NCBI GenBank assembly: GCA_012519745.1
Contig: JAAYPO010000028.1
Location: 1-45,951, forward strand
Source of the DNA: Clostridiaceae bacterium
Lineage (GTDB): Bacteria; Bacillota; Clostridia; Acetivibrionales; DTU013
Length of the DNA stretch: 45,951 nt
Reading direction: 5' to 3'
Position numbers and translations under genes: made by a program. A model generated the notes under the pieces. That model did not search any database. It was not told the origin of the DNA and saw only the letters and a program-made list of their open reading frames with translations. This document shows positions 1-45,951 of this stretch, one piece after another. Each line of letters opens with the position of its first letter. Positions within the stretch are counted from its first letter, which is position 1.

Positions 1-228
1 CATGCCTCAACCACGGAGTCCTTCTCCTTGCAGAGGCGTGTCCCCCTTACTTCTGTTTCATGCCTCAACCACGGAGTCCTTCTCCTTGCAGAGGCGTGTC
101 CCCCTTACTTCTGTTTCATGCCTCAACCACGGAGTCCTTCTCCCTGCAGAGGCGTGTCCCCCTTACTTCTGTTTCATGCCTCAACCACGGAGTCCTTCTC
201 CTTGCAGAGGCGTGTCCCCCTTACTTCG
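1..228. repeat. Four tandem copies of a 58-bp repeat, cut by the window start
   Basis: Copies begin at 1, 59, 117 and 175, with an exact period of 58. The last copy loses identity after about 227. Copies are nearly identical; the third differs by one base in the run before CTGCAG. Each unit can form small stem-loops: GGAG with CTCC, and GAGGCGTG with CATGCCTC across one unit. The array lies just downstream of the pgk-tpi stop codon. Open frames across it are low-complexity products of the repeat, not genes. The array may continue to the left of the window. Confidence 0.95.
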
Positions 229-241
229 CTGCAGCGCACCC

Positions 242-2188
242 TTATTGCTCGTCGTATTTCACGATCTTCTCAAAGTCGTCCAGCTTCAGGCTTGCGCCGC
301 CTACCAGACCGCCGTCGATATCAGACATGTTGAAAAGCTCCGAGGCGTTGGCAGCGGTTACACTTCCGCCGTACTGTATACGGACTTCATCCGCAACATC
401 CTCGCAATACAGGCTCTTAACAGTATCCCTTATTATCATGCAGACTTCGTTAGCCTGCTCCTTGGTGGCTGTCTTTCCTGTGCCAATGGCCCAGATAGGC
501 TCGTATGCGATCACAGTATTCTTGACCTGCTCTGCAGTCAAGCCGAGGATAGCAATCTTCACCTGATAGCTTACAAGCTCGGCAGTAACTCCCTCTTCTC
601 TCTGTGTCAGTGATTCACCTACACATATGATGGGCTTAAGTCCGAACTTGAATGCGGCGTGGGCCTTCTTGTTCACTGTCTCGTCAGTTTCGGCAAAATA
701 CTGCCTTCTTTCGGAATGGCCGATGATAACATATTCCACTCCGAGATCCTTTAGCATCGGACCGGAAACCTCACCGGTGAACGCTCCTTTTTCCTCCCAG
801 TGCATATTCTGAGCTGCAACCTTGATATTTGAACCGGCTACGGCCTTTATGACATCAGGCAGACATACAAACGGCACGCCGACAACTACTTCTGCCTCAG
901 CGCCTTCGACTCTGGGCTTGAGCGCTGTTACGAACTCCACCGCCTCTTTGACAGTTTTATTCATCTTCCAATTGCCGGCTGCAATTTTTTTTCTTGGGTT
1001 CTTGTCCATCAATACTGCTATTCCGGGAAGAACCTTGCCTTCGAGGAATTCCAGTGATGCGCCGCCGCCTGTAGAAATATGTGTGATCCTGTCAGCATAG
1101 CCCAGCTGTTCGACTGCAGCCGCTGAATCGCCGCCGCCTACTATTGAAACTGCGCCGGATTCTGCGACAGCCTTGGCGATCTCTCTGGTGCCGGTGGCAA
1201 AGCTTTCGAATTCGAAAACGCCCATTGGGCCATTCCAAACGATGGTCTTTGCTTTCCTGATCTCATGTGAAAAATACTCTATAGTTTGTGAGCCGATGTC
1301 CATACCCATCCAGCCATCCGGCATTGCATCGGAGGGGACATATTTGTACTCGGTATCTGCTTTGAATTCCTTACCTACGATACTTCCTATGGGGAGAAGC
1401 AGCTTGACGCCCTTGTCCTCGGCCTTCTGAAGCAGGCTCTTTGCCAGATCGATCTTGTCCTCTTCACAGATGGAATCCCCGATCATGTAGCCCTTTGCCT
1501 TAAGGAACGTATAAGCCATGCCGCCGCCGATAATAAGCGTATCCACCTTCTCTATCAGGTTTTCGATGACACTTATCTTGTCTGAGACCTTAGCTCCCCC
1601 AAGTATGGCAACAAACGGTCTTTCAGGATTTGAAAGCGCCTTGCCCATAATGTCGATCTCTTTCTGGATCAGATATCCGCAGACTGCCGGCAGATGATCA
1701 GCCAGGCCTGCAGTAGAGGCATGCGCCCTGTGTGCGGTACCGAATGCATCATTTACATATATCTCTGCAAGTGTGGAAAGTTCCTTTGAAAATGCAGGAT
1801 CATTCTTTTGCTCTTCCTTGTGGAACCTGACGTTTTCGAGCATCAGGATCTCGCCGTCCTTGAGAGCTGCTGCCTTTGCCTTGGCATCTGGTCCAATGAC
1901 ATCCTCAGCCATGATAACAGGCTTGCCCAGAAGCTCACTGAGCCTTTCAGCCGTGGGTTTCATGCTGAACTTGGCCTCAGGCCCGTTCTTCGGCCTGCCA
2001 AGGTGGGAAACCAATATTGTTTTTGCACCATTGTTAACAAGATATTTTATAGTAGGCAATGCTCCTACTATCCTTTTGTCATCAGTGATCCTGCCATCCT
2101 CCAGCGGGACATTGAAATCGACTCTGACAATGACCTTCTTACCCTTGACGTCAATGTCCTCGATTGACTTTTTATTATACAATGCCAT
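242..2188 (-). CDS. pgk-tpi: Bifunctional phosphoglycerate kinase / triosephosphate isomerase fusion
   Basis: One uninterrupted 648-residue frame carries two glycolytic enzymes. Residues 1 to about 395 are phosphoglycerate kinase: the RVDFNVPL motif near residue 22, WNGPMGVFE near 318 and GGGDSAAA near 351. After a short linker (DKNPRKK) residues from about 400 are triosephosphate isomerase, with the catalytic Lys in NWKMN (408), His in IIGHSERR (491) and Glu in [10 protein letters not shown] (563). I chose the ATG at 2188 because AAAGGGTG sits 6-7 bases upstream; a GTG three codons earlier overlaps that SD. It is downstream of gap, separated by a terminator-like hairpin. PGK-TIM fusions are known from Thermotoga; separate genes are usual in Bacillota. 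Free TIM could also arise from an ATG at the linker, but the site there is weak. Confidence 0.95.
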
Positions 2189-2246
2189 GATTTTCACCCT
2201 TTCAAGATTATGTGCGCTGCGCTTTCAGCACCGCTGCGTTATTGCC

Positions 2247-2287
2247 GTGTTTCAACGAGGCGTCGGAACATCTGCTGCCTCGCTATA
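2247..2287. repeat. GTGTTT-hairpin dispersed repeat, copy 1
   Basis: The sequence starts GTGTTTCAACGAGGCG and ends in a GCCTCGCTATA tail. CGAGGC pairs perfectly with GCCTCG. Related copies sit at 26488-26530 and 32845-32880 with the same head and a hairpin at the same place. It lies between pgk-tpi and the gap terminator. Confidence 0.6.
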
Positions 2288-2340
2288 AAAAAGGTCCACC
2301 CTTTGACCACTCACATAAGGTAAGGGCAAGAGTGGACCTT
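2284..2340 (-). terminator. Rho-independent terminator downstream of gap
   Basis: On the minus strand AAGGTCCAC (2340-2332) pairs perfectly with GTGGACCTT (2299-2291) and is followed by a T run ending in TATAG. It lies 24 bases past the gap stop and upstream of pgk-tpi, so it would attenuate or separate transcription of the two glycolytic genes. The loop is long, about 32 bases, which weakens the call. Confidence 0.65.
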
Positions 2341-2363
2341 GATCAGTCCCTATCAATCACCGA

Positions 2364-3691
<1,328 letters not shown>

Positions 3692-4591
3692 TCACATATC
3701 CGGGTACACTGTGAATTTTTCAACTAATCTGACCGGGTGATATGACAGCTTCGCCTTCCTCATACCCTCAAGCCCAAGATCCTGCTCCCTGTTGATATAA
3801 GTTGTGCTGCTCCATTCATGCTGCACGAACTGCTGGTTTATCAAGGTAAAGAGCCCGTCTATCGTACTGTTTGCCTTTTCTATATGTATCACGGCCGTAT
3901 CGTCGTTGAGCAATTCCCCGACAGTAAATGCCTGGTAGGTGCCGTCCACCTTGATCAGTGCACCCTTGCAGCCAAGAGTCCTGAAATTCCTAAGCAGCTC
4001 AAGATTTGCATTACGCTCACAGTAATCCCCCTCCTGGCAGTTACAGTCCTTCTCCCTGCACCACTCTTCCATTATCCTGCTGCATTCGTCAAGAAGGCTG
4101 CATTCCAAAGGGACATATTCGAATTGGTATTGCCTCTTGAACCTGTTTATATGGTTGCGTTTGCCGTCATATCTTTTGCCCCGCAGATTTATGAGATCCT
4201 CCGTATTGTACAGATAATCACTGTTGTCCCTGTCATATACTATCCTTTCTTCAGAGGATACATATCTGCCCAGGTACTTCAGATCATCACGGGTAAGCTT
4301 CCTGAAGCAAAATCTCCAGCCTTTCTCTGTGAAATAGCTCTTCAGTTCTCTATAGGCCTCGGCAAAATTGTCATCATTGATATCACCTACAGGCATCATA
4401 GCAAACGGTTCGATCTTGGCCGGTGCAGCGATTATGCACAATAGACCTGCTATGACTTTATACCTGAATTTATAGTAATATCTCCATGCGAAGAAATTTG
4501 TGAAGGTCATTTCTGATACTTGAGGATCCTGCTGTTTGATATATCTGTCAAATAATTCTTTGCTGTTAAGCGTGATGTCACTAAAATCCAT
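3692..4591 (-). CDS. DUF2156 (LPG-synthase C-terminal-like, GNAT-type) protein
   Basis: With the ATG at 4591 (GGGAG six bases upstream) the product is 299 residues. The frame extends 18 codons further upstream without an SD. The pattern (start MDFSDITLNSKELFDRY, a central KRNHINRFKRQY stretch, a Cys-rich insert with CREKDCNCQEGDYCERN, and a C-terminal YINREQDLG followed by RKAKLSYHP) fits the DUF2156 / COG4866 family. That family shares the acyltransferase-like fold of the C-terminal domain of lysyl-phosphatidylglycerol synthase. No membrane segment is evident. The substrate is unknown; family membership is by recognition, not search. Confidence 0.75.
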   Translation of the reverse strand: MDFSDITLNSKELFDRYIKQQDPQVSEMTFTNFFAWRYYYKFRYKVIAGLLCIIAAPAKIEPFAMMPVGDINDDNFAEAYRELKSYFTEKGWRFCFRKLTRDDLKYLGRYVSSEERIVYDRDNSDYLYNTEDLINLRGKRYDGKRNHINRFKRQYQFEYVPLECSLLDECSRIMEEWCREKDCNCQEGDYCERNANLELLRNFRTLGCKGALIKVDGTYQAFTVGELLNDDTAVIHIEKANSTIDGLFTLINQQFVQHEWSSTTYINREQDLGLEGMRKAKLSYHPVRLVEKFTVYPDM

Positions 4592-4776
4592 AATATTCTC
4601 CCGTCCAATCCAACAATACGCCTTGCACATCCATTGAAAATGCAAGGCTTATTACTATATACCACACATCTGCGCATCAAAACACCGGGCCGGTATTCCC
4701 ATCCGCCTGAGCTGACGTCATCACCCCATGCCATCCTGGCATCATAATACGCATAAATACAATAAATGTCAGTATT

Positions 4777-5898
4777 TTATGCTATGTTTCTAATGATAGC
4801 AATCACAAACTCAGCAGCCTTTACCATGTTGTCGATGGAAATACACTCCTTAGTGCTGTGGACATTTTCCATCCCGGTGCTGATATCTACAGCCTGTATG
4901 CCCTTTCCATTGAATATATTGGTATCACTGCCTCCTCCGGTCTCCTCCGGGATAAGCTCTATACCAATGTCTCCGGCCGCCTTCTCAAGTATGCTCATGA
5001 TGGGTGCAGTGCGGGCAATGTTAAAGGACGGATAAAGCCTGTCGGCCTTGAAATCGACTGTTGCGCCATATTCAGCCGCTGCCTGTTCAAAGCACTCCCT
5101 CATGTGGGCTGTCTGCGCTTCCAGCTTGCCTAATTCCCGGCTCCGTGCCTCTGCCTTCATCTCCACCCTGTCGCACACGATGTTGGTTTCACGTCCACCG
5201 CTTATACTTCCGATATTTGCCGTAGTCTCGAAATCTATCCTGCCCAATTTCATGCGGGCTATTGCCGAGGCAGCCGCCTGGATGGCACTGATCCCCTTTT
5301 CAGGACTCACTCCGGCATGGGAAGCCTTTCCCTCCACGCTCACACATATCTTGTCCTGGGCCGGAGCTTTCACTGCCACAGTTCCTATGGGACCGTTGCT
5401 GTCCATTATGAACCCGTACTTTGCATGGATCCTGCTGTAATCGAGGTTCTTTGAACCGTAAAGCCCGCCCTCTTCAGCGATGGTAAACACTATCTGGATA
5501 TCTCCGTGGTCAAGTCCGTTCTCCTTCAATGCCCTGACAGCCTCAAGGATACAGACGATCCCTGAAACATCGTCTCCTCCGAGGACCGTAGTGCCGTCCG
5601 ATCTAATGATATCACCGTCGATAACGGGCTTTTTGCCGACACCCGGCTCCACCGTATCCATATGCGCTGAAAACAGCACAGCCGGAACATCTCTTGTCCC
5701 TTTTATGGTACAGATCAGATTGCCTGCATCCCCGCCTATGGCATCTGCGGCATTGTCCTCATAAACCTCATGCCCCATTGCCGTGAGCTTTTGTGTCAGT
5801 CTGTCCGCCATGAGGCGCTCCTTGCCTGAGATACTGTCAATGCTTACAAGCTCAATAAATTCCTTCACCAATCTATCTCTGTCGACCAATAAGATCAC
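4777..5898 (-). CDS. PepT-like M20 family metallopeptidase
   Basis: The product is 373 residues and resembles tripeptide aminopeptidase-like M20 enzymes, which use two zinc ions. Visible metal and catalytic motifs are SAHMDTVEPG (His and Asp of HxD), LGGDDVSG (bridging Asp), EEGGLYGS (catalytic and ligand Glu pair), MDSNG, and a C-terminal MENVHSTKE with the last His ligand. The central dimerisation lobe (about residues 185-290) begins near KASHAGVSPE. The GTG at 5898 overlaps the trmL stop (GTGA), suggesting coupling. A TTG at 5889 gives MVDRDRLVKEF, closer to typical family starts, so the start is uncertain by three codons. Probably a cytosolic peptidase for small peptides. Confidence 0.88.
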   Translation of the reverse strand: MILLVDRDRLVKEFIELVSIDSISGKERLMADRLTQKLTAMGHEVYEDNAADAIGGDAGNLICTIKGTRDVPAVLFSAHMDTVEPGVGKKPVIDGDIIRSDGTTVLGGDDVSGIVCILEAVRALKENGLDHGDIQIVFTIAEEGGLYGSKNLDYSRIHAKYGFIMDSNGPIGTVAVKAPAQDKICVSVEGKASHAGVSPEKGISAIQAAASAIARMKLGRIDFETTANIGSISGGRETNIVCDRVEMKAEARSRELGKLEAQTAHMRECFEQAAAEYGATVDFKADRLYPSFNIARTAPIMSILEKAAGDIGIELIPEETGGGSDTNIFNGKGIQAVDISTGMENVHSTKECISIDNMVKAAEFVIAIIRNIA

Positions 5899-6383
5899 AC
5901 CCTTCCCATCCTGCCCTTCAGTTCCATATGCTCAAAGCCACGCTGCCGCAGGACCTCATATAATATGACTGCCGCAGAATTAGAGAGATTGAGGGATCGG
6001 ATGCCCGGCCTCATAGGTATCCTGATACAGTACTCCCTGTTTGCCTCCAGCAGGTCTTCCGGCAGGCCGGCAGTCTCCTTGCCGAATACCAGAAAGCATT
6101 CGCCGGGATATTCCACTTCGGTATATATCCTCCCTGCCTTTGTAGAAGCATAATAGAATGCTGCTCCGGCATATTTCTCCCTCAGCTCTGCAAAGCTGTC
6201 GCTTACACTTACCAGCACCTTGTCCCAGTAATCCAGACCGGCTCTTTTCAGATAACGGTCATCGATGGAAAATCCCAGCGGCTTCACCAGATGCAGTCCT
6301 GTGCCTGTTGCAGCGCAGGTCCTTGCTATGTTTCCGGTATTCTGGGGTATTTCAGGCTCAATCAATGCAATATGGACAGGCAA
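5895..6383 (-). CDS. trmL: tRNA (cytidine(34)-2'-O)-methyltransferase TrmL
   Basis: The 162-residue SPOUT methyltransferase modifies the wobble ribose of certain leucine tRNAs using S-adenosylmethionine. Family motifs are present in order: ALIEPEIPQNTGNIAR at the N terminus, FGKETAGLPEDLL in the middle and IPMRPGIRSLNLSNS in the C-terminal knot. The start is TTG, with GGAG 8 bases upstream. The stop overlaps the M20 peptidase start by four bases, so the two genes likely form a transcription unit. The AT-rich region upstream is shared with the divergent gdhA promoter. Confidence 0.95.
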   Translation of the reverse strand: MPVHIALIEPEIPQNTGNIARTCAATGTGLHLVKPLGFSIDDRYLKRAGLDYWDKVLVSVSDSFAELREKYAGAAFYYASTKAGRIYTEVEYPGECFLVFGKETAGLPEDLLEANREYCIRIPMRPGIRSLNLSNSAAVILYEVLRQRGFEHMELKGRMGRV

Positions 6384-6508
6384 TTTTTTATCTCCATTAA
6401 TAATGATAGTATTTAGTATTGTTTTTATATTATCATAAATATATGAGATTTGAAAAATATTTTGCAGACAAAACCCTCCTGATCCACCTATGTTACCCTA
6501 TACCATTC

Positions 6509-6537
6509 TTGACAGCATTTTTCTGTATTGATATAAT
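6509..6537 (+). promoter_or_regulatory. Consensus sigma-A promoter of gdhA
   Basis: A perfect -35 box TTGACA (6509-6514) and a perfect -10 box TATAAT (6532-6537) are separated by 17 bases. The gdhA ATG is 64 bases further on. Nothing resembling a riboswitch or attenuator is visible in the short leader. Confidence 0.92.
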
Positions 6538-6601
6538 TCAACCAGCTTTTGTATAAAATCTATCCTGAAGTTTTAGTCGACAATGTATTGGAGGAAAATT
6601 T

Positions 6602-7888
6602 ATGAGCAACACATCTTACAACCCCTATGAAACAGCACAAGCCCAATTTGACAAGGTAGCTGCACAGCTTGACCTGGATGAGGCTACAAGAGAATTGCTG
6701 CGCCAGCCTATGCGCGAGTATCATTTTTCGATCCCCGTACGCATGGATGACGGCAGTGTCAAGGTCTTCAAAGGCTACCGCATACAGCACAATGACGCCA
6801 GAGGGCCTGCAAAGGGCGGCATCAGATTCCATCCCCAGGAAACTGTTGATACCATACGCGCACTTTCATTGTGGATGACCTGGAAATGCTCCGTGGTGGA
6901 TATTCCCCTCGGCGGCGGCAAGGGCGGCGTCATATGCGACCCCCGCAGCCTGTCGGAGCGCGAGCAGGAGCGTCTGTGCCGCGGCTATGTACGCCAGCTC
7001 GTCAAGAACATCGGTCCCAATGCAGATGTTCCCGCCCCTGATGTGATGACCAGCGGCAAGCATATGCTCTGGATGCTGGATGAATATGAAGCCATCACAG
7101 GAGGAAGATACCCGGGAGTCATTACCGGAAAGCCTGTAGGGATGGGCGGATCTCTCGGAAGAACTGAAGCCACCGGCTTCGGTGTCATATATGTGCTTCG
7201 CGAAGCGCTTAAAAAGCTGGGCATCGATATCAAGGGCACAACGGCCAGCTTCCAGGGCTACGGCAATGTTTCCCAGTATGCCGTCCAACTGTACTGCAGA
7301 CTTGGGGGCATTGTAAGAGCTATTTCATGCTGGGACAACATAGACGAAAAAGCATACACTTTCCGTAAAACAGACGGTATAGACTGCGGTCAGCTGTCGT
7401 CGATAACCGATGCCTACGGTACGATAGACAAGGCAAAGGCAAAGGATCTCGGCTATGAAATACTTCCCGGCGACGCATGGATAGAGCAGGATGTGGACAT
7501 CCTTATCCCGGCGGCTATGGAGAACCAGATCACTTCAGATAATGTAAATAAGATCAGCAAGCAGGTAAAAATAATCGTTGAGGCTGCCAACGGCCCTACG
7601 ACAACAGAAGCCGACAAAGTGATAAACCAGCGCGGGATATTCCTCGTGCCGGACTTCCTGGCAAATGCCGGCGGTGTTACCTGCAGCTATTTTGAACAGG
7701 TACAGTGCAACATGAATTATTACTGGGAAAAGGATGAGGTCCTCTCAAAGCTTGACATAAAGATGACCTCCGCCTTCAATTCAGTATATGAGCTGTCTGT
7801 CAGCAAGAAGCTGAACATGCGCGACGCTGCATATGTCATAGCTATCAACCGTGTGGCACAGGCAGTCAAGAGCCGCGGCTGGGTATAA
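6602..7888 (+). CDS. gdhA: Glutamate dehydrogenase (Glu/Leu/Phe/Val family)
   Basis: The 428-residue enzyme reversibly deaminates glutamate to 2-oxoglutarate and ammonium. Substrate and catalytic lysines are visible in GPAKGGIRFHP (Lys71), WMTWKCSVVDIPLGGGKGG (Lys95 and Lys107), with catalytic Asp147 in PAPDVMT. The nucleotide-binding loop reads QGYGNVSQYA (218-227), with Ser where a third Gly is common. The residue normally Asp at the end of the second strand is Cys in AISCWDN, so NAD versus NADP use is not clear. GGAGG lies 7 bases before the ATG, a consensus promoter lies upstream, and the gene is monocistronic with its own terminator. Confidence 0.96.
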   Translation: MSNTSYNPYETAQAQFDKVAAQLDLDEATRELLRQPMREYHFSIPVRMDDGSVKVFKGYRIQHNDARGPAKGGIRFHPQETVDTIRALSLWMTWKCSVVDIPLGGGKGGVICDPRSLSEREQERLCRGYVRQLVKNIGPNADVPAPDVMTSGKHMLWMLDEYEAITGGRYPGVITGKPVGMGGSLGRTEATGFGVIYVLREALKKLGIDIKGTTASFQGYGNVSQYAVQLYCRLGGIVRAISCWDNIDEKAYTFRKTDGIDCGQLSSITDAYGTIDKAKAKDLGYEILPGDAWIEQDVDILIPAAMENQITSDNVNKISKQVKIIVEAANGPTTTEADKVINQRGIFLVPDFLANAGGVTCSYFEQVQCNMNYYWEKDEVLSKLDIKMTSAFNSVYELSVSKKLNMRDAAYVIAINRVAQAVKSRGWV

Positions 7889-7889
7889 C

Positions 7890-7936
7890 CTGCCGCCTCA
7901 CCGATACAACAGCAAAGCAGCGGGGCGGCAGTTTTG
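7890..7936 (+). terminator. Terminator-like hairpin after gdhA
   Basis: CTGCCGCC (7890-7897) pairs perfectly with GGCGGCAG (7924-7931), followed at once by TTTTGT. It starts two bases after the gdhA stop codon. The loop is 26 bases and the T tract short, so strength is uncertain. Confidence 0.65.
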
Positions 7937-8038
7937 TCCGCCGTCCCGCTGATATGCACATAGGCCGGGGATTATCTGCAAACAAAAATCCTTTTTTGAA
8001 GCGATACGCAACAAGCCGATATGCGGGGGGCTTAACAC

Positions 8039-11000
8039 ATGGATGACAGGAACAATACAGCCGACAGCTTGCTCGATGTCTTAAGAGAACGGGAAAAGGA
8101 ACTCAATTGCCTGTACAAGGTGGACAGTATCCTGGGCAACTATCATCTGACCCTTCCTGAAATGCTTGAAGGCATCATACAGGTGCTGCCGTCAGGATGG
8201 AGGTTCCCCCATATATGCCATTCAAAGATCGTCTATAAAGGCACCAGCTATCAGACCGATGGCTTCGTTGCCTCTCCCATATCCGAAACATGTCCGATAA
8301 AGGTGGACGGTAATGTCGTCGGAAGCATTGAGATAGTATACACTCAAAATGTCCCTAAAACTGAAGACGGCTATTTTCTTGAGAGAGAGAGCATGCTTAT
8401 CAGGGCCGTTGCCGACCGCATCGGCCAAATGCTCATATACCGCCGAATGAAGTCGGTAATGGACGATTGGGAAACTGCAAGGGAAAAACAGTCCTCCGAC
8501 GAAATCAGGCTCAATGAATGGGAGATCATCGTAGACTTCCTGCGTCAGAACGATCATGCGCTGCTGAGGCACATATGCAGGAAGCTCACGAACCATCTGC
8601 TTATAAGCGGTGTGATCGAGGCATCCGGGATATTTACGTCAGACAGCTCCGGAAGACAGGATGACAGCGGCTATGTCAATTTTCCCTCCGCAGTGGGACC
8701 AATAGATAATATCATCAACATAAGCCATAAAGTATTCGAACTGGCCTCAAGAAATATGGCCGGCACAGAGATCACCTCCCGTGTAAAGAGGTGGATACAG
8801 GATGAAAAAGCATACTCCCTCGTAAAGGCTATCGGAAGCATTGCTCCCACCTTGAGGAACATCATAGAGGAAATCAGGAAGCTGCAGAATCTGTCGGATA
8901 TGAACGAACTGCAGTACTCCCCGAAGGAGCGCTGGATAAATGTAGGTCTCATCCGACGCTTTCTGTCCGACAGAGCAGATTTTATCAATACTGCCAAGCA
9001 ATATCTGAATACCAGGGACTTCTTTGATATAATAAACAGGATAATATATCCCATCGGGAGTCAGGGAAGGCTTGGCGGCAAGGGCTCCGGCCTGTTCCTT
9101 GCCCAGAAGATACTGGAAAATGAAGCCGGGAACCTCCCCAGATATTTTTCGGTAAAATACCCTAAGACATGGTACATAACCACCGATACAATAACAGAGT
9201 TTCTACAGTACAACAATCTGGAAGAATTAAATGAGCAAAAATATGGCGACCTTCAGGAAATCCGCATTGAATATCCCAATATCATCCACCTGCTAAAAAG
9301 CGCCAAAATGCCTCCCGAGATTGTAAGGAGCCTGTCTGCGGCCCTTGACGATCTCAGCGAAAATCCTTTGATAGTGCGCAGCTCCAGTACACTTGAGGAT
9401 CAATCCGGAGCAGCCTTCTCGGGAAAATATAAAAGTCTCTTCCTGGCAAATCAGGGGACTAAAAAGGAAAGACTTGATGCACTGATAAATGCCATCCTTG
9501 AAATATATGCTTCGGTATTCAGTCCCGATCCTATCCAATACCGGGCAGAAAGAGGGCTTTTAGATATCCATGAGGAAATGGGCATACTTATACAGGAGGT
9601 TGTAGGCAAAAGAGCAGGAAAATACTTTTTCCCGCTGTTTTCGGGTGTTGCCTTCAGCAATAATGAATACAGATGGTCCCCAAGGCTCGAACGCGAGGAC
9701 GGCCTGATCAGGCTCGTTCCAGGGCTCGGCACAAGAGCCGTCGACCGAGTGGGCGATGATTTTCCCGTCATGATCTCACCGGGCAAGCCGGGAATAAGAG
9801 TCAACATAGTACCGGAGGAAATAAAGCGTTACTCGCCAAAGATGATGGATGTGATAGATCTTCAGAGCAATTCCTTCAAGACGGTGGAGGTGGCGGACCT
9901 TCTGCGGGAATGCGGAGATGAGATCGAAAACGCCCACCGTATCGTATCCATAATGGAATATGATCATATCAAAAAGCCCAACAGGCTGGAGATCAATTAC
10001 GACAAGGACGAGCTTGCCGTTACCTTTGACGGTGTCATTTCCGATACCTCTTTTACAAAGCAGATCAGCACCATACTAAAAACCCTTCAGGAGAAAATGG
10101 GGACTCCTGTGGATATAGAGTTCGCCTCCGACGGAGAGGATATCTACCTGCTGCAGTGCAGGCCTCAAAGCTTCAGCCGGGAAAGCGTACCTCCATCCAT
10201 TCCAAAGGATATATCCGACAGGGACAAGATTTTTTCGGCAAATAGGTTTATTTCCAACGGACTTATCCGGAACATATCCCATATCGTTTATGTCGATCCG
10301 GAGGGCTATGACAGTCTGGCTGAGCTGGATGACCTCAGGACCACAGGAAAAATAGTCGGTATGCTCAACTCGATCCTGCCAAAACGTCAATTCATACTTA
10401 TAGGCCCCGGACGCTGGGGAAGCCGCGGGGATATAAAGCTGGGCGTGCCGGTGAGCTATTCGGAGATATGCAATACCGCAGCGCTTATAGAGGTAGCAGT
10501 CAGAAAGAAGGGCTACCTTCCGGAGCTGTCCTTCGGGACTCATTTCTTCCAGGATCTTGTGGAGGCCGATATAAGATTTCTTCCTTTGTATCCCGATGAA
10601 GACGGCACGATTTTCAACAGGAGATTCTTTACGAGATCTCCCAATAAACTCAGGGAAATACTGCCGGAATATAGCAAATTCGAGGATACCGTCAGGGTGA
10701 TCGATGTACCCGAGACATCTGACGGCCGAATGCTCAGCATTGCCATGAACGCAGATCTGGGCGAGGCCATCGGCTACCTCGCCGCTCATACTGTCGAGTT
10801 GCCAAAACCCATGCATCCGGTTGAATTCGATGACCATCACGGAGATGAACACTCCTGGAGGTGGCGCAGCTATATGGCCGAACAGCTGGCGGCAAGCCTT
10901 GACCCCTTATTGTTCGGAGTGAAGGCTGTGTACCTGTTTGGAAGCGTGAATAACGGGACTGCCGGACCAAACAGCGATATAGACCTTATCATCCATTTCT

Positions 11001-11227
11001 GTGGTACTCCCCAACAGCAGGCGGACTTGGAAACATGGCTCAACGGCTGGAGTCTGTCCCTGTCTGAAATCAATTATCTGAAGACAGGCTACAAGATGAG
11101 CGGGATGCTGGACATACATATGATCACCGATGAAGATATCAAAATGAAAACCTCCTTTGCCGTAAAAATCGGCAGTATGACAGAGCCGGCACGGAAGCTT
11201 GAGCTGAAGAGCGTCATCTCCAAATAG
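8039..11227 (+). CDS. PEP/pyruvate-binding ATP-grasp protein fused to a nucleotidyltransferase domain
   Basis: This 1062-residue soluble protein has several parts. Residues 1-140 look GAF-like, without clear ligand residues. Residues 340-712 match the ATP-grasp half of PEP synthase / pyruvate phosphate dikinase: GRLGGKGSGLFLAQ (343-356), LIVRSSSTLEDQSGAAFSGK (444-463) and DIEFASDGEDIYLLQCRPQS (692-711). The phosphohistidine swivel motif and PEP-binding barrel of true PEP synthases are absent. Residues 780-890 hold a conserved block with GPGRWGSRGD. Residues 955-1040 form a nucleotidyltransferase domain with LFGS (967-969) and SDIDL, giving Asp980 and Asp982, and a likely third Asp1025 in MLDIHM. 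A G-rich SD precedes the ATG. It follows gdhA but is separated by a hairpin. Function unknown; possibly a nucleotide-dependent regulator or modifying enzyme. Confidence 0.85.
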   Translation: MDDRNNTADSLLDVLREREKELNCLYKVDSILGNYHLTLPEMLEGIIQVLPSGWRFPHICHSKIVYKGTSYQTDGFVASPISETCPIKVDGNVVGSIEIVYTQNVPKTEDGYFLERESMLIRAVADRIGQMLIYRRMKSVMDDWETAREKQSSDEIRLNEWEIIVDFLRQNDHALLRHICRKLTNHLLISGVIEASGIFTSDSSGRQDDSGYVNFPSAVGPIDNIINISHKVFELASRNMAGTEITSRVKRWIQDEKAYSLVKAIGSIAPTLRNIIEEIRKLQNLSDMNELQYSPKERWINVGLIRRFLSDRADFINTAKQYLNTRDFFDIINRIIYPIGSQGRLGGKGSGLFLAQKILENEAGNLPRYFSVKYPKTWYITTDTITEFLQYNNLEELNEQKYGDLQEIRIEYPNIIHLLKSAKMPPEIVRSLSAALDDLSENPLIVRSSSTLEDQSGAAFSGKYKSLFLANQGTKKERLDALINAILEIYASVFSPDPIQYRAERGLLDIHEEMGILIQEVVGKRAGKYFFPLFSGVAFSNNEYRWSPRLEREDGLIRLVPGLGTRAVDRVGDDFPVMISPGKPGIRVNIVPEEIKRYSPKMMDVIDLQSNSFKTVEVADLLRECGDEIENAHRIVSIMEYDHIKKPNRLEINYDKDELAVTFDGVISDTSFTKQISTILKTLQEKMGTPVDIEFASDGEDIYLLQCRPQSFSRESVPPSIPKDISDRDKIFSANRFISNGLIRNISHIVYVDPEGYDSLAELDDLRTTGKIVGMLNSILPKRQFILIGPGRWGSRGDIKLGVPVSYSEICNTAALIEVAVRKKGYLPELSFGTHFFQDLVEADIRFLPLYPDEDGTIFNRRFFTRSPNKLREILPEYSKFEDTVRVIDVPETSDGRMLSIAMNADLGEAIGYLAAHTVELPKPMHPVEFDDHHGDEHSWRWRSYMAEQLAASLDPLLFGVKAVYLFGSVNNGTAGPNSDIDLIIHFCGTPQQQADLETWLNGWSLSLSEINYLKTGYKMSGMLDIHMITDEDIKMKTSFAVKIGSMTEPARKLELKSVISK

Positions 11228-11349
11228 TCTGCCAAAGCATCAATTACAGTAATTGCATATTGTCTTTTGAACGTTATGTTATAAATGCCGGCCTCAATGC
11301 GGAAAATAATCTTCGAAGAAGTTCATTTTCCAATGAGGAGTGATGTATC

Positions 11350-11787
11350 ATGTTCTACAAAAAAGTGATAGCAGGTGTTTTATTAGTCGGCACCCTGGTC
11401 CTGTCATCGTCATTCTCTTATGCAGTCCCAGACAGCGGAGCCGGCTGTCCGGGGAATGGGCCGTGTCCGGCTGCAGACTCGCCGGCCGATCCGGCGCAGG
11501 TCCATGCCAGGATAAAAAACGCCCTTGACGGCCTGGTCAGGGACGGCACTATATCCCAGGAGCAGGAAAATGCAGTCATAAAGGCTTTTGAGGCCAAAAG
11601 AGCACAATTTGAAAAGGCGCGGGAAGAGCTGAAAAAGGAAGGCAAGCTCAGGGACGGCACCGGCAAGCGCCGCAAAAGGCCCTTCGTGAGAAGGCATGGA
11701 GTTTTGAAGGACCTGGTGGATGACGCAGTGATCACAAGGGAGCAGGCTGACGCAATAAGAAAGGCGATCAGGAAAAATGCAGAGTGA
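11350..11787 (+). CDS. Small secreted protein with two repeated helical motifs (unknown function)
   Basis: The 145-residue product begins with a typical signal peptide: MFYKK, a hydrophobic core, then SYAVPD with a likely cleavage after Ala. A Cys/Pro/Gly-rich stretch with two Cys residues follows. The mature part has two related segments, LVRDGTISQEQENAVIKAF (about residues 57-75) and LVDDAVITREQADAIRKAI (about 123-141), separated by a Lys/Arg/Glu-rich charged linker. Such LxxDGxIxxxQxxAI units occur in uncharacterised exported Clostridia proteins. GAGGAG lies 9 bases before the ATG. I do not recognise a specific family. Confidence 0.8.
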   Translation: MFYKKVIAGVLLVGTLVLSSSFSYAVPDSGAGCPGNGPCPAADSPADPAQVHARIKNALDGLVRDGTISQEQENAVIKAFEAKRAQFEKAREELKKEGKLRDGTGKRRKRPFVRRHGVLKDLVDDAVITREQADAIRKAIRKNAE

Positions 11788-11816
11788 CACTCCTATGCAA
11801 TAAGTAACTAATGTCC

Positions 11817-11925
11817 GACAATCAATGCTAATTGTCAGCCGGCGGAGGAATGCCTCACTGCGCGGCAAGGTTCCCGGCTGCTGAACACCGGTAACCCCAT
11901 GCTCGCATATGCCGGATCACGGTGT
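11817..11925. other. Cluster of predicted stem-loops, possible structured RNA, unassigned
   Basis: Three consecutive inverted repeats lie in 109 bases: GACAAT (11817) with ATTGTC (11831); CAGCCGG (11836) with CCGGCTG (11874-11880), enclosing a GAGG/CCTC hairpin; and ACACCG (11885) with CGGTGT (11920-11925). The region is GC-richer than the AT-rich element that follows. It matches no riboswitch class I can recall well enough to name. It lies between the plus-strand secreted protein gene and the minus-strand GH8 gene, so it would be 3' to both. Confidence 0.35.
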
Positions 11926-12064
11926 GCAGAATTTCAAGTTTTGGGCACATAATACTGTTTGAGAGTTTCCATAACTCTGCAATATACGTATTATGTGCCC
12001 AAAATCATATAATTCTATATTAAATTCAACGAAATCACGCCCAGAACCTGAAAATTTGCACACC
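11921..12064 (-). mobile_element. 144-bp terminal-inverted-repeat element (MITE-like), copy 1
   Basis: The ends are imperfect inverted repeats of about 26 bp: the left end 11921-11946 begins GGTGTGCA, and the right end 12039-12064 reads TGCACACC at its tip. Inside, a perfect 17-bp inverted repeat (11939-11955 with 11987-12003) flanks a GAGAGTTTCC palindromic core. It codes for nothing. An equally long element at 36417-36560 aligns with the reverse complement of this one over its whole length, with the core GAGTTATGGA-ACTCTC and the ends conserved. It sits 48 bases past the GH8 stop codon. Confidence 0.7.
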
Positions 12065-12112
12065 TACCTGTTTTCATCGGAGTACATTGACGGTCCCGAA
12101 GGCACCCTACTG

Positions 12113-13252
12113 TTATTTCCATATCCTGTAATTGCCGCTCAATGCCAGCATAGCAAAAAGATACAGACAATTGTCATAATAACGCCTGACACCGGTACGA
12201 ACGGGTGTATTCCAGAACAGCTCAACGCATGTCCTGGAGTTTTCATTGTCGGTGGCAGCCAGTGACGCCATGGCATTGGTCGCAATAAGCCCTACGGGAT
12301 GGAGTGCCTTTTCCTCCAGCGGTGTTCCGTCTATAGCGTATATACGATAATCAGCGTTGCTGCCCATCGGCGCAAAAAATGCCTGTATCCTGTCGGCTGC
12401 AGTCCTCTGCCACTCATCCTTTCCAAACCATTCATAATCCAGCCCTATATTTGCGGCTACCCTGTAGGAGTCACTGTAGAAATGATGATGCCCATAGTCC
12501 CATTCCGCCTTGTGAGGTCTGCCGTCAAATTCTGCATATTCCGGCGCAAGTCCCGTCACGGGATGGCAGGCCTTTCTCAGATACTCCCTGCTGGCATCCG
12601 CCGCTTCACACCAGAAGGCGCTGTCCCCGGGATCGCCCAATATTGAAAACAGCTCATAAAAGTGTGGCAAATGATAAGAGGGATCTGTCCAGGGAGTTTC
12701 AGGGACAAACTTGATCAGCTTGTTTGCGGGATCCCACATTGGATGTCCGACTCCGTCCTCCCCCTTGTGTACGCATTCCCTTAATATGTATTTTGCCTGT
12801 CTGCTGTAGTCAAAGGGCTCGGGTCCGTCTCCCCATCGCTTTGAGGCGAAAAGCAGCGCCATAGCGAAGAACTCCTCCCCATCCGGGGCAGGGCCATCAG
12901 CCCTCCTGGTTCCATCGGTATTCAGAGACCAGGCAAAATAGCCTCTATACCGACCCTTCTTATGCTGCATATATTTCCAGGACCATTTCCAGATACGGTC
13001 AAACTCTTCCTTTTTATCCATCTGCACGCACATCATCATGCCGTAGGACATACCCTCCGTGCGGACATCATTGTTGCCGGTATCCAGCAGATAACCCATA
13101 TCGTCGCCCACCGGGTAATATATCCTTGTATCCTCATCTCCGTAAAACAGCTGCTGCCATGTATCTTCGACCCTTTTGGCTATCTGGTCCTCATCGTAGC
13201 CGAATTCACCGAACAGGTTCCTGTATTTTCCCGTATAAAAAGCACCTTTCAT
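12113..13252 (-). CDS. GH8 reducing-end xylose-releasing exo-oligoxylanase (Rex-like)
   Basis: The 379-residue protein has no signal peptide, so it acts in the cytoplasm. It resembles Bacillus halodurans Rex, which releases xylose from the reducing end of xylo-oligosaccharides. The catalytic-acid motif NDVRTEGMSYGMMM (Glu66) and the aromatic barrel motifs FAWSLNTDG, PAPDGEEFFAMAL and EWDYGHHHFYSDSYR are visible. The conserved His associated with Rex activity appears in ALHPVGLIATNAMASLAA. A GGGGG SD precedes the ATG. No other xylan gene is in the window, so imported xylo-oligosaccharides would have to come from systems elsewhere. A 144-bp repeat element follows its stop. Confidence 0.92.
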   Translation of the reverse strand: MKGAFYTGKYRNLFGEFGYDEDQIAKRVEDTWQQLFYGDEDTRIYYPVGDDMGYLLDTGNNDVRTEGMSYGMMMCVQMDKKEEFDRIWKWSWKYMQHKKGRYRGYFAWSLNTDGTRRADGPAPDGEEFFAMALLFASKRWGDGPEPFDYSRQAKYILRECVHKGEDGVGHPMWDPANKLIKFVPETPWTDPSYHLPHFYELFSILGDPGDSAFWCEAADASREYLRKACHPVTGLAPEYAEFDGRPHKAEWDYGHHHFYSDSYRVAANIGLDYEWFGKDEWQRTAADRIQAFFAPMGSNADYRIYAIDGTPLEEKALHPVGLIATNAMASLAATDNENSRTCVELFWNTPVRTGVRRYYDNCLYLFAMLALSGNYRIWK

Positions 13253-13340
13253 TTGACTGCCCCCTTAAAATATTATCATTACCTTTTCCTAACTGAAAAA
13301 AAGCCGGAGTTATTCTCACAGCTTTTAATACCTGAAGTTT

Positions 13341-13802
13341 TCAGCTCTCTGACGATATATCCAGTACGATGGTGTCTTCGTTCACATGCAGAGGGATGCA
13401 TATCGTCTTCATTTTATTCGGCATTACCTGCATATTTTCACCCATCAGTAAAGAAGGCGGTGTTATATCTATGTTGATTCCTCTGTTGTAAAGAATAGTG
13501 GCTGCATTTCCCATTATCATATTTGCCAGCTCTGAAATTGCACTTTTCGACAAATCATCCAATTCTGTCACAGGCATGCCCATCATCATACAGGAGGCGA
13601 TCTTCATGGCAAATCTCTTGTTCATGGAAAAATTTGCCTGTCCTCGTATTTTGCCGGTGAGACCAACCATTATAATGACATCTTCACTTTTATATGGTGC
13701 TGTCTTTAGAAAGACCTTTCCCAGCGTGGCGTCGAGGGATGCTATCTGCTTGAGTACTGTTTGACTTGCTTCGATGAACGGATTGATGTATTCTATATTC
13801 AT
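13341..13802 (-). CDS. cheX: CheX-like chemotaxis phosphatase
   Basis: The 153-residue protein starts MNIEYINPFIEA, typical of CheX. It carries the phosphatase signature ExxN as Glu91 and Asn94 in SELANMIMGNAA. CheX dephosphorylates CheY-P; a Gly-rich first half (MVGLTGKIRGQ) and the MMGMPV segment also fit. GAGGAT is 9 bases upstream of the ATG. It stands alone between a GH8 gene and the sporulation cluster with no other chemotaxis genes nearby, so the partner response regulator is not identifiable here. Confidence 0.88.
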   Translation of the reverse strand: MNIEYINPFIEASQTVLKQIASLDATLGKVFLKTAPYKSEDVIIMVGLTGKIRGQANFSMNKRFAMKIASCMMMGMPVTELDDLSKSAISELANMIMGNAATILYNRGINIDITPPSLLMGENMQVMPNKMKTICIPLHVNEDTIVLDISSES

Positions 13803-13924
13803 TTACTGTATCCTCACCCTTAAAAGAAAATTATTAAGCTTTTAATACGTATTCTATATCGGCAAGATAAATCCTTCTTTTCATCTTTATTTTTCGTTTT
13901 CTGACAAAAATCTTCTTTTCTCAT

Positions 13925-14482
13925 CTATATACCGTTGTGCTCCAGAATGATTCTCATTGCCTGGGTCGTCACAGGAGAACCCTTCATTACATCATCGCTG
14001 AAATACATCTTTCCCGGATCACCGATCCCTACTGTGAAAATATCATCCCTTGATCTCAAAATGCTTAGAGTATCCCCGCACAATTTGTCTGTGCGCCGGT
14101 CCATGCCATGCTTGTCCACTGCCGTGCGGACCACCCTGCCATCTCTTGTAACAGAGCAATCCACCTTCAGGCCGAAGCAATCCTTGCCGTTGGATGAGAC
14201 CGCAATGACGCCAAGTACCTCCAAATCGCTGCATTGCAGTATCTTCTCCATTGCAGCCTCCCCCGGGCCTCTTCCGATAGCGCCCTTGTCATCCACCATC
14301 ACCACCACAGGGTCATGAGGAGCTTTTTTGATTCTCGCTATTATCTCCTCCCCTGAAAGTACCGTCGGATTTCCCGCCGATGATGAAATGCATCGGGCAC
14401 CGATATTGGAGGCAGCTTTTTCCACGGCTTCCTTTGCTGCCATGTCTCCATCCGTAACAATAATGACCTTTCGTTTATCCAT
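13925..14482 (-). CDS. spoVAEa: Stage V sporulation protein AEa (SpoVAEa, soluble)
   Basis: The 185-residue soluble protein starts MDKRKVIIVTDGD and contains VVVMVDDKGAIGRGPGE and a C-terminal GDPGKMYFSDDVMKGSP, features of SpoVAEa. In spore formers the SpoVA proteins move dipicolinic acid into the forespore and release it in germination; SpoVAEa is a spore protein of undefined biochemical role. It is the last gene of the operon, 12 bases after spoVAEb, with only a weak SD. No strong terminator follows in the AT-rich 122 bases before cheX. Confidence 0.92.
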   Translation of the reverse strand: MDKRKVIIVTDGDMAAKEAVEKAASNIGARCISSSAGNPTVLSGEEIIARIKKAPHDPVVVMVDDKGAIGRGPGEAAMEKILQCSDLEVLGVIAVSSNGKDCFGLKVDCSVTRDGRVVRTAVDKHGMDRRTDKLCGDTLSILRSRDDIFTVGIGDPGKMYFSDDVMKGSPVTTQAMRIILEHNGI

Positions 14483-14494
14483 ATATTTGCAGCA

Positions 14495-14866
14495 TCAGCT
14501 TTTAGCCTTGGGCTTGAACGCCACAGCAGCCAGGTAAGAGAAAAAAACAGCGGCGGCAACACCGGCTGCGGTTGCTCTGATACCTCCGGTCAGTGCACCA
14601 AGCAGGCCGTATTTGTCAACATCGTTGAACGCGCCCTTAGCCAGGCTGTATCCAAAGCCCGTGAGCGGTATAGTCGCACCGGCTCCTCCCACATCCACGA
14701 TGCCTTGGTACAGACCAAGAGCTGTCAGTATAACGCCCAGTGATACAAAAAGAACCAGTATCCTTGCTGCTGTCAGTTTTGTCTTATCTATCAGTATCTG
14801 ACCGATGGCGCATATCAAGCCTCCCACAAGAAATGCATTGACATAGGATATGACCGTATGACTCAT
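14495..14866 (-). CDS. spoVAEb: Stage V sporulation protein AEb (SpoVAEb, membrane)
   Basis: The 123-residue integral membrane protein has about four hydrophobic segments, including AFLVGGLICAIGQILID at the N terminus and a glycine-rich GGAGATIPLTGFGYSLAKG loop typical of the SpoVAC/SpoVAEb fold. It forms part of the inner-membrane dipicolinic acid channel in spores. AGGAGGT precedes the ATG, which overlaps the spoVAD stop by four bases (ATGA), indicating translational coupling. Confidence 0.95.
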   Translation of the reverse strand: MSHTVISYVNAFLVGGLICAIGQILIDKTKLTAARILVLFVSLGVILTALGLYQGIVDVGGAGATIPLTGFGYSLAKGAFNDVDKYGLLGALTGGIRATAAGVAAAVFFSYLAAVAFKPKAKS

Positions 14867-15891
14867 TGCTGATTACCTCCTATCATATTCTCTATCGCAA
14901 CAGCATGGGCAATACACGGGATCGTTTCACCCTGTTGTACGCTGGTTGGACTCAGCAGTGCTCCGGTGGGCACAAAGAGTATCCTCTGAAGCTTTCCTTT
15001 TTTAAGACAGTCAAACAGGTAGCCGGCAAATACAGTGGCAGAACAGCCGCACCCGCTGGCGCCGGCATGAACGTCCTGTTTTTTATCGAAGATCATCATC
15101 CCGCAATCCTTCAGGATGCTTCCGATGCGGATGCCGTTGGTTGAAAGCATGTCATCGAGTATCTCATGTCCGATCTCACCGAGATCCCCCGTCACCACCA
15201 TGTCGTAATAATCATGGGGCAGGCCCGTATCCTCGAAATGTGCATATATGGTATCCGCTGCTGCCGGTGCCATTGCGGCTCCCATGTTGTTCTGGTCCTT
15301 TATCCCCAAATCGACTATTTTCCCGGTAGTTATTCCGGTGATACAAGGACCGCTGCCTTCGGCGGACAAAACCACACATCCCGCTCCTGTGACCGTCCAT
15401 TGAGATGTGGGCGGCCGTTGTGAACCAAGCTCAAGAGGGAACCTGAACTGCTTTTCGGCAGAGCAGAAGTGGCTCGAGGTCAGACATGCAACATTTGCCG
15501 CAAATCCGCCGTCTATCAGTATGGAGCCCAAACTCATCGCCTCCCCCATAGTAGAACAGGCTCCAAATACACAAAAGAAGGGTATATTTGACTCGCGCAG
15601 TCCGAAGCTGGCTGCAATACACTGGTTCATCAGATCACCGGCTATTGCATAATCAACAGCCCCCATAGCAAGGGAAGCTTTGGATACTGCCTTTGCCAGT
15701 ACCTCTCTCATGAATTTGGCCTCTGCCTTTTCCCAGCTTTTTTCACCCCAGAGATCATCATCCACCGCCTGGTCAAAATAGCCGGCAAGAGGTCCCTTTC
15801 CCTCCTTTGGACCGACAATAGAAGCTGCAGAAGCTATTACAGGAGGCTTTTGCATTCGTGAGGTCAGCTTTCCCACTTTTTTCTCAAGCAT
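14863..15891 (-). CDS. spoVAD: Stage V sporulation protein AD (SpoVAD)
   Basis: The 342-residue protein has the thiolase/KAS-III-like fold used by SpoVAD to bind dipicolinic acid. The N-terminal PPVIASAASIVGPKEGKGPL, the FCVFGACSTMGEAMSLGS motif around the former thiolase Cys, and the C-terminal GCGCSATVFAGYL are characteristic. GGAG lies 8 bases before the ATG. It sits between spoVAC and spoVAEb, overlapping the latter, and acts in the developing spore inner membrane as a peripheral protein. Confidence 0.96.
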   Translation of the reverse strand: MLEKKVGKLTSRMQKPPVIASAASIVGPKEGKGPLAGYFDQAVDDDLWGEKSWEKAEAKFMREVLAKAVSKASLAMGAVDYAIAGDLMNQCIAASFGLRESNIPFFCVFGACSTMGEAMSLGSILIDGGFAANVACLTSSHFCSAEKQFRFPLELGSQRPPTSQWTVTGAGCVVLSAEGSGPCITGITTGKIVDLGIKDQNNMGAAMAPAAADTIYAHFEDTGLPHDYYDMVVTGDLGEIGHEILDDMLSTNGIRIGSILKDCGMMIFDKKQDVHAGASGCGCSATVFAGYLFDCLKKGKLQRILFVPTGALLSPTSVQQGETIPCIAHAVAIENMIGGNQQ

Positions 15892-15958
15892 TTTGATTAC
15901 TCCTTATACTTTCCCTCAATTTCCCTTCGAACAAAGAGATCCCTCCGTTAAGACACCC

Positions 15959-16405
15959 TTAAGACCTCAAAAGATAATGGATGATGCCCATTATTATGGA
16001 TATCGATATACCATACACTAAAACAGGCCCTGCTATTATAAACATCCTGGCACCGATCCCAAGTACATATCCCTCACTTTTATATTCGATGGCAGGAGAA
16101 GCTATGGAATTTGCGAAGCCTGTTATTGGTACTATCGACCCGGCTCCCGCGAACTTGCCCAATCCATCATACAGATCCAGCGCAGTAAAGGTCACCCCCA
16201 GAAAAACCATGACCACAGATGTGAGGGAAGCCGATATATCCTGATCCAGACCCATCTGTCTGAAGGAATTGAGGAAAAACTGTCCGATCACGCAGATCAG
16301 CCCGCCCACCACATATGCCCTCGACGCATTTCTTGCGGTTTTTGAGTTTGGAGATATTTTATCAACATATTTCCTGTATTCATCCTTTGTAAATACCTGC
16401 TGCAA
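15959..16405 (-). CDS. spoVAC: Stage V sporulation protein AC (SpoVAC)
   Basis: The 148-residue membrane protein has a soluble N terminus (FTKDEYRKYVDKISPNSKT, typical of SpoVAC) and about four transmembrane segments with a SIVPITGFANSIASPAIE loop. SpoVAC acts as a mechanosensitive component of dipicolinic acid release. The start is TTG with AAGGAGG ten bases upstream; that SD lies inside the last codons of the preceding small ORF, so the two are probably coupled. The ORF continues the spoIIA-sigF operon. Confidence 0.95.
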   Translation of the reverse strand: MQQVFTKDEYRKYVDKISPNSKTARNASRAYVVGGLICVIGQFFLNSFRQMGLDQDISASLTSVVMVFLGVTFTALDLYDGLGKFAGAGSIVPITGFANSIASPAIEYKSEGYVLGIGARMFIIAGPVLVYGISISIIMGIIHYLLRS

Positions 16406-16582
16406 CTATGCTGTGCCTCCTTCCTGACATTTGATCTCCTGCTGACATCTCAGGACAAACACACCCTTTGACGGAATCTTGCTGCTGCCCCGGGTCGATA
16501 ATAGAAGCCAGGACAATACAGCCAGAACAATGAGTGCAATAATGATAAAAAACACCTTATACCTGTTGATAACGGCAAGCAT
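16406..16582 (-). CDS. Small single-pass membrane protein between sigF and spoVAC
   Basis: The frame from ATG 16582 encodes 58 residues. GGGGGTG lies about 6 bases upstream. The product has one hydrophobic segment (FFIIIALIVLAVLSWLLL) after a short basic N terminus, then a cytosolic-type tail with two Cys residues in VLRCQQEIKC. Its stop codon directly precedes the spoVAC TTG, and its last codons contain the spoVAC SD. I do not recognise a family. Position in the sigF-spoVA operon suggests forespore expression or a translational-coupling role. Confidence 0.55.
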   Translation of the reverse strand: MLAVINRYKVFFIIIALIVLAVLSWLLLSTRGSSKIPSKGVFVLRCQQEIKCQEGGTA

Positions 16583-16699
16583 GTATAACACCCCCGACTC
16601 TATACTGTTTTTCATTTTTTATTATTGGAACAACAAAAAGGAAGTATACAGAGAAATAATGTTATCGGAAAATATCCAGAGGGTCCAACGATCCGAAAA

Positions 16700-17446
16700 T
16701 CAATTGATATTGATCCGGTTTCGTATATCCTCCAGTATCTTTTTTTCGATCCTGGAAACCTGGACTTGTGATATTCCCAGCATCCTGGCTATCTGGACCT
16801 GTGTCTTTTCTTTGAAATACCGTAGTATGATTATCTGTTTTTCTCTTGGCTTGAGGGTATCCATAACTTCTCTCAGCGCGATTTTGTCTATTATATCGGA
16901 TTCATCGTCATTACATCTGTCATTCAGTTTGTCGATCAGCAGCAGTGAAGAGCTCTCCCCCTCACTTATGGGGCTGAAGAGCGACTCGGGGGAATGAGCT
17001 GCCTCAACTGCCATGACAAGCTCTTCTGCACAAATGTTCAGCCGCTGCGCCATCTCACTGAATGTCGGCTCCCTTCCCAGCTCCTTGCTGAGCACTTCCT
17101 TGACGATGCGCACTTTGTTGGACACTTCCTTCAGCGATCTGCTTACCTTAATGATCCCATCGTCCCTCAAAAACCGCTTTATCTCGCCTATTATCATTGG
17201 TACGGCATATGTGGAGAACCTTACGTCATAGGACGTGTCAAACTTGTTGATAGCCTTGATGAGTCCGATGCAGCCGATCTGGAACAGATCCTCCGTCTCA
17301 TGTCCTCTGTTCTGAAACCTGCGCACGATACTCCAGACCAGACCAATATTGTTTTCCACCAGCAGGGCCTGTGCCTGCCTGTCTCCGTCTCTGGCCATCA
17401 GGATAAGCTCTGTTGTATCCTTACCCTCATATGGATCTCCGCTCAT
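16700..17446 (-). CDS. sigF: RNA polymerase sporulation sigma factor SigF
   Basis: From the ATG at 17446 the product has 248 residues. Sigma-70 regions are clear: LLVENNIGLVWSIVRRF (2.1), DLFQIGCIGLIKAINKFD (2.2-2.3), RFSTYAVPMIIGEIKRFLRD (2.4-3.0) and a region-4 helix-turn-helix TQVQIARMLGISQVQVSRIE. Placement directly after spoIIAB identifies it as SigF, the first forespore-specific sigma factor. I preferred the ATG at 17446, preceded by GGGGGAAGG, over an in-frame ATG 12 codons upstream. A 125-bp AT-rich gap separates it from spoIIAB, longer than usual for this operon. Confidence 0.95.
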   Translation of the reverse strand: MSGDPYEGKDTTELILMARDGDRQAQALLVENNIGLVWSIVRRFQNRGHETEDLFQIGCIGLIKAINKFDTSYDVRFSTYAVPMIIGEIKRFLRDDGIIKVSRSLKEVSNKVRIVKEVLSKELGREPTFSEMAQRLNICAEELVMAVEAAHSPESLFSPISEGESSSLLLIDKLNDRCNDDESDIIDKIALREVMDTLKPREKQIIILRYFKEKTQVQIARMLGISQVQVSRIEKKILEDIRNRININ

Positions 17447-17571
17447 AAATCCAAATCCTTCCCCCACCAATGAAGGCAGCATTTGTAGAATCGATAATAT
17501 ATATTATTTTCTAGTATTGACATATTTTTACTTTGACATGCAAAAAAAATATTTCCCGTAAAGACCTGTGA

Positions 17572-18009
17572 TCATTCCCCTTCGGTGGTTCCAAAGGACT
17601 TGTACATTATGACTGTAGTTCCCTCTCCGGGCTTTGACCTCACCTTTACCATATCCATAAAGCTTTCCATGACGGTAAAGCCCATACCCGACCGCTCCAT
17701 TTCAGGCTTTGACGTGTACAAAGGCTGCATGGCCTGTTCTATATCTTCTATGCCTCCACCCTCATCGGATATTTCGATCTCGACACTTTTTTCATATTGG
17801 AGGCATACCATCCTGATCGTGCCCGGCTTGCTCTCATACCCATGTATGATAGCATTGGTGACCGCTTCGGAAACTGCAGTCCTGACATCAGCCAACTCCT
17901 CTATCGTAGGATCGAGCTGGGAGACAAAAGCAGCTGCCACCACCCTTGCAAAAGCTTCATTGCTCGACTTGCTCATAAATTCCAGTTTGATCTCATTAAC
18001 AGGCTGCAT
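17572..18009 (-). CDS. spoIIAB: Anti-sigma F factor SpoIIAB
   Basis: The 145-residue GHKL-type protein kinase binds and inhibits SigF and phosphorylates SpoIIAA. The ATP-binding boxes are visible: N box VSEAVTNAIIHGY, G1 box ISDEGGGIED and G2 box ERSGMGFTVMESFMD. The ATG at 18009, with GGGGAG upstream, gives the usual start MQPVNEIKLEFMSKS. An in-frame extension of 18 codons upstream overlaps spoIIAA and lacks support. It follows spoIIAA by about 50 bases. Confidence 0.96.
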   Translation of the reverse strand: MQPVNEIKLEFMSKSSNEAFARVVAAAFVSQLDPTIEELADVRTAVSEAVTNAIIHGYESKPGTIRMVCLQYEKSVEIEISDEGGGIEDIEQAMQPLYTSKPEMERSGMGFTVMESFMDMVKVRSKPGEGTTVIMYKSFGTTEGE

Positions 18010-18059
18010 ATCATTTCTCTCCCCTTTTTGTTTCTCCTTGCAACAACCCATATATGCTC

Positions 18060-18404
18060 TCATGCTATAAGCAGCGCTCTTATCGCATGATCCACCTCTT
18101 CATATATCGTCATGAGCTTCATTATCCCCGAGATCTCGAGAATACGCCTGATCTTTTGATTTCTGCAGATGATGGCCGCTCTTCCCCCGAGCTTTTTTAT
18201 GTTTGCGTATCTTCCCACCAGCACGCCGATGCCCGAGCTGTCCATAAAGCTCAGACCGGACAAATCGAATATCACGTTTCTGGTGGTAGCCTTCAACAAT
18301 TCTCCCTCGATCTTGTTGCGGGCATACTCTGCAAAATGATGATCAAGCTCACCGCTGAATGAAGCGATCAAAGTGGAGCCTCTGTTGGTAAACCTTATTT
18401 CCAA
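18060..18404 (-). CDS. spoIIAA: Anti-anti-sigma factor SpoIIAA
   Basis: The product is a STAS-domain protein of 114 residues. It contains the phosphorylation motif FMDSSGIGV (Ser at 56-57) that is modified by SpoIIAB, and the GELDHHFAEYAR helix typical of SpoIIAA. The TTG at 18404, with GGGGGG six bases upstream, gives MEIRFTNRGSTL, matching family starts; another TTG seven codons earlier lacks an SD. First gene of the sporulation operon, directly downstream of a sigma-H-like promoter. Confidence 0.94.
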   Translation of the reverse strand: MEIRFTNRGSTLIASFSGELDHHFAEYARNKIEGELLKATTRNVIFDLSGLSFMDSSGIGVLVGRYANIKKLGGRAAIICRNQKIRRILEISGIMKLMTIYEEVDHAIRALLIA

Positions 18405-18440
18405 TGATATCCCCCCGTAATACAAATGTATGACACATAT

Positions 18441-18469
18441 TATTTCTGCATACGACTGGTAAATCCTTC
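18441..18469 (-). promoter_or_regulatory. Probable sigma-H promoter of the spoIIA operon
   Basis: On the minus strand GAAGGATTT (18469-18461) and GCAGAAATA (18449-18441) are separated by 11 bases. Compared with the sigma-H consensus RNAGGAWWW / RNNGAATWW, the upstream box matches fully and the downstream box differs at one position. The -10 end lies 37 bases before the spoIIAA TTG. SigH control of spoIIA is established in Bacillus and Clostridia. Confidence 0.7.
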
Positions 18470-18545
18470 CTCACATTATGGGAAGATTTGTAAAACGAGT
18501 GACTTATTTTCGACAATTACCTGCTTTGATCGCTTCAGCTCCCCT

Positions 18546-19517
18546 TTACCTGCCTGACGGATCACAACGCTGGCGATGCTTTTCAGCGATCTGGTCCAGT
18601 TTCCTGAGCCTGTGGTTGACACCGGATTTCCCCAGCGGGGGTGTCAGAAGCCGTCCCAGCTCTGTCAGATTGTGATCGCTGTATTCCAGCCTCAGCTCGG
18701 CAATTTCCCGGAGCCCTTGGGGCAGACTGTCCAGTCCCATGCAATCAGCGATATATTTTATGTTTTCGACCTGCCTTACCGATGCATTTACAGTCTTCTC
18801 AAGGTTAGCCGTCTCGCAGTTCACGATCCTGTTCACGCTGTTTCTCATACCCTTGAGTATTCGGACGTTTTCCAGCTCCATCAAAGCCCTGTGTGCTCCT
18901 ACGATATTCAGGAAATCTACTATGTTTTCCCCTTCCTTGAGGTATGTGACATAGCCTCCCTTTCTCGATATTATCCTGGCATTCAGTCCAAAGCTCTCCA
19001 GCATGTGTTTGAGTACCATCGCCTGCTCCATGGTGCGGGAGGTGAGCTCCAGATGGTAGGTTTTTTCAGGATCACTGACAGATCCCCCCGCCAGAAAAGC
19101 GCCCCTCAAATAGGCCTTCTTGCAGCACCGGTCCTTCGAATCGGACGGCTCAGGCAGTACAAGCTCCGGCTGTCCCTGAGTGTTTTTTCGGACGACTTCA
19201 GCTCCTATCCGTCTGATAAGCTTTGCCGAGCCTGATGCAGGTGTTACGAACAGCATATATGAAGCACGCTTTCTAAGCTTTCTGCTTTTGCGTATAGTAA
19301 CCTCCGGGGATATATTGCAAAGCTGCCTGATGCAGCTGTATATCCATCTGGCAAAAGCGGCATTTTCAGTTATGATCCTGATATTGTATCCGCCTGCCGG
19401 TACGGCTGCCGCAGTACCGTTGAGACTGACCACCGCAGCCAGCTCCGAAATCATACAGCACTCACTCAGATTATCCAGCCTGCAAAGCTCATCCTTGACA
19501 GTTGATGAAAAAGACAA
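18546..19517 (-). CDS. whiA: DNA-binding protein WhiA
   Basis: The 323-residue protein has an N-terminal degenerate LAGLIDADG homing-endonuclease-like region (AYLRGAFLAGGSVSDPEKTY near residue 134) and a C-terminal helix-turn-helix (SDHNLTELGRLLTPPLGKSG near 284). WhiA affects cell division and chromosome segregation in Bacillus and sporulation in actinomycetes. The start is TTG, with GGAGGTG seven bases upstream; this SD lies inside the last codons of the GH133 gene. It closes the rapZ-yvcK cluster, the usual context except for the inserted debranching gene. Confidence 0.96.
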   Translation of the reverse strand: MSFSSTVKDELCRLDNLSECCMISELAAVVSLNGTAAAVPAGGYNIRIITENAAFARWIYSCIRQLCNISPEVTIRKSRKLRKRASYMLFVTPASGSAKLIRRIGAEVVRKNTQGQPELVLPEPSDSKDRCCKKAYLRGAFLAGGSVSDPEKTYHLELTSRTMEQAMVLKHMLESFGLNARIISRKGGYVTYLKEGENIVDFLNIVGAHRALMELENVRILKGMRNSVNRIVNCETANLEKTVNASVRQVENIKYIADCMGLDSLPQGLREIAELRLEYSDHNLTELGRLLTPPLGKSGVNHRLRKLDQIAEKHRQRCDPSGR

Positions 19518-21584
19518 CTACAACACCTCCACATATGCCCTCAGGACCTCGGCTACACTCCATGCCTGGGCGCAGCAGCCCTTCGGCGTCAGCGGCTCAT
19601 CCCCGTCAAATATCTCAGATATACTTCCAAGGCATGCATGATGAAGATGGTCCATAAAAGGCTTCAGGAATTCCCGGGGCATATGGGCATATCCGGGTTC
19701 TTTTCCAAGTGTCTTTGAAAATGCAGTGACAAAATAGCCTATGGGCCATGTCCATACAGTACCCTGGTGATATGCGGAATCTCTCTCATAACGATCCCCT
19801 GTATAGCGTCCCCTGTACCCTGCGGATCGCTGAGACAGGCTCCTGAGTCCATATGCCGTATACAGCTCTCTCCATACCTTCTCCACCACACATTTGGCCA
19901 TGATCCCTTCGATCACTGGGAAGGACAGACCGACGGCAAATATCTGGTTGGGTCTGACACTGTCATCCCTTTGCCCTTCATTGACAACATCGTATAAATA
20001 CCTTCCGTCCTCATTCCAGAAAACCCTGGCAAAGCTGTTTTTGACTTTGTCGGCAAGAACACGGTACTCATCAGTTTCATAAGCAAGTCTCAACGAGATG
20101 GTTTCCAGTATTTTCAGTGCATTATACCATAATGCATTTATCTCCACCGCCTTGCCGTGTCTTGGCGTAAATACGGTATCGCCTGCCTTGGCATCCATCC
20201 AGGTAAGCTGTGTGTCCGCATTTCCTGCGCTAATGAGGCCGTCATCCTCCATATGGATATCATGCAGCGTTCCCTTGCGGTAAGCCTCGTATATCTGCCG
20301 CATCGGATCATAAAGCCGGGATCTCACCAGCTCCATGTCACCGGTTTTTTCAACATACCTGTAAACAGCTTCAAAAAACCACAATGCGGCATCGACGGTG
20401 TTGTAGCCGGGATCTCCATCCTCGTCGGGGAACATATTGGGCACAAGCCCATATTTGATATATTTGCTGAATGCAGCAAGTATATCGGCAGCATCCTCAT
20501 ACCTGCCTGTGGACAGTGTAAGGCCGCAAAGCGATATCATGGCATCCCTGCCCCAGTCTGTGAACCAGGGATAGCCGGCCAGTATGGTCCTGGAATTGGT
20601 TGACTGTCTGTAAACTATGAAATGATCTGCACTTCTTGTGAGCAGACTGCGGAATCTATCATCACCGCATCCCTCGGTGAGCTTATTGATCCTGGCCTTC
20701 TCTGCTTCAACAGCAAGTTTTCCATATGAACGGTCCATATACCTGGCAAGCAGTGCTGAAAAACAATCACCGCAGGCTCCGTCACCTTCCCGTTTGTTTG
20801 CCGGATCTGCCTTTGCTGCTCCTGTGATCGCCGTACCTTGAGCTCCGGACTTCCTGTCAATGACTGTACACACTACGAAAAAGCTGACATCGCTGCCCGG
20901 TCCTGCCCCGATACTGAAAACACCCGGTATATAGTGATCCTCATATGCCCTGAGCCCTCTTTCCTGCTCGACATCATAGAACATGTCCTCGAACCAGCAG
21001 TCATATGTAGCTTCATATTTGCTGCCTGGGCAGCCTATGAGTATATCAAGGCCAAGCTCATAGGGGTTAATCAATGTATGATCCCCTCTCGCTGTCTGTT
21101 GCATTCTCATATTATATCTGGACGAATCTCCATGATAATCCCTGAAATTAACGATGGGTGCTATCTTCATTATTGCCCCCTCAGCACCCGTTCTGAGACG
21201 ATACATAATAACTGCCGTATTCTCGCCATAAACCAGCGATACAGTTTTTTCGACAATAACATCCCCGATGCTGTATGTATATACCGGCAGAGGATCCTGT
21301 TCAAAGCTCTGCTGGTGGAAAAAGCCCTTGTTCACATATCCTCCGGTGGAAAATGAATGCAGCGGATATTCGCTGCCGTTGATAGATAATGTTTCGTGCA
21401 GCTGCGAAAGTATCAGATGCCTCTGCACAGGAGGCTTCAATGAGGCAACCAGCAGTCCGTGGTACCTTCTGCTGTTCCCGCCGATTATAGTTGATGAAGC
21501 AAAACCGCCTATTCCATTTGTAAGGAGCCACTCCCGCTCGATTCCTCTTTCCCAGGTGCTCCACTCCGATTTACCGAACCTCAA
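19518..21584 (-). CDS. Glycogen debranching enzyme, amylo-alpha-1,6-glucosidase type (GH133)
   Basis: The 688-residue protein has an N-terminal beta-sandwich domain (start MRFGKSEWSTWERGIEREWL, then NGIGGFASSTIIGGNSRRYH) and a C-terminal (alpha/alpha)6 barrel. Barrel motifs are AGYPWFTDWGRDAMISL, VDAALWFFEAV, QLTWMDAK, VEINALWYNAL, HQGTVWTWPIG and a final GSISEIFDGDEP. It would remove alpha-1,6 branches from glycogen-type polymers in the cytoplasm. Start is TTG with GGGGG seven bases upstream. Placement between yvcK and whiA is unusual and ties it to a central carbon control locus. Confidence 0.92.
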   Translation of the reverse strand: MRFGKSEWSTWERGIEREWLLTNGIGGFASSTIIGGNSRRYHGLLVASLKPPVQRHLILSQLHETLSINGSEYPLHSFSTGGYVNKGFFHQQSFEQDPLPVYTYSIGDVIVEKTVSLVYGENTAVIMYRLRTGAEGAIMKIAPIVNFRDYHGDSSRYNMRMQQTARGDHTLINPYELGLDILIGCPGSKYEATYDCWFEDMFYDVEQERGLRAYEDHYIPGVFSIGAGPGSDVSFFVVCTVIDRKSGAQGTAITGAAKADPANKREGDGACGDCFSALLARYMDRSYGKLAVEAEKARINKLTEGCGDDRFRSLLTRSADHFIVYRQSTNSRTILAGYPWFTDWGRDAMISLCGLTLSTGRYEDAADILAAFSKYIKYGLVPNMFPDEDGDPGYNTVDAALWFFEAVYRYVEKTGDMELVRSRLYDPMRQIYEAYRKGTLHDIHMEDDGLISAGNADTQLTWMDAKAGDTVFTPRHGKAVEINALWYNALKILETISLRLAYETDEYRVLADKVKNSFARVFWNEDGRYLYDVVNEGQRDDSVRPNQIFAVGLSFPVIEGIMAKCVVEKVWRELYTAYGLRSLSQRSAGYRGRYTGDRYERDSAYHQGTVWTWPIGYFVTAFSKTLGKEPGYAHMPREFLKPFMDHLHHACLGSISEIFDGDEPLTPKGCCAQAWSVAEVLRAYVEVL

Positions 21585-21635
21585 AGAATTACCCCCGTTT
21601 CATATTCTGATAGCTTATGGGATGCAGCCTGCGGC

Positions 21636-22778
21636 TTACATACCCATGCCCGCCGACCTGACCAGCCGGTCCTTGATGTAAGAATAGTCTTGAGACCTGC
21701 TCCGGTCACAGGCCAGTACATTTTCTGCCACCGCCTCTATTACTGCTTCCGCCAGCTTTTTAGGATCATGCCTCACCAAATTGTTCTTCAGTGATGCATA
21801 ATCACCTTCGATGAGCCGGATACCTGCCGCCAGGATCCTTTCGCGGTCGATCCCTACCTGGTCGGCGCCGTCGTTATGATATTTTTCCCTCAATTCGTCG
21901 GGAATAGACGAGTTGTTTACTATGCACATATCGACAATGCCCGTATAGGAGTGCTCCTCCAGCGCCCTGATATGATCGGACACACTGTAGCCCTCCGTTT
22001 CCGACGGCTGGGTCATGACATTGCAGACATACAGCTTCAGTGCTTTGCTCCTTTTGATGGCAGGACTGATCCCTCTGACCAGCAGATTTGGAATAATACT
22101 GGTGTAAAGGCTTCCGGGCCCTAATACTATCACATCGGCCTGATTGATGGCATCCAGAACATCATCAAGGGGTTCGGCGCCGGAAGGCTCAAGGTACACT
22201 CTTTTTATCCTGCATTTATTGAAGCTGCCATGACGGCCTATCCTGGACTCTCCGTTTACGATACACCCATCTTCAAGCTCCGCACACAGTGTCACATCCT
22301 CAAGTGAGACAGGAAGGACCCTCCCTGTGACTGCCAGTACGTCGCTCATCCTTCTGACCGCTTCCTCAAAGCTGGATGAGATACCGTCCATCGCCGCCAG
22401 GAATAGATTTCCAAAGCTCTGTCCCTTCAGCTTGCCCTCCTTGAACCTGTATTGCAGCAGCTGCTCCATCAGCGGCTCGGTATCCGCCAGGGCAAGTATA
22501 CAGTTTCTTATGTCTCCGGGCGGCAGCATCCCCAGCTCTTGTCTGAGCACACCTGAGCCGCCGCCGTCATCGGCAACCGTCACGACTGCAGTGATATTGG
22601 GGCTAAAGGCCTTCAGGCCGCGGAGCATGGTCGACAGCCCTGTTCCACCGCCTATCGCAACGATCCTCGGTCCTCTGACAGGCAGGTCCTTGTCGGAAGT
22701 ATAGCTTCCGGATCCATTATCGCTATAATTGCCGCCGTTTCTTCCGAAGACTTTTGCCAACAAGTCCTTTATATTCAT
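21636..22778 (-). CDS. yvcK: YvcK/GlmR-type gluconeogenesis and cell-shape factor
   Basis: The 380-residue CofD-like protein binds UDP-sugars and supports growth on gluconeogenic carbon sources by directing flux into cell wall precursors. Signature motifs are VAIGGGTGLSTMLRGLK near residue 41, VADDGGGSGVLRQELGMLPP near 68, GQSFGNLFLAAM, and VLGPGSLYTSIIPNLLV. The first 35 residues are a variable Ser/Gly-rich tail. The ATG overlaps the rapZ stop by four bases, with AGGAG 9 bases upstream. Confidence 0.95.
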   Translation of the reverse strand: MNIKDLLAKVFGRNGGNYSDNGSGSYTSDKDLPVRGPRIVAIGGGTGLSTMLRGLKAFSPNITAVVTVADDGGGSGVLRQELGMLPPGDIRNCILALADTEPLMEQLLQYRFKEGKLKGQSFGNLFLAAMDGISSSFEEAVRRMSDVLAVTGRVLPVSLEDVTLCAELEDGCIVNGESRIGRHGSFNKCRIKRVYLEPSGAEPLDDVLDAINQADVIVLGPGSLYTSIIPNLLVRGISPAIKRSKALKLYVCNVMTQPSETEGYSVSDHIRALEEHSYTGIVDMCIVNNSSIPDELREKYHNDGADQVGIDRERILAAGIRLIEGDYASLKNNLVRHDPKKLAEAVIEAVAENVLACDRSRSQDYSYIKDRLVRSAGMGM

Positions 22779-23650
22779 CTTCCAGCACTCCTGCCATCCT
22801 TTTCTATGTCCCTGTGCTCCACGATAGTCTTGTTCTGTTTGTCGGTCAGATTCCTCTGGAGCTCATCTGCAATAGCTACGGAACGATGCCTTCCGCCGGT
22901 ACAGCCGATCCCTATGACCAGCTGGGATTTTCCTTCCTTTACATAATTGGGGATGAGAAAATCCAGCATGGAGTTCAATCTATCCAGAAACTCCACCGTT
23001 TCAGGCATCCCCAGCACATAACCCTTCACATTTTCATGCTTTCCCGTAAGCCTTTTCATAGATTCGATATAATACGGATTTGGGATGAACCTGACATCAA
23101 ATAAAAGGTCGCATTCTATAGGGATGCCATATTTGAAACCAAATGAAATTATATTTATTATCAGCCCCGTAAACGAATTATCCTGCCCGATAATGCCGTT
23201 TATGGCTTCCTTGAGCTGTTTTGGCGTAAGGTTCGAGGTGTCGATCACATAGTCCGCTCTGTCCTTGATTCTCTGAAGAACCCGCCTCTCTTCAGCTATG
23301 CCCTTTACCAGCCTTCCCTCCTGAGCAAGGGGATGAGATCGGCGCGATTCCTTGTATCGCTTGATGACCACCTTGTCCGACGCCTCCATAAAAAATATCT
23401 CAAGGGAGTGTCCGTCAGCTTTCAGTGCATCCAGGGCAGGGAAGAGATCGTTGAGCAGCTCGCCGCCTCTTATGTCGATCACCACCGCTATCTTATCCAT
23501 CTTTCTATAGCTTTGCGAACAAATCTCTGCTATTTTGGGTATGAGCAGCGGCGGCAGGTTGTCTATGCAAAAGAAACCTGCATCCTCCAGATAATTGGCA
23601 ACAAGGCTCTTGCCTGCTCCGGAAATTCCTGTAATAATAATAAATCTCAT
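22775..23650 (-). CDS. rapZ: RNase adapter / nucleotide-binding protein RapZ (YvcJ)
   Basis: The 291-residue P-loop protein has Walker A GISGAGKS at residues 8-15, the DNLPP motif near 30, and the conserved C-terminal block GIGCTGGRHRSVAIADEL. In Bacillus the homologue YvcJ hydrolyses GTP; in E. coli RapZ controls glmS mRNA. It overlaps yvcK by four bases and follows murB by 14 bases, so the genes are co-transcribed. AGAGG lies upstream of the ATG. Confidence 0.96.
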   Translation of the reverse strand: MRFIIITGISGAGKSLVANYLEDAGFFCIDNLPPLLIPKIAEICSQSYRKMDKIAVVIDIRGGELLNDLFPALDALKADGHSLEIFFMEASDKVVIKRYKESRRSHPLAQEGRLVKGIAEERRVLQRIKDRADYVIDTSNLTPKQLKEAINGIIGQDNSFTGLIINIISFGFKYGIPIECDLLFDVRFIPNPYYIESMKRLTGKHENVKGYVLGMPETVEFLDRLNSMLDFLIPNYVKEGKSQLVIGIGCTGGRHRSVAIADELQRNLTDKQNKTIVEHRDIEKDGRSAGR

Positions 23651-23664
23651 GCTATGACCTCTTT

Positions 23665-24576
23665 CTATTCTTCCCCGACGATTTTTACCTCTGTTTGCAG
23701 CTCCACTCCGTATTTATCGGATACCACATCCTGTATATGCCTTATCAGCGATATCACATCCTGTGCCGACGCCCCTCCGGTGTTGACGATAAAGCCGCAG
23801 TGAAGGCAGGACACCTCTGCTCCTCCCGTCCTGAAACCCTTGAGGCCGCAATCCTGGACCAGCTTGCCGGCAAAATAGCCCTCCGGCCTCTTGAAGATGC
23901 TGCCTGCGCTGGGCATATCCAGCGGCTGTTTTTCGCAGCGTCTGGAATGATAGTCATCCATTTTCAGCTTTATACTGTCCCTGTCGCCCTTTTTCAGGCT
24001 CAAAACACTCTGAAGAACTACTCCTCCGCACGTCTGTATGACACTAGAGCGCTTTGCGAAGCAATGCTGCCTATTGTCAATCACGTGTATCTGTCCGTCA
24101 TCACCGATATACTCGGTGCTTTTCACAACCATGGACATATCCCCATCATATGCCCCGGCATTCATTGTTACGGCTCCGCCGAGAGTTCCCGGGATCCCTT
24201 CGGCAAATTCCAGCCCTGTGAGGCCATGCTCAAGTGCGGCTGCAGAAAGCGCAGATATAAGGATGCCGGCCTCTGCGCAGATCTCTTCGCCCTTCACTTC
24301 ATATCCGCTCATATTATCAGCCAGCTGTATTACCACTCCCCTTATGCCCTTGTCCCTGACAATAAGGTTCGTTCCGTTTCCCATGATCATTGCCGGCACT
24401 TTGTTTTCTCGGCACACCCTGAGTGTTTCTTTCAGACCTGCAATGTCAGCGGGTCTTGCAAACACATCAGCAGGCCCTCCTATCCGAAAGGAGGTATGCC
24501 TTGACATAGGTTCGTCGACCACGGCTGAAACGCCGGGTATCTGCCTTATCAGCTCAGCTGTTTCAAATTTGTTCAA
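23665..24576 (-). CDS. murB: UDP-N-acetylenolpyruvoylglucosamine reductase MurB
   Basis: The product is 303 residues from a TTG with GGGGAG seven bases upstream (start MNKFETAELI). It reduces the enolpyruvyl group to give UDP-N-acetylmuramate, using FAD and NADPH. FAD-binding motifs MGNGTNLIVRD and GLEFAEGIPGTLGGAVTMNAG are present. The catalytic Ser lies in PSAGSIFKRPEG and the catalytic Glu in LQTEVKIVG. Oddly, the usual FGYRxS motif reads FAKRSS, so the conserved Tyr is replaced by Lys while the Arg is kept. Near-universal essential function and operon context still support MurB. Confidence 0.94.
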   Translation of the reverse strand: MNKFETAELIRQIPGVSAVVDEPMSRHTSFRIGGPADVFARPADIAGLKETLRVCRENKVPAMIMGNGTNLIVRDKGIRGVVIQLADNMSGYEVKGEEICAEAGILISALSAAALEHGLTGLEFAEGIPGTLGGAVTMNAGAYDGDMSMVVKSTEYIGDDGQIHVIDNRQHCFAKRSSVIQTCGGVVLQSVLSLKKGDRDSIKLKMDDYHSRRCEKQPLDMPSAGSIFKRPEGYFAGKLVQDCGLKGFRTGGAEVSCLHCGFIVNTGGASAQDVISLIRHIQDVVSDKYGVELQTEVKIVGEE

Positions 24577-24638
24577 ATCAATGCTCCCCTTCTTTTTTGC
24601 ACAGATCAAGCTGTATCATCATATGCGGTGCTTCAATA

Positions 24639-25403
24639 CTACATGTCATGTGTTATGTTGTGATGCTTCATCACTGCAATCACATTGTTTTTTACAGTCC
24701 TCCTGCTGCTTATGAAGGCCTCCGCCCTCTCAAGTGAAATGCCGATAACCAGCTCCTCACGTACCTGTGCTTCATCGAGGACCTCAAGCACGATACCGAA
24801 TTTTCCGATATCGAAGCACATATGGGCATCGGTGCCGCAGGTAATGCCTACTCCATACTTGTTGCATTTTTTCACGAATTCCAGGCAGTTTTCCCTGGAA
24901 CCCTTCCTTACCCTAAAGGACCCGTTGTTTATCTCAATGAGCTTGCCGTACTCGGCAGCAGCTCTCACTACTTTGTCTATATCAACTTCGAACACCGGAT
25001 TGCCCGGATGGGCAACAGCATCCACGAAAGGATTGCGCAGCGCGTTGATCATTCCCATGGTGTTTTCCTCTTCACTGCCGGGCTCTATAGTAATATCATG
25101 AAAACTGGCCAGAACAAACTCCATCCTTGACAATATTGAGTCAGGTATGTCCAGCTTGCCTTCAAAGTCCATTATATTGGCCTCGGCACCCTTGTATATC
25201 CTGACACCGTCGATATATTTGGGTATGACGCCAAGATTCATAAAATGCAGTACGGATGACGCTCCCTTCATTGCAGGGCCATGGTCCGTCATCGCTATTG
25301 CTTCCATCCCGTTGGCTTTCGCATGAGCGGCATTCTCCATGATAGTGCTGTATGCATGACCGCTGGAAATTGTATGTGTATGTGTATCTACAACAAGATT
25401 CAA
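24639..25403 (-). CDS. PHP-domain phosphatase/phosphoesterase (YcdX-like)
   Basis: From a TTG with GGAGG seven bases upstream the product has 254 residues and starts MNLVVDTHTHT. PHP metal-binding motifs occur in order: DTHTHT, MTDHGPA, SFHDI, AHPGNP and CGTDAHM. These proteins hydrolyse phosphomonoesters with a trinuclear metal centre; the physiological substrate is unknown. An in-frame extension of 20 codons upstream overlaps hprK and lacks an SD. It sits between hprK and murB in one operon. Confidence 0.9.
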   Translation of the reverse strand: MNLVVDTHTHTISSGHAYSTIMENAAHAKANGMEAIAMTDHGPAMKGASSVLHFMNLGVIPKYIDGVRIYKGAEANIMDFEGKLDIPDSILSRMEFVLASFHDITIEPGSEEENTMGMINALRNPFVDAVAHPGNPVFEVDIDKVVRAAAEYGKLIEINNGSFRVRKGSRENCLEFVKKCNKYGVGITCGTDAHMCFDIGKFGIVLEVLDEAQVREELVIGISLERAEAFISSRRTVKNNVIAVMKHHNITHDM

Positions 25404-25459
25404 TGTTGTTCCTCCCTTGTGGTTTATCCCGTCTGTGGTCGCTGCCGCCTGCCGGCAGC

Positions 25460-26374
25460 TCAATCGAATTTCAAAAACCTTTCGCTTATGGCTCTGGCAG
25501 CATTGTAGCCCATTTTCTTCTGTCTGTGGTTCATGGCGGCTACCTCCACGATTATTGCCAGATTTCTTCCGGGTCTTACCGGTATCACAAGCGATGGCAC
25601 CGAAATGCCCAGTATGTCTGTGAATTGATCCTCAAGACCAAGCCTGTCATATATTTTGTGCTCCTTCCAAAGCTCCAGCATGATCACCAGGTTTATATTC
25701 TCCTGCAGCTTCACCGAACCCATTCCATAAAGGTTCTTGACATCCAGTATGCCTATTCCCCTGATCTCTATGAAATGCCTTATGTTCTCCGGCGCCGAAC
25801 CCAGCAGCGTCCTGTCTGAAACCCGCCTGATCTCAACTATATCGTCAGCGATCAGCCTGTGTCCTCTTTTTACCAGCTCCAGTGCTGTTTCGCTCTTGCC
25901 TACACCGCTCTCTCCCAGAATGAGTACTCCTTCTCCGTACACCTCCACAAGCACACCGTGCTCCGATATCCTCGGTGCAAGCATCACATTCAGATACCGT
26001 ATCAGCCCGCTCATGAACCTGGATGTGATATCATTTGTCCTGAGTATGGGTATATCATACTTTTTCGATACCTGCATCATCTCTTCAAATATCTCCAGCT
26101 CTCTGGCAACTACAATGCACGGAAATCCGGTGCGGAAAAATTCATCCAGCCTTTTGTGTCTGTCCTGCGGTGACAGACTTGCAAGATATGTCATTTCCAC
26201 CTTTCCTATTATCTGTATCCTGTCCGAGCCAAAATACTCCATGTAGCCCGACAACTGAAGCCCGGGCCTGTTCACATCGGAGGTAGTGATCTCTATATCT
26301 CCCGCCGTCTCGCCGCCGCATATCGCTTCCAGCTGAAATTCCTTCATCAGCTCACTGAGTTTGACAGTAAACAT
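25460..26374 (-). CDS. hprK: HPr kinase/phosphorylase
   Basis: The 304-residue bifunctional enzyme phosphorylates Ser46 of HPr with ATP or pyrophosphate and also dephosphorylates it, setting carbon catabolite repression. The N-terminal domain spans 1-130. The kinase domain has His139, the P-loop GESGVGKS (154-161), Asp178-Asp179 and the family signature EIRGIGILDV (203-212). GGGAGG lies upstream of the ATG. It is the first gene of the cluster that runs to whiA. A long AT-rich palindrome and a -10-like TATAAT lie upstream. Confidence 0.97.
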   Translation of the reverse strand: MFTVKLSELMKEFQLEAICGGETAGDIEITTSDVNRPGLQLSGYMEYFGSDRIQIIGKVEMTYLASLSPQDRHKRLDEFFRTGFPCIVVARELEIFEEMMQVSKKYDIPILRTNDITSRFMSGLIRYLNVMLAPRISEHGVLVEVYGEGVLILGESGVGKSETALELVKRGHRLIADDIVEIRRVSDRTLLGSAPENIRHFIEIRGIGILDVKNLYGMGSVKLQENINLVIMLELWKEHKIYDRLGLEDQFTDILGISVPSLVIPVRPGRNLAIIVEVAAMNHRQKKMGYNAARAISERFLKFD

Positions 26375-26426
26375 ACTCTGCCTCCCATTCCAGTATGCTT
26401 GGATCGCATAATCATTATCAGCTTAA

Positions 26427-26481
26427 ATTATAACACATTAATTGAAAGAAAATTTTTCGGATGTACAAAAATTTTCTTTCA
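26427..26481 (-). promoter_or_regulatory. hprK upstream region: -10-like box and 15-bp perfect inverted repeat
   Basis: A TATAAT box reads on the minus strand at 26432-26427, 53 bases before the hprK ATG. Its -35 region is poor. Just upstream, TGAAAGAAAATTTTT (26443-26457) is perfectly inverted at 26467-26481 around a 9-base centre. The placement over the expected -35 region suggests an operator; a hairpin function is also possible. Confidence 0.45.
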
Positions 26482-26487
26482 TCAGAA

Positions 26488-26530
26488 GTGTTTCAACAAG
26501 GCGGCAAACTTATATCGCTTCGCTATATAC
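26488..26530. repeat. GTGTTT-hairpin dispersed repeat, copy 2
   Basis: The head reads GTGTTTCAACAAGGCGG and the tail TCGCTTCGCTATATAC, matching copies at 2247 and 32845. AGGCG can pair with CGCTT using a G-U pair. Its tail runs into the minus-oriented 41-bp repeat block. Confidence 0.55.
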
Positions 26531-26604
26531 GTAATCCAACTGGATGAATTTGCAGGTAAGGGCTTCACCAAGGAATCCTAGTGGATGAATTTTCAAGTAG
26601 GGGC
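26531..26604 (-). repeat. 41-bp repeat block, minus orientation (one full and one partial copy)
   Basis: Reading the minus strand, one unit runs 26604-26564 and the next begins at 26563, keeping the 41-base period. The second copy loses identity after about 26532. Each carries AAATTCATCCA followed by GGAT. The same unit recurs in plus orientation at 26699-26831. Confidence 0.8.
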
Positions 26605-26698
26605 AGAAACTGCTATCCACTACAGTAACATAATGTGAATCAACACGAATTATGTAACCCATTTATAGATAATATACAATATCGCGACAGTCTCTCCG

Positions 26699-26831
26699 GC
26701 CCTTAATTGCAAATTCATCCACTAGGATCTCTTGATGCTGCCCTTACCTGCAAATTCATCCTCTAGGATCTCTTGATGCGGCCCTTACCTGTAAATTCAT
26801 CCATCGGGATCCCCTGCTGCTGCCTTTATCT
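26699..26831 (+). repeat. 41-bp repeat block, plus orientation (three copies and a fragment)
   Basis: Units begin with GCCCTTA or a close variant at 26699, 26740, 26781 and 26822, a constant 41-base period. Each contains AAATTCATCC, four bases, then GGAT, giving a short ATCC/GGAT inverted repeat. With the minus block this forms a large inverted arrangement around a 94-base spacer that holds no gene. Confidence 0.85.
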
Positions 26832-26883
26832 TATGATTTGACCAGTTGGATGCCTTAAAACTGCTTCCATTATCAAATATCCA

Positions 26884-26930
26884 TCCAAAAAGGGCGCCAC
26901 CATATTTGAATGGCAGTGCCCTTTAACATT
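26884..26930 (-). terminator. Terminator of the V/A-ATPase operon
   Basis: On the minus strand AAAGGGC (26924-26918) pairs with GCCCTTT (26895-26889), with further pairing TGCCA / TGGTGG inside and a TTTTTGG tail. It lies about 80 bases beyond the atpD stop, after the short tandem repeats. Confidence 0.7.
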
Positions 26931-26936
26931 TTGGGT

Positions 26937-27014
26937 TCTATTTGTACTCGTATATAGGTGTATCTGTACTCTATAAAGGTCTATTTGTACTCTATATAGG
27001 TCTATTTGTACTCG
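26937..27014. repeat. 21-bp tandem repeat duplicating the 3' end of atpD
   Basis: Units start at 26937, 26959, 26980 and 27001. Each holds CTATTTGTACTC or a near copy. The last unit contains the true atpD stop and its final Glu-Tyr-Lys codons; the others repeat those codons and the stop downstream, as untranslated copies. Confidence 0.85.
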
Positions 27015-27658
27015 TAATGATGGGCCTGCTCAAGCATCATATCCTTCACCTTCATCAGCCTGGTCAGGTTGCCCCTTTCATTTTCATCCAGCTTCATCAC
27101 GATATACTTTATAGTTTCCTCCAGGTTGGGTATCAGCACATATTCAAGTGCGTTGACCCTCCGGCGCGTCTTTTCTATCTCATCGGCCATGAGCTGTGCC
27201 GATTTCTCCAGCTCGGCCAGCTTCAGGAGCGTCGGTGTCAGCTCAGAAAGCGTCGCAATAGCGACATCGAGCTCACTTGACGTATTGGCAAAGCCATATG
27301 GATAGATATCACCGGCGTCATCGGATTCCGTATGGAATTCCAGCACAGGTACATCCACACTCATAATATTTTTGGTCGATGCGCTCAATTCCACCTTCTG
27401 TTTCGGGAACATAAGCGCTTCCTCCAGCAGCTCAGTATTCATCTCCGCTCTTGCCATCACAAAACGCGAATGCACAAGCTGAAGCTTCTCCTCAGCTTCC
27501 TCACGGAGGGTCTTGTTCTCCCGGACAACCTCCAGAAACCGCTTCATCAGCTCATCGCGCTTGTCCTTTAAAAGCTTGTGTCCTCTCCTTGCTGTCCTAA
27601 GCCTCTTTTTCAATCCGGTCAGGACCATCCGGGTCGGGTTGACATTCATTCGGGCCAT
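27002..27658 (-). CDS. atpD: V/A-type ATPase subunit D (central stalk)
   Basis: The 218-residue protein is the central rotor shaft of the ATPase. The N-terminal helix motif [20 protein letters not shown] and the long helical body with [11 protein letters not shown], then the C-terminal helix [19 protein letters not shown], are diagnostic. AAGGAG precedes the ATG. It is the last gene of the operon, 15 bases after atpB. Its last codons have been duplicated downstream as a 21-bp tandem repeat. Confidence 0.96.
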
Positions 27659-27673
27659 AGCTCGCTATCTCCT

Positions 27674-29053
27674 TCACTCGGCCTTTTGGGGCAGATATTT
27701 ATCGATGAATTCCTGCTTGATACGCTTGAGTTCATCGACTGGCAGTATTGAGAGAAGCTCCCAGCCAAGGTCGAGGGTCTCTATTATTGACCTGTCTGAT
27801 TCATATCCTTGTGACACGTATTTAGCTTCAAACGCATCAGCAAATTTCGCATACAGCTTATCGACATCCGTCAGTGCGGCATCGCCCAATATAACGGCAA
27901 GTTCCTTGGCTTCCTTTCCTCTGGCGTATGCGGCAAACAACTGGTTCATCGTGTTTGCATGATCCTCGCGGGTCTTGCCGACACCTATTCCCTTATCCTT
28001 CAGACGCGACAGCGACGGCAGCACATCGATGGGCGGTGTGATTCCCTTTTTGTACAACTCACGGCTCAGAATGATCTGGCCCTCCGTTATATATCCGGTC
28101 AGGTCCGGGATTGGGTGGGTCTTGTCATCCTCTGGCATGGAAAGTATCGGTATAAGCGTGATACTGCCCTCGTTATCCTTTTTGCGTCCTGCACGCTCAT
28201 ACAGCGTAGCCAGGTCGGTATACAGATATCCCGGATATCCGCGGCGTCCGGGGACCTCCTTGCGTGCGGCCGATACCTCACGAAGCGCCTCGGCATAATT
28301 TGTGATGTCGGTCAGGATGACAAGCACATGCATCCCCTTCTCGAACGCAAGATATTCTGCGGCCGACAATGCCATACGCGGCGTAGATATTCTTTCAATA
28401 GCCGGGTCGTTTGCAAGATTCATGAAAAGTACCGCTCTGTCGATAGCTCCCGTCCTCTTGAAATCGCTTATAAAGAAATCGGCTTCCTCAAAGGTGATGC
28501 CTATGGCACCAAACACAACGGCAAATCTGCTTTCGCCTCCAAGAACCTTTGCCTGTCTGGCTATCTGAGCCGCAAGCTGGGCGTGAGGCAGGCCCGAGCC
28601 TGAGAATATCGGCAGCTTTTGTCCACGCACCAGCGTATTCAAACCGTCTATGGCAGAAACGCCGGTCTGTATGAATTCGGATGGATAGTTGCGGGCTGCC
28701 GGGTTCATTGGCACTCCGTTTATGTCCACTCTTGCATCGGCTATTATGTCCGGTCCGCCGTCTATCGGCTTGCCAAGGCCGTCAAATACACGGCCGAGCA
28801 TATCCATCGAAACGGGCAGCTCAAGTCCGCGCCCGAAAAACCGCACCTTGCTCGATGACAGATTTATTCCGACAGCGCTTTCAAACAGCTGTACCAATGC
28901 GTTGAAACCGTCGACCTCAAGGACCTTGCAGCGGCGTACTTCACCGTTGCTCAGCTCGATCTCGCCAAGTTCATTGAAGGTTACGCCTTCCACATTTTGC
29001 ACCAGCATCAAAGGACCGGCAACCTCAGCTATGGATCGATACTCCTTAAGCAT
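27674..29053 (-). CDS. atpB: V/A-type ATPase subunit B (regulatory)
   Basis: The 459-residue non-catalytic subunit alternates with subunit A in the V1 hexamer. It has the signature [20 protein letters not shown] in place of a functional P-loop, [33 protein letters not shown] and [26 protein letters not shown] lies upstream of the ATG. The gene starts two bases after the atpA stop, in the standard A-B-D order. Confidence 0.97.
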
Positions 29054-29055
29054 GC

Positions 29056-30825
29056 TTACTCACCCTCCCTTGACAACAGTGCATCCATCTGAGCGGACAG
29101 CTCCTGTTCGATAATATCATATTCCTTTTCGATCTGATCCTGGGGAACATATTTGGCACGACCGATCTTTGCTCTTACAGGCAGTCCAAACAGTTCCTTG
29201 AGCCCGATGCCCTTTTTGACGGCATCCTGAGCCATATGGTAATAATCGAGTATCATTTTCAGCATCCTGAATTGCTTTATCATAGTCGCATAGGTGTCTA
29301 CCTCATGAAATGCGTCCTGATGCAGATAATCCTCTCTGAGAGATCTGGCTACCTCCATCGTTACCCTGTCCCTGGGCGACAATGCGTCAATACCGACAAG
29401 CCTTACGATCTCATCGATCTCTGCTTCCTCCTGCAGTATCTTCATCATCTCGGTTCTGTACTCATTGTAGTCCTTTGAAATATTATTGCTGTACCAGTCC
29501 GACATACGATCCACATACAGTGAATAGCTGGTCAGCCAGTTTATCGCCGGAAAATGGCGTCTGTATGCAAGATTGGCATCCAATCCCCAGAAAACCTTGA
29601 CGATACGAAGCGTCGCCTGTGCCACCGGCTCAGATATATCACCGCCCGGAGGCGATACGGCACCTATTACCGAAAGCGCACCCTGACGCTCACCTGACCC
29701 CAGTGTGACTATCCTTCCAGCACGCTCATAAAACTGAGCAAGACGTGATGAAAGATAAGCGGGATAGCCCTCCTCACCGGGCATTTCCTCAAGCCTTCCC
29801 GACATTTCACGCAATGCCTCGGCCCAACGGGATGTAGAATCGGCAAGGAGCGCTACCGAATACCCCATGTCACGGAAATACTCGGCTATCGTTATACCGG
29901 TATAAATGGAAGCTTCCCTCGCTGCCACCGGCATATCCGACGTATTTGCGATCAGCACGGTCCTCTTCATGAGAGGCTCTCCGCTTTTTGGGTCCTTGAG
30001 CTCAGGAAATTCCATCAGAACGTCTGTCATTTCATTTCCGCGCTCACCGCATCCGATATATACCACCAGGTCGGCATCCGCCCATTTGGCAAGCTGATGC
30101 TGTACAACAGTCTTGCCGCTGCCGAACGGCCCAGGCACTGCTGCGACACCGCCCTTTGCTATCGGGAACAATGTGTCTATGCTCCTCTGGCCGGTTATCA
30201 TAGGCTCATCGGGAGACAGCTTGGTCTTATACGGCCTTGCCTTTCTTACAGGCCATCTTTGCAGCATAGTTAACTGCTTTGCGGATTCGTCCGGTGTCTT
30301 GATGACAGCAACAGTCTCTTCGACTGTAAACTCTCCCTCATTTATTTGCTCTATTACCCCTTCAACACCTACAGGCACCAGTATACGGTGTTCAAAAATG
30401 ATATTTTCCTGTACCGTTCCTAATATATCTCCGGCGACCACTGAATCTCCGACCGATACCGTGGGCTTGAATCTCCATTTCCTGCTTCGGTCAAGGGCCT
30501 GGATATTTATGCCCCGGGTAATATTGCTGCCCACTGACTGACGCATGGTTTCAAGAGGTCGCTGGATGCCGTCGAATATATTCTCCAGCAGGCCCGGTCC
30601 CAGTTCAACACTCAGCGGGACCCCGGTGGATACCACCGGACTTCCGGGTCCTAAACCGGAGGTTTCCTCATAGACCTGTATGGATGCCCTGTCACCGTGG
30701 ATCTCCAGTATTTCACCTATAAGCTGATGCTCACTTACACGGACCACATCGAACATATTGGCATCCCGCATTCCCTCGGCTATGACCAGAGGACCCGAGA
30801 CCTTGATTATCCTTCCCTGGCTCAA
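29056..30825 (-). CDS. atpA: V/A-type ATPase subunit A (catalytic)
   Basis: The 589-residue catalytic subunit hydrolyses ATP. The P-loop GPFGSGKT is at residues 232-239, followed by [12 protein letters not shown] with the catalytic Glu261, and [16 protein letters not shown]. The bulge or non-homologous region (about 110-190) is present, as in all V/A-type A subunits. The start is TTG, with GAGGG seven bases upstream. It lies 42 bases after atpF. Confidence 0.98.
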
Positions 30826-30867
30826 AATATATCCCTCACTTTCAGTTAAGTATCGTATATGTTATCA

Positions 30868-31185
30868 CTAATCCCGGAAAAGAATGTCGGCTCCGACAGC
30901 TTTTTCGACACACTTCTTCACACCCTGCATACCAATACCCAGGCTCCCCTGGATCCCAGGAATGGGAATGATGGCCGGAAAGCGGCTCTCCCGGTATTGA
31001 TTGATTTCGTCTTCTATTCCCGCTGCTGTCTGCTCTGTTATGTAAATCACAGCATACTGGTCACCGGCCAGCTTTGACAGAGTATCGGCAGCCTGCTGGC
31101 TGTTGTCAACGGGAAAAACTGAAAATCCCAGCGCAATGAACCCGAGCACCGCATCCTTTTCTCCGATGACACCTATCTTATACAT
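30868..31185 (-). CDS. atpF: V/A-type ATPase subunit F
   Basis: The 105-residue subunit binds the central stalk and has the typical start MYKIGVIGEKDAVLGF and a Rossmann-like pattern through AVIYITEQTAAGIEDEI. I chose the ATG at 31185; a GTG three codons upstream (31194) is an alternative. Either start overlaps the atpC stop (by 8 or 17 bases), so translation is coupled. Confidence 0.92.
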   Translation of the reverse strand: MYKIGVIGEKDAVLGFIALGFSVFPVDNSQQAADTLSKLAGDQYAVIYITEQTAAGIEDEINQYRESRFPAIIPIPGIQGSLGIGMQGVKKCVEKAVGADILFRD

Positions 31186-32188
31186 AGACCTCACGCAGCC
31201 TTTCCCGGATCATATCGGCAGGAAGTCCATTGATCTTGCCTGTCATTATCATCCTGACATTTCTTATTTCGGCCTCTTTTGCAAAAAGATATGCTATCAA
31301 AGGCTCAACTCCTATAGTCACAAGCTTTGCGCTCCGTATGGAGCCAATAAACAGGTCGTCCAGCATCTTTTCCAGTCCGGAGCTGTTCTTTCCGCTCCTG
31401 ACAAGCTCCAGACCCTTTTTTACTGCTTCACCGTATTTGCTTTTACGTATATCTTCAGCAAAATCCTCCACAGACTTGTCACTGTTTTTGAAATAGACCT
31501 CCTCGGATATGGTGCCGTCCTCAAGCAGCAGCTTTTTGATGAAATCCCAGGACTTATTCAACGATCTGGCACGCACAAACATTTTTATGTTTGTCATATC
31601 CGTCAGCATTTCGGCAATGTTCCATAAAAACGGGCTGTCTATAGCCTTGAGATCGGCTGTGAGCTGCCTGTAGAAGGCCTTGTCCAGTATCAGGTCAACT
31701 GCCTGCGGATCCTTTGTCCTGGCAAAAACATCATAGACCTCATTCACCGCTCCGGTCATGAGTTCGGTAAATTCACTATAGTCCCGTTCCCTGATCATAC
31801 GCTTCATATCATCGCCTGCAATAGTACCGGTATCCGCCAGTATCGGTGGTATTTCAATTCCGGCAAATTCCGCTTTAAGCAGGACCTTGACATTGAAGTA
31901 ATCGTAACGGCGCTGAAAGGCCTTGATGACTTCAGCCTTCGGCGCCAGCTCCAAAAGAAGCTCGAAGCATTTCTTCATCTCGTCGGCCAGCAGCCTTTCA
32001 AACGCAAATATTCCGGACGCATTACCTCCTCCAAAGCCGTAATCGGCTTCGGTGAGCACCTTGATTGCGTCCTCGGCCGCAGGCGAATCAAGCATCCTGG
32101 CAAAATGGCTGTTTCCAAGAAGCTTTGGTTCTTTGGCCCTGATAAGACCGGAAGCATATGAATAATCACCCTCATTAATTCTCAGCAT
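31178..32188 (-). CDS. atpC: V/A-type ATPase subunit C (d-type, rotor connector)
   Basis: The 336-residue helical protein links the central stalk to the K ring. The start YSYASGLIRAKEPKLL and the repeated pattern with RYDYFNVKVLLKAEFAG near the middle and AKEAEIRNVRMIMTGK near the end are typical. The ATG overlaps the atpE stop by one base (TAATG). It is followed by atpF in the standard K-E-C-F order. Confidence 0.95.
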   Translation of the reverse strand: MLRINEGDYSYASGLIRAKEPKLLGNSHFARMLDSPAAEDAIKVLTEADYGFGGGNASGIFAFERLLADEMKKCFELLLELAPKAEVIKAFQRRYDYFNVKVLLKAEFAGIEIPPILADTGTIAGDDMKRMIRERDYSEFTELMTGAVNEVYDVFARTKDPQAVDLILDKAFYRQLTADLKAIDSPFLWNIAEMLTDMTNIKMFVRARSLNKSWDFIKKLLLEDGTISEEVYFKNSDKSVEDFAEDIRKSKYGEAVKKGLELVRSGKNSSGLEKMLDDLFIGSIRSAKLVTIGVEPLIAYLFAKEAEIRNVRMIMTGKINGLPADMIRERLREVYV

Positions 32189-32802
32189 TATTCTCCCTCG
32201 ACATCCTTGAACAAAATACTGACCACTTCACTCTCAAGCTCCCTGCGAAGCATACTGAAGAGAATCTCAAAAGTGCAGTTGACTTCAGTGTCGCCACTCC
32301 TTAGAATAAACCCGCCAACCGTAGATATCGGCTGATCCGAAAGAACAACAGAACCGTTCTTCCCCGCTGCCGCAAGGCCTTGGTCGATGTTGGCGGCAAA
32401 CTGGCTGTCCATGCGGCTGGCATCCCTTTGCGAAAGAAGAATCTCACCACCGTCATTACCTGCGGCATCAACTATCATTTTCTCAAGCAGCTTCTGGTAT
32501 CCCTTGTCCGGAAGCTGACAAACCCGCTCCATAGCCTTGTCAAATGCCAGGTCGATCATATCCTGTTTGGCGCACAGCAACTCCTTGCGGCCCTCCAGCC
32601 CGGCTACGGCCAGCATTCTTTTGTGCAGCTGGATGCCTTCCGCCTCCGCCTTTTCCAAAAGCTCTGTCCTTTTTTGGCCGGCCTCCTCTGAAGCCTGCGC
32701 CTTGATGGCTCCGGCCTCCTTTTCAGCCTGTTCCTGGATAGCAATAGCTCTCGCCCTTGCATCCTCCAGGATCTTTTCTTTTATTCTATCCGTTCCTGTC
32801 AT
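32188..32802 (-). CDS. atpE: V/A-type ATPase subunit E (peripheral stalk)
   Basis: The 204-residue subunit starts with a long Ala/Glu/Lys-rich coiled-coil helix (IKEKILEDARARAIAIQEQA and onward to about residue 90), then a globular domain with GGFILRSGDTEVNCTFE near the end. It forms the peripheral stalk with subunit H. AGGAG lies six bases before the ATG. A 247-bp gap with a hairpin repeat separates it from atpK, the only large gap in the operon. Confidence 0.94.
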   Translation of the reverse strand: MTGTDRIKEKILEDARARAIAIQEQAEKEAGAIKAQASEEAGQKRTELLEKAEAEGIQLHKRMLAVAGLEGRKELLCAKQDMIDLAFDKAMERVCQLPDKGYQKLLEKMIVDAAGNDGGEILLSQRDASRMDSQFAANIDQGLAAAGKNGSVVLSDQPISTVGGFILRSGDTEVNCTFEILFSMLRRELESEVVSILFKDVEGE

Positions 32803-32844
32803 TGGATTGCTCCTTTATAACACTTCGTCTTAGCTGCCTCAGCG

Positions 32845-32880
32845 GTGTTTAAACGAGGCGGGCGATACGCTCGCTTCGTC
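32845..32880 (+). repeat. GTGTTT-hairpin dispersed repeat, copy 3, inside the ATPase operon
   Basis: The head reads GTGTTTAAACGAGGCG. ACGAGGCGGGCG can pair over 12 positions with CGCTCGCTTCGT as plus-strand RNA, using two G-U pairs; as minus-strand RNA the same positions give two A-C mismatches. It occupies the atpK-atpE gap (32803-33049), in which no gene is visible. Confidence 0.6.
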
Positions 32881-33049
32881 TTCTTTCAACTAATCGAAAA
32901 AATATCTGAAAGCCAAGTCGGTATCCGCCGCTTTTAAAAGCAGAGGATAATCTGTCTCCTCGTTATAGTCATTTTGCAGAGTGCAGATCCGGACTGCAGT
33001 TTTCCTCGTCAGCCCTAATTAGCTTTACCGGCGCCTGGATACCCGGATA

Positions 33050-33499
33050 TCAGCCTATCATCAATATGGAAACAATAAGTGCCAATATAGCGAACATTTC
33101 AACCATCAGAGCCAGTGTAATGGCGCTTCCCAATGATCCGGGCTGCTTAGCTATCAACTGGATACCGGATGCTGCCACCTTACCCTGATAAATGGCTGAA
33201 ATAAATCCTACGATACCAATGGGCAGACCTGCAGCCAGAAGGTGAAGACCTTGTGTTACCGACATCGCCGGGTCGATATTCCCAATGATCAAAAAGGCAA
33301 TAACAAAACCATAAATTGCCTGCGTGCTCGGAAGCGCCTCCAGAAGCATGACAGCACCAAACTTGGAGGGATCCTCAGTCAAAACACCTGCACCCACCTG
33401 TCCGGCCAATCCTACTCCTCTTGAAGAACCAATTCCTGCTACAAAGAAAGCAATGGCTGCCCCCAGTAAAGCTATCAACTGTCCGTCAATAATATTCAT
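33050..33499 (-). CDS. atpK: V/A-type ATPase subunit K (membrane rotor ring)
   Basis: The 149-residue proteolipid has two hairpins (four membrane helices). Ion-ligand residues match those of the Na+-ATPase K ring of Enterococcus hirae: Leu56, Thr59 and Gln60 in ALPSTQ, Gln105 in IYQGK, and Glu134 in MVEMF. The first hairpin also has Glu54 where the Enterococcus protein has Gln. This pattern favours Na+ rather than H+ transport. An SD with GGAGG lies upstream of the ATG. Confidence 0.97.
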   Translation of the reverse strand: MNIIDGQLIALLGAAIAFFVAGIGSSRGVGLAGQVGAGVLTEDPSKFGAVMLLEALPSTQAIYGFVIAFLIIGNIDPAMSVTQGLHLLAAGLPIGIVGFISAIYQGKVAASGIQLIAKQPGSLGSAITLALMVEMFAILALIVSILMIG

Positions 33500-33562
33500 C
33501 GTTTCCTAACCTCCATAATTAAATTATTGCGTTTATATATCTGCCTGTCCAGGCAACAGGCT

Positions 33563-35524
33563 TCATACATCCGCTTCGGGCTTGACTGTAATATATTTTG
33601 TATCTGCTTTCAAAGGTTTGAAGGGCTGTCCTCCACCTGTGAAAAACTTACCGAAAAACTCAAGATATTGTAAACGGCAGGAGTGTACATACGCTCCCAG
33701 CGCATTGATGGCAAAATTGATGACATGCCCTATCAACAGTATAATGGACATCACTATTACCTTGATAACTACAGGCAGCGGAAACATTGCACTCATTTGA
33801 TTAACGATGGAAGCGATGATCCCTGTGGCAAGTCCCAGTGCAAGCAGCCTGGAATATGACAGAATATCGCTCATGAAGCCGATCACATTGTAAAGGCTGG
33901 AAAACCCGCCTGTGACTTTACCAACAATATGCTTGCTCCCGCGTCCCTGTGTCAGCAACAGCAGTATAGCTCCTCCGCCCAGCATATATTTGCCGATCTC
34001 CACCAGCGGTGCAATAGAATCCTTATCCACCTCAGGTGCATAGGGCAGTAAATAAAATACGAATCCTGTGTAGAAAATCAGTACAAATCCCACGTCAAAC
34101 AGCGCATCCATGTACTTTTTATCACGTATGAGATTTGCCGCCTTCATAGCAAATCCGGCGTACATATGTATTATTCCAAAAAGAAGGGACCAACTGAGCA
34201 TCAGCTCAGGCTGCTCGACAGGATTGAGCCATACACCGTATTTCGCCAGTTCCTCTATGCCAAACCAGCTTCCGAACATGAAACCCCAAAAAATCGTAGC
34301 AAAACCGCAAAACAATATCAGCTTCATGAATTTACGGTGGCTATCCTTCAGCTTTACACGCCAGAGTATGAGACCGGCGGCAAGGACCATTATGATACCG
34401 TAACCGCCATCTCCCAGCATCAGACCAAAAAGCATGACGAAAAACGGTGTCATTACCAAGTTTGGGTCTATCTCCCTGCTGCTGGGCAGGCTATACATTC
34501 CCGAGACCGGTTCACCAGCCTCTGCGATACCACTGTTCTCAAGAAGGACAGGGGTTTCTTCATCCTCGCCCGGTTCAATTATCTCAACACTTACGGTATA
34601 TTCCGACTCAAGCTTTTTCTTCGCTTTCTCCGCAATCTTCGAAGGGATCCAGCCGTTAATCAGGAATGACCTTCTCGTGACCAACACCCCTTCATTGGCT
34701 ATCAAACGCTCCTGCTCCATCATGAGCCAGTCATACAAAGCCTCTATATCCTCCCTGCTGTCCCCCGAATTCTCCAGCTTCTCAACCAATCCTTCACGTT
34801 CGGATGAAAGCTCCTTGAGCTTCTTTTCCAGGCCTTCGATATTTTCTTCAGCTGTACCTGTCAAGCCAGGGAAGGCTGCTTTATTAAAACCGCGGGTCTT
34901 CAGGTATGACAGGCAATCCTGCTCCATATCCCTGTGGCATATTACATAGACATAGTGTTGATCCTTATCGGAATTGAGTACATTCAACTCAGAGCATGGT
35001 GCTTTCTCTGCAAGCTCCTTTTGGGTACGATCCATATCGATCCCGGCGGCGATAGTACCAGGCATAATGACTGTCTTTTGCGTCCCGGTCATTTCAAATG
35101 CTATGGGATATGAATTCCATGGTACCAGCGAGTCATGAAGATTTTCTATCCTGTTCTCCTCTGTTTTCAGCTTTATAAGATGCTCTTCCATATCGGATAT
35201 GGCTTTGACAGATTCCCATACCCTTGCCTTGTTTTCATATACTTTGCTGAATTCTGCGGAAGTCATTTCACGGCGGGTCTGGAACATCTTTTTTTTCGCA
35301 GGACAGTATTTATCCAGACTGACTAATGCAGCACGAACATGTGATATCTCAATTCCGATATCGGACAGCTCGTCCTTGACATCAGGCCTTTCTGCCAGTT
35401 CTTCATACTCCGGGGCATCCGATGAGCTTATTTCGACTGCTCCGATATCCATCAGACTCTTTACCAGGGCCTCCCGCTGGTCTTCCACCCCCAGCATGGT
35501 GATCTTGCTCATTTTAACGATCAT
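33563..35524 (-). CDS. atpI: V/A-type ATPase subunit I (membrane stator, a-type)
   Basis: The 653-residue subunit has a cytosolic N-terminal half rich in coiled coil (about 1-330) and a membrane half with about seven to eight helices, including MTPFFVMLFGLMLGDGGYGI and FMSDILSYSRLLALGLATG. The latter contains the conserved Arg that faces the K ring. The start ATG overlaps the atpH stop (ATGA); an ATG four codons later is also possible. Lies upstream of atpK. Confidence 0.96.
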   Translation of the reverse strand: MIVKMSKITMLGVEDQREALVKSLMDIGAVEISSSDAPEYEELAERPDVKDELSDIGIEISHVRAALVSLDKYCPAKKKMFQTRREMTSAEFSKVYENKARVWESVKAISDMEEHLIKLKTEENRIENLHDSLVPWNSYPIAFEMTGTQKTVIMPGTIAAGIDMDRTQKELAEKAPCSELNVLNSDKDQHYVYVICHRDMEQDCLSYLKTRGFNKAAFPGLTGTAEENIEGLEKKLKELSSEREGLVEKLENSGDSREDIEALYDWLMMEQERLIANEGVLVTRRSFLINGWIPSKIAEKAKKKLESEYTVSVEIIEPGEDEETPVLLENSGIAEAGEPVSGMYSLPSSREIDPNLVMTPFFVMLFGLMLGDGGYGIIMVLAAGLILWRVKLKDSHRKFMKLILFCGFATIFWGFMFGSWFGIEELAKYGVWLNPVEQPELMLSWSLLFGIIHMYAGFAMKAANLIRDKKYMDALFDVGFVLIFYTGFVFYLLPYAPEVDKDSIAPLVEIGKYMLGGGAILLLLTQGRGSKHIVGKVTGGFSSLYNVIGFMSDILSYSRLLALGLATGIIASIVNQMSAMFPLPVVIKVIVMSIILLIGHVINFAINALGAYVHSCRLQYLEFFGKFFTGGGQPFKPLKADTKYITVKPEADV

Positions 35525-35835
35525 GGTTCCACAATCCTTCCAACTATGAAATCCACCGCTTTATCCAGCCTGGCACCCGAATTCTTTTTTATCTCATCGC
35601 ACTGGGCTTTTATCTGCAGATCGTTCCTGCTTATTTCCTGGTGAGCCTTCTCTTCATAAGCCTTCATCAGCCTGCGGGCTTCCTCTTCTGCCTTTTCCAG
35701 TGCCCCGGCCTTTATATCGGAGGCTTCCTTCCTGGCCGCAGCAACTATATCCCTTGCCTTTTGAGCAGCCTGGGACTCTATTTGCTCAGCCTGGGCTTCC
35801 ACAGCTGTGATATCTTTAAGAACAGCAACTGACAT
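35521..35835 (-). CDS. atpH: V/A-type ATPase subunit H/G (peripheral stalk)
   Basis: The 104-residue protein is almost entirely a charged coiled coil (VEAQAEQIESQAAQKARDIV and onward), as expected for the peripheral-stalk partner of subunit E. GGGGG lies seven bases before the ATG. It is the first gene of the operon, 28 bases after the promoter -10 box, and its stop overlaps atpI. Confidence 0.9.
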   Translation of the reverse strand: MSVAVLKDITAVEAQAEQIESQAAQKARDIVAAARKEASDIKAGALEKAEEEARRLMKAYEEKAHQEISRNDLQIKAQCDEIKKNSGARLDKAVDFIVGRIVEP

Positions 35836-35863
35836 TCTTCTACCCCCAGTTTATTCTTTAATC

Positions 35864-35891
35864 ATTATACCACTGTTTAAAAGTATAACAA
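35864..35891 (-). promoter_or_regulatory. Sigma-A-like promoter of the V/A-ATPase operon
   Basis: On the minus strand TTGTTA (35891-35886) and a perfect TATAAT (35869-35864) are separated by 16 bases. The -10 box lies 28 bases before the atpH ATG. Upstream DNA to about 36050 is AT-rich and without a gene. Confidence 0.75.
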
Positions 35892-36054
35892 TATTCTTCA
35901 TTATTATTCGAGCCATATGTACAGTTGATTCCGAAAAAAAACAATATTGTACATAATTCTACTTAACTTTAAAAAATCCTCTTTTGTACTTTGTATACAC
36001 TTTCAGCTGCCTGAAAGGTTCGGTGTTAGTCCTGCCCCGACGGCATTGTTAAAT

Positions 36055-36096
36055 AAAACACAAAGCCCGGGGAAACCTTATTGGTTCCTCCGGGCC
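36055..36096 (-). terminator. Terminator of the tRNA-Gly operon
   Basis: On the minus strand GCCCGG-GGAACC (36095-36083) pairs with GGTTTCC-CCGGGC (36077-36065) around AATAA, with a TTTGTGTTTT tail. It follows tRNA-Gly(TCC) directly. Confidence 0.85.
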
Positions 36097-36101
36097 TCAA
36101 C

Positions 36102-36175
36102 TGGAGCGGGTGATGGGAATCGAACCCACGCAATCAGCTTGGAAGGCTGATGTTCTACCATTGAACTACACCCGC
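36102..36175 (-). tRNA. tRNA-Gly (anticodon TCC)
   Basis: The minus strand folds as a standard cloverleaf: acceptor GCGGGTG with CACCCGC, anticodon stem TCAGC with GCTGA around loop CTTCCAA (anticodon TCC), and T arm GTGGGTTCGATTCCCAT. CCA is encoded (36104-36102). It is second in the transcript, after tRNA-Gly(GCC). A hairpin at 36181-36204 (AGAAACCAG with CTGGTTTCT) lies between the two tRNAs and may guide processing. Confidence 0.95.
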
Positions 36176-36209
36176 ATGCAAGAAACCAGATAAACTGGTT
36201 TCTTTACAG

Positions 36210-36284
36210 TGGAGCGGGATACGAGATTCGAACTCGCGACTTTCACCTTGGCAAGGTGACACTCTACCACTGAGTTAATCCCGC
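36210..36284 (-). tRNA. tRNA-Gly (anticodon GCC)
   Basis: The minus strand gives acceptor GCGGGAT with ATCCCGC, anticodon stem TCACC with GGTGA around loop TTGCCAA (anticodon GCC), T arm CGCGAGTTCGAATCTCG and an encoded CCA. It is first in the tRNA operon, 36 bases after a consensus -10 box. Confidence 0.96.
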
Positions 36285-36320
36285 AGGTGTTCTATGCTCT
36301 GAATTTCTCAGGCAAAAGCT

Positions 36321-36350
36321 ATTATACAGGACGTCCCCGACTTTTGTCAA
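36321..36350 (-). promoter_or_regulatory. Sigma-A promoter of the tRNA-Gly pair
   Basis: On the minus strand a perfect TTGACA (36350-36345) and a perfect TATAAT (36326-36321) are separated by 18 bases. The first tRNA begins 36 bases downstream. Confidence 0.9.
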
Positions 36351-36416
36351 GGGACTTTAGGTTTTTTACACCCCCGTTTCCGACATGTAAATATTTCCCT
36401 TTCCGTGCGGATATGC

Positions 36417-36560
36417 GGATGCACAAAATTCCAGTTTTTGGGTAAAATTTAATTAAATCATTGAAAATGTTCTATGATGAGGTAACATAATACAAATAAT
36501 TTTGAGTTATGGAGACTCTCATAATAGTATTTGCGCCCAAAAGTTCAAATTTTGTGCACC
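36417..36560 (+). mobile_element. 144-bp terminal-inverted-repeat element (MITE-like), copy 2
   Basis: The left end 36417-36442 begins GGATGCACAAAATT; the right end 36533-36560 is its imperfect inverse and ends TTTTGTGCACC. The core GAGTTATGGAGACTCTC (36504-36520) is shared with copy 1 at 11921-12064, which lies in the opposite orientation and has the same length. No coding capacity is seen. The surrounding region, 36351-36764, holds no gene. Confidence 0.7.
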
Positions 36561-36580
36561 TCACTTAAGCGTGAGCAAAT

Positions 36581-36672
36581 ATGCAGGCAGTCGGACGGTT
36601 GAACATTCATAAATTACTAGTATCTGAAGGGCGCACAATTTACGACATGCAGATGGCCGATTGAACATTCAT
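36581..36672 (+). repeat. Imperfect direct repeat of about 28 bp
   Basis: Units at 36581-36610 and 36647-36672 both begin ATGCAG and end TTGAACATTCAT, with a four-base length difference in the middle. They follow the 144-bp element directly. Function unknown. Confidence 0.65.
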
Positions 36673-36764
36673 GGCTGCAAGTGTTACAGATACGGCCGGA
36701 TCACGCCGCTCAAATCAGGCATCAGGAACCACAACCATCCGTCTGGCCCGCCCTGCTGACACAA

Positions 36765-36789
36765 ACAGCCCGATCACAGATCGGGCTGT
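36765..36789 (-). terminator. Hairpin downstream of nfnB
   Basis: ACAGCCCGATC pairs perfectly with GATCGGGCTGT around a three-base loop. It lies 31 bases past the nfnB stop on the minus strand. The following T tract is weak (TTTGTGT), so it may stabilise the 3' end rather than terminate strongly. Confidence 0.6.
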
Positions 36790-36819
36790 TGCATGTCTTC
36801 GCTATAAAAAAGTTCTATC

Positions 36820-38214
36820 TCACTCCTCATTACTGAGGTACTCGTCGATCGCTTTTGCGGCTTTTTTCCCCGCACCCATGGCCAGGATCACGGTAGCGGC
36901 GCCTGTAACTGCGTCGCCTCCTGCATAGACGCCATCCAAACTGGTTGAGCCCGTCTCTTCCTCGACTATTATACCGCCCCATTTATGCGTCTCAAGTCCC
37001 GGTGTGGTGGATTTTATCAGCGGGTTCGGTGACTGCCCGATAGCTACGACCACAGTCTGCACATCAAGCATATGCTCAGAGCCCTTTTTAGCTACCGGTC
37101 TCCTCCTGCCTGATGCATCCGGCTCCCCAAGCTCCATTTCTATACATTCCATTCCCTTGACCCATCCGTCATCGGTACCGATGATCCTTGTGGGGTTGGT
37201 CAGCAGCTTGAATATGATTCCTTCCTCCCTGGCATGATGCACTTCCTCAAGTCTTGCAGGCATTTCAGCCTCAGAACGCCTGTATACTATATATACGTTT
37301 TTGGCGCCAAGCCTCCTTGCACACCTGGCTGCATCCATGGCCACGTTGCCTCCGCCTATCACGGCCACACTTTCCGTCACTCTGACAGGGGTATCATATT
37401 CGGGGAATTTATATGCCTTCATCAGGTTTATCCTGGTCAGGAACTCATTGGCTGAGTAAACTCCGTTCAGGTTTTCGCCCGGTATGCCCATAAAGCTGGG
37501 CAGTCCGGCTCCGCTTCCTATGAATATCGCCTGGTAGCCCTCTTCCTCCAGCTCCGCCAGCGACAGTACCTTACCTATGACCATATTGGTCATGATCTTT
37601 ACTCCCAGGCTCCGTACCGATTCGATCTCCTTCTGCACCAGTGCCTTCGGGAGCCTGAATTCCGGAATACCGTACATCAGCACGCCTCCGGGCACATGGA
37701 AGGCTTCGAATATAGTGACCTCATAGCCCTTTTTCGCCAGATCTCCGGCGCAGGTCAGCCCCGCAGGACCTGACCCGATCACTGCCACCTTTTTGCCGTT
37801 CCTCTCGACAGCATTTACAACATTCTCGCGATTTGCCATATACCAGTCGGCGACAAACCTCTCCAGCCTTCCTATCCCCACCGGCTCTCCCTTTTTACCT
37901 CTTACGCAAAGCTGCTCACACTGGGACTCCTGTGGGCAGACTCTTCCGCAAATGGCGGGCAGACTGTTTGTCTCCCTTATCTTGGCATAAGCGCCTTCAA
38001 AATCCCCCTGACTGACCAGCTTTATGAACTCGGGGATCTGGACGTTGACAGGACATCCGGCAACACACGGCCTTGTTTTGCAGTGCAGGCACCTGTTCGC
38101 TTCGCTGACAGCCATCTCGTCATCATAGCCGAGAGCGACCTCTTTGAAATTGCCGCTTCTGATCTCAGGGTCCTGTTCGGGCATCCTTACCTTTTTCAAT
38201 GACATATCAGGCAT
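36820..38214 (-). CDS. nfnB: NADPH-dependent glutamate synthase-type flavoprotein, NfnB subunit
   Basis: The 464-residue protein has an N-terminal iron-sulfur domain with CLHCKTRPCVAGCPV and CGRVCPQESQCEQLCV, then two FAD/NADPH Rossmann folds (VAVIGSGPAGLTCAGDLAKK near 143 and VAVIGGGNVAMDAARCARRL near 285) and a final GGDAVTGAATVI. Alone it would be called a glutamate synthase small subunit. Directly downstream of nfnA, with an 8-base overlap, it is the large subunit of NADH-dependent reduced ferredoxin:NADP oxidoreductase. This flavin-bifurcating enzyme couples NADH, reduced ferredoxin and NADP. GGAGGT is seven bases before the ATG. Confidence 0.93.
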   Translation of the reverse strand: MPDMSLKKVRMPEQDPEIRSGNFKEVALGYDDEMAVSEANRCLHCKTRPCVAGCPVNVQIPEFIKLVSQGDFEGAYAKIRETNSLPAICGRVCPQESQCEQLCVRGKKGEPVGIGRLERFVADWYMANRENVVNAVERNGKKVAVIGSGPAGLTCAGDLAKKGYEVTIFEAFHVPGGVLMYGIPEFRLPKALVQKEIESVRSLGVKIMTNMVIGKVLSLAELEEEGYQAIFIGSGAGLPSFMGIPGENLNGVYSANEFLTRINLMKAYKFPEYDTPVRVTESVAVIGGGNVAMDAARCARRLGAKNVYIVYRRSEAEMPARLEEVHHAREEGIIFKLLTNPTRIIGTDDGWVKGMECIEMELGEPDASGRRRPVAKKGSEHMLDVQTVVVAIGQSPNPLIKSTTPGLETHKWGGIIVEEETGSTSLDGVYAGGDAVTGAATVILAMGAGKKAAKAIDEYLSNEE

Positions 38215-39052
38215 TCAAGGCACCTCCCATCCTGCAGTCATGAGCCTCCTCGGATCTTCTTTCCTGACTTTTATACATCGCCTGTCTTCTCATCGCCTCG
38301 TCAAAGTCGACCTCATGTCCGTCAAAATCAGGTCCGTCCACACAGGCGAATTTTGTCTGTCCTCCCACCGTCACGCGGCAGCCTCCGCACATTCCCGTAC
38401 CGTCTATCATTACAGGATTCATACTCACTATAGTCCTTATCCCGTATGGTTTTGTCATCAGAGAAACCATTTTCATCATTATCAGCGGACCGATGGCAAT
38501 GACAAGATCATACTTATTTCCCTCATCCATCAGCTTTTTGAGCACGTCGGTAACAAAACCCTTATTGCCGTTGGAACCATCGTCTGTTGTTATAAACAGC
38601 CTGCTGCTTACTTTCTTGAGCTCTTCCTCCAGCAAAATGAAGCTGCTGTTTCTAAAACCGGTGATCACATCTACCTCTGCTCCAAGGGAGTACAGCTTCT
38701 TCGCCTGCGGGTATGCTATCGCAGTTCCGAGGCCGCCTCCGATGACAGCCGCTCTTTTGACGCCGTCAAGATGGCTTGCCGTGCCGAGAGGGCCGGCAAA
38801 GTCGAGCAGATGATCGCCTTCTTCCAGCGTACCCAATATCCTGGTGGTCTTCCCGACCTCCTGAAAAATGATCGTCACAGTTCCGGTGTCCGTGTTGTAA
38901 TCAGCAATAGTCAGAGGGATCCTTTCTCCCTCCTCATTGATCCTGAGCATTATGAACTGGCCGGGCTCCGCTTTCCTGGCCACATACGGTGCTTCAACCT
39001 CAAGCAGCTTGACAGCCGGATTGAGCACTTCCTTTCTCGCTATCCTGAACAT
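38207..39052 (-). CDS. nfnA: NfnA subunit (sulfide dehydrogenase-like FAD/NAD-binding protein)
   Basis: From the ATG at 39052 (GGGGG seven bases upstream) the product has 281 residues. It resembles the ferredoxin-reductase-like electron-transfer subunit: FAD-binding RIPLTIADYN, NAD-binding GGGLGTAIAYPQAKKL, and a C-terminal [2Fe-2S] motif GTGMCGGCRV with a further Cys in FACVDGPDF. With NfnB it forms a soluble bifurcating transhydrogenase found in anaerobic Clostridia. The 28-codon upstream extension has no SD. Confidence 0.93.
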   Translation of the reverse strand: MFRIARKEVLNPAVKLLEVEAPYVARKAEPGQFIMLRINEEGERIPLTIADYNTDTGTVTIIFQEVGKTTRILGTLEEGDHLLDFAGPLGTASHLDGVKRAAVIGGGLGTAIAYPQAKKLYSLGAEVDVITGFRNSSFILLEEELKKVSSRLFITTDDGSNGNKGFVTDVLKKLMDEGNKYDLVIAIGPLIMMKMVSLMTKPYGIRTIVSMNPVMIDGTGMCGGCRVTVGGQTKFACVDGPDFDGHEVDFDEAMRRQAMYKSQERRSEEAHDCRMGGALNA

Positions 39053-39268
39053 ATGAAAACCCCCATAACCTCCTAAATCTATGCAGCGGACACATTGCAG
39101 CCGAAAGCGCCCGGATACACAAGCGGAAAGTGACACTCACCGCTTCATCATTTATTTATTTTAAACTACTATGCCTCAAACTGCAATAATAATCCACTTA
39201 ATCCCATGCCATCAGTCCATTAGTTCAGATATCGAATTGGAAATGCCCACACTATCAATCCCTGAGTA

Positions 39269-40924
39269 TCAGACCCGCACAGTCGCTCCGCCAGGTATTT
39301 CACGCTTCCCGGCTTTTATTCCTGAAAAACATTTTTCAAGATGCACTATACTCAGATCCTGCTTAAGTGCAAATGTCAATACAGCCGTCACAATGAGGGA
39401 TACGGGCAGTGCGACGATTATGGGATCCACCATCGCCAGCGGCGCCAGCAGGGTATCCTTGACCAGCGATGGTTTGCCGGTGATCAATGCACACAACTGG
39501 AGGCTTGCCGACTCCTTCTCATGAATGAAGAAGATCCAGAAGAAGCTTGTCACAAAGCCGCTTATCATCCCCCAAACCGCTGCAGCCCTGGGCATCCTTT
39601 TGATAAAGAGGGCACCTATATAGGCAGGCAGGAAAGAAGCTGCACACAGTCCGAAAAACAGCGAAGTTCCCGTAGCGATGATCGCCATGCTGACATCCAG
39701 AAAGCTGGTCAGCCATGCAATACCCGTGCTTATCAATACACCCACCAGCATTGCAGCTTTTGATATCACTATACTTTTGCCTCTGCCTCCCATGCTTTTT
39801 TCATATACATCCCTGCCCAGAGCCGAGCCCATCGTATGGAATTGGGAGCTCAGAGTCGACATTGCTGCCGCCAGCAATGTTATCAGAAAGACAGGCCCGA
39901 ACCATCCCGGGACATACCGCTTAATGAATTCGGGGATTATTTTATCATTGCCTCCTGCAGCTATCAATGAAACGCTGCCGGTCTCCTGGACGAAAAACAC
40001 ATTGGTCAGAGCGCCTACGGTGAAAGCGACACCTGTCATCATTAAAATAAATATTCCCCCTGATACCACAGCCCTGTTCAGCTCCTTGTTGCTTTTGACA
40101 GTCATGAACCTGACCACCAGCTGCGGCTGGGCAACAACACCTATCCCCACACCCAGCACAACTGTTGACACCAGATTCCACCAGATGGGAGTACCAAGAC
40201 GTGGCATAGACGTCCAGCCATCGAAGCCTCCCTTGGTCAATGCAGCTGTCTGTTCGAGGATCGCCGGATCTGTATATAGACCGGACAGCTGTTGATGAGC
40301 TTCAGTTATGCCTCCCAGCTTGCTGTATGTGAAAATGATCAGGAATGTCATTCCCGCAAACATCAATAGTCCCTGGAAGGCATCAGTATACATAACTCCC
40401 TTTATACCTCCCATGAAAGCATACATGGCAACGACAGCAACAAAAGCTATCAGCGAGATGTGGAACGGGATGCCGAAATACGATTGTATAAAATCTGCTC
40501 CTCCCTTTATAACAGATGCGGCATATATGGGCATGAATAGAAAAATAACCACGCCTGCAAAGCCTTGAATAAATTTGGATTCAAATCTGAGCCCCAGCAA
40601 TTCGGGAAATGTATGCGCATCGAGATTGTGTCCGATTTTTCGCGTCCTTTTGCCGAATACAACAAAGGCTATGAAAATACCTATGAATATATTGAGGAAG
40701 GTAAGCCACAACAGTCCCATCCCAAGCTGTCCGGCAGCTCCACCAAACCCGATAATGGCAGAGGTGCTTATAAATGAAGCTCCATATGACAGCGCCATGA
40801 TCAGCGGATGGGCCTTTCGCCCCGCCACCAGGTAATCGGCGGCGCTGTTCGTCTTTTTATAGCCAAGGTAGCCCAGGAATGCCGTTATGGCAAGATAAAT
40901 GATGATGATTACAGTGATATACAT
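39269..40924 (-). CDS. Sodium:solute symporter family transporter
   Basis: The 551-residue membrane protein belongs to the SSS family, with about 13 helices. The N-terminal pattern ADYLVAGRKAHPLIMALSYGASFISTS, the GGIKGVMYTDAFQGLLM signature of helix 6 and LLAAAMSTLSSQFHTMGSA of helix 9 (Na+ site Ser/Thr) are clear. GGAGG is nine bases upstream of the ATG. The substrate is not defined; related proteins carry pantothenate or small organic acids. It follows a small partner protein gene after 154 bases. Confidence 0.92.
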   Translation of the reverse strand: MYITVIIIIYLAITAFLGYLGYKKTNSAADYLVAGRKAHPLIMALSYGASFISTSAIIGFGGAAGQLGMGLLWLTFLNIFIGIFIAFVVFGKRTRKIGHNLDAHTFPELLGLRFESKFIQGFAGVVIFLFMPIYAASVIKGGADFIQSYFGIPFHISLIAFVAVVAMYAFMGGIKGVMYTDAFQGLLMFAGMTFLIIFTYSKLGGITEAHQQLSGLYTDPAILEQTAALTKGGFDGWTSMPRLGTPIWWNLVSTVVLGVGIGVVAQPQLVVRFMTVKSNKELNRAVVSGGIFILMMTGVAFTVGALTNVFFVQETGSVSLIAAGGNDKIIPEFIKRYVPGWFGPVFLITLLAAAMSTLSSQFHTMGSALGRDVYEKSMGGRGKSIVISKAAMLVGVLISTGIAWLTSFLDVSMAIIATGTSLFFGLCAASFLPAYIGALFIKRMPRAAAVWGMISGFVTSFFWIFFIHEKESASLQLCALITGKPSLVKDTLLAPLAMVDPIIVALPVSLIVTAVLTFALKQDLSIVHLEKCFSGIKAGKREIPGGATVRV

Positions 40925-41078
40925 AATAAAACCTCCTTAAAAATCAAGTGTCCTGATAATCTGCCATTTCACTCTAATCTTAAGGAGCATGCTATTTCCA
41001 AGATATTTGACCTATTCTCCTATCTTAAACCGCAAGACCCTCGAAATGATTATTTGATGTGATATTAGACCAATAAAA

Positions 41079-41246
41079 CTATTTCCTGTCCGATGAGCTT
41101 TCCCATTCGGCCTCTTCAGCCATCTGGAGCCTTTCCTCATCAGCGCCCCTGTTCCAGTTGTAAAGTCCGTATGTGACACATAATAATGCGCTCAAAATGC
41201 ATAATAAATATGCACCCCATATCCAGGGATCACCTATTCCAAACAT
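41079..41246 (-). CDS. Symporter small accessory protein
   Basis: From the ATG at 41246, with a strong GGAGGAGGT upstream, this is a 55-residue protein with one membrane helix (WIWGAYLLCILSALLCVTYG) after MFGIGDP, followed by NWNRGADEERL and an acidic tail. This pattern matches the small accessory proteins encoded beside SSS symporters in Bacillota. Direct position upstream of the symporter gene supports a complex. The in-frame extension to 41324 has no SD. Confidence 0.85.
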   Translation of the reverse strand: MFGIGDPWIWGAYLLCILSALLCVTYGLYNWNRGADEERLQMAEEAEWESSSDRK

Positions 41247-41280
41247 GCCAGCACCTCCTCCCGTATCAGTCTGACGGAAG

Positions 41281-41327
41281 ATGCATCCACGCAGATACAG
41301 CGCTCCGTGTATCTGAAAATGCATCCG
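41281..41327. promoter_or_regulatory. Stem-loop upstream of the symporter operon
   Basis: CAGATACA (41292-41299) pairs perfectly with TGTATCTG (41308-41315). The direct repeat ATGCATCC flanks it at 41281 and 41320. It lies 35 bases upstream of the small accessory gene and could be an operator or leader hairpin. Confidence 0.4.
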
Positions 41328-41462
41328 CCGGTAATATTGTATTCATTTTAGCAGGCCTTTGTTTTTGAATCAATACACAGTTAGTCATTTTTTGCTGATT
41401 TTATTCTGAACTGTCGTTGGTCCTGTTATCCATGATTGTAATTAATAGTTGTTTGATTGTAC

Positions 41463-41490
41463 TTGACAGTTGTTTAAGTGATGTTATAAT
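41463..41490 (+). promoter_or_regulatory. Sigma-A promoter of metF
   Basis: A perfect TTGACA (41463-41468) and a perfect TATAAT (41485-41490) are 16 bases apart. GGAGG at 41507 serves the metF ATG at 41518. The leader is too short for an S-box or T-box. Confidence 0.88.
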
Positions 41491-41517
41491 GTATTTAAAG
41501 CATGTTGGAGGTGCGTC

Positions 41518-42387
41518 ATGAAAATAATCGATATGTTCAGACAAAAAAAGCCGGTAATTTCCTTTGAAATATTTCCGCCCAGACCGGATGTGCCCCTGGA
41601 GACCATATATCATCATCTGGATAAGTTTGAGGCCCTGCAGCCGGACTATATCAGTGTGACCTATGGAGCAGGCGGCAGCAGAAAGGGACGGACTCTGGAA
41701 ATAGCAGAAAGGATCAAAAAGCAGCATAAGATTGAAAGCATGGCTCACTTTACATGCACAGGGCATACAAAGGAAGAAATCAGTGATATGCTTTGTGCGA
41801 TGCATGATTCCGGACTTGAGAACATACTCGCTCTGAGAGGTGACCCCCCCGCCGGGCAGCCGGATTTCGATTTCTCCAGAAGCGCTTACCGCTATGCCTA
41901 TGAACTCATACAGCACATCAGAGGCGTTAACGATTTTTGTATCGCTGCCGCTGCATATGTAGAAGGACATGTGGAATCTAAGAGGCTCAGCGAAGACTTG
42001 ACACACTTGAAGGAAAAAGTGGATGCAGGCGTGGATTTTCTCATCACACAGTTGTTTTTTGACAACAGGCTGTTTTTCGATTTCATTGAAAAAACTCGGG
42101 CAATAGGCATAAATTGCCCTATCGCCGCAGGGATAATGCCCATATTCAGGGCGGATCAGATAAAATCCATCACGGCAAAAAGCGGCTGTTCCATACCTGC
42201 AAGTCTTGTTGTGATGATGGACAAATATCAGGATGACCCGGAGGATATGAGAAAGGCGGGCATAGAATACGCATCCCGCCAGATCATGGAGCTGATGGAG
42301 GCCGGAGTGGACGGTATCCACCTATACACGATGAACCGCCCTAAATCCACCAAAGAAATACTAAGCAATATAGGGGACGTTCCTTAG
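41518..42387 (+). CDS. metF: Methylenetetrahydrofolate reductase
   Basis: The 289-residue TIM-barrel flavoprotein reduces 5,10-methylene- to 5-methyl-tetrahydrofolate for methionine synthesis or the methyl branch of the Wood-Ljungdahl pathway. Motifs are ISFEIFPPRPD with the catalytic Glu, ISVTYGAGGS, NILALRGDPP with the flavin-site Asp, TQLFFDN and AGIMPI. It stands alone with its own consensus promoter. The last three codons and stop fall inside a REP-like inverted repeat that runs into the convergent gene. Confidence 0.96.
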   Translation: MKIIDMFRQKKPVISFEIFPPRPDVPLETIYHHLDKFEALQPDYISVTYGAGGSRKGRTLEIAERIKKQHKIESMAHFTCTGHTKEEISDMLCAMHDSGLENILALRGDPPAGQPDFDFSRSAYRYAYELIQHIRGVNDFCIAAAAYVEGHVESKRLSEDLTHLKEKVDAGVDFLITQLFFDNRLFFDFIEKTRAIGINCPIAAGIMPIFRADQIKSITAKSGCSIPASLVVMMDKYQDDPEDMRKAGIEYASRQIMELMEAGVDGIHLYTMNRPKSTKEILSNIGDVP

Positions 42388-42422
42388 CCATAAAGGAATA
42401 CCTCCTGTAAAGAAGTGTCCCC
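42373..42422. repeat. REP-like inverted repeat between convergent genes
   Basis: GGGGACGTTCCTT (42373-42385) faces AAAGGAA (42392-42398) and GTGTCCCC (42415-42422), giving a two-part imperfect hairpin. The element supplies the metF stop codon and abuts the stop of the minus-strand gene. Elements with GGGGAC...GTCCCC ends occur as REP-like palindromes in several Clostridia. Confidence 0.65.
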
Positions 42423-43208
42423 TTATCTTATTCCCTGTCTGAACCTGCGCTGCTCATTAAGAGCGTTGTCCAGGGCGGATGCCTCATTGATGGAATTTTC
42501 TATCTCCTGTGTCACCGGGTCGGACATCTCGTTTGAAAGTATTCTGTGCTTGAAGCCAGCTATACTGCTTTCGATCTGTTCAAGCTTCACACCGACGATC
42601 TCAAGCTGACTTCTTTCCTCTCTGAGCCTCTGAAGCAGCTTCTCATCCATTTCTATCGTCTTGGTCAGCTCCAGTACCGCCTGGTAATTTTTCAGCAAGC
42701 CAAGCCTTCTGTTATTCTTGTTTATCCTTGTCACAAGCTCATTCATGTGCCGGGGTGAAAGCTCCCTTATCCTGTCGGTGCAGTTGCCCACAAGACTTAT
42801 ATATGCCTTCACAAGCTTCAGCGCCTGTTCGATGACTCTTTGCTTAACGGGATCATCGGAATATCTGTCAAAATAGCACAGCAGCTCATCCCTTTGTCTC
42901 AATACTCTTATCACCCTTGATCTGAGGTTTTTTCCAAGACGTCCTGAGATACGCCGGTACATATCGTTACATTCCCGGCTGAGCCTGCCTATTTCCTCCA
43001 GCTTTTCAGAAAGCTCCAGCTCCCGTCTGAACTCTCTGCTTTGCAAAGTCCTTATCACACCTGTTGTATACAAGGCTACACCGGCAGCACCAACGACTAA
43101 TGGCATCCATGATATTTCCGGCGCATAGGCGGATGTTCCAGCCGCTAAAAAAGCCCCGGCCGCAAGAATCAGAACGTTCCTGATCTTAAATGCCGCTTTA
43201 AAAAACAC
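42423..43208 (-). CDS. Membrane-anchored coiled-coil protein of unknown function
   Basis: From a GTG at 43208 with GGGGG seven bases upstream the product has 261 residues. Two hydrophobic stretches near the N terminus (VLILAAGAFLAAGTSAYA and MPLVVGAAGVALYTTGVI) form a membrane hairpin. The rest is highly charged and helical, likely coiled coil, with RRELELSEKLEEIGRLSREC and repeated Leu/Glu/Arg patterns. A TTG nine codons upstream is an alternative start without SD. I do not recognise a family. It lies 65 bases after spoIVFB on the same strand. Confidence 0.7.
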   Translation of the reverse strand: MFFKAAFKIRNVLILAAGAFLAAGTSAYAPEISWMPLVVGAAGVALYTTGVIRTLQSREFRRELELSEKLEEIGRLSRECNDMYRRISGRLGKNLRSRVIRVLRQRDELLCYFDRYSDDPVKQRVIEQALKLVKAYISLVGNCTDRIRELSPRHMNELVTRINKNNRRLGLLKNYQAVLELTKTIEMDEKLLQRLREERSQLEIVGVKLEQIESSIAGFKHRILSNEMSDPVTQEIENSINEASALDNALNEQRRFRQGIR

Positions 43209-43273
43209 TCCACCACCCCCATACTTATTGTACAAGATATGGTGTAATATAACACTTCATTTTGTGAAAATTT

Positions 43274-44158
43274 TTATCTGGCTTTTTTCTGCAGGTCTGC
43301 AAGCTCACCGAATGTCAATTCCTCATCGTGCTCCACCAAGGCATCCATGATCTGGTTTTCCGTAAAGGTTCCTATAATATGCAGATCATCATCCAGCACA
43401 TAAACAATGTGGAATCTGTCGAAATCCATACTCTTGAGTGATTCCCTCAGCAATGTATCTTTCATTGCCACAAGGTCCCGGGCAGCGTATATGCCCCTTC
43501 TGGCAAGCCTTGAACGCCTGTAGATGATTTCCCTCATACTCATCAATGCACTCTCCAATCTTGTTGTTCTCAAAACAATCATTGTATGCAGCCCGATCAT
43601 CATCAGGCTTGCGTTGAAGGTAGTGATCAAAACCTGGTACACCCCTGCCGCTGTCAATAGAACTGAGACAAACCACGCAAGCACTCTGACAGCCCTGCCT
43701 GCTGCATTCGAACCCAAACTGCCGCGAAGCAGTACATACATCAGCTGTCCCCCGTCAAGGGGCATGACCGGCAGCAGATTGAACAGCCCCAAATAAAGAT
43801 TGGAAGCCGCCAATAATTTGAAATATTCTTGCTCTCCAGGCAGTATGTGCTCAAGTATCAATGCGGTGAAAAAAAACAACAGATTCAATGCAGGCCCTGC
43901 AGAGTAAACGAAGATCGATTCTTTCCTGCTGCAGCGGCTGGTTTGGATCGAAGCCGAAAAACCCAGCACCGAGACACTGAATATATCAGTCCTGACGCCG
44001 AAGATGCCGGCAACGGCGATATGTCCTAATTCATGGAGCAGCATCGATATAAAGACGGCCGAGTACGCTGCAAAAAAACCTGTCATCAGCGTCAAAGCCG
44101 GCAGCAGCATAACACACAGGCTTATTCTGATTTCTGTTGCACCAAGCTTCAGCTTCAC
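43274..44158 (-). CDS. spoIVFB: Site-2 protease family metalloprotease, SpoIVFB-like
   Basis: The 294-residue integral membrane zinc protease has HELGH at residues 42-46 and the third ligand Asp135 in NLLPVMPLDGGQ. The C-terminal part (about 215-290) is a CBS domain. In Bacillus SpoIVFB cleaves pro-sigma-K and binds ATP through its CBS domain. Its ATG overlaps the spoIVFA stop by four bases, the usual pair arrangement. Confidence 0.93.
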   Translation of the reverse strand: MKLKLGATEIRISLCVMLLPALTLMTGFFAAYSAVFISMLLHELGHIAVAGIFGVRTDIFSVSVLGFSASIQTSRCSRKESIFVYSAGPALNLLFFFTALILEHILPGEQEYFKLLAASNLYLGLFNLLPVMPLDGGQLMYVLLRGSLGSNAAGRAVRVLAWFVSVLLTAAGVYQVLITTFNASLMMIGLHTMIVLRTTRLESALMSMREIIYRRSRLARRGIYAARDLVAMKDTLLRESLKSMDFDRFHIVYVLDDDLHIIGTFTENQIMDALVEHDEELTFGELADLQKKAR

Positions 44159-45144
44159 CCTGCAGCAGCTGTTATATACTCCAGCGGGTCAACAGGACCA
44201 CTCCCATCCCACACCTCAAAATGCAGATGACTTCCTCCGGTCATGCTATCCTCCCCGACTCCGGCAATTACATTTCCCCTTTTCACAGTATCGTTTATCT
44301 TTACGGTAATGCTTGAACAATTTCCATAAACCGTTAACAATCCGTTATCATGACTTAATCTGACAAAATTTCCATACCCGGGAGCAGACCCCAGATCATC
44401 CACTATCCCATCTAGTGCGGCTGCCACATCATTCGTTTCCTCAGCTGATATATCAATGCCCCTGTGCATCCTGACAATGCCCCCGGGCCCGGTTATTTCT
44501 CCAAAGGGAGTGGCGATCGGCCCGATCAGAGGACTGATCATGCCAAAAGCTCCGGGCTGCACCGATGTATAGGCATCAATGTCTCCGCTGCTTGCCGCAA
44601 GTACAGAAGTTCCCGGAGACAGTCCCTCCGACGTGGTTTCATCCGGCGGTGTTCCGTTAAAAATAGTCAGATCAGAATGGTCATCTATATCCGTTTGGTC
44701 CATCATACCTGATTGTACGGTCTGTCCGGCCGGCTCAATTTGTTCAGTCTGTTCAGTTCGGCCGGCTTTGACAGTATTCAGGTCCGCATCCTGCTTTTTC
44801 ACCGAGCCGTCGGCTACTGCAGCCGGAATCAGCCCTCTGTCTTCATTTGCAGCAGGTATGATACTGTCCTTTATGTCGGAGATTGTCGTTTGTGCAAATG
44901 CATAAATGCTTTTCAGTTCCACATTGTGGTGAAGAACATATCTCACCTGTCTGATTATGAAGCTGGCAGCAGAAATATTGATACTATTGGCGATTACTAT
45001 TATCAAAAATAAAATAATGCTGACCAAAGTCTGAAATGCAAGAAGCCTTTTAAGACCTCCCTGTTGTTTCCCGACCCTTGTGCGGACTCTGTGGGAACTG
45101 CTTCGTCTGGCTGTGTATCTCCTGTCTGTCGGGTAACTATCCAT
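44155..45144 (-). CDS. spoIVFA: M23 peptidase-domain membrane protein, SpoIVFA-like
   Basis: From the ATG at 45144 (GGGAG nine bases upstream) the product has 329 residues: a basic N-terminal tail, one membrane helix near 38-56, a low-complexity Thr/Gln/Asp linker, and a LytM/M23 domain from about 200. The metal ligands look intact: His227 and Asp231 in MHRGIDIS, and HxH in GSHLHFEVW (306 and 308). In Bacillus SpoIVFA is a regulator that holds SpoIVFB; here the domain could retain peptidase activity. Confidence 0.9.
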   Translation of the reverse strand: MDSYPTDRRYTARRSSSHRVRTRVGKQQGGLKRLLAFQTLVSIILFLIIVIANSINISAASFIIRQVRYVLHHNVELKSIYAFAQTTISDIKDSIIPAANEDRGLIPAAVADGSVKKQDADLNTVKAGRTEQTEQIEPAGQTVQSGMMDQTDIDDHSDLTIFNGTPPDETTSEGLSPGTSVLAASSGDIDAYTSVQPGAFGMISPLIGPIATPFGEITGPGGIVRMHRGIDISAEETNDVAAALDGIVDDLGSAPGYGNFVRLSHDNGLLTVYGNCSSITVKINDTVKRGNVIAGVGEDSMTGGSHLHFEVWDGSGPVDPLEYITAAAG

Positions 45145-45223
45145 AACGCTCATCTCCCGTACAGTAATATTTATAGGATCCTTGCTAAATTATATTAGTG
45201 ATACTGCCCATTTATGTGAAAAG

Positions 45224-45282
45224 GGGGTCAGGCTTGAGAATTTCCCTTATTTCAAATAAAGGAATTTCTCAAGCCTGACCCC
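45224..45282. repeat. Long near-perfect palindrome with 29-bp arms
   Basis: The left arm starts GGGGTCAGGCTTGAGAA and the right arm ends TTCTCAAGCCTGACCCC. The outer 17 bp are perfect; the inner part has two mismatches around a three-base centre. It starts 13 bases past the mgsA stop and could act as a 3'-end hairpin or be a REP/MITE-type element. Confidence 0.85.
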
Positions 45283-45295
45283 GATATACGATATA

Positions 45296-45697
45296 TTATT
45301 GCTTTCTTATGTACTCACGCCAGTGCAGGTCGCCCCTCTCAAGACCTTTGATCAGGACTTCCGCTGTGGCGATATTGGTGGCAAAGGGTATATTGTTCAT
45401 GTCGCACAGCTTCAGCAGCGAATCGATGTCCGGTTCGTAAGCATGGGGATTCACAGGATCCCTTAGAAAAATGACCAGGTCCATCTCATTGAGCGACACC
45501 CTTGCTGCGATCTGCTGGGTCCCGCCCATGTGACCTGCCGAAAATCTGTATACCGGCAAGCCGGCCCCATCGGATATGAATGACGCTGTCGTACCGGTAG
45601 CATACAGGGAATGCTGCTGCAAAATAGCTTTATATGCTATGCACAGATCCACCATCAATTCTTTTTTATTGTCATGCGCTATGAGAACAATATTCAT
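45296..45697 (-). CDS. mgsA: Methylglyoxal synthase-like protein
   Basis: The 133-residue protein starts MNIVLIAHDNKK and has the MGS-domain phosphate-binding motifs LYATGTTASF and ATNIATAEVLI. His8 aligns with His19 of E. coli MgsA and Asp90 with Asp101. However the catalytic Asp71 of GGDQQ is Thr60 here (MGGTQQ), and His98 aligns with Tyr87 (PHAYEPD). Classical conversion of dihydroxyacetone phosphate to methylglyoxal is therefore uncertain. It follows minE by 16 bases, so it is in the min operon. An in-frame extension of 20 codons upstream overlaps minE. Confidence 0.85.
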   Translation of the reverse strand: MNIVLIAHDNKKELMVDLCIAYKAILQQHSLYATGTTASFISDGAGLPVYRFSAGHMGGTQQIAARVSLNEMDLVIFLRDPVNPHAYEPDIDSLLKLCDMNNIPFATNIATAEVLIKGLERGDLHWREYIRKQ

Positions 45698-45713
45698 AAG
45701 CAGCAAACTACCT

Positions 45714-45951
45714 TTATTTCCCGCTGTTTCTAATATTCTTGATCGGAATATTGGCATATAGTGCAGGTACTATACTTTCGCCGTCATCGCTCTTAGTCCT
45801 GGTAAGCTGTATATCCAATGCGCTTTCATCTACATCCATATAATTTGTGATCACCTTAATGATCTCGCTTTTGAGCATCTCCAGAAACTGCGGCGAAACG
45901 TTGGCTCGGTCATGTATCAATACCAGCTTCAGTCTATCCTTGGCAACATCC
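45714..45951 (-). CDS. minE: Cell division topological specificity factor MinE (5' end outside window)
   Basis: The frame enters from the right edge. The visible 78 residues include DVAKDRLKLVLIHDRANVSP and onward to SPQFLEMLKSEIIKVITNY, the typical MinE core, followed by the C-terminal dimer domain. MinE drives pole-to-pole MinD oscillation for division-site choice. An ATG at 45920 is internal, not the start. minD would be expected immediately beyond the window. Confidence 0.93.
   Translation of the reverse strand, partial: DVAKDRLKLVLIHDRANVSPQFLEMLKSEIIKVITNYMDVDESALDIQLTRTKSDDGESIVPALYANIPIKNIRNSGK

Follow-up and report, generated by a model that had tools for sequence, protein, structure and literature searches.

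ERIC, BOX and RUP-type repeats are imperfect palindromes of about 100-150 bp that lie in intergenic DNA, and we know of no description of helix-step lengths or phased end-unit arrays in them. MITEs, such as the Correia elements and other IS-derived bacterial MITEs, are short, contain no ORF, carry terminal inverted repeats, are dispersed in intergenic DNA and are present or absent among relatives. Very short transposons depend on helical phase, as is known from engineered constructs of IS50/Tn5. Some mobile elements have ends that hold several binding sites. The ends of IS21 (IstA/IstB) finish in CA and each carry at least two direct repeats, both needed for integration; the ends of Mu and Tn7 also contain several copies of the recognised sequence (PMC10122671). 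REPINs of Pseudomonas fluorescens, which are associated with RAYTs, are inverted pairs of a short repeat at a fixed distance that form clusters and tandem arrays in intergenic DNA (PMC3116915).

The repeat family described here shares features with each of these systems. It has all of the MITE features listed above. Unlike MITEs, its end units multiply outward in tandem, its length changes in steps of one helical turn and its internal core is conserved. As in IS21, Tn7 and Mu, several direct copies of a short unit can stand at each end, inverted between the ends and with a terminal CA, but their number varies among copies. It resembles REPINs in its inverted units at fixed distance, its clusters and its tandem arrays, and differs from them in that its unit is not palindromic. 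Its size, imperfect palindromy and intergenic position recall ERIC, BOX and RUP-type repeats, to which its sequence is unrelated. A literature search for this family, of partial coverage, found nothing. Tentatively, these DNA elements may form a family that has not been described before, either mobile or involved in organising the chromosome, and no younger than the bacterial family that carries it. One binding unit would be repeated outwards from a conserved core, in register with the helix; the helix would set which lengths survive, and the ends would multiply without a linked gene.

Three elements in the window

The window, which is the whole stretch of 45,951 nucleotides analysed here, contains three members of the family. 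Their parts are as follows.

11921-12064, plus strand: element 1, type 1, 144 bp (search of the window, folding and covariance model)
11921-11946, plus strand: left arm (end unit) of element 1, GGTGTGCAGAATTTCAAGTTTTGGGC
11943-12000, plus strand: inner inverted repeat of element 1, GGGCACATAATAC ... GTATTATGTGCCC, in type 1 only
11970-11995, plus strand: conserved core palindrome of element 1, CATAA ... TTATG (alignment A3, helix 2, 93% of cells paired)
12039-12064, minus strand: right arm (inverted end unit) of element 1, GGTGTGCAAATTTTCAGGTTCTGGGC
26541-26844, plus strand: element 3, type 2, with tandem end units
26541-26563, plus strand: outer left end unit of element 3, TGGATGAATTTGCAGGTAAGGGC
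26582-26604, plus strand: inner left end unit of element 3, TGGATGAATTTTCAAGTAGGGGC, 41 bp past the outer left unit
26699-26721, minus strand: inner right end unit of element 3
26740-26762, minus strand: second right end unit of element 3, a further 41 bp out
26781-26803, minus strand: third right end unit of element 3, a further 41 bp out
26822-26844, minus strand: fourth right end unit of element 3, degenerate, a further 41 bp out (recognised by eye)
36418-36560, minus strand: element 2, type 1, 143 bp

The initial annotation had reported elements 1 and 2 as two 144-bp copies of one element in opposite orientation, with imperfect 26-bp terminal inverted repeats and no coding sequence. Both are present where it placed them, apart from the start of the second, which lies one base further on (36418). 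The length of 144 bp is right for element 1 but not for element 2. The opposite orientation and the absence of coding sequence were confirmed, and arms of about 26 bp recur in the aligned copies. Element 1 is located between the converging genes 11350-11787 (plus) and 12113-13252 (minus, GH8). Element 2 is located between two tRNA-Gly genes (36102-36284, minus) and gene 36820-38214 (minus). Element 3 had been overlooked; it was matched at 26580-26723 by the covariance model R2, whose training set included this copy, and it is intergenic, between genes 25460-26374 and 27002-27658 (both minus).

Compared with dinucleotide shuffles, elements 1 and 2 have folding z scores of about -9 and -5, and 0 of 200 shuffles folded as well. 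BLAST does not link the two elements directly. The R2 profile, built from 24 relatives without element 2, nevertheless finds it in the window at E of about 5e-21. This value, for a copy outside the training set, together with the dozens of copies described below, rules out a chance similarity of two AT-rich sequences.

Copy number and distribution

Further copies are abundant in the genome of the window. BLAST with element 1 retrieved about 17, nearly all of 143-146 bp, and the covariance model R1, followed by the broader R2, raised the count to at least 60 as judged from alignments fitted to the model. R2 also has matches in all four genomes of the same genus (G001-G004), with 8-78 each at E ≤ 0.01, where one copy can be counted on both strands. 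Its matches are weak in three other genomes of the same taxonomic family (G005-G007), and five genomes that belong to other families of the order gave no match. A strict pattern for type 1 ends occurs in 2 of 58 genomes of the order, 24 times in the window's own genome and once in a relative. Two pattern scans of viral contigs gave no match, and the single match of a pattern scan in one genome collection, on an Oligoflexia contig, was taken as chance. BLAST against plasmids gave chance matches only. Most copies are old: in the window's genome, the nearest neighbour of a copy is about 73% identical at the median.

The copies are intergenic: only 2 of 41 loci overlap an ORF of at least 90 aa. 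The elements had been described as lying at operon ends. This is true of the 11921 site with its convergent flanking genes, but it is not general, since across the 41 loci simple ORF calls, which were wrong for at least one of them (the 11921 site), show no preference for a gene configuration and no orientation bias.

Arms, core and flanks

A typical copy is 143-146 bp long and consists of terminal inverted repeats of about 26 bp around a conserved core of about 90 bp. The end unit is about 23-26 bp long, with a consensus of approximately aGTGTnCAAAATTTCAAGTAAnGGGC, also written TGTnCAAAATTTCAAGTAAnGG. It starts with TG, ends with CA and does not form a palindrome on its own. The window's genome contains at least three arm types, in which both arms have changed together.

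Type 1 arm: GGTGTGCAAAATTTCAAGTTCTGGGC
Subtype 1b arm: GGTGTGCAAAAACCTCATTGTCTGGGC
Type 2 arm: AGTGGATGATTTTTCAAGTAAGGGC
Type 3 arm: ACTGTACAAAATTTCAAGTAAAGG

Types 1, 2 and 3 can be aligned end to end and, judged from their sequences, look homologous, roughly as nnTGnnCAAAATTTCAAGTnnnGG. The core segment CATAA-n16 to n18-TTATG is common to all three, and this first core palindrome is mostly lost in subtype 1b. A second core palindrome, in its best form TTTTATTGAA...TTCAATAAAA, stands out in type 2, subtype 1b and the copies from G002-G004, and it is weak in types 1 and 3. A diverged type of its own is found in the genome G001 (L195, L202 and L210); its ends read ACTGTACCrTTTTTGGATTTCTGGG and its units are spaced 31 and 62 bp apart.

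The outer boundaries differ among copies. The left flank of type 1 has just a loose GGAG-like motif ahead of the unit. One or two GGGMAATA motifs lie 6-9 bp outside one end of subtype 1b and of many copies in relatives. These motifs, GGGAAATA or GGGCAATA, are seen beyond one end only and sometimes form a TTATTTCCCnGGGAAATAA palindrome. They occupy the left flanks of copies in G002-G004 (for example L219, L233 and L253) and the right flanks of type 1b copies (for example L099, L101 and L147). They may mark a favoured target sequence, or else belong to the element as its outer portion.

Evidence for duplex DNA rather than RNA

The initial annotation had offered a family of small RNA-forming repeats as one reading. 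A structured RNA, or a regulator acting at the RNA level, encoded by the repeat would be consistent with the strong folding and with compensatory changes. In alignment A3, which was aligned by sequence alone with the structure picked by looking at these same sequences, 124 cells kept their pair through changes on both sides compared with 52 in shuffles, and 84% of cells were paired compared with 32-46% once the partner was slid. Such changes alone would be expected of an RNA stem as well as of a duplex site present twice, and strand symmetry tells the two apart. An RNA stem tolerates G-U pairs and not A-C, while a binding site in duplex DNA treats both alike. In the first 26 pairs of the arms of 106 copies, G-U occurs 92 times and A-C 120 times; therefore, the arms behave as duplex DNA. 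The length steps and extra-unit spacings described below point the same way. Next to tandem genes, the core points each way equally often (15:15, by crude ORF calls), and Rfam searches at the gathering threshold and at a relaxed one gave no family at gathering score, with all matches far below it. The RNA reading was rejected on the G-U and A-C counts, the helix-step lengths and the lack of strand bias, and we regard it as very improbable. Length quantisation and the comparison of G-U with A-C together provide a test, needing sequences only, that separates synapsis of duplex DNA from mechanisms based on RNA or single strands.

Lengths and extra end units follow the helical repeat

Among 106 copies, 81 are 142-146 bp long. 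The other 25 measure 85, 123, 124, 134 (two copies), 135 (three copies), 138, 154-157 (15 copies) and 168 bp, so that 22 of them are at 123-124, 134-135 or 154-157 bp. The 138-bp match is a weak one and perhaps not a genuine copy. About ten copies differ from their nearest relatives by a clean net indel of +10/11 or -10/11 bp. These indels are not one inherited event, because their positions are spread over the core (about 29, 35, 77, 80, 93, 100, 103 and 118). One copy is 22 bp longer than its nearest relative, and a deletion of 61 bp is the sole clear exception to the steps. A Rayleigh test on the 25 off-lengths gave R of about 0.78 at 10.25-10.5 bp; because the copies are in part related to each other, no p-value is relied on. 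Nothing in a covariance-model search would favour multiples of 10.5 bp.

The end units are spaced in a similar manner. Many type 2 copies carry additional end units beyond the arms, oriented like the arm of the same side. In the window's genome extra units stand at 40-41 bp (20 times) or 80-82 bp (eight times), and in G001, on its own diverged type, at 31 or 62 bp. In same-genus relatives, the extra outer unit is inverted instead and stands at a fixed distance. The arrangement of multiple direct repeats per end, inverted between the ends and bounded by TG...CA, is confined to type 2 copies and one type 3 copy. Simple slippage may have produced the tandem end units, but it leaves the quantised core length unexplained.

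The length steps and the spacings of 31, 41, 62 and 82 bp together imply that the face of the helix on which the sites of one side lie is fixed relative to that of the other side. This suggests that a putative protein, most likely a transposase, grips both ends at once. We consider it an even call that the family is a MITE-like non-autonomous element whose multi-site ends, of the IS21/Tn7/Mu kind, synapse in helical register. Each end would present one or more protein-binding units of about 23-26 bp, inverted around the conserved core of about 90 bp. A DDE transposase with multi-site ends, acting in trans, would bind the units and pair both ends on the same face of the helix. With ends about 145 bp apart, pairing would need bending and the correct twist, and only lengths in helical register could be paired and spread. 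Length variants of about 10-11 bp and extra units at about 31, 41, 62 and 82 bp would be expected because register is needed at this end separation. A constraint of this kind applies to engineered short IS50 transposons; the present family seems to be a natural one that records it in its length distribution, and does so across species.

Helical phasing, variable unit number, a conserved core and intergenic position would fit a binding array of the host equally well. In this main rival explanation, the elements are sites of DNA looping or chromosome architecture. A protein of the host would occupy both the inverted units and the palindromes of the core and build a small phased loop, or a nucleoprotein cluster, in the space between genes, and the sites would have spread by duplication or recombination with no dedicated transposase. 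The core is more conserved than mere MITE filler needs to be, which speaks against the MITE-like reading. The lack of preference for a gene configuration (crude ORF calls) and the occurrence of several co-diverged end types in one genome speak against host looping.

Empty sites and signs of movement

The gap between the genes that flank element 1 (11350-11787 and GH8) contains no element at the orthologous site in G001, G002 and G003 (L254, L255 and L256). Both neighbouring genes are present there; the orthologue of the 11350-11787 gene was recognised by eye. The site of element 3 has no element in G001, an element of a different type in G004 and an apparent remnant, judged by eye, in G003. 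In G003, two copies from separate loci share an identical 145-bp overlap that extends to a contig end, and their left flanks are wholly unrelated.

These observations, together with the dispersed intergenic inverted-repeat copies, favour the MITE comparison made in the initial annotation; the target duplication and the transposase with matching ends that belong to such an element were not found in the searches made here. In a scan for target-site duplications in 101 mostly old copies of uncertain outer boundary, no signal could be told apart from that of the inverted repeat, nor was the 5-bp duplication of IS21 seen. The age of most copies and their variable boundaries also count against a MITE-like element. 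Host looping gains from the missing transposase and target duplication and from the close pairs L165/L180 and L122/L124, which are segmental duplications with flanks included. It is opposed by the orthologous sites that are empty or hold different types, and on balance we judge it unlikely. The binding protein would tell an orphan transposon lineage, whose transposases are possibly extinct or distant, from a host-organised array that behaves like a mobile element.

Search for a transposase with matching ends

Under the MITE-like reading, the family would have moved by transposition with a transposase encoded elsewhere. Among the candidates examined in the family's draft genomes, which are fragmented, no transposase gene flanked by end units was found. 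Several contigs stop within a copy, and with drafts in such pieces the assembly could lack an autonomous copy. IstA (NF033546) has no match above cut-off in G000-G006, where G000 is the window's genome, which is a difference from IS21; three copies above cut-off in G007 lack the end unit. An IS481-like gene of the window's genome was rejected as the mover since it has its own ends.

A three-gene transposon encodes a DUF6431 protein, an rve protein with a Mu C-terminal domain and a TniB-like AAA ATPase (L238 2-2871; L239 321-3041). It is present only in G001 and G002, not in G000. Its appearance is that of a small Tn7-like element, and GGACA-type sequences recur close to its ends. These ends differ from those of the family, and it was rejected as the mover as well.

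Two Y1_Tnp genes in the window's genome, one for 311 aa and one for 353 aa, are RAYT-like in sequence (L187 934-1869; L189 1465-2526). Elements of REPIN type would move as single-stranded hairpins by such a RAYT (HUH/Y1) enzyme, and the inverted end units at fixed distance, the clusters and the tandem arrays resemble REPINs (PMC3116915). Neither RAYT-like locus of about 3 kb holds an element of the family, whereas REPs sit in the DNA flanking RAYT genes. The hallmark REPIN unit, a short palindrome tagged GTAG or GGAG, is not what the unit consensus shows. The helical-turn length steps and G-U being no commoner than A-C indicate recognition of duplex DNA. REPIN-like movement is thus quite improbable, and both it and a structured RNA are less likely than the MITE-like reading and host looping.

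Other features near the elements

Another dispersed hairpin repeat, AAAGAAAATTTTTC...TGTAnAAATTTTTCTT followed by GTGTTTCAACrAGG, occurs at 26441-26520 of the window and at about 605-680 of L187. A short tandem repeat of about 22 bp (CTATTTGTACTCTATATAGGT) lies at 26940-27015 of the window, near the type 2 array. At about 360-402 of L147 (G000:C51, about 8225-8267), GGGGACGGTCCTGTGGGGACGGT repeats that resemble the REP type abut the left end of one element. The window also contains a gene for a SpoVA protein, and the host bacterium is probably a spore-former.
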